A DNA stretch of 64,000 nucleotides from Aurantiochytrium sp. KH105 (lineage: Eukaryota; Sar; Bigyra; Thraustochytrida; Thraustochytriidae): the NCBI GenBank assembly GCA_003116975.1, contig BGKB01000031.1, positions 434,001-498,000 on the forward strand. Direction: 5' to 3'. The position numbers and the translations under genes were made by a program. The notes below the pieces were generated by a model, which did not search any database, was not told the DNA's origin, and saw nothing but the letters and a program-made list of their open reading frames with translations. The stretch's first letter is position 1. Every line of letters starts with the position of its first letter. Below are positions 1 through 64,000 of this stretch, one piece after another.

Positions 1-2248
1 TGGACGCTGTGGCGCGGAGAGCGTCCTCTTCTGGATTCTTGGGACTTTCTGGCTCGTCGCTATCGGATGAACCCGAGTCGGAATCTTCAGAGCCAGACCC
101 CGACCCTGTGGCGCTTGCAGCGCGACCGCGTAGCTGCCGACGTCTCTCTCGACGACGCTCTTTTCGCTTGTTTGCGCGCGCTTCACGCTCTTGCTTACGA
201 CGTCGCAGCTGCACGGCAGCTAGATCAGCCGCGGCCTTGTAATCTTCTTGAGCGCGCGCAAAATCGCCGCATCGACGCCGAATAAACGCGCGAAAGGCAA
301 TCAAGCCCTCATCTGTCTTATCGAGAGCAATCGCTTCGTCGAGCTCTCGAATTGCGGCATGATCGCGATGTTCGTTGGAAAAAATAAGGGCGCGATTGAA
401 TCGAGCGCTTGTGCTCTTGGGGTCAATGCGCAAGCATTGTGTAAAGTCCTGCATTGCTGATTCGTCGTCCCCAAGCATGTGATAGGCAACGCCTCGGCAC
501 AGGTGAGCTGCTGAGTAGCGTTTTTCGGCCAGTGTGGCGCGCGTATAGAGCCGAATGGCCCCTGGGAGGTCCCCCTTGAGTTTGAGCTCGTAGCCCTTTT
601 GGAGAAACCGCTGTCCGCTGGTCGCGCTTTTCGACCTGGGGACATGCTCGCGAAATTCACTTTGCAAAATATCGCGAGCTCTGACGTGCGGCACGCTTCC
701 ATACTCTTTTTCAATGTTTTCTAGACGCTTCTTTTCCCATGGAAGCTGAATATGCGACACCTGACCGCGAAAATTCACCAATAGCGGCAGGGCGCCTTCC
801 AGACGGGTTTTCTTTTGCGCCATGCCGGCAATCACTGAGATGACCAGCTTTGCGTCTGAACTATCGAGAGATGCGCGCAGCGCAGTCCTCGCACGGGGCC
901 TTGAGCTCGATTTTGCCTGTTGCGTGTCACTTGAACCTTCTCTTGTTCCCTCGCGTCCAGGGGACCCTTCGTTTACGCTTTGGATCGCACGTTGAACAAA
1001 GGTCGTTCTTTGTTTTGGCTTTGCTGGTTTGCCGCTGTAGCGACGGACACCTTTGCGATGACCTCGGACGCCAGGATCGCGCGTGTGCACGGCAAAATTA
1101 GATTCCAGTCGCCGCAGCTCACTTGCACGCTCGACGCGGACCCGTGCTTGGTGTGCTGCCTTCGTGCGCTTCAATGCAAGCCCAAATTTACTGCCGGCTT
1201 TACTGCGGCCGTCGACGCCTTGCGTGTCCACACTCGATACCGCTCGTGGAGTCTTGGTGGGCATTCCGCTGACAACAAAGCCGCCGACAGACTTGCGGCC
1301 TTCGTGTTTATGAGATTCGAGCATGAGCTGTCGCGTTTGCTTCGTGATATAGTCTGGATCGTTAAAGTCAACCATGCGCTTGAACTCTTGCGCCGCGCTG
1401 TGGAAGCGCTTCATCAGATCGCGCAGACGTCTGTCCAGAGGCTCGCGCTTCACAGGTTTCACCATATATGCGCTGGCACCGAGTTCGATGGCGCGCGCAA
1501 CGAGCTCACTCGTGTTTTCACGTTTATTCATGAAAGACATGGACATTTTCAGAGACCTGAGCGAGCTATATGGATTGTCCACTGACGACATTGGGGAACC
1601 GACCTCCATGTCCGGAGACTCTTCGGGACAGAGCTCGCTCAGATCGCAGGATTCTGCGGAAAGAGTCAGAAGCACAGGCATTTTGACCGGCCCCACCGCT
1701 TCAAGAAATCGAAGAGTCTCGTATCCGGGTCCGCGCAGACCGAGCACGAGGACGTCAAAGTTTGCGCGGCGTTCTTGGAAAACGCGAAGGGCCTGTTCGG
1801 GCTCAGAGACGGACAAGACGGAGAATTGGAGGCTTTCGAGCGCCTCAACGGTATGCTTGCTTTCGTATTCGTCTTCATCGAAGACGAGCACGAGTCTTTC
1901 TCGTGCATTCGAAGCAGATGCGTACCTGTCAATCTGGTTGCAGTGCAGTTGATCCATCGATACGCTGCGCTGTGCACTCTCAGCTTTTGATCCTCGGTCG
2001 CCCCGCTCTCTTGCTTCGTTTTCGCTAGTGCAATCAAGGCCATCTTGCTCGACCCTAGCGTCGACTTCGCGAGGGAATGGCGCTGACGTCTGTGCAGTCG
2101 CCTCGGCGCTGTCGTCATTATCTTCGAGCTCGCCGCCACTGTTGGCAAAGATGAGATGCTTTCTCCGTCGCTCCCAGTCCTGCTGTAGCGTTGCCGACGA
2201 GGAGGTCTTTTGCAGCAGACCTTTGGGCAGCGTCGAGGACGACGCCAT
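1..2248 (-). CDS. Pseudo-receiver plus TPR protein, partial (C-terminus off window)
   Basis: The frame is open from an ATG at 2248 to the window edge (749 complete codons, no stop), so the C-terminus is missing. Residues about 117-285 look like a response-regulator receiver domain. They hold an acidic pair (FDEDE, Asp124-Asp126), a hydrophobic strand (FDVLVLGLRGPG), a Ser/Thr strand (MPVLLTLS) and the conserved lysine in YMVKPVK (Lys264). The phosphoacceptor position that should be Asp is Gly170, so phosphotransfer is unlikely; this is a pseudo-receiver. About 55 low-complexity residues are inserted before the last strand. Residues about 540-690 contain three TPR-like helical pairs (for example AIRLYTRATLAEKRYSAAHL and AMQDFTQCLRIDPKS). 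A basic coil and an acidic Ser/Asp tail follow. No CCT motif or histidine kinase is visible. The role is unknown; protein-protein scaffolding is an inference. Confidence 0.8.
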   Translation of the reverse strand, partial: MASSSTLPKGLLQKTSSSATLQQDWERRRKHLIFANSGGELEDNDDSAEATAQTSAPFPREVDARVEQDGLDCTSENEARERGDRGSKAESAQRSVSMDQLHCNQIDRYASASNARERLVLVFDEDEYESKHTVEALESLQFSVLSVSEPEQALRVFQERRANFDVLVLGLRGPGYETLRFLEAVGPVKMPVLLTLSAESCDLSELCPEESPDMEVGSPMSSVDNPYSSLRSLKMSMSFMNKRENTSELVARAIELGASAYMVKPVKREPLDRRLRDLMKRFHSAAQEFKRMVDFNDPDYITKQTRQLMLESHKHEGRKSVGGFVVSGMPTKTPRAVSSVDTQGVDGRSKAGSKFGLALKRTKAAHQARVRVERASELRRLESNFAVHTRDPGVRGHRKGVRRYSGKPAKPKQRTTFVQRAIQSVNEGSPGREGTREGSSDTQQAKSSSRPRARTALRASLDSSDAKLVISVIAGMAQKKTRLEGALPLLVNFRGQVSHIQLPWEKKRLENIEKEYGSVPHVRARDILQSEFREHVPRSKSATSGQRFLQKGYELKLKGDLPGAIRLYTRATLAEKRYSAAHLCRGVAYHMLGDDESAMQDFTQCLRIDPKSTSARFNRALIFSNEHRDHAAIRELDEAIALDKTDEGLIAFRAFIRRRCGDFARAQEDYKAAADLAAVQLRRRKQEREARANKRKERRRERRRQLRGRAASATGSGSGSEDSDSGSSDSDEPESPKNPEEDALRATAS

Positions 2249-2888
2249 CTCGCCTCGTGCTTCGGCGCGGTGGTGGCGTGCTCGCGGCGCGCCTAAGGCC
2301 TGCGCCCGCACGTCTTGAACGTTCGCAGTCTCCTGCTCTACGGCCTCGAGCTAAGCTACTCCAGCAGTCTTGTGTCTGCAGTGCAGGCAGTGCCAGTGGC
2401 TTGCTCGCTCGCTCAACGCACACCCGCGTTCTCTGTACGTGCAGCAGAGCGAGTGCACACCTTTCTTGGAGAACGCGTCACTCATGACTTCTTTCGTGTT
2501 CATACTTGAAGTTCATTAGGGCTACTTTCTCTTTCGCAGCGCACGTGCCAACCGCATCGTGAACGGGAGGAGGGCATCGCAGAAGCAAACGACGTTCGGG
2601 GGAGCGAGCGAGTGCAGACTGGCGCGCGCGCGAGGGCGAGGGCGAGGGCGAGGGCGAGGGCGAGGGCGAGAGCGGGCGAGCGGAGGTGAGTCGCTGCACG
2701 GTGCAGAGCGCTGGCGAAAGTACTCTGGTACGGCCCTCGAGGCTGCGCGTGCTCGGCGTGGAGGGGCCTGAAAAGGAGTGAGCAGGTGAACGGGCGGAAG
2801 GGCGAAAGGCCCGGGGAGCATAAGGTATTCGACCGGGCCGAAAAAGAAGACGAGAAGCGAGCATCGAGAAGAAAGTGAGAAAGCAAGC
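2249..2888. other. Divergent intergenic region
   Basis: This gap separates the divergent starts at 2248(-) and 2889(+). It holds a hexamer tract of GGGCGA units at about 2631-2672 and otherwise GC-rich sequence. I see no gene or recognisable promoter element. Confidence 0.5.
2631..2672. repeat. GGGCGA hexamer tandem repeat
   Basis: About six to seven consecutive GGGCGA-type units lie about 220 bp upstream of the small gene at 2889. Confidence 0.8.
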
Positions 2889-3230
2889 ATGGAGGACTGG
2901 ACACTGCAAGTGGTGCGGCAGATGCTGGTCGCGGTGGCCTTTGGCGTGGCCTTTGCCATCACGCTCAAACTCATGGACCTTGGTGTGGAAATGTACAAGG
3001 AAAAGTACCGCGGAGAGCGCGACTCCAAGCGCAACTCCAAGCGCAGAAACTCGCGCAGGACGCCACGAGAACGTTTTCTCTCGCTGCGACGCAAGAGTAC
3101 CCCCAGTTCTGCTCTCCAAGATCAGGTAGAGAGACAGTTTGCGCTCACTGAAGAGGCGAATGCGCTGGTTCGAAGACGTCGCCGTCGGGAACAAGCCTAC
3201 GAACCTGAAGAGGATGAAGATGATAACTAG
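2889..3230 (+). CDS. Small single-pass membrane protein, 113 aa
   Basis: The frame starts at an ATG (MEDWTLQVVRQML) and ends at a TAG at 3228-3230. Residues about 7-30 form one hydrophobic helix (VVRQMLVAVAFGVAFAITL). A strongly basic Arg/Lys/Ser region follows (residues 40-70), then an acidic end (EPEEDEDDN). The layout suggests a signal-anchor protein with a short N-terminus and a charged tail, by the positive-inside rule probably cytosolic. I recognise no family. It is supported by codon quality, the helix and the tidy position between two well-supported genes. Confidence 0.6.
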   Translation: MEDWTLQVVRQMLVAVAFGVAFAITLKLMDLGVEMYKEKYRGERDSKRNSKRRNSRRTPRERFLSLRRKSTPSSALQDQVERQFALTEEANALVRRRRRREQAYEPEEDEDDN

Positions 3231-3922
3231 ATGCCCCTCCCACCTTCGTCGACTCACTCTTCTCGCATATAGTCGTCAACCGACCGACTTGATCACCGCC
3301 ACATGAGAACGTATTGACCATATAGTCCAATTCCAATCAATCCACTATCGCAGCCCGCTTTTATAACTTGAAAGTTCTCTCTCCTTCTCCAACACTCCTG
3401 CATTCCTTGATCAGGTTCAACCAAACGCAAAGGAAGATTTTTGTTTGACAGGTTTAGATTTTTGGAGAAAGGCTCAACTTTGTTTGTTTGGGTGCAATGA
3501 TCCATGCGACGCAATGAGATAAGATCCAATAGGCACCTCACATACGTTCATGCACGTCAAATAAAAGCCATTGGTCTTCTTTCTTGACCGAATTCTTTCA
3601 CTCTTCATTTTCATTTTTTTCATCATTTTTTCTATCTATCTCGCGAGCCCACCTTGCCTTCTTTCTGTCTCAATTTCCATGTCTGCTCTGCCAAATAACG
3701 ACCCAACCTTTTGGACGATGCACATTCGAATGCACTCGCTTGTAACAAAGGAGGGAGGCGAAAGCGCATTGTTGTCGAGCTTGAACGAACTTTGAAGCAC
3801 GATCAACCTAACCGTCACCAAGGCAAGTTGAACTTTTGACCAAGCTAACGACGGGCAGACCCGAGCGGGCAAAGCGCGCAGCGGCTTGCCACGGCGAGGG
3901 AGAGCGAGCGAAGCGCGAGAAG
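3231..3922. other. Intergenic region before CTF18
   Basis: The stretch is AT-richer than the genes, with T-rich tracts around 3590-3640. It is the likely 3' end of the small membrane-protein gene and the promoter of CTF18. I see no convincing gene. Confidence 0.5.
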
Positions 3923-6826
3923 ATGGACGACGATGAATTGGAGGCCGAGCTGGCGGCCGAGGCCGCCATGGAGCGCGAGATGTATGACGACTTTGAGGCG
4001 GAGCGAGCGATGATGGAGATGGAAATGGAGATGGACGCGCAGCAGCAGACCTCGTCGCAGAAGACGACTCAGGTCGCGCCGCCCTCGGCTGCGCAAGATG
4101 CAGAGAATGCACCGTCGAATCTGGACGAGAGCAAAGATGACGAAGAAGCGGGCTTCGTCACGCGCCAGACTCTCGAAGGTTCTCCGGGGCCGGGTGATGC
4201 GGAAAGCTCAACCCACGACGATGACCCACCCGTGACGACAAGAGCCACGAATGAAACTCAACGATCGCGGTTGCCCTTTGTGCAGAGGCTCATGTACAGG
4301 CGCCAAGCGCGTGAGAATGCAATGCTCCCGAGGCGAGAGCGCGAGGACATGTCTCGCTTTCTTTTCATGAGACCCGGCGAAGAAATTGGGGGAGACATGA
4401 AAGTCGTCCTGCCTAATGGCGACACGCGATACATTATGGTAGACGTGCACAAGCACAAATACGGATTAAACTCTCTTGGTGAGCATGATGCCTTTGGTGA
4501 AAGCGGCATTGATCAGCGGCGTACGGACGGCTCCATGTTGAGCAAGCCTTTTGAGGACCTTCTTGCCGACCTCGACGAGCGACGTCGCAACGAAAGACTA
4601 AAGGCACTTGGTGTCGGCGACAATACGCAGGACTCGCTCGTCTCTGATGCTGCCCTTTTGGACGGCCTCGACTCACAGAACTCGGGCGCCAACGACGGGC
4701 ATGGCTCCAACGCGGACGCGACCAGCACCTTTGCTGGCAAATACGCTCCGCGGCAGTTCATTGACCTCGTTAGCCACGAACGAACCAATCGGCTTGTGAT
4801 GCAATGGATAATGTCGTGGCGCAATTTTGTTTTTGAGGGCGCGCGGCAAACGCGGCCGGACTTTCCTGTGATCCTGCTTGCGGGACCACCAGGAGCCGGG
4901 AAGACCACTCTGGCGCACGTCATTGCGCGGCACGCAGGGTACAACCCTGTGGAGATCAACGCGAGCGACGAGCGAACGGCCAATGTGCTGAGCAATCGGC
5001 TTCTCAACGCAATGGAAATGCAATCCATGTTCGGCGCGGCATCCGGCAAGCCGAACTGTATCATTCTCGATGAGTTCGAAGGCGTGGCAAACCAAGGCGA
5101 AGGCCGGGGCGCTGTGCAGACGCTCTTGGATATGATCCAAGCTCCTCTTTCGGGGGCGTCGAAGGCGCACCCAATAACGCGTCCCGTTATTCTCATTTGC
5201 AATGATCCTTATGTCGCAGCACTGCGCCCGCTGCGGAGGGCTGTCAAGGTAATCTTTTTCCGAGCCGCGCCTCAAGCCCGGATCGTCCAGCGTCTCAAAG
5301 AGATTGCTGTTGCAGAGAACATTGCGCATCAGCATGGTGCGCTCGAGCTGCTAGCAGAGCGGCAAGATTACGACATTCGCGCGTGCCTCAACACACTTCA
5401 GTTCATCGTGTCGGAACGAGGCGCGTCAGGCTTGACAGCACGGTCGCCTCGACAAGCGACGCAAGCGACACAGCGCTTTCGTCTTGAGGTCAAGGATGTT
5501 GAGGATCTGTGCGTTGGCACCAAAGACCAGACGTCGGATCTGCTGAAATCGTGGAATGCTGTCTTCCAGAACGTTCGCAGGCAGCGCAAGTGGACCAAGC
5601 CGGGGCTGCAGTCGGTCAATGAGCAAATGCGTTTGTGGGCGCAATTCGGGCAGCATGTCTCTGAGTTTTCCAAGTTCCTGGAAGGAATCCATGAGAACAT
5701 GTGTGGCGTGCGTCTGGCCGACAGTAGCATGAGCAACCTGCACGAGGCGGTCAATCTCTTTTGCGAGGCTGACGTTATCCTCAAGCGGGTTGGCGAGTCG
5801 CAGCAATGGACCTTATCTCAGTACCTTTCTCCGACTGCACTTTCGCTGCGGAGACTCTTGGCTACAGAATCATCGACCTTTTTGCATTTTCCTATGGCAG
5901 GTGCCGCGAACGCGCGGCGACTCGCCGAGAACAAGGAGACGCTCGCCGTCTTTGCTGAGGGCCGGCGTACCCTTTTGCCCGGGTCGACCATTGGAGGACG
6001 GCAAAGTCTCGTGCTTGATGCTCTATCGCCGATCGCGAGGATGCTGAACCCGCAGGTTCGCGCGATTCCCTGGAACCTCTTGAATCCAAAGGAGCAGGCC
6101 AGCGTGCAGCATACGCTTGACGTGATGATTAGTCTCGGCTTGACGCTTCACAAGACATTGGAGGATCTTCCTTTTGCTTCCGGCAAAAAAGACAAGGCTG
6201 GACGCGGAGAGAAAGGCGGTCAACATGGCGGAGACGAGCGCTTGGGGAGTGGGGCATCAGCCCATGGTAATCAGCAGGCAGGATTTAACCCATTCCGTCG
6301 CGTTACCTATAAACCAGAGCCGCGCATCGATCATTTACTTTCGTTCGACTCGGAAACTTTTTCGTACGAGCAGCGTCACACGCCGCCATCGCTCACGGTT
6401 TGCGAAACGCTTCTTCAGCGTCTACGCTTAGCCCGCGTGCGTGACACGAGCTCGCGTACCTTTGGCGCCGGCGATGGCATCGTCCAGCAGCGCGTCAGTA
6501 AGCTTAGTGCGCGCGACAAGGACAAGGCCTTGGTTGGCAAAAAGCGCGGCGCCGAAGGCAGGGCTCCCTCAGGCGCTGTGGACTTTTTCGGGCGGCCCAT
6601 TACAGCCAAGACTGCCGGAAATCGCAAGCGAATTGTTGCTCTCAAGGCCTCAAGTGACGTGACCGACAATGCCGATGCCGTGGAAGAGTCGACGGTTCCC
6701 ACGCCAGCTAAACGCAAGAAGCGGGCCGCTTGGGTCGAGTACAGATTCCAGGAGGGCTTTACAAATGCGGTCCGTAGACCTGTCTCAATGGATGAGTTTC
6801 TGGGTCTTACGCCCGACTTGCGATGA
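3923..6826 (+). CDS. CTF18: CTF18-like alternative clamp-loader ATPase, 967 aa
   Basis: In known eukaryotes CTF18 replaces RFC1 in an alternative RFC complex (with DCC1 and CTF8) that loads PCNA, supporting sister-chromatid cohesion and the S-phase checkpoint in the nucleus. The family N-terminal signature ahead of the ATPase is present (KYAPRQFIDLVSHERTNRLV). The AAA+ core has a Walker A (LLAGPPGAGKTTLA, residues about 318-331), NASDERT, a Walker B (CIILDEFEG) and sensor-1 Asn (LICNDPY). The C-terminus has the CTF18-type motif EGFTNAVRR. The frame is open upstream to 3836 but only from a TTG. I chose the ATG at 3923 because MDDDELEAELAAE resembles the acidic CTF18 N-terminus. The 996-967 residue difference is probably 5'UTR. 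Confidence 0.93.
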   Translation: MDDDELEAELAAEAAMEREMYDDFEAERAMMEMEMEMDAQQQTSSQKTTQVAPPSAAQDAENAPSNLDESKDDEEAGFVTRQTLEGSPGPGDAESSTHDDDPPVTTRATNETQRSRLPFVQRLMYRRQARENAMLPRREREDMSRFLFMRPGEEIGGDMKVVLPNGDTRYIMVDVHKHKYGLNSLGEHDAFGESGIDQRRTDGSMLSKPFEDLLADLDERRRNERLKALGVGDNTQDSLVSDAALLDGLDSQNSGANDGHGSNADATSTFAGKYAPRQFIDLVSHERTNRLVMQWIMSWRNFVFEGARQTRPDFPVILLAGPPGAGKTTLAHVIARHAGYNPVEINASDERTANVLSNRLLNAMEMQSMFGAASGKPNCIILDEFEGVANQGEGRGAVQTLLDMIQAPLSGASKAHPITRPVILICNDPYVAALRPLRRAVKVIFFRAAPQARIVQRLKEIAVAENIAHQHGALELLAERQDYDIRACLNTLQFIVSERGASGLTARSPRQATQATQRFRLEVKDVEDLCVGTKDQTSDLLKSWNAVFQNVRRQRKWTKPGLQSVNEQMRLWAQFGQHVSEFSKFLEGIHENMCGVRLADSSMSNLHEAVNLFCEADVILKRVGESQQWTLSQYLSPTALSLRRLLATESSTFLHFPMAGAANARRLAENKETLAVFAEGRRTLLPGSTIGGRQSLVLDALSPIARMLNPQVRAIPWNLLNPKEQASVQHTLDVMISLGLTLHKTLEDLPFASGKKDKAGRGEKGGQHGGDERLGSGASAHGNQQAGFNPFRRVTYKPEPRIDHLLSFDSETFSYEQRHTPPSLTVCETLLQRLRLARVRDTSSRTFGAGDGIVQQRVSKLSARDKDKALVGKKRGAEGRAPSGAVDFFGRPITAKTAGNRKRIVALKASSDVTDNADAVEESTVPTPAKRKKRAAWVEYRFQEGFTNAVRRPVSMDEFLGLTPDLR

Positions 6827-7038
6827 GAACCTTAGCACCAGCAGTACCAGTAGCGTGTGGTAGCTCTGGCAGCACCGGCAGCGTGGTAGCACCATAATAA
6901 TCACCAATTCCACCAGCAACAACAATACCACCTCAATCACGCCAGGGTGAACTCGGAACCAGTAAAAAAAAGAAAAGAGAAAAAAAAGTGAGCCAGGATA
7001 AAATGAATGAATGTAAGAAGGGGAAGTAGAGATACAGG

Positions 7039-8055
7039 CTAATAGGGCGCACAGGTATGCGCAAGTTCATAGGCACGATCGATGGCACCAATTTTCTTGG
7101 GATGAAGTCCGTCCTCAGCAAAGCGATCGAAACGATACAAAAGAGGCACACCGGTTGCCGCGAGAAGCTTGCAGTTTTCTGGATCGCGCTTCTCCTTGCG
7201 CATTTCCAAATTAAACTCCTCGTCCGACATGCCGTCGAGGTACTTGATAAGCGCGCGAATGCTGAATCCATGGCTGCAGAGCAAGACATTCTTGCCTTTG
7301 CGCAAAAGCGGCAAAATGTTCTCTTCAAAGTAGGGGACGACGCGATGGAAGACGTCCTCCGTGCTCTCACCCTTTGGTCCAGGGAAGCGTACGTCAAACT
7401 TGTTGCGGACCTCTTGAAGGTACTCCTTCTTGTAGCGAACGAGATGCTCCGTGGACGGCATGCCTTGGAGCTCACCAAAGCAGCGCTCGTTGAGCTTCTC
7501 GGAGCAAATGATGGGGACAACCGTGTTCTCTGGTAGCTTTGACACAGCATCGATTCCGGCGGCATAGCTGCCCTCGCGGTTGGCGATGATGGGCGTGAGC
7601 CCGGACACATGTTTTGCGAGGGCGATCATGCAGGTGTTCATGGCGCGTGAAAGGCACGAGGCAAAGACGACGTCAATGTGAATTTTCGCGAGGCGGTCAC
7701 CCGCTTCGAGAGCCTCGTGGATGCCCTGCTCCGAGAGGGCAACGTCGTTCGAGCCAGCGTAGCGCCACAGCCGATCCGGGTGCTCTGAAGATCTGTTCCA
7801 CATGGACTCGCCGTGGCGTAGGAGGATGAGCAGGCCGTGCGACTTTTCCACGGCGTCCTGGTCTCCATCATTGCTGTCGCCGAGTTCCGCGTCGGACATG
7901 GCCTTGGGCATCTTCACGGCGCCTGCTTCGTCTCCCTGTTTCGGAGGCTGCGCCTCCGCCATCGGACTCGGCCCCGACGCCGCGCCAGGCGTCGCCGTCG
8001 AGGCGGTTTCCCGAGCGTCACCTCCCGCCGCGGCATTCGCGGGCCCGTCGACCAT
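7039..8055 (-). CDS. 2,3-bisphosphoglycerate-dependent phosphoglycerate mutase-like, 338 aa
   Basis: dPGM interconverts 3- and 2-phosphoglycerate in glycolysis through a phosphohistidine. The catalytic motif LLRHGESMWN is at residues about 78-87. LSEQGIHEALEAGDRL, LNERCFGELQG and the second histidine in LCSHGFSIRALIKYLDGMSDEEF follow, then TGVPLLYRFD, all in family order. An extra N-terminal stretch of about 75 Ala/Gly/Asp-rich residues has no clear targeting signature. The usual family length is about 230-260, so the extension explains the 338. The FGELQGMPS segment replaces the more common LQGLNK, so substrate specificity could differ. The gene is convergent with CTF18 and its start is an ATG at 8055. 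Confidence 0.88.
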   Translation of the reverse strand: MVDGPANAAAGGDARETASTATPGAASGPSPMAEAQPPKQGDEAGAVKMPKAMSDAELGDSNDGDQDAVEKSHGLLILLRHGESMWNRSSEHPDRLWRYAGSNDVALSEQGIHEALEAGDRLAKIHIDVVFASCLSRAMNTCMIALAKHVSGLTPIIANREGSYAAGIDAVSKLPENTVVPIICSEKLNERCFGELQGMPSTEHLVRYKKEYLQEVRNKFDVRFPGPKGESTEDVFHRVVPYFEENILPLLRKGKNVLLCSHGFSIRALIKYLDGMSDEEFNLEMRKEKRDPENCKLLAATGVPLLYRFDRFAEDGLHPKKIGAIDRAYELAHTCAPY

Positions 8056-9287
8056 CCTTCCTCCCGCGCTCGCTCGCTCCCTCGCGCACCCCGGCTCGCG
8101 AGACCTCTTCCGCGCCCGTCCCTCCCGCTCCGCCGCGCCCTCTCCCGCTCCACCGCCGCGCGCGCTCGTGCCCGCCGGCCTGGCGTCCTCCGCGCCGCGC
8201 TCCTTGCGCTTTTGCGCGTCATGCCCGCCTCATGACGCCTGCCAGGGAAGAAAGGCGCGAATGCACTGCGATGAAATGCAATGCAATGCTCTCTCTACAC
8301 CACTGCAATGCACCAGCAGTGCACCATTGCACAACGCAATGCAGTCTGGACGAGGCGATGCAAGGCAAGGCGATGCAAGCAAGGCAAGGCAAGGCAAGGC
8401 AAGGCAAGGCTCGCACGCGGTGAAGACAATCAATCCAACATGGAGCGTAGTGCACGCAGTGCGCGCAGAGCAGGGCAGAGCAGAGCAGAGCATGCGGTGC
8501 TCGGGCAAGAGCGACCGAGCTAGTTGCAACCAGCGCACTGCAAGTGTACCTTCCGCCGGATGTCCACTTGCGCAGGCCCGAGGCGCACTTGCGGCCGCGA
8601 AAAGCTATCACGAACACACGAGCACGCAGCAGCAGCCAGCCAGGCGGCGCTGGTTTCTTCTGTGCCATGTCGCACGCATCCTTGCGCGAAGCGTTGTAGC
8701 AAATCATTGATGGTAATCATCACTAGCGGCAATCATGATGATGTGAGTGCAAGCAAGGCAATGGACCTGGATTAAAACGACGGTGTACGGGTGCAGGGCG
8801 CATGCCGGCAACCTTCTCTGGCTCAATTAGGCTAGTCACTGTTGTATGCGATTGTATGCAAGCAAGGCGAAGCAAGGCAAATAAATCATCACCATTCTTT
8901 CAGCGGGAGCGTGGCTCCGAGGACCAGCAACAGCAGGCAAAATCGGAACTGTAGCAGCAGCAGCAGCAGCGGCTGCGCTCTGGCTACACGAGACGGAGCG
9001 CAGCCGCAGCCGTATCGTGCTGGCAGGCCCTCGGCAAGGCGCCACCGTCAGTAGCAGCGCAGCAGCGGCGGCGGGCCCAGCCAGTGCCGTCCAAAGCGCA
9101 AGTCGAGTTGTTGTACATTCAGACACAAAGTTCACGGCTCCGAGCAACTCGCGCGAGCAGGCGCGGGCGCGCAAACGACGTCGCGAACTGGCACGAAGAG
9201 CAAGCGCGAGCGATAGCGACGAACACGAAACGCTTGCTCTTGCATTTAATCGTGGGGCGTGTCGCGAATTGCACTGTACAAAGAGCA
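8056..9287. other. Divergent intergenic region rich in AATGC/AAGGC words
   Basis: The gap separates the divergent dPGM and MOCS1A genes. From about 8265 to 8410 and again near 8740-8885 it is built from repeated GCAATGCA, TGCA and CAAGGCAAGG words. CAG triplets lie near 8950-8975. The frame of MOCS1A is open upstream to 9084 but without a convincing protein. I see no other gene. Confidence 0.5.
8361..8410. repeat. AAGGC pentamer tandem repeat
   Basis: CAAGGCAAGGCGATGCAAGC is followed by six perfect AAGGC units, about 300 bp upstream of the dPGM start. It lies inside a wider GCAATGC/CAAGGC-rich block. Confidence 0.85.
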
Positions 9288-10502
9288 ATGTCGAGAGCAC
9301 TCGCAGCCGCAGCAGCATGCGCGAGCGCGCGAGCACGACCAGACGCTGTCTGGCGTCTCGGCTTGAGGCAGGTTCGTCGGCCCAGACAACTCGTGCAAAG
9401 CCATCGAACAGGTCCATGGCACAGTGCGCAGCGAGCGTGGGCGTCGACAGCAACAATGACGAAAACCAAGGTTGATATGCACGAATCACGCGCAGCAACA
9501 CCGACGCCCCTGGTGGACTCGTTCGGGCGCGTTCACAACTACCTGCGCATCTCTCTTACGGAACGATGTAACCTGCGTTGCACATACTGCATGCCGGAGA
9601 AAGGTGTGGACCTGACTGCAGATCAAGAACTGTTGACGGATGACGAAATTGTGCGTATCGCGTCGGCATTTGTACAGCGTGGAGTGGACAAGGTTAGACT
9701 CACCGGTGGGGAACCATTGCTCCGACCGAGCATTCTGGATCTATGCGAGAGGCTGCGAGGGCTCGGTATTCGAGATTTGGCCATGACCACGAATGGAATT
9801 CTTTTGAAGCGAAAATTAGACCCTCTTGTGGAACGAGGCGTCAATTTGCTCAATATCAGCCTCGACACCTTGGTGCCAGCCAAATTCGAACTCATCACGC
9901 GGCGCCGAGGCTTTGAACGTGTCTTGGAAAGCATCAAACGGGCAACAAGTCTGCCGGGGCTCGATCAGGTTAAGGTGAATTGCGTCATGAAACGAGGCGT
10001 TAATGACGACGAGCTTTTGGACTTTGTGGAGCTCACGCGTGATTTGGACGTTGAGGTGCGATTTATCGAGTTCATGCCTTTTGATCAGAATAAATGGAAG
10101 GCGAAGGCAATTCTCCCATATTATGAGATGGTGGATATGATTCGCGAGCGCTGGCCGACTTTTGCGCGAACCCCTCGTCTCGATGGTGCCAACACTGTCT
10201 CGAAGACGTGGCAGGTGCCGGGTTTCGTGGGTCGCGTCGGCTTCATTTCGTCCATGACGGACCAATTTTGTGGAACTTGTAATCGCATGCGCCTTACTGC
10301 AGACGGTTCGATGAAGGCGTGTCTTTTTGGCTCCGAGGAGATCTCTCTGCGCGATGAGTTGCGGGCGGGCGCTTCGGACGAGGCATTGCTCGGTTCGATT
10401 GAATCTATTTTGGGTCGCAAGCACGCCAAGCTTGGTGGCCATGATAGCCCGGAAAGTATTTCGAAGGGTAGCAACCGGCCTATGGTGAAGATTGGCGGCT
10501 AA
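9288..10502 (+). CDS. MOCS1A: GTP 3',8-cyclase (MoaA/MOCS1A/CNX2), molybdenum cofactor step 1
   Basis: This radical-SAM enzyme converts GTP to 3',8-cH2GTP, the first step of molybdenum cofactor synthesis, usually in mitochondria. The radical-SAM cluster motif is ERCNLRCTYCMPEKG (CxxxCxxC). RLTGGEPLLRP follows, then the second cluster CGTCNRM...C with CxxC and 13 residues to the third Cys. The chain ends in Gly-Gly, as active MOCS1A proteins do. I chose the ATG at 9288 (MSRALAAAAACASARARP), whose Ala/Arg-rich start fits a mitochondrial presequence. An internal Met (MTKTKVDMHES) is an alternative. Length is 404 residues. No MoaC/MOCS1B part is fused to it. Confidence 0.93.
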   Translation: MSRALAAAAACASARARPDAVWRLGLRQVRRPRQLVQSHRTGPWHSAQRAWASTATMTKTKVDMHESRAATPTPLVDSFGRVHNYLRISLTERCNLRCTYCMPEKGVDLTADQELLTDDEIVRIASAFVQRGVDKVRLTGGEPLLRPSILDLCERLRGLGIRDLAMTTNGILLKRKLDPLVERGVNLLNISLDTLVPAKFELITRRRGFERVLESIKRATSLPGLDQVKVNCVMKRGVNDDELLDFVELTRDLDVEVRFIEFMPFDQNKWKAKAILPYYEMVDMIRERWPTFARTPRLDGANTVSKTWQVPGFVGRVGFISSMTDQFCGTCNRMRLTADGSMKACLFGSEEISLRDELRAGASDEALLGSIESILGRKHAKLGGHDSPESISKGSNRPMVKIGG

Positions 10503-10893
10503 GCTCTCATGTTGGCACGTTGGTACATACTATCCACTTTGTAGGAAACCATGAGTAACTTGTCTTGTTTTTTCGAAAAATTTCATCTTTATTCAGTTGC
10601 TTTGGCACGTCTTCATTTCTGGATCGGTGAACGATCAAGTCCAATTCAAGGATAGAAACTTCTTGAAGAAAAATCAGGAAGGAGAATTAGCCTGTCTTGT
10701 CTGTGGGCAAGGTTTCTTTCTCTCTCTCTCTCTCTCGTTCTCTCTCTCTGACTGTGAGTGCGTATTTCTGCGCAAAATATCAAGTATAGCTCTACAAACA
10801 ATAAAACTTATACATGCAATTTGGTGGCTTCTCGCTACTGATTCTTCTTCTTCTTTTTCTTCTTCTTTTTCTGTGCAAATAAAAATGAAACAC
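10503..10893. other. Convergent 3' region with CT tract
   Basis: The gap between the convergent ends of MOCS1A and the tri-SNARE gene holds a CT microsatellite at about 10717-10749, a TTCTTC tract near 10845-10870 and A/T-rich stretches that may hold both polyadenylation sites. No gene is seen. Confidence 0.5.
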
Positions 10894-13047
10894 TCATGAT
10901 TTGAGCTTGCGCGTAATCTTCAGCACCGAGGCGTTGCCCCTCTCTACAGCCGCAGCCGTGCGCTCGAGCTGCTGGTTTTGCGTCTCGAGCTCAGAAGACA
11001 TACGGCCAGCGATGTGGAGATTTTCGCTAAAGTTGGAAGCCGCTTCGTCCTCAAGACTGAAATCGGTCCCATTCTCTTGCAGCGCACGCCGGCGCTCCTC
11101 GTGCCGCTGTTTTTCTTGACGCAAAAGCTCATCGCGCTTGTCGGCAACCTCGCGGCGAAGAATCTGATCTTGCGTGGCAGCATCGACGTTTTGCAGCTGG
11201 CCACGCCGCCACGTTACGAAATTTCGGAGGGCGCCAGATAAATTCGCGGCGCGATCGATGCGCTGCGTGTACATTGCCGCGTCACCAACAAGCGCTGCGT
11301 TGCGCTCCGCACGAGAAATTTGCTCCCCTTGTTCATTTGCGCGAGCGTACGATTCGCTGAGAATTGTGTTGGTTGTCACAGAGCTGCGATAAATACCATT
11401 CCAGAGCTGTTTGGTCTCGCGATCGGCGGGAGCGATCGCAGAATCATTGTCCATGGCCTCTTGAACTGCGCGGGCCCGCGCCAGTTTCTCGGCGGCAGCC
11501 TGATGCGCCGGCGAGGTGCCAGGCTTGCCCGTAAGATAGCGTACCCAGAGTCGCCGTCGCACAACACAGCCACGTTGCGCCTCGGGAAACCAGTTGTTGG
11601 CGGTTGCCTTTGATGCAAAGTCCCAGCCGCTCAAGTCCGTATTGGCCCTATCAACCACGAGATCCCACTTTGGCGACGCCCAGGACCAAACGACGTCAAA
11701 GGCAATTTCACGCTCGTGCACTGCCTCGATTTCTGCCTCTTCTTCGGGTGTGAGATTATTGCTGTCAGCACGAGCCTCGGCAAGAAGCTGCAGGCGGGCC
11801 TCAGCGGCGCTGGTATCCTTCTCGGGGTGCGCCCCACGTACAGGTTCGCCAAACTCGTCCGTCCACATGCGCTCGGTCTGGATCCATTTCCGCATCATGT
11901 ACGACCACTGCTGGACTTCAAAGGCGTATACCTGAAGAGTGAACTCCCCCGTGCGCTGCTTGCGCGCCGAGAGCAAGGCCTTGATGCGACGCGTCTCCGC
12001 GTTGATGGATCTTCGCTTGACAGCCGCGACACCCTTGCCAGCGACCATGCCCACGACACCGCCTGCAGCAGCGCCAATAACGATGCCCACGGGCCCGCCA
12101 AGAATACCGACAAGGCCTCCCACCGTGGCGGTGCCAAACGTGGCTTTGGCGGCGCCTGTGCTAGCCTGACGGCGGCGCGCACGGCTCAGCTCGTGCACGC
12201 CCTCCATGGTACGCGCGACGGAGTCGTCTGTGTTTTCTTCGAGCCTGTTCACGTCGTCCGTCTGGACCTCGAGGAGAGAACCCACTTCGGTGGCCATTTC
12301 TTCCACGAGCTGGGCGCTACGAGCCACCTCGCGCAGCGCGCTCTGCTCGCTCTGGGTGGTGCTTTGTTCGTCGTACTCGCGGAGAGCGTACGTTTGCTGC
12401 TGCTCCTGCTGGAGAAGCAGTTGTTGTTGCGAGTTGTTGTTGTTGTTGTTGCCGATACCATTGTATGGAGCGCCGCGGTAAGAAGAGGCTTTGCGCTGAG
12501 CATATGCCGCTTTGCGGGTCTCAAGTTGGGCGCGCGTGGCCTCGCGATCCGCGCTTTGCGCCCCGGAGGCCTCTGCTTCAGATTTTGCGGCAGATGCCTC
12601 GACAAGGCGTTGCTGTTTTCTGAGCTCGGCGAGCACCAGCTTGGCGCGTTTGACGCTTTGGTCTGTGGCTCGCAAGCTCGCCGCGACCTGAAGCCTTCGA
12701 TCGTAGTCGCTTTTGAGCTTTTTCGCCTTGAAGGCCTTGCTTCCGGGCGTCGCGGCCCCTGCCTTGACGCGGGCGAGAAAATCGGCATCATCTGCACGCA
12801 GTTTGTTCATCATTTCCTCGCACTTTTTCACTTGCTGGTGCAGCTGGTCTGCGTCCGCGCCGAGCTTGCGCGGGTCGCGGCCCTGCGCTGCGCCTTGCTG
12901 TCGCTGCACGAGCGCTGCGAGAGCGCGTCCCGCGCCCTCATTTTGTTGACAGAGCGTCTGCAGGTCCACCAAGCGACGCTGGGCGTCCTCCACCACGAAG
13001 CTGCCTGCGCCCGCGCCCGCGCCCGCGCCCGCGCCTGCGCTCGCCAT
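10894..13047 (-). CDS. Three-SNARE-motif protein: Qa + glycine-rich membrane segment + DysF + Qb + Qc, 717 aa
   Basis: SNAREs drive membrane fusion by forming a four-helix bundle of Qa, Qb, Qc and R helices. Residues about 15-150 resemble a syntaxin N-terminal helical region. Residues about 226-290 fit a Qa motif, with zero-layer Gln262 in LLEVQTDDVNRLEENTDDSV. Residues 304-344 are a glycine-zipper hydrophobic stretch (GGLVGILGGPVGIVIGAAAG, then VVGMVAGKG), similar in style to the syntaxin-17 hairpin. Residues about 374-404 and 451-505 look like the two parts of a DysF domain (RMWTDEFGEP; WSWASPKWDLVVD; TDLSGWDF; CVVRRRLWVRYL). Residues about 548-608 fit a SNAP-25-type Qb motif with Gln573 (ANEQGEQISRAERN). 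Residues about 670-716 fit a Qc motif with Gln690 (MSSELETQNQQLERT). The ATG at 13047 precedes the helical domain; the open frame upstream starts 78 codons earlier and is probably 5'UTR. Domain calls are by eye. Confidence 0.8.
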   Translation of the reverse strand: MASAGAGAGAGAGAGSFVVEDAQRRLVDLQTLCQQNEGAGRALAALVQRQQGAAQGRDPRKLGADADQLHQQVKKCEEMMNKLRADDADFLARVKAGAATPGSKAFKAKKLKSDYDRRLQVAASLRATDQSVKRAKLVLAELRKQQRLVEASAAKSEAEASGAQSADREATRAQLETRKAAYAQRKASSYRGAPYNGIGNNNNNNSQQQLLLQQEQQQTYALREYDEQSTTQSEQSALREVARSAQLVEEMATEVGSLLEVQTDDVNRLEENTDDSVARTMEGVHELSRARRRQASTGAAKATFGTATVGGLVGILGGPVGIVIGAAAGGVVGMVAGKGVAAVKRRSINAETRRIKALLSARKQRTGEFTLQVYAFEVQQWSYMMRKWIQTERMWTDEFGEPVRGAHPEKDTSAAEARLQLLAEARADSNNLTPEEEAEIEAVHEREIAFDVVWSWASPKWDLVVDRANTDLSGWDFASKATANNWFPEAQRGCVVRRRLWVRYLTGKPGTSPAHQAAAEKLARARAVQEAMDNDSAIAPADRETKQLWNGIYRSSVTTNTILSESYARANEQGEQISRAERNAALVGDAAMYTQRIDRAANLSGALRNFVTWRRGQLQNVDAATQDQILRREVADKRDELLRQEKQRHEERRRALQENGTDFSLEDEAASNFSENLHIAGRMSSELETQNQQLERTAAAVERGNASVLKITRKLKS

Positions 13048-13734
13048 AGCTCCGCGCGCCGCGTCGGGGAGCTGGCGTCCTGCTGGCGGCTGCGCTGGCC
13101 GCGGCAAGTTCTTCTTTTGCCTTTGTTCTTCGATGACGTCCGCTTGCTCTGACAACGATGTGAGACTCACTACATGAAGGGCGATCGTATTGATCGAGGT
13201 CGCATTATTTGGCAAGCCACGAAAAAGGACGCAAGACCGCCCGCCATCATGGCAGCTAGGCCTACCACGGCGTGCATGCACAGCAGCACTCTCTCTTCAC
13301 TGCTGGCAAGCCAGACGTCGAATCGGTCTTGCTAACTTTAAAAGCAAATGGCGCATGATATGATGCGCTGGATAGATAGAACGCTGCGGCGTGAGACATG
13401 CTGGACTGGACAGATTTGCCCAAAATGAAAGCAGCTCTGGCGCGAAGAGTTGCCGGAGAGCAAGCATCATTAGCCAATGCGGAGGCTTGGAGGCCTTCAG
13501 CCTCTTATACTGTACTTCCGTGCCTTTACGCTTCGTGCAGTAGGCCGTTATCGTATCCACTACAGTGGACCTTTTCGCCCTCCTCCTCACCCCTACCCCA
13601 CGTGCATACAGCTGCACTCCACTTCACACATCAATGTCCTGCTCCAGCCAGTGCTCCTGGCCGCCCAGCCTCGAATCGGTCTCCATCGTGTCCGCGCCCT
13701 AATAAGCCAGGCCCAAGCTGGTGCTCTAAAAGAG

Positions 13735-13986
13735 CTAAACAACCTGCGTGTCGCCCTCGCGATTCGATCCAAGCGGCGCAACTTCCTGCCGCTCTGCGGT
13801 ATCGGCCGCGAGACTCCTCGGCGACGAACGCCCGCCCGTGCGCGCGGGTTTGCGCTTCCTGGCCCCGGCGGCAGCGTCGTCACCGCGGCTCTCTGTCCTT
13901 GTCGTCGCCCTTCTTCGCGCTCTTGCTACACAGAAGTATACCACCTCTAAAATGCCCAACACAACAATAACAGCGGCGACGAGCAT
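13735..13986 (-). CDS. Possible small membrane protein, 83 aa (weak)
   Basis: The ATG at 13986 opens a short frame that begins with a strong hydrophobic helix (MLVAAVIVVLGILEVVYFCV) followed by basic residues and ends at a TAG. This is a signal-anchor layout. It shares the region with open frames on the other strand, has no recognised family and is Arg/Ala-rich as GC-rich noise often is. It may be real or chance. Confidence 0.25.
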   Translation of the reverse strand: MLVAAVIVVLGILEVVYFCVARARRRATTRTESRGDDAAAGARKRKPARTGGRSSPRSLAADTAERQEVAPLGSNREGDTQVV

Positions 13987-14149
13987 CAATCAGCCAGCCA
14001 GGCGCTTTGGGTTCGGTCAACACCTCCCGCCCGGTCCCCGCTCCGGCTCGCCGGCGGCCAGCGAACCGACCGCGCAGCCGCGCGTGGGTGCAGCCAGCGG
14101 CGGGCTCGAGGTCGGGGAGCGCGCGAAGAAAGCGTCCACGTCGGGAGGG

Positions 14150-14173
14150 AGGCAGGCAGGCAGGCAGGCAGGC
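14150..14173. repeat. AGGC tetramer repeat
   Basis: About six GGCA/AGGC units lie upstream of the gene at 14462. Confidence 0.8.
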
Positions 14174-14461
14174 GGAGAAGAGGGGAGAGTGGGAGGGCTA
14201 GCCGGCCTCCCTTGCCTGCACCGGCAGCACGTGCACGCGCGCGTGGAGAAGGTGCACACTTTCTTTTCTTCTTTCTGTCCTCTCTATGGCGAGAAGCAGG
14301 CTGCTTGCTGCTGGCGTCGCGCCGACCGCGCTGGCCACGGCGAGAGACGCAAACCCGCAACAGGAGCTCTCGAGCGCGACGCCGACGACAAGCGAGCGAG
14401 CGAGCGAGCAGGCGGGCAGAGGGGAGACGAACGTTTCAGGTCTAACAAAGCGGCAGGCACC

Positions 14462-14830
14462 ATGAGCGCGACGGATAGCGCCAAGACGGCCCTGCGCGCC
14501 ACCGGCCAGGCCATCAAGAAGGGCGCCATCGCGACCAAGGACTACCTGTCCACGTTGACGTTGCGCGAGGCGCTCCTGGTTGGCGCGGGTGTCGTGACGG
14601 TGATCGTGCTCATCTCGCAGCTGCTCGTGGGTTTCTGGCAGCGCTTCCTGCCTTCGGCGCTCATCACTCTCGTGCGCTTGCTGGTCTTTGTCGTGGTGCC
14701 TATGGTGGCCGCAGCGTCCACAGTCTTTGGAATGTGGCTCGAGCGCAAGTATGCCAAGTTCGACGAGCTTCATGACTGGACCATTGAGAAGTCTGCCGAG
14801 CTTCATGACTTCCTCTTCAAGTCCGCCTAA
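14462..14830 (+). CDS. Small two-helix membrane protein, 122 aa
   Basis: The frame is open far upstream, but the upstream residues are low-complexity. I chose the ATG at 14462 (MSATDSAKTALRATGQAIKK), which follows AGGCACC. Two hydrophobic helices are seen at residues about 39-60 (ALLVGAGVVTVIVLISQLLV) and 66-92 (LPSALITLVRLLVFVVVPMV). The amphipathic C-terminus (KFDELHDWTIEKSAELHDFL) contains two similar halves (ELHDWTIEKSA / ELHDFLFKSA). I recognise no family. A hairpin in an organelle membrane is a reasonable inference. AATAAA-like sequence follows the stop. Confidence 0.65.
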   Translation: MSATDSAKTALRATGQAIKKGAIATKDYLSTLTLREALLVGAGVVTVIVLISQLLVGFWQRFLPSALITLVRLLVFVVVPMVAAASTVFGMWLERKYAKFDELHDWTIEKSAELHDFLFKSA

Positions 14831-15201
14831 TAAAGTAAGGTTTAACTCACATTTCATTGTTGTACTTTGTTCTGCTTCTTTTATCCATCGTCGTTGTAAA
14901 GACCTATCAACATCTGCACTTGCGTCATCGTTTTCATCTAAATGGCAATGATCACCTTGTCCGAGACTTATCCAAATAAGCGAAGGACACCAGCACAATC
15001 GAATTTAATCGCTCATTTCCCGCTACTTCAGAGTTTGCTTTCGCCACGAATTATCTCCAAATTCTTCTCCTTCTTCATCAAAATCCTTCTCCAGCTTCGA
15101 TTCTATTATCATCATCCATATTTTAACTTCGCTCTCTCCCTCTCCCCCTTCCCCCCAAAAAAAGTAGCAGCAAAGCGAGTTCAAATTATTCTTTCCAAGC
15201 T
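14831..15201. other. Convergent 3' region
   Basis: This A/T-richer stretch lies between two convergent genes, with TAATAAAG right after the 14830 stop and pyrimidine-rich tracts near 15050-15160. No gene is seen. Confidence 0.5.
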
Positions 15202-18081
15202 TCAAATATTATCGTACTGATGGCGCGGACCGCGGTTGTCGCCTCGGCTGCGGAAGCAGCAGCAGCAGCAACGACACCAACGGCAAGTCTCGGCCAGACA
15301 TGCTGGTGGATGCGCCACGCAAAAGACCACAAAGGCCATGAAGATACCAAAGAATGCGCCGCCTGCAGCACTCTTCTGCACATTCGGATCTTGCACCGAT
15401 TTGCCCACATAGTCCTCGTACGGGGATAGATCGAACCAGGGCTGCTCTTTGTCGTCCTCATCATCATCCCCGTCCAAGTCTTCGCCTTGAATCGTCGATG
15501 ACCCATCTTCAGCCTCGGGTGGCCACGGATAAAACTCTTGCTCTTCTGGCGGACACTCGAGATCGTGATCGTCAAGGCAGCGGTTCAGGCAGGTTTCCGT
15601 CGGAAAGGTCAACTGCGAGTAGCCGTCCTCGAGCTCGACCTTGGCACAGTGAAAGACATCCGAAAATTCCACAATAGCTGGCTTGTCCTCAATGGTCTTC
15701 CTCACCGAGTACATGCGTGCCTTTTCGGGAACATCCCGAAAGAGCATGGTTGATTCGTGCCCCTCATCCGCCTCGACGATGCGAAGCTTGGGCTTGTAAT
15801 GAGCAAGAGCCCAAGAAATGGTGTCGCCAATACGCATCGCAAAGGTCTGCATGGGAGAACGCTTGACGATCATGGTGAGCGTACCCGCGACCTCAAGCTT
15901 GCCGAGGAAAACTGCCGGATTTTCAATCTCCTCGGGATCAGGCTGCACAGTCATGGTTGCATCGGGCCCGATAAAGGTGTAACAGCTGACGACTACACCA
16001 GCGTTGACGTCAAGAACGCCAGCGGCGAGCTCGAGACGACGATCGTGCGAGAGGTTGACGCACTGCAGTCCGGCAGTCCTCTCCAGCACAACTCGAGAGC
16101 CGGAGTCCATTTCAAGGCCACGGGACTGCGAAGAGAACACAAGCGTCGAAGCTTCGCTCACAACGAGGTGACCCTGGCGCAGGTCCAGAACGCCATCGAT
16201 TCGAATGCGGTATGTCGGGGTCTCGTCGTCGTCGTCGTCTGAAACGGATCCAGCTGGACCGCGTTTCGTACGCAAGGTGGCGCCCTGCTCAACTTGCACA
16301 TTGGGCAGCGCGCAATTTGCCCCGACAGTCACGACTGCGTCCTCGCCCTCAATCACCACAAGGCCCTGCGGGGAGAACACCCAAGCTGCCGAGGCATCCT
16401 CCTTCTCACAGATATTTGCGGAACGAGTGAGTCGAAGTACTTGGTCCGGGAGAAAGGTGTATGCGGTGACGCTCCACGCAGAGTCGTACTCGGGCTCAAG
16501 CACAGTCTTATTTCCAAAGCGCTCCGCATCGTACGAGATGATAAAGAGACCATCCGCGGTTTTCGTACCCTCGGGGGGCTGCGTGTTGCGCATCTCGGGC
16601 GTTGGAGACGGAACGTGCGATTCCGGGACTGAGGACGTCGTTGTTGTCGTTGCTGCCACCGTGGGCTCTGGCGTAGGTGCCGGCACGGGATTTGGCAAAT
16701 TGAACCCGTTCTTCTGGGCCACGGCGCAGGATCCGCAGCACTCGGCGCGAGAGCTGCGCGTGCCCGGCTCATTGTCGCGTGTCTGGTCACAAATGGAGCG
16801 CGCAATGCCCAAACGATTCTTGCCGTGGTCAAAGACATAGTCGAATCCACCCATGGTAAGAGCGCCGAGAACAAAGGATCCGCGCGCATCTCGAAGAATA
16901 CCCACGCAGTAAGCACCCCGCGAGCGAAAAAAGTAGGCACCTGGGGGGATGCAAATACGCGCGCTTGTGCCTTCGTAGGCTTCAAACTCGAGTTCGAGCG
17001 TCGGGAACTTTTCCAGCCACGGATCAAGGTCTTCCGAGTAGTCTTCGCCCTCTGGAGGCGCATAGCACATGATCGAGTCCCTTCGATCATCCGGATGTGC
17101 ACTCGTCGGATTAGCGGTTCCGGGACAGTTTCCATCCTTGGCGCAAAAAGTTTTGAACGAATTGGAAAGGGCGTCGGCGGTGTGAGAGTCGACATAAGTA
17201 AACGTCGTGCCGCTATCGACAATGGGTTTCTTCAAGCTCTGGCCCAGCTGCACCGCTTCACCCTCAACGTAGAACTTTTGGACTCCAACCTTGTAGAATC
17301 CCACCGAGGACAGCGGGATCCACTGAATGGGCTCCAGGTGTCGCGTCTCATCGTAACCTCCAACACCGAGCACGCCCGTACGAGAGGCAAGGCACATGGA
17401 AAAGAGGTCGTCTTCAAGTCTATGCGCTTGGCGCAAGCTTCCTATGAGCGTGTGCGAGTTGCCGCCAAACATGCCAATGATGCCATCGGCAAACTGGTGT
17501 TTGAACGGGGTGGCATACGAGCTGCAGCAGCCAAAGCTGTGCACGATGCCTTCCGTGGCCACGTCACACGCCTTGCCAAGACACATGAGCGCTTCAACGT
17601 TCTTGCCGCTATTGCATGAGCCTTCGCTGTAACACTGCTTGTAGTTTGACAGGTACTTGGCGCCGTTGGACTGTGACGGGTCAAAATGGTTGTGGTCGCC
17701 GCAGTTGCACCCTGCGCACGGGACGGCGATGGTGCTCGAGCCGGTGTCGACGATCACACTAAAGACATCATCTTCGTTGGGCCCGATATGCAGCCAGGAC
17801 CAGTAAACGCCGTCCTTTTCGCGCGAGATCTGCGCGAGTTCCTTGAACTTTTTCTCCGTGTCGTCCAGACCACGGAGCAACCTGCGGTCGTCGCTACGGG
17901 GCCGCCGGTCGAGGGGCACCTCGAGTCGTCTGCGGCCGTTCGCATCCTCAAGAATGCGCGCTCGCCTTCCGTCGCTGTCGGCTGCAAAGGCCGGTACGGC
18001 CGTCGTTGCCGTTGCCAGCACAGCCAGCGCAGCCAGTACGGCCAGCACGGCCAGCACGGCCGTCGTAGACGCTCCGCGCAT
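15202..18081 (-). CDS. Type I membrane pepsin-family (A1) aspartic protease with large ectodomain, 959 aa
   Basis: The protein has a signal peptide (MRGASTTAVLAVLAVLAALA) and then a pepsin-like domain. The two catalytic motifs are DTGSS (SVIVDTGSSTIAVPC, residue about 111) and DSGTT (PIVDSGTTFTYVD, residue about 289). Many Cys pairs (CAGCNCGDHNHFDPSQS) recall the membrane-anchored family of plants and oomycetes. A Pro/Thr stalk (PVPAPTPEPTVAATTTTTSS) leads to an ectodomain of about 350 residues that I cannot assign. One transmembrane helix (FFGIFMAFVVFCVA) and a cysteine-rich tail (CRWCRCCCCCFRSR) that may be palmitoylated close the chain. The open frame extends to a TTG at 18210, but the ATG at 18081 gives the signal peptide. 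It probably acts in the secretory/endolysosomal system or at the surface (inference). Confidence 0.88.
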   Translation of the reverse strand: MRGASTTAVLAVLAVLAALAVLATATTAVPAFAADSDGRRARILEDANGRRRLEVPLDRRPRSDDRRLLRGLDDTEKKFKELAQISREKDGVYWSWLHIGPNEDDVFSVIVDTGSSTIAVPCAGCNCGDHNHFDPSQSNGAKYLSNYKQCYSEGSCNSGKNVEALMCLGKACDVATEGIVHSFGCCSSYATPFKHQFADGIIGMFGGNSHTLIGSLRQAHRLEDDLFSMCLASRTGVLGVGGYDETRHLEPIQWIPLSSVGFYKVGVQKFYVEGEAVQLGQSLKKPIVDSGTTFTYVDSHTADALSNSFKTFCAKDGNCPGTANPTSAHPDDRRDSIMCYAPPEGEDYSEDLDPWLEKFPTLELEFEAYEGTSARICIPPGAYFFRSRGAYCVGILRDARGSFVLGALTMGGFDYVFDHGKNRLGIARSICDQTRDNEPGTRSSRAECCGSCAVAQKNGFNLPNPVPAPTPEPTVAATTTTTSSVPESHVPSPTPEMRNTQPPEGTKTADGLFIISYDAERFGNKTVLEPEYDSAWSVTAYTFLPDQVLRLTRSANICEKEDASAAWVFSPQGLVVIEGEDAVVTVGANCALPNVQVEQGATLRTKRGPAGSVSDDDDDETPTYRIRIDGVLDLRQGHLVVSEASTLVFSSQSRGLEMDSGSRVVLERTAGLQCVNLSHDRRLELAAGVLDVNAGVVVSCYTFIGPDATMTVQPDPEEIENPAVFLGKLEVAGTLTMIVKRSPMQTFAMRIGDTISWALAHYKPKLRIVEADEGHESTMLFRDVPEKARMYSVRKTIEDKPAIVEFSDVFHCAKVELEDGYSQLTFPTETCLNRCLDDHDLECPPEEQEFYPWPPEAEDGSSTIQGEDLDGDDDEDDKEQPWFDLSPYEDYVGKSVQDPNVQKSAAGGAFFGIFMAFVVFCVAHPPACLAETCRWCRCCCCCFRSRGDNRGPRHQYDNI

Positions 18082-20367
18082 CTGCTCCTCGCAGTCGCGT
18101 CGCTGCCACGTCGCTGCAGCTTGTGTCGAGCCGACTTCTATGTTTGTTTGCCTCTGGCTCGTCGCTTTGGCTACGCGCTTTGCTAGTACAACTGGATCCT
18201 TTCCCTGCAAACGAACGAACGAACGAGCTTGGCGAGGGCCCCGGTGAGGAGCTCGGCGACGAGATTTGGCTTGGCGACGAGGTTTGACAAGGACCTTGGC
18301 AACCGAGATTGGTAACGAGCGTCTCTTTGGGTTGTCAACATGCTAGGAGGCGGTCGACCGCGTCGAGAGAGGGCATCAAAATTTCGAATTTGCTCGCGAC
18401 GACTTTGAGGGAAAACATCCAGAAGCGGAATGGGGCTTGCTTGCGTTACGCAGAAAAGAAATGTTCGAGTCAAAATTCTCTTTGTTCGGTCGCATGCTCC
18501 TCAAGGCGCTTGAGGACAGCAGCTTCGGTGTTGAATTACATCGTGAAATCTGTCGTAACATGTGCCTGCCTCTCAAGTTGCTTGTGAGAATTAAGTGTAA
18601 ATCGCGCGGAGCAGAGGTAGGCCACCGCGAGCAAAAGATCCTCTTCAGCTTGCTTCTGGAGACACTTTGCTCACAGTCTTAGCAAAGAAAGAAGCTGCTA
18701 TTTTTCATTTTTTTTTCTGCTTCTCTAATGACAGCCTGTGGTAAAAGCACGGATCATTGATAATAATATGGAAAGTCGGGCTTGCAAACGCCGCTGCGAC
18801 GGCGACGACGATGGCGGCAGCAGCTCCAACATCTGTCAGTTCCGGATGTAAGAGACTCGCTCGCCGATGTATCGAAGTGTTTCCTGGACTGGCCCGCATG
18901 CGATGCAATGTTCTTTGATCCTTTCGTATACTCTCGATCATTTGTTCGTCTCTCAAAAAGGAACAAGCAGTCCCTTTCTTCATCAACCATCGGTGGAAGG
19001 GGAGGGGTGGGGGGGGGGGGGGGCGGGCAAGAGCACTCTTCCGCACTGCGTAACCAAGAAAACCTACATCGCTGATACTTGGATGTGCTTGTCCGGCGCG
19101 CGCCGATGGAGCAAGTATTTCTTTCCCAGTGCTGGTTCTCAAGAATCCTTCTGGCGAAAATACACATCGTTATAACACAGTCAGCCGCCACTGTGCAATG
19201 TGGTCTGCTGTATCACAGTGGAATGGTGAAAAAACTTCATTGTCCAAGGTCATCATAACTTGGCGAGAAGTCCGTGCCCGAGGCTGGAAAACGCAGCAAG
19301 GCAGCGCAGGGCGGGGTCGGAGACCCTCCTACCGCACATTACGCGCAGCATGGCTTGAAAGACGGCATTCGATGACGGGGGCACACGGCGAATCTGCGTC
19401 CAAGTCAAGGAATACACCAAAGTTGAGACACCGGGAAAACTCAACTGAATCGACGAGGAAGCAAGCAAGACTGACTCGGGGTCCCTGATAGATATAATAA
19501 TTAGCGGACAATGGGTTCTTGAAAACTCATTGAGTACCCCCCCCCCTCGAGAGATTGTATAAATAATAGGGTGGTGAAGCAGGAGAAGTGGCTGTGGTTG
19601 GTGGCAAGCGAGAAAAAGGGAAATGAGACGGCCTGCCAATGAATAGACAAGGTAGTAGGTTCCGTAAGAGTAAAACGAAAGAAAGAAAGATAGTCGCTCT
19701 TGTTTGATTTCATTTTTGATTTTGTGGGTTGATCGAAGTGAGTTTGAGAAAGAAGTGGAGGGTGATTGACGCATGTTGAAGAGGAGGAGCCGAGCTGCGA
19801 GCTAATGCGAACCAAAGGAGCAAGAGAGCGAAAGGATAAACGTGATCGAACGATGTACACAAATCATCCCGGTCGCGCTCACAGATGCAGGGCCCGCATC
19901 GGCTCTCGACAGGACCAGGGTCAAAGTACACGGAGTCCGTAAGTAGTGAACACAGGCAGGCAGGCAGGCAGGGAGAGCTGCAAGCAATGCAAAGCAAATG
20001 TGAGGAAAGAGAAAAGAAAGAAAGAAAGAAAGAAAAAGGGCAAAAGCTCGCTCGTACGCAGCGCAAAGAGATTCACGCGCCACAAAGGGCGCAGTCAGGC
20101 TGGCGAACTATGAACCAAAGAGAAAGAGAAAGGAAAACACGTCCGTTTGTCCATCCATCCGTTCATCTCGTTCGGTAAGTTGAGAAAAGAAGAGAAGAGG
20201 AGTTGGATCGAGATAATCAAGAAAGTCGTTCCCTGACTTTCTCTTAACGTTCCCTGACTGTCATAATCTTTTCTCTTTCTCTTGTTCTTCCTTTCCTTCC
20301 CTCTGTTCTCCTTTGTATGATATGCCCTGAAAGCAAAAGGTCATTAAGCTGTGTGTGTGTTGTGTGT
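18082..20367. other. Long intergenic region, no supported gene
   Basis: This gap of 2.3 kb is AT-richer than the coding parts. It holds a 15-base G run (19009-19023), a C run near 19541, AGGC units near 19950-19970 and a GAAA tract near 20010-20035. Short open frames exist (for example about 18461-18682 on +), but none shows a domain or a convincing start. A short non-coding RNA or small exons cannot be excluded by eye. Confidence 0.45.
19009..19023. repeat. Poly-G run
   Basis: Fifteen consecutive G on the + strand, a likely site of sequencing-length error. Confidence 0.9.
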
Positions 20368-21390
20368 CTAGCAAGACCATTGCTCCTGCTGGACTTGGTG
20401 TGCCTTGTCATCATCGTCGGCCTCGTTGGCATCGTCGTACTGCTGGTCGGCGTAAAATCCCTGGGGCTGCTGCTGGGCAGCGGCCATTTGCGCCTGAAGC
20501 TCGTCCTGGTTGTCCGGCTTGGTGAGGTGATCAGAGATCATCTTTGTCATGGTGAACATATCGACGCGCTCCTGGTTGTTGAAAACGCGACGCAGACGCT
20601 CGTCACACATGATCATCTTCTTGTTCGAGGGGTCCTGCAGGTTGTTTGACTTAATGTACTGCCAAAGGTTTTTGACAACGTCGGTGCGGCCCATCGAGTG
20701 GCCTCCGCAGACCTGTGCGAGGTCGTCGGAGAGAAGCATGGGCTTGCTGAGCCCTCCTGCGCCGCGGCGCTTGATGACGCCATCCTTCTTCTTCTTCTTT
20801 TTCTTCTTCTTGACAGGCTCCATCATAGCGGGCATGGCCTGCATGTGCTGGGGCTGGGGCGGGAAGAACTGGGGTCCCATGTACTGGGTCTGCATGCCTG
20901 GGTAGCTCATGGGGGCGAACTGCTGGAGACCGCCGCCAAAGTGGGGCGGCTGTCCCGGGTGACCCGGGTGTTGCTGCGGGTGGTGCGCGTGGGGGTGTTG
21001 CTGGTGCTGGTGCGGGTGCATTTGCGGCGCGCCAGGGTGCCCCGGGTAGCCCATGTGCGGGGGCGGCTGGCGCATGACCATGGGGTCCATTTGCGCGGTT
21101 GCGAGTCGGTACGAGTTCTTTTCCTGGATAAAGACTCCCCTGCTGACGCCGAGTTTGACGGCTTTGCTTACGCGGTTCTTCTCCTCGGGGCTGTTGGTGA
21201 AGTCGATGCCGTAGCGCTCCGTGAGGAACTTTTTGATGGCCTGCAGCGAGGATCCCTTGCGGCTTCCCATGGTGGCGATGGCCTGGCTGACCATCTCCAT
21301 CATGCTTGGCCTCATCTCCGTGGGCGCCGGGCCCATCTGCATCATGGCGCCGGCCTGCAGCATGTTGAAGCCGTCCATGGGCGCCTGCAT
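20368..21390 (-). CDS. Linker-histone (H15) plus SWIB domain protein, 340 aa
   Basis: Residues about 28-97 fit an H1/H5 globular winged-helix domain (PSMMEMVSQAIATMGSRKGS, LQAIKKFLTERYGID, VSKAVKLGVSRGVFIQ). A Met/Pro/His/Gln-rich linker follows (about 98-192), then a run of lysines (193-202) that may be a nuclear signal. Residues about 211-289 fit a SWIB/MDM2-like domain (GGLSKPMLLSDDLAQVCGG, VVKNLWQYIKSNNLQDPSNK, DERLRRVFNNQERVDMFTM). SWIB is known in SWI/SNF subunits and H15 binds nucleosomal linker DNA. A chromatin role is therefore likely, but I know of no characterised protein with this pairing. The start is an ATG at 21390. The C-terminus is acidic and Gln-rich. Confidence 0.85.
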   Translation of the reverse strand: MQAPMDGFNMLQAGAMMQMGPAPTEMRPSMMEMVSQAIATMGSRKGSSLQAIKKFLTERYGIDFTNSPEEKNRVSKAVKLGVSRGVFIQEKNSYRLATAQMDPMVMRQPPPHMGYPGHPGAPQMHPHQHQQHPHAHHPQQHPGHPGQPPHFGGGLQQFAPMSYPGMQTQYMGPQFFPPQPQHMQAMPAMMEPVKKKKKKKKKDGVIKRRGAGGLSKPMLLSDDLAQVCGGHSMGRTDVVKNLWQYIKSNNLQDPSNKKMIMCDERLRRVFNNQERVDMFTMTKMISDHLTKPDNQDELQAQMAAAQQQPQGFYADQQYDDANEADDDDKAHQVQQEQWSC

Positions 21391-23378
21391 CTTGCCTGTT
21401 CTTCTCTCCTCGAGCCACTCCTCGAGCCACTCCTCTGTCTGGCTGGCCGACCGGCCTGCCGCCTTCCTCCTCGGCGCTGCGCTCCTTCGCGCTGCGCTCT
21501 GGCTGCGCGCCGCTGCGTTGGCTTCTGCCTGCCTCTTGCCGGCGCCGCCCGGCCTCGCCTCGCTTCGCCCTGCTTGGCCGCCTTCAGATTTTTGCCACGC
21601 CCCCTCCTACGCGCAGCGCTAGCTGGCCCCTAGCCCCTCCCGGCCGCCTTCGCTCCAGCTCGTCCCAACCACCGCGCGCCCTCTCCTCGCCTCGCCTTTC
21701 CGGCCTCGCCTCCGCTCCTCGGCGTTCTGCTGGCCCCTCTCCGTGGCGTAGGCGCTCTTTGCCGCACGCCTTGCCGCCTCGCCGCGCTCTCTGCTCGCCG
21801 CGCCTCGCCTCGCGCCGCCTCGCCTCGCGCCGCCTCGCGGGCACGCCGCGGCGCCGCGCTCCGCCGGGCCCGGCTCGGGCCGCCGCNCGCCTCGCCTCGC
21901 GCCGCCTCGCGGGCACGCCGCGGCGCCGCGCTCCGCCGGACCCGGCTCGGGCCGCCGCCGCAGAGGCGGGAGGGGGCGCGCGCGCAGTGGCGCGGGGGAG
22001 GGAGGGGCCGGCGGCAGTCTGGCCGCGCGGGGGGGAGGAGAGAGAGGGGGGAGGGAGAGTGCCGCGCCCTCTGCGCCGCGCGTCTGTCTGTCTGCGCCTG
22101 TGACTCTGTCTGTCTGTCTGCGCCTGTGAGGGGTGGGTTGCCGGTCTGCTCTCCTCTGCGGCGCTCTGCCGCGGCCCCTCCTGCTTCTCTCTGCTGCCCC
22201 CCCTCTCCCAGCGCGCCGCCCTCTCCCCCCTCCCAGCGCCCCCTTCGCGCCCTGAAGTTTCGCGCGCGGGGAAAGTTTGCCGAGTGGCGCGCCGCCCAGT
22301 GGGGGCCTGAGGGAGAAGGGCGCCGCGGCCGGGGAAACGGAACGCCGCGCGGGAGAGAACGCGCCGCCGCCGCGCGCCTGCTTGCGCCGCGGAAGAGAGA
22401 GAGTTTTGTTCTTTTCCGCGCGCCGAGACGCGTCGCCGCCGCGGAAAGTTCGGAGCCGCGCAGCTGGGGGGGTGGCCACCAACGGCAGGAAGGAGTACGC
22501 AGAGACGTAGGTGAACGGTAGGGGTGGTGACGGGGGAAAATTATAAAGGTGAGGGAAAGCAGAGGGTGCTGAGCAGGGGGGGGTTGGAGTGGCGCGGAGA
22601 GTGCGGCTTCGCACACTCGGGTACGCACGCGCATGTGCGCAGTACACAACATCTGCAAGGTGTGTGCCTTCGTGGACGATCAAACAGCTAAAAAGAACAA
22701 GTCAGGAAATAGCCGCCGAGAAGCCGTCTGACGATTTCCGTTCGTGCTCGACATGGACGAAGACAGACGCGGAGGAAGCTGCAAACGCAACTACACCTAG
22801 CCACGACAGAAAGTCAACCACGTCACCAGTGGTAGGTGAGATCAGATCAGCTGCAGCTGGCTGATTATAACTAAGCTAGGCCTAGAATGCGTAGGGTGCG
22901 GTGAAGCGCATGTTCACGGTCGTAATAAAGTCGTTCGTTCACCCACGTCCCAAGAGCGAGATGACGACGATATCATAAAAGCAACCAAGGTGAAGCTCGC
23001 CCAGCGCCGACTCGAGGCGCTGCGCTGCGTTTGCGAGGCAGACTTCTTCCTTCACCTCTCCCGAGGGTCTCGGCCTCCACGGCGACTCGAGCACCCGGCA
23101 AACTGCCAATCAAGGCTGGCTGTGGCGTGGCAGTGGCCACTTCTGTCAAGTTGGCAACACAAGTGCCCGAGGCGCAGAAAGAAGACCGCGACCGCGTCGC
23201 ACGCGAGCCAGGCTTCAAGTCGGCCGCAAGCCTACAGCACGTTGGCCAGCCAGCTGCAGCAGCAGCTGCAGCTTGAAACAAAGCCAAAACCCCAAACAGG
23301 CAACCAGCCGCCGCAGAAGCTAGCTGCGGAGAACAAGGTCAAGCGAGGCCAGGACAGGCTTGAGCGAGCGAGCGAGCG
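21391..23378. other. GC-rich intergenic region with an assembly join
   Basis: This gap of 2 kb is very GC-rich up to about 22480, holds an unmerged contig overlap with an N at 21887, and becomes more mixed after 22500. Long open frames on both strands here are Arg/Ala/Pro low-complexity translations of GC-rich DNA. They show no domain. Confidence 0.5.
21816..21958. repeat. 71-bp direct duplication flanking a single N (probable assembly artefact)
   Basis: Positions 21816-21886 and 21888-21958 match base for base except for one G/A difference, with only the N at 21887 between them. This is the pattern of two overlapping contig ends joined without merging. Confidence 0.85.
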
Positions 23379-24155
23379 ATGAAGAGCAAGACCAGCTCGA
23401 ACTCCGCCGCATCTGTGGCCCTCGCGGCGACGGCGGCCGTGGCGTCGGCACTAGCCGTCTCCGTGGTGTTGGTGCGCCTACGCAGCAAAGCGTCCCGCCG
23501 GAAGAGGGCCCGCCGCGACGCGCGTCAGCTCGCCGCGCACGAAGTCGTCGTCGTATGTGACGGGGACGCCGGCTTCGAGGTCGTACGTGAGCTGCGTGCA
23601 CGTCTTGAGCTCCTCCATGAAAATCAGGCGCAAAAGGCGCTTGTCAAGGTCGTTCTGGTCAACGAGGCACCGCAGACGCCTTGGCTATGGCGTCTTCTCT
23701 GGGCTGGCGATGCCGCACCAGACACCGTTCTCGTTGGCCAAGTCGCTTCTGTTTATTGCGACGGCCTCGTCCTCTCGTCGGGCCGTACCGTCGACTTTGA
23801 CGCACTCGTGTGCGCATCCACAGCGCCAACCTGTCCCTCCTCTCGCGCGTACCCCGCGTCAACTGTGCAGACACTCTGCACATCCCTATGCTCTTATCTC
23901 GGCGCCCTCGAAATGGAGGCCATCAAGGCAGATGCAACGCTCGGAGCCGACTCCTTTCCGGCAGAATGGCACCAAAGCAACCAACGTGGGCTCGAGGTCG
24001 AACCTGGTTCATTTCGTGTAAAAGCAACGCCTCATGTCTTTGCCATGGGAGTTCATGCCAACATTCCTGCGCATGGACTTTGGCCCACTGACCCGATGGT
24101 ACAAGCACAAGCTGTAGCATCTGGAGTTCTTGCCTCATTGTTGGCAGCGGACTGA
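23379..24155 (+). CDS. Degenerate FAD/NAD(P)-oxidoreductase-like membrane-anchored protein, 258 aa
   Basis: The frame starts at an ATG (MKSKTSSNSAASVALAATAA) with an N-terminal hydrophobic helix (residues about 12-33) and a basic stop (KASRRKRARR). The rest faintly resembles pyridine-nucleotide oxidoreductases of the AIF/FSP1 type. There is a beta strand plus acid (HEVVVVCDGDAGFEVV), a segment like the second strand (GRTVDFDALVCAST) and a C-terminal motif like the FAD-contact strand (FRVKATPHVFAMGVHANI). The GxGxxG dinucleotide motif is not clear (CDGDAG). The 258 residues are too few for both nucleotide domains, so it may be a reduced or non-enzymatic relative. Family assignment is low confidence; that the gene is real is better supported. 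Confidence 0.5.
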   Translation: MKSKTSSNSAASVALAATAAVASALAVSVVLVRLRSKASRRKRARRDARQLAAHEVVVVCDGDAGFEVVRELRARLELLHENQAQKALVKVVLVNEAPQTPWLWRLLWAGDAAPDTVLVGQVASVYCDGLVLSSGRTVDFDALVCASTAPTCPSSRAYPASTVQTLCTSLCSYLGALEMEAIKADATLGADSFPAEWHQSNQRGLEVEPGSFRVKATPHVFAMGVHANIPAHGLWPTDPMVQAQAVASGVLASLLAAD

Positions 24156-24589
24156 CATGCAGAGGACGAATCTGTATGACTGACTCCATGTATACTTGCT
24201 TGAGGCGCACCAGGGTTTGTGTGTGTGTGTCAATTGTTTTTTATCCTCTTGATGTGCTATCGTCTGATCATTAATGTGATTTTTTTTTTTCGTGTGATGT
24301 CTGAGCCAACCATTCTTATCGCGCCGAGCGACCCTCGAGCAAGCACACAAAGCTCGTGTACTTTCAGCTCGTCGTTGCGCTATTTTCCTTTACAAAAAAT
24401 ATTTGGTGAAAAGCGGTCTCATCGAGGGAGCAATACAGTCTCACGTGGGCAATCAAAGTAGTCCCACATGAACATCTGAAAAAAACAAACGACCGCAATC
24501 TTTGAACGGACGCCTGTGCGGGCCTTCACAAAGAGAGTTGGACAAAGTCGAGGAGCAACAAACGAAACAAAATCAGTTCAACATTTTCT
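24156..24589. other. Convergent 3' region
   Basis: A T-rich stretch with a TG run (24217-24230) and a T run (24281-24290) lies between two convergent genes. No gene is seen. Confidence 0.5.
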
Positions 24590-26968
24590 TCAGCATGTAT
24601 TATCCTCAACGTCTGCTTCCTCACTGGCACGCAGCGAAGAAGAGGAAAAGGAAGACGACGACGAGGACGCCGAGGACGCCCGAGAAAAGGTGCTACGATG
24701 CGAACCTTGCGATCTACGGGAGCGTAGGGAAATGGAGTGGCCGTTTTGCGCGCCCATGACACAGAATTGCTCAAGCGGCAGCTTGGCAATACCAGAAAAG
24801 ACTTCATTAGCCTCGTTCACGACCGCTATGCCCTCCACGCCGAGCAGCGAGAAGACAGCTCCAGGAGAAATGTTAAAGACAAATTCGTCGCGCAACAGGT
24901 AAACCCGCACCGCAAGTGGTCCTCCGGTCACGGACACTTGCACACTGCTATGGTCAAAAGCGAGCTTGAGAAAGGCAATGATGCCCTCATGGTATCGGGA
25001 TACGCCGCCCGACTTGGAAAATCCACCCGCAAGGTCTTGGCGCCCGTGGTTGAGTGAGTACTTGAAATTCGCTACGTTGACTCCCTTGCCAGCGTAAAAG
25101 CGCCCAATCGAACCCTCCACGGGCTCACGACTCCACTTCGCAAAAAGGACGCCTCCGGAAGACGTTGGATCGTGACACAGATAGCAAGCGCCAGTGTCAT
25201 TGTGTCGCGTCATGGAGCGCTGCAGGGTCACCTGCATGCCCATGACGCCATGGCTGCGCCGCCGTTGAGCCTTTTTGGCCTTGAGAGAGCGCATGCGACG
25301 GCGCATTTCCAGCTCAGACGCCTCTTTGGCCTCCTCACTCGCACGTTGCAGCTCAACAAGTTCCTGCTCCTTGGCTTCGAGAGCCTCGAGGTCTTGCGAG
25401 GCAAAAGATTCTGCCATCGCTCGGACCTCGCTCTCGTCGGGCTCTTCGTCCCAGGGATTCGTGGTCAGCTCAACAACCTCGTCCTCCTCCGTATCGGCAT
25501 CAAAGGCGTCGTCGTCGTCTTCTTCGTCTTCTTCGTCTTCTTCGTCTTCTTCGTCTTGCATGATTTCCTCCTCGACCTCTTCGTCATCGTCATCATCGAT
25601 GCCTGGGCAATATGCGGCAGCTAACGCAAGACCACGGTTGGCCTCGAGCTCATCGTCGGGATGCGCGCGATTCTCGTTAAATTCGCCATCAGCACTTGCG
25701 CCGGCTGATGCCATCCTCGTCAAACCCGTGCCCTGGTGCAGCTGTCTCGTCATGGACCTGCTCATACTCCGCTTGCGCGAGATACTCAAACGACGAATAA
25801 TTCGACCCACGGACTTACGAAGATTCGACTTGTCCTCTGCCGCGGGCGTCGCAGGTGCCGCCGGCGCTGGCGCTGGCGCTGGAGCGCCGTACTCGGACAT
25901 GCTTGAACGATTCCGCTTGGCGACGCGCAAGAGGGCAAGCTCTTTTTCGGCGGCGCGAGCCCGGCGTTCTGCGGCGACAGCCTTGTTTTGCAGCTCCTGG
26001 ACTCGCGTTGCGTGCTGGTCAGACATGACGTTGATGAGCTCTGCCTCGCGACGCTGCATTTCGAGAGCACGCTCCATGGCGTCGGCGCCGTCCTCGGCAC
26101 GGTTCTGAAGCTCGAGCCACATGCGCAGCTCCTTCAGGCCAGCGTTATCGCCGCTAAAGTGCTTCATAGTCGTTCGGCCATTGGCCAGTGTCTCGCGAAT
26201 TTCTTCGGCGCGTTCCTCGAAGCCAGCGGCAGCATCTTCGTCACCTTGGGAGGCCATAAAGTTGGCAAGTGCTTCGAGCGCGTCCGCAACGCCCTTGTGC
26301 ACAGGTCCCATCGATAGCTCCATCATAAAGAGAGCTTGGCGAAGCACAGCCTCCACGTTGTGTGCCTGGTTCTGCTTGAGCATGAGCTCTGCGCACTTGA
26401 GATTGAGCTGCGCCTGGTTTCGCATTTCTTGCAGAATGTGCTGCAACCAGGCTTCGGCCTCCTCACCATTCTTGGCGCGCAGACGGAGATGCTGGTTTTG
26501 AGGTCCGACGAGGTCAAATTCGCGGCTGCCTCGTTTCGCAAAGCGGATGTCCACCAGGGAGGAGAGCGCGAACTTGTTATCTCCGAGGGAGCCGGCCACG
26601 GCCGACACGTTCGAGCTCGTGCTTGTGCGAGAGAAGGAGTTCAGGTAGGCGTCGTCATCGTCCTCGCTTCGCGTAATGCGCAGCCTTCCCTCCTCGAGCA
26701 CCACGAAGCGCGCCTTCCACGCAAAGGGCGACCGCCCCTTGCGCCGGTCAACTCGCACTTTAAGCACGCCCTCCATGCGCACCGACCTGCCGCCGGCCAT
26801 GAGCACGCCCAGCGGCGACGAGGCGATGTCTACGCTCGCAAACGAGGTGGACGCGGTCGTCGCCGTGGCGCCGGACCTCGAGCTGTCCCGGTTGGGCGCC
26901 GCCGGCTCCGCGCGGCTCATGCGCACCGACATGCGCTTGGCCGCTGTCTCCAGCACCGACGCCAACAT
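24590..26968 (-). CDS. PH domain plus TPR-like plus unknown C-terminal domain protein, 792 aa
   Basis: Residues about 65-183 fit a pleckstrin-homology fold (MEGVLKVRVDRRKGRSPFAW, ARFVVLEEGRLRITRS, ending in EEAEAWLQHILQEM). Residues about 188-262 resemble kinesin-light-chain TPRs (VEAVLRQALFMMELSMGPVH, VADALEALANFMASQGDEDA). Coiled coil, a basic segment and a long acidic run (about 460-500) follow. Residues about 600-745 form a globular-looking domain that I cannot name. It starts CYLCHDPTSSGG and holds FVFNISPGAVFSLLGVEG. The start is an ATG at 26968. The PH domain suggests phosphoinositide or membrane binding (inference). Confidence 0.75.
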   Translation of the reverse strand: MLASVLETAAKRMSVRMSRAEPAAPNRDSSRSGATATTASTSFASVDIASSPLGVLMAGGRSVRMEGVLKVRVDRRKGRSPFAWKARFVVLEEGRLRITRSEDDDDAYLNSFSRTSTSSNVSAVAGSLGDNKFALSSLVDIRFAKRGSREFDLVGPQNQHLRLRAKNGEEAEAWLQHILQEMRNQAQLNLKCAELMLKQNQAHNVEAVLRQALFMMELSMGPVHKGVADALEALANFMASQGDEDAAAGFEERAEEIRETLANGRTTMKHFSGDNAGLKELRMWLELQNRAEDGADAMERALEMQRREAELINVMSDQHATRVQELQNKAVAAERRARAAEKELALLRVAKRNRSSMSEYGAPAPAPAPAAPATPAAEDKSNLRKSVGRIIRRLSISRKRSMSRSMTRQLHQGTGLTRMASAGASADGEFNENRAHPDDELEANRGLALAAAYCPGIDDDDDEEVEEEIMQDEEDEEDEEDEEDDDDAFDADTEEDEVVELTTNPWDEEPDESEVRAMAESFASQDLEALEAKEQELVELQRASEEAKEASELEMRRRMRSLKAKKAQRRRSHGVMGMQVTLQRSMTRHNDTGACYLCHDPTSSGGVLFAKWSREPVEGSIGRFYAGKGVNVANFKYSLNHGRQDLAGGFSKSGGVSRYHEGIIAFLKLAFDHSSVQVSVTGGPLAVRVYLLRDEFVFNISPGAVFSLLGVEGIAVVNEANEVFSGIAKLPLEQFCVMGAQNGHSISLRSRRSQGSHRSTFSRASSASSSSSSFSSSSLRASEEADVEDNTC

Positions 26969-27262
26969 GGCGGCGCGTGCAGCTAGCTCCAGCTAGCTAC
27001 TAGACTGCTGTCTCTCCCGCGGGCTGAGAGCGCCTCGCCGCGCCGCGCGAGCGCGCGAGCGAGCGTGCCTGTCTGCGCAAAAGGGCGGGCGGGCTCTCCA
27101 GAAAGCTCCTGCGCGGGCTCCGGGGCGAACGCGCGTCGCGGTCTGGCCTGCTGCGCCCGCGCGCGCGCGCTCGGCGAGTCCTTCCCCTTGGCCTGGCAAA
27201 CTGGTTCTGCCGCGCCTTTACTTTGGGCCTCGCTCTTATTATTATTATTGGCGGCCGACTTC

Positions 27263-27349
<87 letters not shown>

Positions 27350-27350
27350 T
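27263..27350. repeat. TTTC tetranucleotide microsatellite
   Basis: About 22 consecutive CTTT units (GAAA on the - strand), about 300 bp upstream of the PH gene start. Confidence 0.95.
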
Positions 27351-28862
27351 TCCTTTCTCCTCAGACTGAGAGCGCCGTTCACCCGCGCCCGCGTACAGCC
27401 CGCGCCAGCAGCAGCTGCAGCTGCAGCTCACGCTCGACAGCCCGCCTCGGCACCTGCCTGCCTGCCTGCCTGCCTGCGTCGCGGCCAGCTCTCTCTGGCG
27501 CAGCGCGCGGCCTCGCGCAGCGACCGTCCGTCTCGGGCTTTGCGGTCCTGGTCGCGAGTCCACTCGCCTCGCCTCGCAAGCCCGTGCAGGGCCTGCCTAT
27601 CTATACCTTACCTCACCTTCCTCGCGTGCACCGACTCGGCTCAGTAGCAAGTAGTAGGTCTAGGTGTAGTAGTCGCTTGACCCTCCACGTTCATCTGACT
27701 GCGATCGTGGAAAGCAACTTCTTGAGACCGGGAGCGGCAACAACACAACCCAGCCATGGAGGACTCGGAAGAGGCGCGGTGCAAGCAGAGCTGCTGAAGT
27801 TGGACGCACTCAGCCACGCCATGCCGTGTCTGCCCGTGCGCGCGCACCGTGCCAGCCTCGCACTCCGTGGCCTTGACGAGGACTCGTGCTGTCAAGGAGC
27901 TTGCTTGTCAAGCTGGTTGTGCAGCGCGTGCAGCAATAGCAGCAGCAGTAGCAGCGCGTGCAGCCTTGACCTTGATATCTGCGCTAAAGACGGAGGCGGC
28001 TGGAGACGGAGAGGCTCGTGCGCGTCGACCGGCGGCGAAGGCGAGGCAAGCTGGCGTCACGGTGCGTTGGGCCCAGCTTCGGGCGGTTTCGCGTCGTCGA
28101 AGAGGCAGGCCCGTGCGTCTAGTGCGCGGGCGCGTCGAAGGCGGCGGCGCCATGCTTCCGGGATGTCACCGCCCCGGGCCCTCGCAGGCGCTCGCGCTCG
28201 AGAACCGAGCGCGCGCGGCGCGGCCGCTGCTGCTGCGCGCGGACCAGGCAGACCGGACCGCGCGGCGGAAGGTCGGGCGGCCAGAGCGAGGGCTGAGAAG
28301 AAGTCCAGTCCTGTCGCCATGGTCGATGTGCAGATATACAAGGAAGAAGGCTGCGGGCTGGGCTGAGAGCGCTCGTCACAATAGAGCATCCGCGATGGCC
28401 GACACTGACGGACCCAGGGGACTCGAAAAGTCAAGGGAAACGTGTCCGGCACAGTCGGGCGTTCTTCGCGCGCACGCGCTCGCGCGCCGACTCACACGAT
28501 CGTCCGAACCGCGCTGAGCTGAGGCTGGTGGGTCATGCATGCCGTGAGTGCGGGAAGACCGAGCGGTATCGAGTGTTGGCCCAAAGAAGCGATTGCTTGG
28601 CAATCAACATCGTGCGTGAAATGTATCATGACAGCGCGAGGCATTGCGCTCTTGGCCGGCCATGAGATTGTTTGTACCTTCAAGTTAGGTCATCAATCAG
28701 CCGCAGATGGAGGAGACCTGCTGCTGCAGCAAAGAATGGATTGGACTCATTAGGCTTACGCCCTACAACAGATTGAGACTGTAACCGAAAATAAATCTAA
28801 GGTCAATACAACGGCCGTAACCGTTTTCTGAGGCCTTTTTTTTTTTTTTTCGCGTAGATTGT

Positions 28863-28890
28863 GAACGAACGAACGAACGAACGAACGAAC
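28863..28890. repeat. GAAC tetramer repeat
   Basis: Seven GAAC units followed by a GC dinucleotide run, about 90 bp upstream of the ATG at 28979. Confidence 0.9.
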
Positions 28891-28978
28891 GCGCGCGCGC
28901 GCACGCCTCACGTGCGCCGGGCCGTGCGCGGGCCGCACCTAGGAGCGGCGTGGACAGGAAACCTTTGCGGAGAAATCC

Positions 28979-30002
28979 ATGGCCCCTCATGGCTCTGACT
29001 CCTACGGGCAGGATGGCAAGGGCAGCGTCCTCGAAGAATGTAAGTATCCCCAAGCCTCTCATTTTACCGGTCACCGCTCCTTAAACGACCACTACGTGCA
29101 TGATCTTGGCTAACGCGACCGCTTTCGTTCGCCCACGCGATATATAAATATTGTGTTGAAATTTCCCCACGCTTACTGCTCGCTCAGATCTGGACATGCT
29201 GCAAGTCATGCCCGTGGAGATCCGCAGATACACAACTTTGATGCGCGACCTCGATCAAAAATGTACCAAGGAGGTCCACAGACTCGCAGCTCTGCAAGGT
29301 ACCCTCGTGGAGAGGGCTCGCGAGCAGTGCGCAAACGAGACGACACCGGAGGGCCGGGCGCAAGTCGTCAAGAAGCTGCGCGAAAGCGATGAATTCAAAC
29401 CACTCGTCACTATGCGCGCCTCACTCAAACAGAAAATTGCGGAGAAACGCAGCATTTCAGACCAGCTCTTCGACATGTCAGAGCAGAACCTCAAGCGGCT
29501 TCGCTCCGATATCGACTATCTCAAGGATATTCTTCAGCTCTCCGGAGAAATCCAAGAGTCTCCATACACGCCTGGTCGTCTCGTCGCGGCCTACATCGAG
29601 GCGGACGCAACTTGGATTGTCTGTAAGGTTTCTGAATTCTCACAAGCCAATCCGGATCTTGTCACTGTCGCCGATGTAGATGATAGTAAGACTCGCTATG
29701 TTCTGCCTGTCACCAAAGTGGTTCTCCTTGCCGATAAGGAGACACTCAATACGGCCAAAGTACGCCTTTCCAGCCGCGGGAAAAAAGTTCTCGCTGTCTA
29801 TCCCAAGACAACCTGTTTTTACAAGGCTACCTTGGTCTCCACCCCATTCCGAGAGTCGGGTAATGGGCCCTCGGCAATGCCGCACCCGCCAGGGACGATC
29901 CTTTGTGGGGTTCAGTTTGACGATGATGATGTTGACCAGGCCACGGGCTCGACGATGAAGCACTTTGTCCCTACCAAGTATGTCTTCGCGCAGCAGCAGT
30001 AG
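28979..30002 (+). CDS. ING-type N-terminus plus SGF29 tandem-tudor protein, 291 aa, spliced
   Basis: The coding sequence is exon 28979-29039 joined to 29188-30002 across a GT-AG intron; the joined codon is Tyr21. Splicing creates VLEEYLDMLQVMPVEIRRYT followed by LMRDLD, which matches the ING-family N-terminal signature (YLDxL..P.E..R...LMR.LD). This is what supports the intron. A helical region to about residue 140 precedes an SGF29 C-terminal domain (GRLVAAYIEADATWIVCKV; VADVDDSKTRYVLP; VLAVYPKTTCFYKATLV; VQFDDDD; HFVPTKYVF). The methyl-lysine cage aromatics appear kept (Tyr225, Tyr232, Phe264), as are the acids (Asp183, Asp185) for the H3 N-terminus. SGF29 is a known SAGA-complex reader of H3K4me3. 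Here the ING PHD finger is absent and a tudor reader takes its place. An alternative short form could begin at Met24 (29196). Confidence 0.83.
29040..29187 (+). other. Intron, 148 bp, GT-AG
   Basis: The donor is GAAT/GTAAGT and the acceptor CGCTCAG/ATCTGG. It keeps frame and joins a family-consistent ING motif across the junction. It contains a TATATAAATA word (29141-29150). It is the only intron I can support in the window. Confidence 0.8.
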
Positions 30003-30650
30003 TATGTCAATCAATCAATCGATCGGTCAGACAGCCAGACAGACAGTCAGACAGACAGACAGACAGGCAGCAGCAATAGCAACAGCAGCAACAGCGAGCC
30101 AAGAGTCATCGTGTGCTGTTGGCTAGGCAAATCCAGCATATTATCAAGTTGATCGTTGCGTGGAGAACGCAGCGATTTATAACCCCAAGTCTACGCTTCG
30201 CGCGACTTTGTCAAGTGTCATCCAAGATATAGTCTTATCGAGAAAGATGGTGTCAATTTGTAATTTTTCTTATTTTCCGTTCGAAAGGGCATTTCGATTT
30301 TTATCTTGAGTTTTGTTTTTCACGATGTCGGTCCAGGGTAACGCTGCCAAGAGGACGTCATTCTCGGCGCAAAGTCTGGTCTCACCCTAGCGCGACTCGT
30401 TGGATAGACGCTAAAGCCTGTCCGTTCACTCGTCCGCTTGTCCATTCGTCCACCCGCCCTCGAGCTCATTGTACGCATGTAAAAAGAAAAGGAAAAGTCT
30501 ATAAGGAGGGTGCGCGACGAGAGGGCAAGTTGTCAGGTCCTAAACCTCAACATCCCGTCGTCGTCGTCGTCGTCGTCGTCATCGCTTTTGCCGCAGACGT
30601 CGTCGTTATTGTTGTTGTTGTCTTTGTTTTGTTGATGACGATATGGTCCA
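30003..30650. other. Convergent intergenic region with CAGA and CGT repeats
   Basis: The gap holds CAGACAGA units (about 30032-30069), CAGCAG words and a GTC/CGT trinucleotide run (about 30556-30580). No gene is seen. Confidence 0.5.
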
Positions 30651-31529
30651 CTAGCGCACATAGTTTGGACCAGACTCCATGCGGATGAAAAAGTCCGTGA
30701 GGAAAATGGTCAGGGTGATCGGCACAGATACCGCCACCAGATTAGATCCGAGACCCCGCGTGACCCAGCCCATCGAGGCAAGAAAAGGGCTGCTCGCATT
30801 TGGCCTTCGCGCCAGCTCGTCAGTTCGGAGCTTCCGAACCGTATCGAAAAGTCCGAGGTCTGTCTTGAACATCTCGTTGCGCAGAATGTCAGCCGGATTG
30901 GTCAAAACCGCGCCCGCGACGCCAGCCACGACACTCTTGATGCATGAACGGGTAAGGAACTCGGACTCCGTACTTGCCTTGGGCAAGTACATCTCGCACA
31001 AGTCCTTGACAACTACCGAGGTAATGTATTTGGGGACGCTCTTGATCAGCCCCGCAGGAAGACCGTGCCAAAGCTTGAAAAAGCCCTTGGTCTCTGCCAG
31101 GTGCCGCAGCGTTGACACGGTCGTCCTAAAGTTCGGATCATTCTCAACTTTGGGGTTTTGCATGGTGATGCTCGCGCGCACAATGGGCATGTTCACAATC
31201 TGCACAATGGACGAGAACACGAGTGGCGGCGTCATCATGGCCACCGCATCTGGAGCGCCCCATTGCTGTAATCGTGGCCGCCAGTAGTCCGAACCAAAAA
31301 AGATGGCGCACCGTGCCCAGGTCATGCCAAAAATCACCGCCGGCATCCCGCGATACGGCGGCGCAATTGCCTGTTTGAACACTTGAAAGCGAGCCGCCAA
31401 TCCATCACCCTGCGGTTGGATAAAGGCCGACTGGCTCACCGCTGACGCTTTCCAAAGTGGATAGTTCACCGCCGCTGCACCGGCGCTTGCGGCCAAGTAG
31501 GCGCTAAAATGCTCACGTTGCGGCGCCAT
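30651..31529 (-). CDS. Mitochondrial carrier family (SLC25)-like protein, 292 aa
   Basis: Length and three repeats of about 95 residues with paired hydrophobic helices fit the SLC25 solute-carrier family of the inner mitochondrial membrane. The third repeat keeps the signature P-x-D-x-x-R (TNPADILRNEM), and the second ends in a carrier-like GFFKLWHGLPAGLIKSVPKY. The first and second signature sites are degenerate (NYPLWKAS, NMPIVRAS), lacking the usual acidic residue. This may make it a divergent or slowly gated carrier. The frame is open to a TTG at 31553, but the ATG at 31529 (MAPQREHFSAYLAASAGAAA) fits. The substrate cannot be read from the sequence. Confidence 0.75.
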   Translation of the reverse strand: MAPQREHFSAYLAASAGAAAVNYPLWKASAVSQSAFIQPQGDGLAARFQVFKQAIAPPYRGMPAVIFGMTWARCAIFFGSDYWRPRLQQWGAPDAVAMMTPPLVFSSIVQIVNMPIVRASITMQNPKVENDPNFRTTVSTLRHLAETKGFFKLWHGLPAGLIKSVPKYITSVVVKDLCEMYLPKASTESEFLTRSCIKSVVAGVAGAVLTNPADILRNEMFKTDLGLFDTVRKLRTDELARRPNASSPFLASMGWVTRGLGSNLVAVSVPITLTIFLTDFFIRMESGPNYVR

Positions 31530-32184
31530 CGTGCGTGCTTCGTGCGGCGACAAACTGTCTGGGCTTGCAACTCTATCTGAACAATCGGCGGTCCTCCTCG
31601 CCCAATGTAGCGCGTCGGTCTGCTTCTCCGGCCGCCGACGGGAGTTTTGGCTGTGGCTTTGGCTTTGGCTGTGGCGGTGGTGGTGGTGGCGGTGGTGGTG
31701 GTGGTGGTCTTTCTCGACGGCGCTCCCGGCCTGTCGTTCCGGTGAGCAAGGACCAAGGGCGCCCTTTGCGGCCTACGTCGCGCTACGACTGCCCTCTTGA
31801 CGCGCCGCTGCTCCCCTGCCCGTCCGCTCAGCCCCGCGAGCGTGCGCACGCAAGCCCACGTACCCACGCACGCCCAGTCAGCGCCTCTCCGAACGTCATC
31901 AAGTTTTGCTCGCTGCGTTGGCGTCATCAACATGACGCGCACACACCTTGCACAACACTTATTTATACTACAGTATAGCCTAAACTACTACTATGGTGGA
32001 AGCAAGCCAGGTGAAAGAAAGCCTTTGCTCGCCAATGGTCGACTTGGGCCACGGTTGTAAACTTCCCGTACGAACAAAGCGAGATGTCTCGTACACACTG
32101 CCATGTGAAGCACCTTGATATAACAGTAATAAATTCATTACGTCATTCATACACTCATTCAATCATCGTTCGGCCCAAACAAGC
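31530..32184. other. Intergenic region with GGT tract
   Basis: This region covers the upstream side of the carrier gene and the 3' side of the hydrolase gene. A GGT/GGC trinucleotide tract spans about 31648-31710. No gene is seen. Confidence 0.5.
31648..31710. repeat. GGT/GGC trinucleotide-rich tract
   Basis: GGCTTT/GGCTGT words lead into about 12 GGT-type triplets, about 120-180 bp upstream of the carrier start. Confidence 0.8.
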
Positions 32185-33810
32185 CTATCTCGCGTCGAGC
32201 GACGCGTGTAGAAACCGGGTTGTCACGTCACAAATGATGTTAAAATCAGACGGCCAGGCGCTTGTTGGCCAACCAACATGGCCGCCTTCGGAAGTGAGCA
32301 GGTACACCACGTTTGGATTGTCAAAGCGATACTCGCGCGTCTCGACGCCAATCAAGTCTGGATGGTGCAGCGGATCATCGCTTGCGGCAAAGAGCAACAG
32401 GGGTACACGAATATCACGGCGATAATCGATGCCTTCTTGAGCGGCCTTCCAGCCTGTAAAAGCTGCCGCCTCGAGCGCCCGGGCGGGAGGCGGCAAGATT
32501 GAGAAAAAGTTGGTAAAGAGGTCTGTGTATGTACGACTTGCAGCGACAGTGTCCAGATTCAGCCCTGCGCCTTCGAAGTCATGCCCATATCGGGCCACAA
32601 CTTCGCCCAGGATTTCCGACACGATAAGTGGTTGGTATACTGCCTCGTAGCGCGTCCAGTGCAGCATGTCGCACTTGAAGCCGCCGCTCACAGCGACGCA
32701 GCCCGCAACTGATGCGGGAATTTCGTCTGCATGGCGCCCCAGCACATTGCATAACGCGATGGCACCCATGGAGATGCCTGCGAGCAAGATGGGACGTTGA
32801 TGTTCCACTTCGTGCAAAAGCGCCATCGTGTCCAGCACGTCACCGGTGTCGGCTGGATTGAACAATTGCTCAACGGAAGGGACATCCAGAGCGCTCCCAA
32901 GGCCACGTGCCAAGAGTACGCATGCAGTCCATCCACGCGACGTGCATGCAGCGACAAGATCGCGCATATAAGGTGCATTCGAGTCGCCTCCGACGCCTGC
33001 CATAAGAAGCACCACGGGCCGGGAGTCCTCATTGCCATTTACGTCGCCCTCGTCAGGATCAGGGAAAGCCATGTCAAGCGTCACCCGATGCGGATCATGG
33101 GACGAATGTCGAGACACGAAGCTAAAGCGAGTGTACATCAAAGGTTTCGGTCTGTATGAGATGGTCGGGATCACAGTGCGCAAGTCGCCCTGAAGCATCC
33201 AGCTGGGTGCACGATAGCCTAGGTAAGCAGCAAAACTCTCGCAATGATGCAATATTTTCGTCATGCGCCGTTGCGCAGAGCTGCCGCCAAAGTTCTTGGC
33301 ACGGTACAGCCCGGGCTGCGTCTGATTTGCACCATGACCAAGCCAATCAAGTCGGTGCACGGGGTCTGCCGCAATCCACCGCAGCTCATTAAAAATCGTC
33401 ACATCAAGCAACACAATCCATTGCAGGGCGTGCCAGCGGCTTCTTCCCTCGAGAATCTTTCGCCAGCGCCGTACAAGAGTACCCAAGACGATCACGGATG
33501 CTCCGGCAAGCCAATACGGCCTCAGCGCCGTGAACAACACTCGAGGCAAAGCTTGAACTTTCCGCATCCCGAGCCAAAGTCGCGCCCAGGCCAGCGCCGC
33601 GCGACGCTCAAGGCTCAGCCGCGTCCGTGGTGCTTCCTGAGACGAGCTGGTCACATGGTTAATGGCCTTGGCCTTGACGTCGTCCTCATGGTGGTCCTCG
33701 TTTGCAGGCGTCTTGGCCTTGTCTCCTACGCCTTTGCCATCGTGCACGCCTACAAAGCGTGCGCCGTGCGCGGCGAGGGCAAGCGTCCACGCGTCGCGTG
33801 CTGAGGTCAT
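32185..33810 (-). CDS. Alpha/beta hydrolase of the ABHD1/3-YheT type, 541 aa
   Basis: The family includes membrane-bound lipid hydrolases (human ABHD1/ABHD3, E. coli YheT). A hydrophobic anchor lies near residues 88-115 (PYWLAGASVIVLGTLVRRW). The hydrolase core has an oxyanion region (VVLLMAGVGGDSNAPYMRDL), a nucleophile elbow GISMGA, an acid in FAASDDPLHHPD and the catalytic histidine in TSEGGHVGWP, in the family order. The frame is open upstream from a GTG at 33843, but the ATG at 33810 (MTSARDAWTLALAAHGARF) is preferred. The gene starts 170 bp from the stop of the TTLL9 gene on the same strand. The substrate is unknown; a phospholipid or acylglycerol role is inferred from the family. Confidence 0.85.
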   Translation of the reverse strand: MTSARDAWTLALAAHGARFVGVHDGKGVGDKAKTPANEDHHEDDVKAKAINHVTSSSQEAPRTRLSLERRAALAWARLWLGMRKVQALPRVLFTALRPYWLAGASVIVLGTLVRRWRKILEGRSRWHALQWIVLLDVTIFNELRWIAADPVHRLDWLGHGANQTQPGLYRAKNFGGSSAQRRMTKILHHCESFAAYLGYRAPSWMLQGDLRTVIPTISYRPKPLMYTRFSFVSRHSSHDPHRVTLDMAFPDPDEGDVNGNEDSRPVVLLMAGVGGDSNAPYMRDLVAACTSRGWTACVLLARGLGSALDVPSVEQLFNPADTGDVLDTMALLHEVEHQRPILLAGISMGAIALCNVLGRHADEIPASVAGCVAVSGGFKCDMLHWTRYEAVYQPLIVSEILGEVVARYGHDFEGAGLNLDTVAASRTYTDLFTNFFSILPPPARALEAAAFTGWKAAQEGIDYRRDIRVPLLLFAASDDPLHHPDLIGVETREYRFDNPNVVYLLTSEGGHVGWPTSAWPSDFNIICDVTTRFLHASLDAR

Positions 33811-33980
33811 CCTGTCCGGTCTTTGGTTTGGATGCGCACGCACACTCCCACTTGGTGGGGTTGGGTAACAGCACCTTCACCTTGCCGGATGAAGTCGCAG
33901 CGCTCAGGCTGAGCCAGAATCTGAGTGGCAGGTGGCGCGCTTTGTTCACAGCCGATAGTCCCTTTCGTTTTTGCTCTTGC

Positions 33981-35345
33981 TCACGGTGTCTCGCTACCGA
34001 GAGTGGACACGTAGCCTGCTTCAACGCGACGTTTGCGACCACGGCCCTCGTTCGCGGCGTCAAACATGAGATCAAAGCCGCCAACCCGCGTCTCTTCACC
34101 TGTACGGCGACCTTCCATGTCCACGATGTCGAACATGTCGTTGAGCAAACGAAACTTTAAACTAAAGTCTTCGTCCGTGTTTGCCGCAAGCGATGGCGAC
34201 GCATTGACCTCAATGAGCCAAGGCTTGAGCTGGTCGTCGATCATAATGTCGTATCCGTAGAGCTCAAAGCAGTGCTTGTCATGAATCATGACCTTTTGCA
34301 CGCTCTGCAAACTGCGAAGCACAATGTCTTCAATGTCCGCAAAAACCTGATTCGTGCGTTCAACGCCATGCCGGGACATGAGGTACAGCTTGAGGTCGCG
34401 AAGTCCCCACTTGCCTCCCGTGGCCTTGTTGTAGTTGTCCGCCGATTTTTGCACTGCTACGTTGGTCAAATGCACATATTGATTGGCCATGTCACTCGCA
34501 AGTGACGAGTACCGCGAGTTGCTGAAGCGAGCAAAGCCGCTCCGATGCAAATACACCTTGAGAGGCGTGAACGAGGTGACGAGCGCATAGATTCTCAAGT
34601 CAAACTTTTTGCCACCCACGAGGTACGGATTGCAAATGTAACGTTGAACAATGTACGACTCGACGTCGGCGTTGTCAGCCTTCCAGCGCGTCTCAGATTT
34701 CCACTTGCGAATATCGTTCAAGTTTCGAAAGAGGAAGATGCCACGGCCCTGCGATTTGCCGATAGGTTTCATGATCCAGGTCGCTGTCGTTGCGCCCGCT
34801 TTCTTAAATGTTTCCACGAAGATGGCATACTCGCGAGGAAGTACAAAGGTGTCGGGGAAGAACTCGTACGCGTCTGCCTCCGCGCTTCCGTCTCGTTCGA
34901 GCTGGCGCTTTTGACGTTTGAGATTTTTGATGAGGAGATCTTTGCGGCACAACTCTCGATCGTTGCGATAGTGATTCACGCGCTGCCATGTTTCAAAGTG
35001 AGCATTGTCAAAGTGATCAATGATCCAGTCGCGATCAGACCAGTGAATGTCCCAATCCATGTCGGAGTCCGTTTCTTTCCACCCGCGCTTTACCATGACC
35101 TGATACACGGTATTTCTAAAGTTCGTGCGGAAGCGTATATTGCATGGTTCCACTGTCTGCGAATCAATGCGTGCTCTTCGAGCAGGCGCGTGAAAACCTT
35201 TGGAGACTCGCGTTGAGCGTACGGGACCCTCATCGCGGGCGTCATCGTTTCCGTCTTGTCTCTGTTGCTGATGATGCTGTTGCGATGAAGAGGAAGAGGA
35301 GGAGGAAGAGCTTACTCTAGGATGTTGCTCCTGGTCGCCCTGCAT
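33981..35345 (-). CDS. TTLL9: TTLL9-type tubulin polyglutamylase, 454 aa
   Basis: TTLL9 adds glutamates to tubulin C-terminal tails in cilia and flagella. The ATP-grasp/TTL domain fills most of the chain. Motifs include FRTNFRNTVYQVMVKRGW, ATWIMKPIGKSQGRGIFLFR (ATP-binding loop), VGGKKFDLRIYALV, ANQYVHLTNVAVQK, SVQKVMIHDKHCFELYGYDI and PWLIEVNASPSL. It ends with the TTLL9-like DMEGRRTGEETRVGGFDLMF. A longer frame starts at an ATG at 35510, but those 55 extra residues are an Arg/Glu dipeptide run encoded by a GA microsatellite. I prefer Met at 35345 (MQGDQEQHPRV). It implies motile cilia at some life stage. Confidence 0.9.
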   Translation of the reverse strand: MQGDQEQHPRVSSSSSSSSSSQQHHQQQRQDGNDDARDEGPVRSTRVSKGFHAPARRARIDSQTVEPCNIRFRTNFRNTVYQVMVKRGWKETDSDMDWDIHWSDRDWIIDHFDNAHFETWQRVNHYRNDRELCRKDLLIKNLKRQKRQLERDGSAEADAYEFFPDTFVLPREYAIFVETFKKAGATTATWIMKPIGKSQGRGIFLFRNLNDIRKWKSETRWKADNADVESYIVQRYICNPYLVGGKKFDLRIYALVTSFTPLKVYLHRSGFARFSNSRYSSLASDMANQYVHLTNVAVQKSADNYNKATGGKWGLRDLKLYLMSRHGVERTNQVFADIEDIVLRSLQSVQKVMIHDKHCFELYGYDIMIDDQLKPWLIEVNASPSLAANTDEDFSLKFRLLNDMFDIVDMEGRRTGEETRVGGFDLMFDAANEGRGRKRRVEAGYVSTLGSETP

Positions 35346-35373
35346 TTTCTTGCTCGCGCTCTTGAAGGCCACG

Positions 35374-35407
<34 letters not shown>

Positions 35408-36174
35408 CTTGTTCACGCACTGTGCCAGCGTCTTCGCTAGGACAGAGTCTGCTTGCTGCCTGTCGCTTGCCGCCCTCCCGCCCTCCCTTTCCTTTATGAT
35501 CCCTTTGCATCTTGGCGCGGAACTCTTGCTTTCTCTACGATTGATCCGTTGCGCGTATCCTTAGACTCGGATTCCTTGACAGTGACCGGGCCGGGCGGCC
35601 GCCGTCCCTCAGACTTGCTACCAGATAGATGGACAAATAGCGTATCGTGTCCTGTGAAACCCGGACAGGCTGCAGAAAGAAGGAAGGAAACGCCAACGCC
35701 AGGGCGAGGATCGCGTCGATCGGGGAGCTCGTCGAGTCGTCGCCGTCTCCGCCCGCCTTTTACTTTGCAAAGGACATCATGCTTTATATACTGTGGGAAA
35801 GGTGTGTACTAAAACGAATCCACGGCGGCGTCGCGGGAAGGACCCACACCGGTACGGTCGGGCGCGGACACGGACGAAAGAGTGCGGGAGTGTGCCCGCT
35901 CAATGCAAGACTTTGACGGCGAGGAAGGAGAGCCTTCGCCGTCTGCCTGATATGCCTGCGAGGTTTAGGTATTGTTTGATAAATTAGAGAATACCCAGAA
36001 GAGGACTCTGCTGCGGAAGCTCCGCGGCAGACCCGAGTGAGCGCCGCGCGAGGCGCGTGGGGAGAGGGCGGGAGCGCTTGCTCGGAGCGCGCGCGTAGAC
36101 GACGAGTGGCACGCGGATCGCGGAGACACAACTACGCGCAGAGAATTCTCTTCTTGCTCGCGGCGATCGCAACC
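35346..36174. other. Divergent intergenic region
   Basis: The gap lies between TTLL9 and the repeat protein at 36175. It holds a CT (GA on -) tract at 35380-35407, probably in the TTLL9 5'UTR, and low-complexity GC-rich DNA. No gene is seen. Confidence 0.5.
35380..35407. repeat. CT (GA) dinucleotide tract
   Basis: About 14 CT units, 35-60 bp upstream of the preferred TTLL9 start, resembling the tract upstream of the gene at 43798. Confidence 0.9.
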
Positions 36175-37368
36175 ATGGGCAGTGGCGCGAGCACCTTTGA
36201 GGAGGCGTGTGTTGATCCTGATCACCCGTCGCTCTCCAAGAAGGAGATCCAGGAGCTCTACGACCATCTGTCCGCCGAATACACGAAAAAGGTTGATGAG
36301 CTCGTCAAAGCTTCTGCTCATGCCAAAGAGGCTGCCGAAAATAATATCGAGTACATTCATGACGAGGAGTTTACCGAGGATGAGGAAGACTATGCAGTAG
36401 ACGGCTCGTACGCCGAGACTGCAAACGATATGATCGAAGAAAACGGCGAGGAAAGCCCTCGAGAACCAATCTCCGCGCGCTCCCCGCTTGGGGCCGAGCG
36501 GCGGAAACTGTACACCGGCAAGGACGTCCAGAGAAAGCTCATGGAAATTGTAATCGAAGATCAACCAAGACTTTTGAACATGAAAGTCAAGGTCAACACG
36601 AAAGCCCTCGGACTGCTCGGAGACGAAAGTCTTGATGCTGGAGCGCGCAAGTACGTCGCTGACGGCACGAAAATCACGCCCAAAGTTCTGGGAAAGCTTG
36701 GATGTGCTTTCATCATGCCTGAAAAGGCCGCCAAACGACTCGGCGACGAGGACATGACTCGATCACAGCGGCTTGCCATGATGCGCGCCGAGGAAAAGGA
36801 GGCGCGAGAGAGAGCCGATGCCAAGCGCGCAGAAATTGAGCGCATTCTTGATTTGAATCCGGAGGACGACCCTCGGCTCGCGGACTTGAGCCTGAAACAG
36901 CGTGTGAGCACCAAGGCCTTTGAGAAACTCGGCGGCTCAAGCGATGAAAAGCTCATGGAAAACGTACGGAATCAGGTGACCAAGGACACGACGATTTCGA
37001 AGAAGACAATCCAGCTTACGGGAGATGACAAGTTGCTGCCCAAGAAGATCATGGAGCGTCGCGGCTCCGAGATGCATGCCGATCAAATCCAGGCAATGAA
37101 ACGGGCCGAGGCCAAAGCAGAAAAGGATCGCCAAAAACAATCTGCAGATAACTTGAACCAGGTGCTGAGCAAGGATGCCACGGGATCTATGATGATTGTT
37201 CCGTCGGAAGTAAAGGGAAATCCCAAGCTCCTTGAGATGGCGGGCGAGGCGGCCTTTCTTCCCGAAAAGGCTAACAAGGTACTGGGCGACGAAATGAGTC
37301 CCCAGCAGCGACGACGCATGCTTGACGCGGAGCGCAAGAGCGAAAGCTTCAACTCAAGCAAGAGTTAG
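36175..37368 (+). CDS. Putative N-myristoylated acidic protein with LPxK...LGDE repeats, 397 aa
   Basis: The ATG at 36175 gives MGSGASTFEE, a good N-myristoylation signal (Gly2, Ser6). The frame is open upstream without a better start. Residues about 20-105 are acidic. A repeated module appears three times: IMPEKAAKRLGDEDMTRSQR (180-199), LLPKKIMERRGSEMHADQIQ (287-306) and FLPEKANKVLGDEMSPQQRR (361-380). Each is followed by a charged Met/Ala/Glu/Lys-rich helix (for example LAMMRAEEKEARERADAKR). Between them lie related KxTxKxLxxLG segments (NTKALGLLGDESL, STKAFEKLGGSSDEK). I recognise no named family. Membrane association through a lipid anchor is inferred. Confidence 0.75.
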   Translation: MGSGASTFEEACVDPDHPSLSKKEIQELYDHLSAEYTKKVDELVKASAHAKEAAENNIEYIHDEEFTEDEEDYAVDGSYAETANDMIEENGEESPREPISARSPLGAERRKLYTGKDVQRKLMEIVIEDQPRLLNMKVKVNTKALGLLGDESLDAGARKYVADGTKITPKVLGKLGCAFIMPEKAAKRLGDEDMTRSQRLAMMRAEEKEARERADAKRAEIERILDLNPEDDPRLADLSLKQRVSTKAFEKLGGSSDEKLMENVRNQVTKDTTISKKTIQLTGDDKLLPKKIMERRGSEMHADQIQAMKRAEAKAEKDRQKQSADNLNQVLSKDATGSMMIVPSEVKGNPKLLEMAGEAAFLPEKANKVLGDEMSPQQRRRMLDAERKSESFNSSKS

Positions 37369-37778
37369 CCAAGGAATAAACAATCTGCGAGATCTTTGAA
37401 CCAAATGTTTGAGTATGGATGCAACAAAATCGAAGATGATTGTGCTGTCGGAAGTAACGGAGCAGTAAGGGAAATTTCCAAGCTGCGAGAGACGGCGGGC
37501 GGTTCAGGTGGGCGGTTCAGGCGGCCATTCTTGGTTAAGAGAATAAGAAGGTGGTAGTGTGCAACGGAAGAAGAGTAAGTCAAAAGTTTTCGTGGAAGAG
37601 CAACTATACCCCTATTTTTCTATCAACCAGATATTCCCTGCGACAATGATGAAGATGATGATGGTGATGACGAGGACAATGCGAGAGATACCAAGACACG
37701 GGCCAGGCTGCATCTCTTTTTTTTCGCCTTTCTTTTCGCGTCTACAACGATGCGAAACATGCAACGCCTATATTCACC
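37369..37778. other. Convergent 3' region
   Basis: This short convergent gap holds a GATGATGAT-type stretch near 37645-37675 and a T run near 37718. No gene is seen. Confidence 0.45.
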
Positions 37779-40700
37779 TCACATTAATTTGCGGCGACGC
37801 GCTCGCGACGCAAGCATAGGCGCGAGAACGGCTGCAGAGAGTACAAATGCGCTGAGACGAGACCAAGACAGCCACGAGGCTCCCGCGCCTGCGCTCTGCT
37901 GCTGACTGTTGGAAGCCTTGGCGAGGACAGCCTCCCAATCCTCGTGAGGAGGCGTCTCTCGATAGAGGTACCGCTGAAAAGATGAGAGCTTCTCCAAGAG
38001 CTCCATCCCATCACGTTTGCAAAACGCGGCGCACACCTCGAGCTGATTCTGCGCACTTGGCTCAACTGGCGCCGGTGCGTCGGCGCCATTTGCGGAACCC
38101 GAAGCTGATCGTTTCTCGTCGCTGCTATTAAGCGAGGAGAATGATCGCGACGACGAGAACGACATCAGCGAAGCCTGCGACGCGGACCCAAAGCCACCCA
38201 GACCCATAGACCCGTTCGCTAAAGGCGGCGCAATGATGCCCATGGACTGAATTGTCTTGACGGCAGCGCGCAGCTCGACGTTCGACAGAGCCTCGACCGC
38301 AGCGACCACAGGACCGAGTGAATGGACGCCATCCTCGTGCGAAGCATGGCGGCGCGCCCAGTCTGTAACCTCTCCCCGCGCTTGGCGGAGAATGCTCTGA
38401 CGCGCAATTTCAATGACTTCCTCACGAGAAAAGGTGCCTTTGTGCATCAACGAAATGACGGCATTGAGAACTGCGCAACAGGAGCTCACTGCGGGCGCAA
38501 GAAGGACGCGAAGCATGCGCAAATGGTCTTCTGAGGCCGCGTCCGTGGACACCGCGACCTGCGCAGGACTTCCGTCTTCATGCTCAGCAACGATGCGAAG
38601 CACACTTGCTTCTGCCAAGTCCGAAAGCGCCATGCGCAGAGCAGCGGGATCCAGATCTGCGCCAGGCACGTTGTTGCGTACAAGATCAGCCACAAAAGAG
38701 GCACCACGCAGCACGCTCACTACCCTTACGGGCGCTCCCCGTGAAATGTTGCTCGTCTTGACTTGGAGAGCGGTCGCGACAACGCAGGCTGGCGCAAGTT
38801 TGGGGAGCAGCTGGCCGCACGAGTAGCGCAGGCGAAGTCGCCGCGCTGCTTCGTCCTCGAGGTTGCTTGCTGCTTGAGAGGGAGCAGAAGAAGAAGAAGA
38901 CGACGACGACGACGACGACGAAGGTGACGAGCCATGCGAAGCGCGTTTATCCTCTTTGATATCAATCTTACATTCTTCTTCTTCCTCGTTCGCTTCGTCC
39001 CCTTGCAGTAGCTTAACTTTTTCTTCCTCGCCGTGGTCTCCACGAGCAGCAGCAGATGATTTAACGCTTGAGACGGTCTTGGGCACTTGCTCATTATGCG
39101 TGGAAACGGGTGCGAGAAACGGGCGCAGCACCTCCTGAGCGCGTTCAATGACTGCAATGGCATTGTCGTCATCTTCGAGATCCAAGTTGGGCGGCAAGCA
39201 GGCACCGGAGGCTCGAGCAAGGCGGAATAAAAACGCCATGCGTCGCAGCAGACCGGTCTCGGGGTGCGCAAGGATGTCGACATCTGCGAAAGAAGACATG
39301 TGACTGCTAGCGCTCCCCTTGCTCGGAGGTTCCTCGTTGCCCTCGTGTGCAGGTGATCCAAGGAGCGCAGCGGCCACGAAAGCAACCGGGGTGAGATAAC
39401 TGACGCGCCTCTGACCAAGGATCACATGGCGGGCGACAGCCTTGACGTAGACTTCCTCGGGGACATAGCAGACGTCCTGTTCACCGCCGTGCGCAGCCTC
39501 GACTTCGTCGATAACCTTGCGCACAGAGATGCCGTCTGCAAAGTTTACGTAGGCCTGGCCATAGTTGGATGCGCCGAAAAGGATGCCAAGGCCGGAGCGG
39601 ATGGTGCCAAAGAGAGACTCCTTTTTCTTTTTGGAGCCCAGCTGCTGCGCCACGTGGCCCTCGGTTTCAAGCGTTCGCTCGTAGTCGATGCTGCTGGGCA
39701 AGAGCGTGACATCATCAATCGAGCCTTCGCGAACGAAGCGGACGGCCATAAGGATCATCCCGAGCTTGGGCTCGCTAATCATTCCCGTGCGGCTACGTCC
39801 GCCCTCGATGAAGACCTCGACGGGAGCGCCTTCGCGCAATTTGCGCAGCAGGTAGCCGTAAAGGACCTTTTTGTAGAGATTGTCACCGCGAAACGATCGT
39901 CGCAGAAAGAAAGCGCCAGAGTATGAGAAGAGAGGTCCGATGACGGGGATGTTGAGGTTGTCGCCCGAGGCGATGTGCGGCACGGCAAAGTTGAAGCCAA
40001 AGTGCAAGTAAGACATGAGCAGGTAATCAATGTGGCTGCGATGCGTTGGCAAGAGCATGACTGCGCTTCCCGAGCGAGCTGCGCGTTCGAGGCCTTCGCG
40101 CGCGCGACTTACACCCTCAAGGTCGACTTCGATGGCGGAGAAGATGGCCTTCCAAAGCTTGCCGAGGATCCAGCCGAGGAAACGGACTGCAGACATTCGG
40201 CAGCGGCCCTCGATGCGGCTGAGGATCTCTTTCATGCGTTTGCTGATGAGCTGCAGACTCGAGTCGAGCTCTTCCTCGTCACCAGCGCGCCCGCAGCTGC
40301 TCTCAAAGCCTTCCGAGGGGCTTTGTGTCGGTTCGATTTCTACTTTGGCATTGTACATTTGCTGGATGGAGAGCGGTGGGCCCAAGAGGCCTCCGCCTTT
40401 GTAGCGTCCGAGTGCGAACCACAGGTCGCTGGTCAGGAGAGCGGCGATGCGGCGCCACCAAGAGATGGATTCTTCGAGCGTCGGCGAGGCGTTTTCGCGC
40501 GAGGCACGGGTTTTCCACGCCTCGTGCATGACGTCGACGACTTGAGTCTTGAGTGCGGACCCTTGCCGGAGCATCATCCTCTCTGCTTTCGTGGGGCCCG
40601 GGCCTTGAAAGAAGACGTCCCGGCGGGGTCCTCGCGGGCTCGGCGGCGACATGGCCAGCATTCCTGGCGGCGTCGGCGGCGTGGCCACGCGAATCGGCGT

Positions 40701-41072
40701 CGACGGCGTGCTCGCGCTGTCGGCGTCCGTCGTGCCTGTCGCCTCCTCCTCCTCCTCCTCCTCCTCCATATTGACCCGTACCGCCACCTCTTCTTCGTGC
40801 CCGATCTCCTTGGCGCGCGGCGTCGCCTTATCCGCCTTTTCCTCGCCGTCCATCTCCTCCGGCCCGGCCCTGGCCGTCCTCCTCGTCCTCCTCGCCGTCG
40901 CCGTCGCCGTCGCGCTCGCGCTCGCGCTCGCGCTCAGGTCTCCTCCGCCTCCGGCGCCGCCCTCGGCCGCCGCGCGCTCCTCCATCCCCTGCTGCCGCCG
41001 CTGCTGCCGCTGCCGCGGCGCGCCGCGCGCGAGCGGCTCGGGCGCCACGGCCTCCTGCGCGCCGGGCGTCAT
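37779..41072 (-). CDS. Glycerol-3-phosphate or DHAP acyltransferase (PlsB/GPAT1/GNPAT superfamily), 1097 aa
   Basis: These enzymes add the first acyl chain to glycerol-3-phosphate (or DHAP) in glycerolipid or ether-lipid synthesis. The acyltransferase blocks are clear. Block I is LLPTHRSHIDYLLMSY (HxxxxD, residue about 341), block II GAFFLRRSFRGDNLYKKV, block III VEVFIEGGRSRTGMISEPKLG and block IV VTLLPSSIDYERTLE. The N-terminal 220 residues are Glu/Ala/Gly/Pro-rich and disordered. A C-terminal hydrophobic helix (SRLSAFVLSAAVLAPMLA) ends in RARRRKLM, consistent with a tail anchor. Length is above the usual 800-830 because of disordered inserts (a Ser run near residues 715-730). The sequence does not decide between glycerol-3-phosphate and DHAP as acceptor. 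Confidence 0.9.
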   Translation of the reverse strand: MTPGAQEAVAPEPLARGAPRQRQQRRQQGMEERAAAEGGAGGGGDLSASASASATATATARRTRRTARAGPEEMDGEEKADKATPRAKEIGHEEEVAVRVNMEEEEEEEEATGTTDADSASTPSTPIRVATPPTPPGMLAMSPPSPRGPRRDVFFQGPGPTKAERMMLRQGSALKTQVVDVMHEAWKTRASRENASPTLEESISWWRRIAALLTSDLWFALGRYKGGGLLGPPLSIQQMYNAKVEIEPTQSPSEGFESSCGRAGDEEELDSSLQLISKRMKEILSRIEGRCRMSAVRFLGWILGKLWKAIFSAIEVDLEGVSRAREGLERAARSGSAVMLLPTHRSHIDYLLMSYLHFGFNFAVPHIASGDNLNIPVIGPLFSYSGAFFLRRSFRGDNLYKKVLYGYLLRKLREGAPVEVFIEGGRSRTGMISEPKLGMILMAVRFVREGSIDDVTLLPSSIDYERTLETEGHVAQQLGSKKKKESLFGTIRSGLGILFGASNYGQAYVNFADGISVRKVIDEVEAAHGGEQDVCYVPEEVYVKAVARHVILGQRRVSYLTPVAFVAAALLGSPAHEGNEEPPSKGSASSHMSSFADVDILAHPETGLLRRMAFLFRLARASGACLPPNLDLEDDDNAIAVIERAQEVLRPFLAPVSTHNEQVPKTVSSVKSSAAARGDHGEEEKVKLLQGDEANEEEEECKIDIKEDKRASHGSSPSSSSSSSSSSSSAPSQAASNLEDEAARRLRLRYSCGQLLPKLAPACVVATALQVKTSNISRGAPVRVVSVLRGASFVADLVRNNVPGADLDPAALRMALSDLAEASVLRIVAEHEDGSPAQVAVSTDAASEDHLRMLRVLLAPAVSSCCAVLNAVISLMHKGTFSREEVIEIARQSILRQARGEVTDWARRHASHEDGVHSLGPVVAAVEALSNVELRAAVKTIQSMGIIAPPLANGSMGLGGFGSASQASLMSFSSSRSFSSLNSSDEKRSASGSANGADAPAPVEPSAQNQLEVCAAFCKRDGMELLEKLSSFQRYLYRETPPHEDWEAVLAKASNSQQQSAGAGASWLSWSRLSAFVLSAAVLAPMLASRARRRKLM

Positions 41073-41970
41073 GCGCGCAGCTCCCGCCTCGCGTCGCCGG
41101 GTTTTGCTCTGCTGAGCTGCGCCTTGCTCTGCGCGGCTGCCCTGCTGCTGCGCGCGTTACGACCAGCCGGCACGCGCGATGCGGCGCGGCGATGGCGGCC
41201 GAGAAACCGCGGCGCGCGGCCTGGAAACCAAGCGTGCACGCCGCGGCGGGAGCGCGGAGAGCAGAGCAGAGCAGAGCAGCGCAGAGGCCGCGCGAGGCAG
41301 GGCGGCGGGAGGAGAGGAGGGCGGGAGAGCAGGAGAGGGGAGAGCAGGGCGCGATGGATGCGGCTGTTAGAGATTGAGATTAGGTGTGCCAGGTTACGCC
41401 GGCGGCCTCGCGCGGTTTCGATGGGCAGGAGCGTGAGCGCGAGGCCGGAGAGGCCGGCCGACCTCGCGCGCGACCTCGCGCGCGGCCTCGGCAGCGACGC
41501 CGGGCGCGAGCCGCGCGCGCAGGAGCGGGGAGGGAGACGCTGCGGCCTGGCGAGCGGCGCGGCGAGATCGGTCGCGGACGGGAGGGACGAGGACTTGGTG
41601 AGTGAGTGAGCGCGGGTGGGCACGTGCACGCGCCCGCTAGGCACAGGCGCAGCTGCAGCCAGAGCAAGAGAAACAGCAACAGCAGCACGAGAAACAGAAG
41701 CAGAAACAGCAGCGACGCGGAGAGGAGGTCCGCGGCCGGGCGTTCGTGGCGGACTCGGAGGCGCGGACGGGTTGCGTCGGCGAGGTTATGACGGCCGGTC
41801 TCGAGAGGGTGACGATGAGAGAGGTGTTGTCGCGACGCGTGGCGCATTCATTGGGTCAAATGAGTGGAAAGCCAACCAAAAGCAAAAAGAGCGGCGGGGA
41901 AAAGAAAAGAAGAGAAAAGGAAATTGATAAGCAAGCTGCGCTCGGCTCTCTCGCGGCGGTTCCTCTCAAA

Positions 41971-42004
41971 TGCTGCAGCTGCTGCTGCTGCTGCTGCTGC
42001 TGCA
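41971..42004. repeat. CTG trinucleotide repeat
   Basis: About nine CTG units flanked by CTGCAG palindromes. Confidence 0.85.
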
Positions 42005-42226
42005 GGCTCTTTGTCAGGCCGCAGCTGCCGGCTGCGCCGACGCGGGCCTCGGGAAGGAGCTCGAAGGGAAGAGGAAGATTCGAAGCGGCTGTGCCTGCCG
42101 CCGCGGGTGCGAAGGAAGGACCTCGGGCGAAGGAATGGTCGCACGGACCGCCTTTCGATGCGGTAGTTGTAGCTTTTGGGTGGGTCCATGACGTAAGCGA
42201 GGGGAAAGAAAGGAGCCCAAAGGTCA

Positions 42227-42310
42227 GCGAGGCGAGGCGAGGCGAGGCGAGGCAGTGACACCGCTGAATAACGAGGGATCGAACGAGGGATCGAACGAGG
42301 GATCGATCGA
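42227..42310. repeat. GGCGA pentamers and GAACGAGGGATC tandem repeat
   Basis: GGCGA units (42227-42253) are followed by about three copies of a 12-bp GAACGAGGGATC unit (42271-42310). Confidence 0.8.
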
Positions 42311-42781
42311 TGGCTGCCTCGGCCGCGGTCCGAAAAGCACGTGCGCAGTGACCCTGGACCTGCCAACTACATGATGCTTTGGATTGAGTGAAGATGAAGA
42401 TCGTTCGTTTGTTTTTTTAGGGCCAAAATTGCGTGCATGCACCCTTCGGTCCAGAGGCAGAAGGAAGGCGGGGCGATGGAGCGAAATCGTCACCCGAAGG
42501 AGCCTCTCTTTGTCATGGAAATATGTCAACCGTTGCCGGGTGCGACGGAAAGTACAAGGCTACCAGTACGTACAGCCAACCCTTTGTTCCTTGGCGCTCG
42601 CTCCACCCAGCATGCTTTCTCGCCACGGAGATATTTTCCGCCGAGCAGTAAATCTAGATAGGCATATCAATCAAAAGTATACCTAGAAGCTAACCTGACG
42701 AACCAAGACCAAAGTTAAAAAGAGGTCAGGAAAGATTTGTTTTTATACAATTGACAGACATCCTGCTGCGACTGCCTTTTA

Positions 42782-43798
42782 TCATGTACGATCCATGAAT
42801 TGTGTGCCAATGTCAGAAAGAAGAAGCACCCACACAAAAAGGTCCACAATGGCACTAACGAGTCCAGTTGTATAAAGCATACCACACTTAAGGTTCTCCC
42901 AAAGAAGCTCTTCCTTTCCGTGCTTCGAGTCCTTTTCTTTGGAGTGCGAATCATATTTGGTGGACTGCGAGTCTCTTCCTTTGGGCACCGATTGCTGAGA
43001 CTTTCGAGACTCGTTGTCATTCGCTAACTCAGACGTGTCTCCGCTTGCAGTTGTCAAAGCTGAAGACCTCCTTCCGTCCCCCTTTGGCTCTGTGGATACT
43101 TTTGCTGTGAAACAGAAACAGAAGACGCGTCTAAACTCCCCTCTGTCCTTGACGAGTATGCTGACGATCCAAAAGGGCAGGAACAGGCCATAAACAAGCA
43201 TGAGAAATGGAAAAATCACCACTTGCACAGATGTGTACAAGCACAACAAAAGCAGACGAGCGCACACGTCTGACCGGTGAATCGAGTATTTTGTGACACC
43301 GATGACGATGTCAAAGATGTTCGTGATGGTTCCGAAAATGAGGAAGATGATGATGGCCGGGTCCTTGCTGGTCACCTCGCGGACGCCCTCGAACATGATC
43401 AAAGAGATGGAAGCCAATGTAAGAGAAAACGAGCCAAGGACGTTCTCTGCAATCTCGAAGAAAATGTCACCAATGATTGTGGACGAGTTGTGCCGATGCA
43501 CAATGCGAAGAAAGAGGAAAAGCAGAATGAGCACCGAGTAGACGATAAATACCCAGCCAAGTGTGGCCTGATAAGGGAGAGTATTGATGCCAGTGAGCAT
43601 GAGAAAGATTGGCTCCGCCGCCGCCGTCAAGCAAGCGTGCATGTTCTTTTTGCTTTCCTTGAGGTGCTCTACATCCCCCTCATCGCATTTGTCTTTGGGG
43701 TCCTCCTCCGTCTTGTTGACACGAGCCTCCCCGGAACCATTGCCCTGTGTTTGAAAGCTAATCAAGAATTGCGGATTGGTATGCTCGGCACCTGACAT
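42782..43798 (-). CDS. Multi-pass membrane protein of unknown family, 338 aa
   Basis: The ATG at 43798 opens a frame with about 50 polar N-terminal residues, then five to seven hydrophobic segments. These include TLGWVFIVYSVLILLFLFLR, FSLTLASISLIMFEGV, AIIIFLIFGTITNIFDIVIG, VVIFPFLMLVYGLFLPFWIV and LVSAIVDLFVWVLLLS. Between the last two lies a polar loop of about 90 residues rich in Ser/Lys/Asp. The pattern suits a transporter- or receptor-like protein, but I match no family motif. A CT tract (43845-43876) lies 50-80 bp upstream of the start, as at TTLL9. Confidence 0.75.
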   Translation of the reverse strand: MSGAEHTNPQFLISFQTQGNGSGEARVNKTEEDPKDKCDEGDVEHLKESKKNMHACLTAAAEPIFLMLTGINTLPYQATLGWVFIVYSVLILLFLFLRIVHRHNSSTIIGDIFFEIAENVLGSFSLTLASISLIMFEGVREVTSKDPAIIIFLIFGTITNIFDIVIGVTKYSIHRSDVCARLLLLCLYTSVQVVIFPFLMLVYGLFLPFWIVSILVKDRGEFRRVFCFCFTAKVSTEPKGDGRRSSALTTASGDTSELANDNESRKSQQSVPKGRDSQSTKYDSHSKEKDSKHGKEELLWENLKCGMLYTTGLVSAIVDLFVWVLLLSDIGTQFMDRT

Positions 43799-43844
43799 CT
43801 TTTGTTATTGATTCCCAGGTCCCCTCCTTCGTGTGTCTTGACCT

Positions 43845-43879
<35 letters not shown>

Positions 43880-44767
43880 TTCTCTCTCGTTGTCTGGGAT
43901 GGCGATTCGGGTTTGGTGATTGCTCCGGCGTCGCTTGCATCCTTTCCAGAGGACCCGTCGATGTGAGACCAGCTGGCCCACTCGAACGAGCGGACCGCCC
44001 AGCCAGTTCTCCTCGCGCGGCACGTGCGCAGCTGGCTCTGGCTCTACCGGGCAAGTTTGTCCCAGAGGGAATGAGAGGGTGATGGGGCCGTAGAGTTGTG
44101 GGAGGAATTGACCCACGAACACAATGAGTGCCGCCTCCAGCCCCCGGCCGGAACGTCCGAGTCGTTTGCGGAAGAAACTTAGAAGGCTTCATGTAAGAAG
44201 GCTAACGTATAACAGCTGGATGCGCGCCGTGGAAGAGAGGAAATGCCAAAGCCGACGTAGGATCACCTCGTGCGCATAATCTCCGCTCAATCCACGCCTC
44301 TATGACCTCGTCTCGACTGTGTTGCAGCAACAAGAGAACTTGGGCTGAGCGTCTCCGACCCCAACCGACAGGGGTTGGGTCGGTCTCCAAGTTCTCTGGT
44401 CGAGACGTAAACGGATCGTCCCCACGTAGATTTTGTTTTCGTTCTCCGCACGCGCAGCTGGAAGCCAGCATCACGTGCCTTGCGAGTTCGAGGCACGTGA
44501 CGGTGCAGCTTCGACCTGCAACGACGAACGGCCGTGTCTGTCGTTCTCAAGCTTCAAGTTGGAAAGATGCGAGGGGGGTCGTCAAGATTTGGGGGGACGA
44601 AGAGTTTGCGGACAGCGTGAGCGCCAGTGGCACCTGCAGCGCGCGCATCTTGCCAGTACATGATTGACAAGAGAAAGTGAAGACCATTACAGATAGAGGA
44701 AAACTTTCAACATAAGGGAACAAGGATCGATTGGCCGTCGGAAAAGGGGTGGGGGACGCTTGGACCA
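43799..44767. other. Intergenic region, no supported gene
   Basis: This region is the upstream side of the 43798 gene and the 3' side of the 5-phosphatase gene. Apart from the CT tract at 43845-43876 nothing stands out; short frames lack domains. Confidence 0.45.
43845..43876. repeat. CT (GA) dinucleotide tract
   Basis: A nearly perfect CT run about 50-80 bp upstream of the ATG at 43798(-). Confidence 0.9.
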
Positions 44768-47536
44768 CTACACGACAGGCTCGAAGCAGCGGCGAGGCAC
44801 AAGTCCCTCCTCGGACCCGATGCGGGCCATGTACCAACCCTCGTCGTCGTCTTCCTCGGGACAAATCGACACGACAATGGCCAAGTCTCCCTTGGAAAAG
44901 GAAATCTCGTCGCCATCGAGGGCAGTGTAATCCTCCTTGGCAATCATCTCGAGGTAAAGACTTGTGCCGAGGTAGTCCATGGACCAAGTGCGTCGCTCGT
45001 ACAGCTTGCGTGTCGTGCCAACGAGAGCCTTGCGCAGGGCAAGAGTGAGACGCTGGCGACGATTCAATTCGCGCTCATATGCGCGCTCACGCTCCTCCGC
45101 AACGCGCATACGATGCTCGCGCTCTGCCTTTTTGCGATCATAGCGCAAGGCCGTGGCCTTGCGCAAAGACTTGAGCGTGTTACCGACGCTAGTTCGCCGA
45201 GACTTGGTGACTGCGCCTAGCGCCTTGACGGAACTGGCCGGAAAGTAGCCGATGGACCCATCGACCGAGCGTCGACCGAGAAGCCAACCGTCGTCAATGT
45301 GTATTTTCTCTTCCGTGAAGAGCTCCAAAAGATCACCTGTGCGAAAGGATATCTCCTCTACTTCACGCGCGTTAAAGTCACGAATTGCAATCACGGTTCG
45401 CGCGGGTCGACTTGCATAGCCGTGCTCATGAGAACGGATTTCGCCCTCATCGCTGTACCAATCGCGTCCCAAAGCATCGTCCTCACCATACACTGTAGTC
45501 TCGTCCTCATATAAGGCCTCCTCCTCATCATACATTGCTTGTTGATCATGGCTGCCGCCGCCAGCGCCGCTGCTGACCTTCTTTTCGAGCTCGGCGTGCG
45601 AGTTGGCGTCAGCTTCGTGCTCGTAACCGTGCCCAAGGTCAAAAGTGTTGCCGTTATCGCTCGCAGTGGCAACAGAGTTTTGATCTTCTTCTCCTTCTTC
45701 TTCTTCTTCTTCTTCGCGAGATGCCAGGTCGCTTAGACCACTGAGCTCCGATGCACTGCGCGAAAAGGGCCGACCGCCGACTGACCTCGCAGAGCCAGGG
45801 TCCTCAGAGCCCTTGCTCGCGCGAGACCACGTGTCCACAGACACTGTGGAAATTGCAGCCGTGAGTGCAGAACGAGTGAGATTTGGCGCTCTGAGCTCGA
45901 CAAAGGGCAGGACGAATTCGGCGCCGACTGGCTTATGATCAGAGATTAGATATTCGGGGCACGAAAAGTACGAGCATTGCTGGATACGGTTACTGGCCAC
46001 GGCATCATCGAGTTTCCAAAGAATGCGATCGCACCACGATGGCGTGCGGGGCACCTTTTTCCCATTCTCTTTAAATCCGCGCGTGTCGTAGTAATTCGTG
46101 CCGGGCTGGAATTTGTACGTTGGCACAAAGTTGATGAGTCCCTCGTGGAAATCTTGAAAAACGCGTTCATGGGCGCGCTCCGAAGTCAGTTGGTCGTGCT
46201 CCATGAGTCTGTGCAAGTTTTTCTGGCGCACGAGATCGATCGTTTCCCTCCACGAGAACGAGTCGATTCGGTAGTTGAGGTCCCCAAACCAAAAGATCAT
46301 ATCGTGATCTCCGATTTTAATGGGTTCATCGCCAATTCTTCCATAAGAGTACGCCAGGAGATCCGCCTGACTAGAAAAGTCCTCGCCCGCACCGCCTTCA
46401 AAAGGCCCGGCCATGCCGCGCCCGCCATTGCTATTGGCGACACCGTCGCCACCGAAAGGTCTACCGATTGGCGGCCGCAAGCTTCCAGCACGTTTTGACA
46501 ACGATTGACTGATGCGACCCAAGCTCCGGCCCGCCTTGGTGTTTTGTGCCTTGGCTCGAAAGCGGCCCATTCGCGTCGAGGGCGTGGAAGACGGAGACAA
46601 GGACCGCATATCGGACCCTGCCTCCGCGTCTCCTGAGGCCAAGCTCTCCTCGGCGTCCTCTTCGCCGCCGCCGCCGCCGCCGCTGAAGCCGCCGCCGCTA
46701 TATTCCCCGCGAAAGTCATCGTTTACTTTCGATTCCATTTCGGGCTCCTCCACGTCGCCGTACGGAGAAGGTGATTGGCCTCGATCAGCTTCTTCGTGAA
46801 CGTCCGCATCCGTAAAGGTAGCCGTCGCGTAGCGCGCGAGACCTAGCGCAGACTCGACTAGCGAAGAAGACGTGTGATCATCCGCGCTCAAAAGATTTCG
46901 ACCGCTTCCGGGCTGGCTTGTTCTCTCGAGACCGAGCAAGGTTTCGACGGGTACGACGCTCTTGGAGAGGAATTCCTTGGAGTTTTTCAGATCAAGAGGC
47001 GCAAATCGCAGTCCGTGGTATATGTTCGTAAAGTCTGCATTGCGTTTGACAACCTCTTTTTGGTGTGCGCTGAGGTGGCTCCCCACGAAGCACATGGCTT
47101 TGAACTTGTGAGAGGCCGTCTGCAGGCGAAAACGGATGGCGACGGCGCCCTTGTTGCCAAGGACGCCAAAGCGGCCAACAGCGTAGTACCCAATCATGAG
47201 TCGCGATATTTTGGGCCGATGCTCTTTGCGCGTCAGGACGCAAGTCATGACGCCGATGAGCTGCGAAACCGCGATGACGCTGTACTTGACGCCGTCATAC
47301 GGGGCGTGCGACTCGAGACACTCAACGAACTGCCGCGCCCATACCTCGGAGGCCTCCTCGCTGCGCTTGTTCTGCACGTACGTCGTCACGTCGGAGAGCT
47401 GTACGATTTCCTGCAGCGAGACCGCGACGATGTCTGGCGCCGTCGCGGACTTGCACAGCCACTTGCGCAGGTCCTGGCCGGTCCCGAGCTTGGCGTTCAC
47501 GTTCCAGGACCCCACCAAGATCCGCAGCTTGGGCAT
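44768..47536 (-). CDS. Inositol-polyphosphate 5-phosphatase with two C-terminal SH3 domains, 922 aa
   Basis: The IPPc domain (residues about 3-550) removes the 5-phosphate of phosphoinositides or inositol phosphates. Motifs are RILVGSWNVNAKL, SLQEIVQLSD, GRFGVLGNKGAVAIRF, FVGSHLSAHQ, FWFGDLNYRID, PTYKFQPGT, VPRTPSWCDRILW and ISDHKPVGAEF. A Gly/Ser/Glu-rich insert of about 200 residues (residues about 215-415) splits the domain before the WFGDLNYRI block. SH3-1 lies at about 710-770 (VIAIRDFNAREVEEISFRTG) and SH3-2 at about 860-922 (AKEDYTALDGDEISFSKGDL; GLVPRRCFEPVV). The SH3 pair could bind proline-rich partners such as endocytic proteins (inference). The ATG at 47536 starts right at the catalytic core; the frame upstream is open only from non-ATG codons. 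Confidence 0.9.
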   Translation of the reverse strand: MPKLRILVGSWNVNAKLGTGQDLRKWLCKSATAPDIVAVSLQEIVQLSDVTTYVQNKRSEEASEVWARQFVECLESHAPYDGVKYSVIAVSQLIGVMTCVLTRKEHRPKISRLMIGYYAVGRFGVLGNKGAVAIRFRLQTASHKFKAMCFVGSHLSAHQKEVVKRNADFTNIYHGLRFAPLDLKNSKEFLSKSVVPVETLLGLERTSQPGSGRNLLSADDHTSSSLVESALGLARYATATFTDADVHEEADRGQSPSPYGDVEEPEMESKVNDDFRGEYSGGGFSGGGGGGEEDAEESLASGDAEAGSDMRSLSPSSTPSTRMGRFRAKAQNTKAGRSLGRISQSLSKRAGSLRPPIGRPFGGDGVANSNGGRGMAGPFEGGAGEDFSSQADLLAYSYGRIGDEPIKIGDHDMIFWFGDLNYRIDSFSWRETIDLVRQKNLHRLMEHDQLTSERAHERVFQDFHEGLINFVPTYKFQPGTNYYDTRGFKENGKKVPRTPSWCDRILWKLDDAVASNRIQQCSYFSCPEYLISDHKPVGAEFVLPFVELRAPNLTRSALTAAISTVSVDTWSRASKGSEDPGSARSVGGRPFSRSASELSGLSDLASREEEEEEEGEEDQNSVATASDNGNTFDLGHGYEHEADANSHAELEKKVSSGAGGGSHDQQAMYDEEEALYEDETTVYGEDDALGRDWYSDEGEIRSHEHGYASRPARTVIAIRDFNAREVEEISFRTGDLLELFTEEKIHIDDGWLLGRRSVDGSIGYFPASSVKALGAVTKSRRTSVGNTLKSLRKATALRYDRKKAEREHRMRVAEERERAYERELNRRQRLTLALRKALVGTTRKLYERRTWSMDYLGTSLYLEMIAKEDYTALDGDEISFSKGDLAIVVSICPEEDDDEGWYMARIGSEEGLVPRRCFEPVV

Positions 47537-47877
47537 CCTCTCGCCCGCCGCCCCGCGCTTTCGCGGGAGCTCTTCCTCCCTCGCTCGCCCCTCGCTCGCC
47601 CGCTCCCTCGCCCGCCGCCAAGCCCGCCGCGCCACGCCGCGCCGCGCCACGCCAGCCGGCTTTGCTTTCTTTCTTCTTTCCCCCAGAGCTCGCCGGGCTC
47701 CCGGCGCACGCCCTCGCCGCCTCCAGACGGGCCCAGCGCGGCGCTGGACGCCCGCTTGGGTACCTCACCGGAGGCCGCTCCTCGCCCGCCTCCTTCTGCT
47801 CCTCCGCTCGCTCGCCCGGCCGCGCCCGCCCGCTCGCGGCCTCGCTCGCTGTCGCTCGCCCGCTCGTACAGCTGCAG

Positions 47878-47901
47878 CACGTGCACGTGCACGTGCACGT
47901 G
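47878..47901. promoter_or_regulatory. Four tandem CACGTG palindromes
   Basis: Four perfect, contiguous CACGTG hexamers lie about 340-365 bp upstream of the 5-phosphatase start and about 1.06 kb upstream of HELLS. CACGTG is the known core site (E-box/G-box) of bHLH and bZIP factors. A regulatory role is inferred. Confidence 0.5.
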
Positions 47902-48785
47902 CGCGTACTCGCGCGCGACCTTTTGTTAAAGCTCGCCGCCTCGGCCGTACCTCTCGCCCGCGCCTGCGCTGCGCTGCGCTGCGCTGCGCTGCGCTGCGGC
48001 GGCCAGCGAGGGAGGGAGGCGCCGCGAGCAGCTCGGCCGCGCCGGCGCGTCGCGGGCGGGAGAGGCGAGAAAGCGAGCTCGTGGCCAAGGCGCGACCCGG
48101 AGCGAGCGAGCGGATGGGAAGAGGAGAGGAAAGGCAACAGCGAGAGCGCGGTGCGCGCGCTGGCGGTGCGGCGGACTCGAGCTCGTCGGCGCGCCAGCCA
48201 GCCGGCCAGACAGACAGACAGACACCTGGCTCGCTGGCCTGCGGCGGCAGCGTGCGACAGCTGCTGCTGCCCTGGCGGCGTTGCTGCGCGCGTGGGTGGG
48301 TGGGTGGGTGGGTGGTATGGTGTCGCTTGGTTGCAGCAGCCAGCTGCCATGGCTGCTGCTGCTGCGGCTCGCACTCCGCGGCGCGATGGCGGGGCGCACA
48401 CCCTCCCACCTACCCGCGCACACCTTTCTTCGCATAATTTGTATCTAAGATTGCGCTCAAGTCAGGGTCCGGTGAGATGGGTGGCGCCGGCCTCGTTGGG
48501 ACATAGATACCGGACCCGGGACGCGCACGTGGCGAGCGAGACGGCTCGTCGCGCGACCTAACCTGGGTGGGCGCAAACCTAACCGGGGCCGCTCGACTTA
48601 ACCACCGCCACGCGACGCGCCGCGGGAGGAAGACAAGACTCAGAGAGAGAGTTAGTTGGTTGCAGTGAAATACTTGAAGGGCGCGCAGAACGCGAGCCGA
48701 GGCCCAGCGGCGAGAGGCGAGGCGAGGAGAGCGAGAGCGAGTGAACAAACCAGCAACGCGAGCGACGCGCGCACCTGAGGTTGTT

Positions 48786-48786
<1 letters not shown>

Positions 48787-48826
<40 letters not shown>
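48787..48826. repeat. CAG trinucleotide repeat
   Basis: About 13 consecutive CAG units, about 135-170 bp upstream of the HELLS ATG, probably 5'UTR. Confidence 0.9.
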
Positions 48827-48828
<2 letters not shown>

Positions 48829-48958
48829 CTTGCCGAGTCAATCAATCAACCAGTCGCAGGCCATCGCACGTACATCGCCGTTGGACGCCGACGAGGAGAT
48901 CGCTAACGACCGACCAGAAGCAGGACCAAAGGACAGGCGACAGACAACCCGAACGAAG

Positions 48959-51148
48959 ATGGTTGCCAAGGGCGCGAAGAAAAGCGCCAAGAGCGACACC
49001 ACGGCGAAAACCTCCGAGAACGTGGACGACGCGGAGGAGAAAATGCTGAAAAAACTCGAGGCAGAGGAGGAAAAGGCGGCCGAGGCCAACGACAAGGATT
49101 GGAAGCCCGAAGCCTCGCGCATTTCGGAGCGCCGCGCGGGAATCACAGAGGCAGAGGCGAGCCAGGCGCTCGAGCGCCTCCTGGCCAAGGCAGAAAAGTA
49201 CACCCAGTTCCTCAACCGGAAACTTATGGGATCCACGCTGGAGGAACCTCGCCCCAAACCAGAGACCGCCGCGCCTGCCTCGAAACGACGCAAAGTGTCC
49301 TCTTCCGGCGCAGGCAAACGCGTGACCGCTGACGCCACGAGTTCGTCCAAGTCAAAGGACAATGAGAACGACGATGATGCGGAGGAGATCCAGCCCTCTG
49401 TGGCTCCAGAAGACGAGCTCGACGAGCACGGCCAGCGCAGACAGCCCAAGTCGCTCACGGGCGGGCGGCTTCGCGACTATCAGGTCAAGGGCTTCAAGTG
49501 GATGGTTGGACTCTACGAGAATGGTCTCCACGGCATTCTTGCCGACGAAATGGGCCTCGGAAAGACCGTGCAGACCGTCGCCATGATCGCTCATCTGCGG
49601 GACATGGGCGCTTACGGCCCATACCTCATCGTCGTGCCCCTCTCGACGATTCACAATTGGGTCAACGAAATCAAAAAGTGGGCTCCAAAGATGCCCGTCC
49701 TTCTCTATCATGGCACCAAGGAGGAGCGGGCCGACATGCGCTCGCGTTTCCTCAAGCCTGCGCGCTCGAACAAACGGGACCTGAAAAAGTTCCCCGTCAC
49801 CGTCACCACATACGACATCGTATGCCGTGACCGCTCTGGCCTGCAACACTGCGATTGGAAGCACATCATCGTTGACGAGGGCCACCGCCTGAAGAACCAC
49901 AAGTGCAAGCTCATCCGCGAGCTCAACCAGCTCTGCGGTGGATCCGTGCTTCGCGGCGGCGCGAATAAGATCCTCCTCACGGGCACACCGCTTCAAAACA
50001 ATCTTGCCGAGCTTTGGAGTCTGCTCAACTTCCTCATGCCCGAGATTTTCGATGACCTCGACTTCTTCCAGTCCGTCTTTGCCTTTGACGGCAGTCGCGG
50101 CACCGAAAACGAGCTCGTGCGCAAGCACGCCGAGGAAAACATTGTCAGCAAGCTGCACAAGATCCTTGCTCCCTTCATGATGCGCAGGCTCAAGTCCGAG
50201 GTCGAAAAGCATCTTCCCAGCAAGAAGGAGGTGGTGGTGTACATCCCCATGACGGCTTCCCAGCGCGACATGTACAAATCGATTGTCGCCAAGGAGTTCG
50301 GCAAACTTCTCGAACTCGCCACCGGTAATAAGACCCAACTCAACAACGTGCTCATGCAGCTCCGAAAGTGCTGTCTGCATCCTTATCTGCACTTTGAGCC
50401 CACCGACGCAACTGGAAACTTTATCAATGACCAACGACTCATCGACACTTCTGGCAAAGTTCGTGCGCTCGACCAAATGCTCACGGCTCTCAAGGCCAAG
50501 GGCCACAAGGTGCTCGTCTTTTCCCAGTTCACCTCCTTGCTCGACATTGTGCAGGACTACATGCAGTTTCTGCGTCCCGAATGGAAGGTTTGCCGCATCG
50601 ATGGAAGCACCTCGCTCGAGGATCGCAAGGCCCAAATGGATGGTTTCAACAACGATCCCGACTACTTTTGTTTTCTTCTCAGCACGAGGGCCGGAGGCGT
50701 CGGTATCAATCTTGTTTCCGCGGATACCGTCATTATCTTTGACAGCGATTGGAATCCGCATCAGGACAATCAGGCGCAGGATCGCGCTCACCGCATCGGA
50801 CAAACCAAGGACGTCATGGTTTACCGTATGATTGCTGCAAATTCGATCGAGCTCAAGATCCTCGAGCGCGCAAATAGCAAGCGCAAACTCGAGCGTGTCG
50901 TCTGCGCAAAGCAGGCCACCATCAACAACTCGGCTAAAACAACCCGTCTCGATGCGGACGAGCTTCGCCAGCTTCTTCGCGACGACTTCACGGGCCACCA
51001 CTCCGACGTGGGTGAAATTTCGGACGAGACGCTCGCCACACTTTTGGATCGCAAAAAGGTTCTCAGTGGCGAGGTGCCTCGTAGCGGTAACGGCTACGAA
51101 ATTGTCGAGCACCAGGCGTCGTCGATTGTTGGCAGCGTCAACAAGTGA
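48959..51148 (+). CDS. HELLS: HELLS/DDM1 (LSH)-type SNF2 chromatin remodeller, 729 aa
   Basis: HELLS/DDM1 remodels nucleosomes and supports DNA methylation and heterochromatin in animals and plants. The SNF2 ATPase has RLRDYQVKGFKWMVGLYENG, Walker A ADEMGLGKTVQT, PLSTIHNWVNEIKKW, the DEAH-box variant IIVDEGHRLKNHKCKLIREL (very LSH-like), LLTGTPLQNNLAELWSLLNF and MMRRLKSEVEKHLP. The helicase C part has KVLVFSQFTSLLDI, RIDGSTSLEDR, LLSTRAGGVGINLV and RAHRIGQTKDVMVYR. The ATG at 48959 (MVAKGAKKSAKSDTTAKTSE) is chosen; a TTG opens the frame 43 codons earlier. The N-terminus is charged, and no bromo-, chromo- or HAND-SANT-SLIDE domain is seen. Confidence 0.93.
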   Translation: MVAKGAKKSAKSDTTAKTSENVDDAEEKMLKKLEAEEEKAAEANDKDWKPEASRISERRAGITEAEASQALERLLAKAEKYTQFLNRKLMGSTLEEPRPKPETAAPASKRRKVSSSGAGKRVTADATSSSKSKDNENDDDAEEIQPSVAPEDELDEHGQRRQPKSLTGGRLRDYQVKGFKWMVGLYENGLHGILADEMGLGKTVQTVAMIAHLRDMGAYGPYLIVVPLSTIHNWVNEIKKWAPKMPVLLYHGTKEERADMRSRFLKPARSNKRDLKKFPVTVTTYDIVCRDRSGLQHCDWKHIIVDEGHRLKNHKCKLIRELNQLCGGSVLRGGANKILLTGTPLQNNLAELWSLLNFLMPEIFDDLDFFQSVFAFDGSRGTENELVRKHAEENIVSKLHKILAPFMMRRLKSEVEKHLPSKKEVVVYIPMTASQRDMYKSIVAKEFGKLLELATGNKTQLNNVLMQLRKCCLHPYLHFEPTDATGNFINDQRLIDTSGKVRALDQMLTALKAKGHKVLVFSQFTSLLDIVQDYMQFLRPEWKVCRIDGSTSLEDRKAQMDGFNNDPDYFCFLLSTRAGGVGINLVSADTVIIFDSDWNPHQDNQAQDRAHRIGQTKDVMVYRMIAANSIELKILERANSKRKLERVVCAKQATINNSAKTTRLDADELRQLLRDDFTGHHSDVGEISDETLATLLDRKKVLSGEVPRSGNGYEIVEHQASSIVGSVNK

Positions 51149-51305
51149 ATAAAACGCACAAGAAGGGCAAAAGCAACCAAGACAATGAGAGAAGAAGAGA
51201 TGAGTATCCAAATGTTTGCGTTGCTCGGCTGCGTCACAATGGAAAAAATTATGTATCGCAGTCATGAACGTTTTCTCGTTACGTGATCTTTCCTGCTGAT
51301 GCACT

Positions 51306-51344
<39 letters not shown>

Positions 51345-51506
51345 GAATAGGGACGGAGCAAATGAAAAGATGTGTCTATGTTCTGTGTGGGTGAATCTTT
51401 GTTGTGAGTTGATCCTTGCAACCGCGAATCGCGGTCTTTTTATGTTTTATGAACAACAAGTGAATAGCCAACATGATTTACCTTGTCTGCTTATTCTTTG
51501 TCCAGT
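51149..51506. other. Convergent 3' region with CT tract
   Basis: A CT tract (51310-51343) and A/T-rich sequence lie between the convergent HELLS and SFI1 genes. No gene is seen. Confidence 0.5.
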
Positions 51507-54500
51507 CTAGAACCTCGATGCCGATGACCTCGAGAGCTGTAGCTGCAAGAGCGACTCCCGGGCACGATCTCCCACCTGTCGAATAGACGCTGCTGCCTCG
51601 AGGCGATGTCGCTGCGAGCGCCCAGCTTGCTCATTTAAGGCATGAATACGTAATCTGCAGAATGCTTGCTGTGCATGCGCCATTGTCCACGCGTCATCGA
51701 TGCGCCCCAACGCGCGCACGATTTGCCGATCTTTGCGCACTTTGACTTTCCAGGCGCGCCATGCGCCAAAAACTTTTGCTTGCTGTAGCTTTTCCTTCGC
51801 CGATGCAGAAATGCGTCCTGTGCGCAGAACAAGCGATTCGTAGCGCGCGACCCTTCTGCAAGCACACGCATGCCGGGCAAGGCACGCAAACGCAAGTCTC
51901 ATCGTACTCACTTCCCAAGACTTGAGCGTCATCACCTGCTCAACTCTTGCACGCAGCGCTTTGGCGGCTCGAGCCAATTGCATTCGTTTTCTCCACCTCG
52001 CCCAGCTTTCCTCCATCAATCGACTTTGTCTTTGTAACCTCAGTCCCTCAAAACGAACCACCCGCTCGTGCGAGGCAGACCACAGACGCAGTGCCCATCG
52101 TTGTTCTTGCATGGTATGAACACGGACCAAGCGTTCTGCTCGCGCTCGAGACTCGCGATGGGCAAGCTGCCATCCTCGTAGTGTTCGTCCTTTCAACCGG
52201 CGATCGCAAGCGCGCTTCGCTTGAACTACCAAATGGTCGAGAAGTCTCTGACGTTCTACATTAACCTTCCAGCGCGCCAACGAACGCCTTATCCGCAAAG
52301 AATCGCATCGTCTTATCATCCGAGCAATCGTTTGCGAACGAAGCCTTTCCGTACGCTTCGAAGTCCTTCCGGAAAGACGAACCCAGGCCTCTTCGAGTTT
52401 CCTGGCGCGAGTTCGATGAAGTTGGTCTCGCGACCAAAGACGAAAGAGCGCACATCTTTTCTCGAGAACCAAATGTTGCTGCGCCGCTTTGCTCCTCATG
52501 ACCTGAAAACACCATTGCTTCCAGCCGAGATGCAGCCGCCACCGGCACCATTTGAGCAAAGTTCTCTCGAATGCACATATTTTCGTGGCATGCCGCCATA
52601 ATCGAAGAAAAGCAAGACCAGCTCGCCTCTTCCAATACACTTTTGTCCAGGACAAGAGACGGCGCGTTGCACGCTTGAGAGCGTTCCCGCGCTCCACGAG
52701 TTCCTTCCAGTGACGCAGAGCGTCGCGAAGTGATGCTTGCAGCAAACGGCGCCGCGCGCAAGAAAGCGTCCGTGCCAATTTCTGCCATTGTCCTAACGCA
52801 TCCTTGATGTGACGGAACCTCAGTCGGGAAATAACACGAGACATCAGCCGATCTCGCTGCGCCTTCTCATATATAGTGGTTTTCCATACGGCGAAGGCTG
52901 CTCTCTGCCGACCAGTCTTCCAACGCATGATGAAACCCCGGAGGGTGTTCCGTCGAAACATGGCAATTTGCTCAGCGTGACCCTCTGCGACAGCGTACTC
53001 TTGCCAGATTCGAAGAGCAGAGCGGAGCCTTAAAACTTGTCCCTGCTGGAAGAGTCTGCGCAAAAACCGCATTTTCAGATCCCGCTCTTGTTCTGCAGCA
53101 CGAAAATGCGCAGCGGACCGCTGCCATTGTACAAAGCCGGCATACAAGCTGCGGGCCTTCCATCTTGCTAAAAATCTATGCAAAATTTGGTGCCGAAACG
53201 AGCCAACTTGTTCTGCATGCATCAAGCCTGCAGCACGTTGCTGCCACCTTTGGAACGCGGAGCGTAGCTTGCTCGTTTTCGAATGAGAAAGAAGCCTTCG
53301 CACACATTGCCGACGTTGCATGATCTCACGTGCTTCCAATACCGCGGACGCGGCACACGCTTTCAAGTGTAAAAATGCAGCGCGCTTATGCCGGGTCTTC
53401 CATCGCTGTACAAAGACACGCAGAGACCTGCGTCGTGTGACTTCAGCCGTTTGTAGTTGTGAAGCTCCAAGCGCATGACGAAGCAAGATCTGGAACGCCA
53501 CATACGCACGTCGTGATTTCCAGCGCCGGAGGAAGCGACGCATGGCCTCGCGGCGCACGCAGATGTCGCGTTGGATACGCACACAATTTCGCCAAAGAGA
53601 CCACGCTGCGTGCAGCCTTTTCTTCTGCCAACGAGCGAGACAACGCAAGAGACTCGCAGAACGCCACCGCCGCTGGCTCTCCGTCATGCTGACGCTCTGC
53701 ACAAGAACTGCAGAAAACGGACGAGCTGCTTCGTCTGGTAAAGCCTCATTAGCTAATGCAGCACTCTCAGCTGAGATAGCTGCGGCCTTGGCCGATGTGT
53801 AAAGAGTCCACTGGCGGAACGCAAGAGCGCTACGGCGATTCAACCAACGCCGCATGACTCGGACGGCTCGTTTCTGATGCGCCAAACTTCTTGCATTCGA
53901 GCGTAGAGCCTCAAAACCTCTTCGTGCGCCACTGAGCAGCGCGATGCGCACCACACGTTGCATGAGCCGCCTCACACGACGCGCGTTTGTCTTCCATCTC
54001 TGGAATCCAGCTGCAACTTTTGTATGGCGCGCGATGTTCCACTTGCGAAATACGTGTTCCACTTGCTTGGCGCGATGACACATCGAACGCCACTGACTCA
54101 TCGCAGCCACTAAGGCGCGTCTTCGCCACCGAATAATGATTCTTTTGCAAAGACGATCAGCTCTTGCTGCATAATCGCTAGCCCTGGTCCACTTCTTCCA
54201 TGTTTCACTGAGGACGCGCAAACGTCGAGATTGTAAAATTCGTTGCACCACGGAGTGCATGAGCGTCATGCAGTGCGCGTGTTTGGCAAGTCGAGCGAAT
54301 GCCCAGCGAACTGGTCCAAGGCTCCAATGCAATACCACTCTCTTCGCCACGGCGAGACGCGCCTGTGTAAGTGCAGCCTTCGTTGCCCACTCGTGCCAGG
54401 AGCGAAAAGCATTTCGAGCGCATCGTGTTTTCCATTGCTGCAAGACCTTTGCACAGACCTGCCGCCTTTGTTGCACTGCCTGTGCAGCAGCACGCCAGCG

Positions 54501-57500
54501 AGTCCATGCGTCTCGAACGAGTCGGGTTCGCCATCGTAACAATACTCGTTCTAGCTCTTTTCTTGCGGGACATAGAGTCACCTTTGCAGACCAGGTGGTG
54601 AACGCAAGGTAGAGTTTCTGATTGTGCCACCGTACGAGTAAGCGCCGCATGACCTGAGCCTGGTGTTTTGCTACGAGACAAGAGGCTTTATACTTTTGCC
54701 AGGCAGTAGCAAGGTGACGAAGTCGCCATTGACGTAAGACCTTCTCGAGCTGCCTTGATCGCTGCGCGTTGAATTTCAGGTGAATCAGACCTTGACGCGC
54801 GATACGCTTCGCCCATCTTCGAAGTACATTGACAAGGATCGATCTTGTTTTGCGTGACCAAGACGCCCAATGCGCAAATGCGGCAGCCTTTGCACGAGAT
54901 CTATTGCGGAGAAGTGCGCCGCAGCCTCTTTGAATCCGCAAAGAGGCAACATCTCGCTGCGCGAGCACTTCGCGCCATGTGCGAAATGCGGTTGCGAGAT
55001 GCCGCCGCTCCCAGCGAGCTGCAACCCTGCAGAGTACTCGATCGAACGTACAGCACTGCCCCAGCTGAGAAAAGGCTTGCGCCAATTGATGCTTTTCCCA
55101 AAACAGACAGGCTCGCGCCAGCGTTGCCTTCTTTGCATGTACCACAGACCTCCATTGCGCAAAGGTACGCCGAGTCAGCCCATGACGCCAGCGTCCAATT
55201 GCGCTGCGCAAAGCTTGCATTTTCACGGCGTAAACACGAGCTTCTATATCGCGTTCGCGCCAGCTGGAAAATGCTTGACGGACCGCCCTTACGCTCCAGC
55301 GCCACATGACCCGGGAAATCAGCTTTTGCGTGCGCGCGTGCTCGTGAAGACGCGAAAACGCAGCGCGTTGACCTCTTGCTTGGAACCGGGCAATCGTTCG
55401 ACGCAATATTTGCGTTGACCTGGAATGAACATTTTTCCACTGCGTAAAGGCCGCACCTTGCTTTGCTCGGTACCATCGCTGCAAAATGATCTTGGCTCTG
55501 CGAAGCACCGCGGACGTAATCCGTGCCTGGTGCGCCCACGCTTTCCATGTGGACAGTGCAGATGCAAGCCTAAGGGATTGCTGAGAGTGCAAGATCCTTA
55601 GGACGTGGCGCATGTGTGACTTTACACGCTGCTGGCTCTGCACGGCCGCAAGCAGTCCGCGAAATGCTTTTCGCAAAAAGGCTGTTCTCCACTGAATCAG
55701 AAATAAATTGTGTGTGCTCAGCTTCTTTGCATAAGATTCCCACTGCGCAAATGAGCTGCGCAAACGTCGAGTTACCAACATTGCATCCAGGGTGTCCAGA
55801 CGTTTTGAAAGCGAAGTTGCCGAGGCCCAAATCCGGAATGACTTGTTCTGCATCCTTGTAAATGTCGTTTTTCGCAGGACTTGGAAGAGAAAGCGTGCTT
55901 TGAGGGAATGTGCCAAAAAGCTCCGGTCGCGCCAGACCCGAAAGGCCATCAACGTACGTGTGCGATCGTTGCGAGAGAAAGCCCTTTGAAAGATTGAGCA
56001 CGCAAGTCGTCGACGAATGAGCTTCTCAGCGTTCTTTCGCTCGGACTCGCTACGAAGCATTGTCACATACGTCTTCCATCTAGTCAATCCGTTTTGCAGC
56101 CTCGAAATCTTCACTTGCAATATTTTTGCTCGCACGCGTGCGATTCTTCGAATTTTGGAAACAGACACGTACCGGGCCCATGCACGGTAAAAGATGCCGA
56201 GACGAACGCTGCGCCTGCGTTCGTGCCAGCCTTTCATTAAGGTCTTGTGCTTCCGCAAACGCCGCGCGCGTGCAGCCCATTTCTGGAATAGAAAATGACA
56301 GCGCTCGAGGCGTCTCGCACACGTCGCAGACTCGATGTGACGAGCGATCTTTGATTGTCTTCTCCAGATCACCATTGCTCCTTCCAGGGTGCGACGGTAA
56401 AGACTCCAGAGATATCGTTCAAGGATCTTCTGCATGTGCTGAAGTCGCAACCACTGCCCAAAGGCTTTGCGCAAGGCAGATCGTCTCCAGCGCCATAGAG
56501 CGCGTGCGAGTACCATTCTGCAACGTGCGTGAACCCACAGCGCACGCCACCCTCGAGCAAGCTGAGCTGTTCTACTTGCTGCGCAGACCCGGTGGCAGAT
56601 TTCAAGACCAACACGAAATCGCGACTGAGAGAGCATTGACTTTGCAACACGCATATGTCGACTGTATCGTCTTGCCTTTTCGAGACGCATCATTTGGTCA
56701 GCCCGCCGTCGCCAGCGAGAGAAAAAGTGTCGCAGCGCCAGTTTGTGACTGCGAAAGTACACAAGCTTGACAAACCGACATACGTTCCCAGCCCGGATGC
56801 CAGTGTCGCGCAAGCGCTGAAAAGCTAGCCTTTTCCGGCGCTGAGTTCCATGCCTCATAGTGTTTCGTAGGAGCTTATGACGGCGGACCATTGCACACCA
56901 TGCTTGGAAAGCCGCCTTTTGAGTGTGCAGACGCCATGACCAGTGCATCCATGTCATTTGGCTCCATATGCATGAACGTCGAGTCGCCTCATTGACCTTG
57001 GTCCAAAGTTTCCAAGACGCAAAGGTCTCCGCAAGAAGCTCCCGCGCCTCGACCTGCTTGAGAGCCAGTGATGTGACCAGCTGGAACGAATCTGATGCGT
57101 CCATGTGTTCCGCAGTATACCATGCTTCCACAGAGCGCACACTTGCTAGACATTTCCATTGCTGAAATGCTTCGCGCTTGGCAGCCACGCGCCCACGTGC
57201 TCGTGCTTGCAATAGCATGGACTGCAACAAGCGAGAGCCTCGAGCATGAGCCTGTAGCGCATTCCAACCACAACGGAGCGCAAAGAGAGTACGTGAACTT
57301 ACGAGACGCTCAGCTGCGCGACTTGTGTGCGTGCAGCGTTCCGTCCAACGCGCCCAGATGCGAAAGCTTTGAGCCAGACGCCCCGAGGAGACTCTGCGAT
57401 GCAATGCCAATAAAGTACGACGTAAGATCTCCGTCCTGTGTCTGTGAAATTGAATGCGAAGTTTTCTTTGGCCAGCGCGAATGCCGCGTTGCGCGTGCAG

Positions 57501-60500
57501 AGCGCCGCGCCATGCGTCAAATGCGTGCCTTTGACGAATGAGCCTCTGTGTAGTGCGTTTTTGCTTCCACGTTGTAAAATGAGCTCTTTCAACGAAAGCA
57601 CGCTTTTGGGCGTTCACGCCCCCTTGCTTAACCTCCAGCGTCATNTGAGAGCCAGTGATGTGACCAGCTGGAACGAATCTGATGCGTCCATGTGTTCCGC
57701 AGTATACCATGCTTCCACAGAGCGCACACTTGCTAGACATTTCCATTGCTGAAATGCTTCGCGCTTGGCAGCCACGCGCCCACGTGCTCGTGCTTGCAAT
57801 AGCATGGACTGCAACAAGCGAGAGCCTCGAGCATGAGCCTGTAGCGCATTCCAACCACAACGGAGCGCAAAGAGAGTACGTGAACTTACGAGACGCTCAG
57901 CTGCGCGACTTGTGTGCGTGCAGCGTTCCGTCCAACGCGCCCAGATGCGAAAGCTTTGAGCCAGACGCCCCGAGGAGACTCTGCGATGCAATGCCAATAA
58001 AGTACGACGTAAGATCTCCGTCCTGTGTCTGTGAAATTGAATGCGAAGTTTTCTTTGGCCAGCGCGAATGCCGCGTTGCGCGTGCAGAGCGCCGCGCCAT
58101 GCGTCAAATGCGTGCCTTTGACGAATGAGCCTCTGTGTAGTGCGTTTTTGCTTCCACGTTGTAAAATGAGCTCTTTCAACGAAAGCACGCTTTTGGGCGT
58201 TCACGCCCCTTGCTAACCTCCAGCGTAGAAATGCGCTCGCGAGGTGCGCGAGCGAATAGGCACGAGCCTGGTTTGCCTGATCTCGGGCAACAAGCCGCCA
58301 CGCCGTAAAGGCATCTTGAAGTCGCGATTGGTCAGCCCACAGCAAACTAGCCTCGAAACTCTGGACGCTTGACAAATGCATCGACCAGAGATGCCACGCT
58401 TGATACAGTGACCGTACTTTCCATCGCGATGCCTGCCTCTGAAGCAACGATTTTCGTCGCAAGCTCACCAAAGTGTTCAGCTTCCATGCATGCAGCACTT
58501 CGCGGGCGACAAAGACCGCTTGTGCGTCCTGAAGGACAGGGCGGAGCGTGAGGTCGACCCAGTGATCCCAATAATATGCCAATCTTGCCGACATAATTCT
58601 TTCCAGCGCCGCGCAGACGGAGTCTGACTTCTTTCTATGTACCGTGCACGCTTCGCGTTCTTTTGCAGTCCAAACTTGCCAACGAGCGAAGCAGCTTGCT
58701 ACATTTGCGCAATGAGTGCCGTCGCCAGAGAGCGACCAGAGAATACGAAGAATTGCCCAGCGTCGCCGATGCACCCATTGGCGCCACATTGCAAAACTTG
58801 AAATAAGGGTCGCATGCTCAAAAGCTGCAACGTTACACGAGATGCAATTGCATCCGTTCAGGGACAATATTGCGCCATCAGTGAACTGCCCCCACGTAAT
58901 TGATGATCCGGGAGAGGGCGAGTCTCCGAACATGTACGTCAGGCCGGACGAGGTGGGACTCTCTGGCCAGATTTCACGCAGAGCAGGCTTTAAAGGCACC
59001 GGCGATGGGTACCTCGTACTCGAAACTGACTGCTCAGCATTGAGTTCGCAGACTTTGTTGACTTGCAAAAGTTTGCCTGTCTGAAAATGATCGGCGCGAT
59101 CTGCAAAGGATCGGTAGCTCATTTGCTTTGATCTGGCCTTTTCGGGTTTTTGAAGCCTGTCTCGAGTGTTGGCTCGTTTTCGCGACGAAAGAAACTCTTG
59201 TGCAGACCAACACGTTTGCGCAACCGAGGAAGTTTCGTAATTGCTTTCGTTGTCATCTTTCTCATGCCTGACAGGATCGCCGTGCAAAGAAGGAAAGGAG
59301 ATACGCGCCTCATGATCTATGTCGGACTTCGCACCAGTTTCCTCATAGAGCTGACTGTTTGAGGAACCTATTGAACCCAAACGTTCCACACCTGATTTAT
59401 ATTTCCCAGATCTTTTGCATTGCACTGATTCTCTCCCCCCCCACTTCTCCGCAGCCTTCGATATTTCTGACGAACTGGAGCGCCTTTTCGTTCTCTCGAT
59501 AAAATCGTCTGACTCATGTCTGCAGCTTTGTGTGCTCATTGAAGAAGTTCTTCTTTCTCTTGTCTGAGACCCTTTATGTGCACCTTCCGACGCGTGTCGC
59601 TGCCCGACAGAACGAAGCCGATTTTTACTTTTGCGACTGCTACTGTGGTCAATGCTTCGAGCAAAACGAGATACATTGCTGGTGTGTGCGTCAGGGATTT
59701 TGTTATCGGACATGAGAACGCTTTGGCTGCCGTAATGATCTTCCTCCTCGCTTGAAGGAATTGTGCACTCCATGCCACTGCCCAGAAGCTTATCCCCGTC
59801 ACTTGTGGAGAGGCTTGACTCCGCTTCGCTCTCGCGATCCTGCTTTTTCCCATTCCCCGAGGCGGACTTTGACTTTTTCTTTTTGAAAATCGTTTTCACT
59901 TGTCCGCGATCCTCTTGACTTGACACTCCCGTATCCTTCTCTTTCTGGTGTATCTTCTGAGACCATCTCTCCTCGACCTCATCGATGAGCTCCGCTTGTT
60001 GTTCTTCATCTCTGCGCTTTCCACAGCGAACTCGCGAGGATCGCGTCACCGCTGCAGAGACATCGTGCACAAGATTCTCATGCGATTCGTCTTCTGTGTT
60101 GACGGCATCAAATTTGACCACGTTTCTTTCTTCTTCAAGCTTACACAGATGGGAGTTGCCTTGTTCCTGCTGTGACTGGAAAATGTGTCTGGTTGCAGTT
60201 CTTCCTCCTCGCTGTGACGAGGCATGCTGTCCATGTCCCGTCCGATGTTTACCAACCACGTCAGCAACATTGTCTTGCTCAGCTGTGGGCCTCTCGACTT
60301 GGCCATCAGCGCATCGTTCGTGGCCGAGGTGGCAAGACTTGGCTTGGTTGGTTCCTTTGCTGCTTTGACGTGCCGAGGAGTTCCTTCCTCTTCGTCGTGG
60401 CAAAGCATGCTGTTCATGTACTGTCCAACGTTTACCAATCACGTCAACAAAATCATCTTGCTCAGTTGTGCGTCTTTCAAATCGGCCATCAGCGCATCGT

Positions 60501-63500
60501 TCGTGACCAAGGTGGCGAGACTTGGCTTGGTTGGTTCCCTCGCTGCTTCTATGTGCTGGACTCGTGACGTTGTCAACGTTTTCCTCGACTTGATCATCCT
60601 CGAGTTGCTTCGAGGTGCATGTCCGTCTCGAAGATCGCGAAAAGTGTGCACTTGCACCTACGACAGGGCAGGAAGAATCACTTTCGTTCGACGCGACGTG
60701 AAGGTCATCATCGACTTCAGTTTGGCTTGGGCGACGGTGATGATGCTGACGTATTCTGTGAGAACTCACTTTGCGCTGGTCGGCGTTGGTCAATGGCTCC
60801 AAATCTTCATCGGAAATGTCGCTTTCAGATTCCCCAAAACGCGAAGTACAATCGGGGCGAGATGTAAAACCCCTCAAAGTATACTTGTCAGAATTCGCAA
60901 CGCCACTTTCATCGGCCAAGCGGAATCGCGCATTGCTCCTTTTCCTGTTCTCTTGGTGCCCTTGTACAGCAAGACTTGCCATTTCCGACTCACTTTTGAC
61001 GTCACAAACGTTTTCGTAAGCTTTCGGTGAACGATCATTGAGCGAGCTGCTCGGGCTTGAATATGAAGATGACGCACGAAACATCTCTGCCGTATGCTTC
61101 ATTCTACTCTTGCGATGCTCATCGTTTTCAGGCAATTGAGCATTCTTGCTCCCCTGCCGGCTGGCCTTTTTGAAGTAGTGCACGCGGTGCTTTGCATAAA
61201 TTTGGCGACGATTGCCGGGTAGAAAGCTAGCTTGAGAAGAGCTTACTGAAGAATCACTCGAAGAAGAGTCCGGCTCCTCCTGTTGGCGCAAGGTTGCGCT
61301 CTGTCTCCTGCGCGATGCTTTGAAATGAGGAAACTTTGCTTCCAATTCACCGTGTTGACCATCTAGATTACTGAGATGAGCTGGATGACTTTGAGCACCC
61401 GATGTCGAAGAGTGCATCCTTGGTTGCGGATGAAGCTGCACAGAGTTATCACCGCGAACGCTCGACTCGTTGAAATCTGACTTCTTTTGGGCTTCGTGCT
61501 GACGCCGGACCGCTCTTGCAAAACCATAGCGGAGGTGTCGACTTCGTAGACGAGCACTTGCGGAGCCATGCGGAAAGTAAGCTCTCAAGACTGGGGTCGG
61601 TGCGCTGCCCACCGAAAACGAATCCTCCGAAAACGTCCCTCGGTGGATTGGCGGGGACAGCGGTGAACTCTCAAAACGCGTCGCAGAGTGACCACTACCA
61701 GAAGAATGATGCACGGCATGGATTGGACGGCGCAGAAGCTTTTCACGGCTTGAGTGATGGGAGCGATCGGTCTCCACTGAATCACCGGCGTCGTCGGACA
61801 CTTCACTGTCGGTCCCAGGCCCTTGCTCAGAAAATGCGATCCCGGCGCTTTGCGTATCATGCTCCCCATCATTGACGGTAGATGTGCTCACATGACGTGC
61901 TGACAGATGACGCCGCTCACGGAGTCCTTGAGAAGAAATTTGGGCATTGGTCTTGTCCTGTTCGCTTTGATGTTCCTTGAGCTGCACGTGCCGTTGATGC
62001 ACATAATGGTGGGAGCTTGGTGCTGCAGTGAGAGCTTGATGCCGATACTGCCATTGCAGATGCTGGTGCTGCGAGAGATGGGGCGAATGCTTGCTCTGCT
62101 TGAATTGAAGGTGCGAAATCAGACGCTCTGTCCGACGTCGCTCAATCGACCCGAGGCAAGCGGCAATCTTCCACGGTACGAAATAGTTGCGCATTGTTGC
62201 CACCGTAGCCTGATGTCGTCGAACAGCATCAATCCAGGCCCGGAGAACTCTCTTTTTCAAGCGCTTTGCACTTTCACTCGCAAGATGCTGCAGCTTCTCT
62301 GGCAAGGCAATGCTTGCATTGTGCCATTTTGCAAATGCTGCTTCTTGCGTAACTCGTCTGCTGCGCGCAAGCGCAACATTGACAATGCAGGCTGCTCGCC
62401 ACCATTCTGCCTTTTGCATCTGCGCAAGCTCGGCAGTGCTGTCTCGCCACGTGTGTAGCGTTGCAAGCAATCGATTTTGCGTGCGTCCCTTGAAGCGCAC
62501 AAGGCAGATAAGGAGGGCGCGGTGTTTTGCAGCAACGTGCAGCAAGTGTCTCGCTTCACAAGCAAGCTTGGCAGCCAGTCTCCACTGAGAGAGAAGCTTG
62601 GAGAGGAATCGCTGCCGTTTTCGGTGAAGAAATTGAGCAACCTGACGTTCGTTTGCGGCCTGTGACTGCCGCCAATACAATGTCCATCCAATAAAAGCCT
62701 TTGTGATGACGTGTCCCATTCGTCTGGAAGCGTTCACGCGAGCCCATGTACGCCACCCTATAAAAATATGCGACACCCGCGCGTCGGTCCTCTTATCTTG
62801 AATCGCTTTTGCGGCCGTTCGAACGCGCACAAATCTCCGCCAGGACAACATACACCTCGTAAGTAGCCGTCTCCGCCTTTTCTGTTCAACGCGCAATAGT
62901 AAGGTGGTATCGCGAGCCCATTCACGAAGCGCGGCGCCCGCAAGAGTCCGCCGCGTAATAATAGAGACGCGAGCAATGGCCTTCTTCTGGTTTGCTCGAG
63001 TTCGTGCCGCAGCACAGAGTTGGCGCAGAGCCTCTCGACGTATGCGTTGGCCTTGCGACCTGACGATATGACTTAGGGCAACTACTCGTCTCGTGTGTAT
63101 TCGCCATCGGTCGACAGCGTCGAGCTTTTGTCTTTTACAAGATCGAAGAATGACTCTTTTCAGGGATGTCACTTTGAGTCGATAGTTGTCGAGATTGTCC
63201 AAAGCCTGCAAGCAGTTTCGTCTCTTCACAAGACGAGCAAGCCTCTCGAGCATTCGACCGTTTTCAAGCACTCGACGTAGCCTCGCAAAGGCGGTGCGAA
63301 GAGAACGCCGCTGATAATTCTTTGATGACCAGCAGAGCGTGCGACTGAGTTGCGCGCAGCGCTCGGCACGAAGCACAAGGTGTTTCCACTGCCCAAAAGC
63401 AGCATGCACCCTTCGCGTATGCAATCTATCAAAGACGGCAAAGCAGCGACAGAGGCGGAATACTCGTTGCGCGAGGTGAATGTGCGCAGTAGATAGCTTG

Positions 63501-64000
63501 GCAAAAGCGAATCGCAGCTTTGCGCGTGCACGAAGAGCCAAGGCTCTTTGCAATTTCTCGAGGCAGATTCGATCATGCTCCCGCGCACTTATAGCGTGGC
63601 GTCGCAGTCGCGAAAATGCCAGAATACGAACATGCCGTTGATGTTGTCGGATCGCATGGTACAATTTGTAAAGAACCTCGACGCGTCGTATGACATCGAG
63701 ACACTCCCATGTGAGCTGAGCCTCTCCAAGCACGAGGCACCTGCGCTTCCATGTTGCAAAGTGGAGTCGTTTAAGTCGCCGACTCGCCAGAGCGCAAAGC
63801 GTCATCGCTGCACGACGATGTCGGCCTGGTACAAAGCAAGACCAACCCTCCCCATCCTTTTCTTCGCTCGATATCTCCGCAGGGTGATCAGGCGAGACAA
63901 TAAAGCTAAGGGCATCACCCTCGCTGTCGGTGATTGTTGGATAGGCCTCCTCCAAAGTCTCGATGCTTGCACTGGAACGAAGCGCGAGGCTTTCTTTCGC
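51507..64000 (-). CDS. SFI1: Giant SFI1-like centrin-binding repeat protein, at least 3,953 aa (N-terminus off window)
   Basis: SFI1 binds arrays of centrins at spindle poles and centrioles through repeats with the pattern A/L-F-x-x-W spaced about 30-35 residues. Several dozen such units are visible (for example LARALWRWRRSALRKAFGQW, LLVRWHNQKLYLAFTTW, LQQWKTRCARNAFRSWHEW). They lie in two blocks: residues about 1-598 and about 1705-3953, numbered from a TTG at 63955. Between them is a Ser/Arg/His/Gln-rich disordered segment of about 1,100 residues. The frame continues upstream through 64000 without stop or ATG. The gene appears split at 57645 by an N with duplicated flanks. If positions 57060-57646 are skipped (one copy plus N), the frame runs straight through (SLAL then KQVEARELLAETF). 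Human SFI1 is about 1,240 residues, so this one is more than three times longer. Confidence 0.85.
57059..58231. repeat. About 570-bp direct duplication around N57645 (probable unmerged contig overlap)
   Basis: Positions 57059 to about 57640 repeat at 57646 to about 58226 with an offset of 587. Up to position 57620 I see no difference. Near the end of the left copy there is an extra C in a C run and an extra T, typical of contig-end errors. The right copy keeps the coding frame into the upstream part of the gene. Confidence 0.9.
60200..60548 (-). repeat. 183-bp in-frame tandem repeat in the disordered SFI1 linker
   Basis: Two 61-residue units lie side by side in the protein. Each contains GTNQAKSxHLGHERCADG and a TAEQD/TTEQD acidic stretch. 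The shared word GGCCATCAGCGCATCGTTCG recurs with an offset of 183 (60301 and 60484). Exact boundaries are approximate. Confidence 0.75.

Follow-up and report, generated by a model that had tools for sequence, protein, structure and literature searches.

In membrane fusion the Q-SNARE motifs are known to be contributed by two or three separate proteins, so that assembly of the acceptor complex is a regulated step. A gene on the minus strand (10894..13047) of the window, that is, the whole stretch of 64,000 nucleotides of Aurantiochytrium sp. KH105 DNA analysed here, raises the question of whether a single polypeptide carries Qa, Qb and Qc motifs together. An earlier note, made from the letters of this DNA, had read the gene as the fusion of a syntaxin with a SNAP-25-type protein, the two being separated by a glycine zipper and a DysF domain. 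That reading is now supported by tests of profile, register, conservation and fold, and the architecture Qa - zipper - DysF - Qb - Qc in one chain is very probably correct. No SNARE known to us so far has three motif classes in one polypeptide. The known Qbc-SNAREs of the SNAP-25, SNAP29 and SNAP33 types have Qb followed by Qc with a linker, as the protein described here probably does, and we know of none that is fused to a Qa motif. A SNARE phylogeny (PMC6143360) states that, among the SNARE families, Qbc alone has dual motifs. No description of a natural Qa-Qbc fusion was found in the open-licence literature, among the matches listed, in titles and abstract openings.

Reading frame, second allele and relatives

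Translation of 10894-13047 on the minus strand, to which all coordinates of the gene given below refer, reproduced the motifs and residue numbers of the earlier note. The open reading frame is intronless and comprises 717 residues plus the stop, in the order Qa motif, glycine zipper, DysF domain, Qb motif and Qc motif. The first in-frame ATG is at 13047, and the listed open reading frame begins upstream, at a GTG at 13281. Its neighbours are a gene for a molybdenum cofactor synthesis radical SAM protein of the MoaA type (9084-10502, plus strand) and a gene for a protein with an aspartyl protease domain and a long C-terminal extension (15205-18132, minus strand).

A second allele is present in the same 76-Mb assembly, in which SNARE genes occur mostly in pairs. 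Between the two alleles there are 39 synonymous and 9 non-synonymous codon changes and two short length differences, and Q262, Q573 and Q690, the three zero-layer glutamines discussed below, are kept in both.

With residues 225-717 as query, a protein search gave seven relatives, with 45-77% identity and 99-100% coverage of this span. A profile search, in which scoring was confined to the 7,996 candidates with the largest number of shared words, repeated six of the seven and added none. Orthologues in other thraustochytrids had been proposed as a check, and one relative with the same span (P0005) is indeed from the thraustochytrid Mucochytrium quahogii, its sequence being found also in MMETSP and EukProt. 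Another is an MMETSP transcript, and another, on a contig of 3,311 bases, is labelled Durusdinium trenchii, a dinoflagellate, a label that may reflect a contaminant. The N-terminus is absent from relative P0002. The earlier note had named transcripts showing two separate genes as an outcome that would speak against it; the relatives share the layout, one of them being a transcript, which argues against two separate genes. Two of the relatives carry the database label 't-SNARE coiled-coil homology domain-containing protein', so that a t-SNARE label is already in the databases, and we found no description of the three-motif architecture.

When the 717-residue protein is aligned with its seven relatives, none of the eight departs from glutamine at Q262, Q573 or Q690. 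Mean pairwise identity is 49-75% in the SNARE motifs (Qa 59%, Qb 58%, Qc 49%), the zipper, the basic stretch that follows it and both halves of the DysF domain. It is lower elsewhere: 43% in the insert inside the DysF domain, 31% in the N-terminal bundle and 18-25% in the three linkers.

Three SNARE motifs

Pfam and NCBIfam scans of the 717-residue protein placed neither a SNARE nor a DysF domain above cut-off. Matches to the SNARE motifs had been expected from profile searches, and this expectation was borne out by the profile-profile scores given below and not by Pfam, whose SNARE profile PF05739 gave 16.2 bits for the 717-residue protein, under the cut-off of 26.8. In the whole-genome search the gene reached 21.3 bits, still under this cut-off, which is a database threshold rather than a biological feature. 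At E up to 1 the Pfam SNARE profile matched five of the eight members, with a best E of 0.005. Weak Pfam and NCBIfam matches to JHD, DUF456, C19orf12, DUF1269 and glycine-zipper/OmpA profiles were put down to helical or zipper composition. Because the standard profiles were insufficient, segments of the family were compared profile-profile (hhalign) with reference SNARE motif sets, in which the STX17 and SNAP29 letters were partly checked against records. Since the probabilities given by hhalign itself are <10% for all short SNARE segments, we relied on scores, E-values and shuffles.

The Qa motif occupies residues 228-296 (12160..12366), and the codon of its zero-layer glutamine, Gln262, lies at 12262..12264. 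Among the reference SNARE classes this segment matched Qa best, with a score of 33.9 that was reached by none of 200 free column shuffles (maximum 18.9) and none of 200 heptad-keeping shuffles (maximum 20.8), and Gln262 aligned with the zero-layer glutamine of STX17. The segment around Gln690 (residues 662-716, 10900..11064; codon of Gln690 at 10978..10980) matched the Qc class of SNAP-25-type proteins best, with a score of 36.2, again above all shuffles (maxima 16.2 free and 22.6 heptad-keeping; 0/200 each), and Gln690 is in register with the zero-layer glutamine of the SNAP-25 Qc motif. In position-matrix scans Q262 was the top Qa window and Q690 the top Qc window in all eight members, the latter with a margin of only 0.2 in P0007. 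An alignment of SNAP-25, SNAP-23 and SNAP-29 matched the family profile at Qc alone (27 columns, probability 33.9), with no match at Qb. The earlier assignments of Qa at Gln262 and Qc at Gln690 are therefore upheld by class, score, register and invariance.

The third motif, of Qb type, spans residues 545-611 (11215..11415), with the codon of Gln573 at 11329..11331 in register with Q53 of SNAP-25, and its class is weaker than those of the other two. Its best score was to SNAP-25-type Qb (20.6), followed by Qa (19.7) and other Qb (16.4). Free column shuffles did not reach 20.6 (maximum 17.6, 0/200), and one of 200 heptad-keeping shuffles did (maximum 24.3). With a pooled Qb matrix, Q573 was the top window in one of the eight members and was not above shuffles in the 717-residue protein; in six of the eight the top window fell on the Qc site. 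Among PDB sequences the family profile had weak matches at two motifs: the Qb segment matched 5buz_C, a 'SNAP receptor-like protein' (E 0.063), and the Qa segment matched syntaxin-1A (E 0.48). Of the earlier Qb reading at Gln573, the SNARE-like character, the invariance in eight of eight members and Qb as best class all stood, whereas the margin over Qa was thin and the matrix scan spoke against it.

In the aligned ranges Q262, Q573 and Q690 each pair with the glutamine that forms the zero layer in the reference motifs. Hydropathy of the core layers peaks at the predicted register in all three motifs (Qa 2.31, Qb 1.28, Qc 2.05), compared with at most 0.71, 0.88 and 1.08, respectively, at shifts of 1 to 3. 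Taken together, the profile, register, shuffle and scan results make the Qa and Qc motif assignments secure as sequence assignments, and the motif at Q573 is SNARE-type and probably of the Qb class. Between the boundaries used, the Qb-Qc linker is 40-51 residues long and lacks cysteine in all eight members. The linker of SNAP29, in the sequence used here, likewise has no cysteine.

Glycine-zipper anchor, DysF domain and N-terminal bundle

The glycine-zipper stretch that had been noticed past the Qa motif was confirmed as a segment of 36 residues (302-337, 12037..12144) without D, E, K, R, N, Q or H, which we predict to form a membrane hairpin. Its length is 36 residues in seven of the eight members and 40 in the remaining one. 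It is followed by a basic stretch (residues 341-366, 11950..12027) with a net charge of +8; the charge is +7 to +9 in all eight members, and residues 346-366 have a mean pairwise identity of 75%.

In architecture the front half comes closest to syntaxin 17 (STX17), which the earlier note did not name. The layout of STX17, consisting of a Qa motif, a glycine-rich anchor and then a basic stretch, is described in PMC11152571, and the 717-residue protein shares these three features. STX17 also has a helical N-terminal bundle, to which the 717-residue protein has a possible counterpart by model only. In contrast, STX17 itself stops shortly past the hairpin, whereas the present protein has about 370 more residues, comprising DysF, Qb and Qc. 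Compared with eight vertebrate STX17 sequences, the family profile gave a probability of 96.5 (E 7e-10), with an alignment through the SNARE motif and the zipper. Against human STX17, the SNARE motif plus zipper scored 42.7, above 200 shuffles that kept the composition of both parts (maximum 33.8, none reaching the score), and the zipper alone scored 31.7 against the STX17 hairpin (maximum 27.7, 0/200). When the genome was searched in six frames with mammalian STX17, the top matches were the gene (E 7.0e-6) and its second allele (E 8.2e-6), and the match after them had an E of 0.19; this exon-wise search found no separate STX17-like protein in the genome. Among the 120 of 476 STX17 matches listed, those with organism names were vertebrates.

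The Qa motif alone, however, ranked STX17 10th of 14 references, with a score of 19.7, compared with 31.7 for the syntaxin-7-like protein of the same genome (L030), 31.6 for STX16 and 22.9 for STX1A. Identification of the Qa motif itself with STX17 was dropped on this ranking, and for the same reason we call the protein STX17-like in architecture, judged from sequence, and not an STX17 orthologue. At the zipper, the family profile also gave a weak match to SlyB among PDB sequences (E 0.45).

The split DysF domain that had been placed before the Qb/Qc pair (residues 365-510, 11518..11955) was borne out by structure comparison: for residues 362-717, the first 11 rows were all dysferlin, myoferlin or TECPR1. 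SNARE structures were absent from the best 50 rows of this comparison, for which single helices are a poor test. The fold is common to these three proteins, and a helical insert at about residues 414-449 sets the present domain apart. Among PDB sequences, the family profile matched dysferlin and, weakly, TECPR1 (E 0.81). Residues W454, W456, W461, W475, R497 and R503 are invariant in all eight members, and position 499 is R or K. For the DysF domain of TECPR1, four stacking tryptophans and four stacking arginines are named in PMC10476172. Its W154 is an exposed tryptophan that binds sphingomyelin. By profile alignment, counterparts exist for all four tryptophans and three of the four arginines, i.e. 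seven of eight positions, the exception being R167, which corresponds to Leu505. The counterpart of W154 is Arg492, which is invariant in the eight members, so that sphingomyelin sensing of the TECPR1 kind is not supported and was dropped.

At the N-terminus, residues 19-150 (12598..12993) form a helical bundle in a low-confidence model, which is Habc-like by fold only. Confidence in the whole-chain model is low (pTM 0.35), and the model is uninformative about a SNARE bundle; structure comparison of the whole model was informative for the N-terminal bundle alone.

Possible mechanism, alternatives and other SNAREs

From the architecture, which is the part seen in sequence or fold, we infer topology, function and site. 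It is fairly probable that the gene encodes a single-chain Qabc t-SNARE, in which an STX17-like hairpin Qa, a DysF domain and a SNAP29-like Qbc are joined, which is conserved across labyrinthulomycetes, and for which an R-SNARE is the sole further partner. That this hairpin-anchored t-SNARE is completed by an R-SNARE and acts, most likely, where autophagosomes fuse with the lysosome or vacuole is a shade less probable and is still the reading that we prefer. The zipper would insert as a hairpin, and the rest of the chain, including DysF, Qb and Qc, would then be cytosolic. The spacer of 200 residues that holds the DysF domain would allow the helices of Qb and Qc to turn back and lie alongside that of Qa, and one molecule would thereby be a three-Q acceptor, whose bundle an R-SNARE on the opposite membrane would complete, driving fusion. 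The DysF domain may be an added module that binds membrane or a partner. Autophagosome-lysosome (or vacuole) fusion is favoured as the site because STX17, SNAP29 and VAMP7 or VAMP8 act there in mammals (PMC6422071), and the protein joins STX17-like and SNAP29-like halves. The same site is suggested by the STX17-like anchor and by a Qb-Qc linker that resembles that of SNAP29 in lacking cysteine; the site is probably autophagosomes or endolysosomes, by analogy.

If this is true, the protein would be the first known SNARE with three motif classes in a single polypeptide. Such a natural three-Q protein would remove the acceptor-assembly step and would offer a ready-made system for asking whether acceptor assembly limits fusion, and the gene fusion would suggest that STX17-like Qa and SNAP29-like Qbc belong together. 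The DysF domain, the function of which is mostly unknown, would gain a place within the fusion machinery itself.

A Qabc-SNARE could instead serve a lineage-specific compartment, such as the ectoplasmic net/bothrosome, lipid droplets, peroxisomes or the contractile vacuole, rather than autophagosomes. We consider this unlikely, although it is the strongest of the alternatives. The named relatives are one labyrinthulomycete and one dinoflagellate label that is possibly a contaminant, the profile search of 7,996 scored candidates gave no further relative, and the Qa motif taken alone shows no specificity for STX17, all of which would fit such a compartment; on the other hand, the glycine zipper is followed by a basic tail in the same order as in STX17, and no other gene of the genome matched STX17 as well in the search described above.

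The other SNAREs of the genome bear on a second alternative. At E 0.001 or better there were 14 matches to Pfam SNARE, 11 to V-SNARE_C and 11 to synaptobrevin genome-wide, and at E 5 there were 43 to Pfam SNARE. Reading the set by eye, we take it to include syntaxins of the syntaxin 16, plasma-membrane, syntaxin 5, syntaxin 7 and syntaxin 18 types, together with Qb types, Qc types and several R-SNAREs. R-SNAREs and ATG8 are both present in the genome, in keeping with the preferred reading. A separate protein (L062; 829-2505, plus strand, contig C238 of the same genome) has the order Qb-PH-Qc, both SNARE motifs having been read by eye, with a PH domain (PF15409, E 3.2e-8) in the Qb-Qc linker, a layout unfamiliar to us. 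It resembles the 717-residue protein in its Qbc-type pair within one chain, and differs in the PH domain and in that no Qa motif, hairpin or DysF domain is visible in its letters. On its discovery, the idea that the fusion replaces the sole Qbc of the genome was dropped. Since L062 exists, the Qa half could be independent of the Qb and Qc joined to it. The protein might then be a regulatory or inhibitory SNARE whose Qa pairs with L062, while degenerate fused Qb and Qc motifs hold Qa closed or compete with L062. The thin Qb class score and the possibility that L062 provides Qb and Qc would suit this role, but Qb (58%) and Qc (49%) show roughly the same degree of conservation as Qa (59%), with their glutamines kept in eight of eight members, which speaks for a bundle-forming role. 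We consider regulation somewhat less likely than a lineage-specific compartment.

Pairing between molecules, with Qb and Qc of one chain joining Qa of another in domain-swapped oligomers or in tethering across two membranes, would be permitted by the long spacers (residues 346-545 and 612-662) and is nevertheless quite improbable, as the effective concentration within one chain should be far higher. Least probable of all is a chance heptad coiled coil or a product of prediction or assembly error, suggested by the sub-threshold Pfam SNARE score of the 717-residue protein: the shuffle tests and zero-layer register make chance unlikely, and the joining of two genes is already refuted by the seven relatives that span residues 225-717, including the MMETSP transcript and P0005 (MMETSP and EukProt), and by the second allele.

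Three further observations concern the SNARE and ATG8 genes of this genome. The two alleles of a syntaxin-5-like Qa-SNARE (L007 and L008; match 1501-1653, minus strand) both have, by eye, a serine where the zero-layer glutamine is expected. An ATG8-type domain (L071, C37:52055-52384; 36.2 bits), with a second copy on C269, is enclosed by a frame that stays open for 888 residues and is possibly part of an ATG8 fusion protein. Another open frame, of 1,061 residues, has an R-SNARE motif close to its end (L025, C26:179933-180088), and the protein is perhaps tomosyn/Sro7-like.
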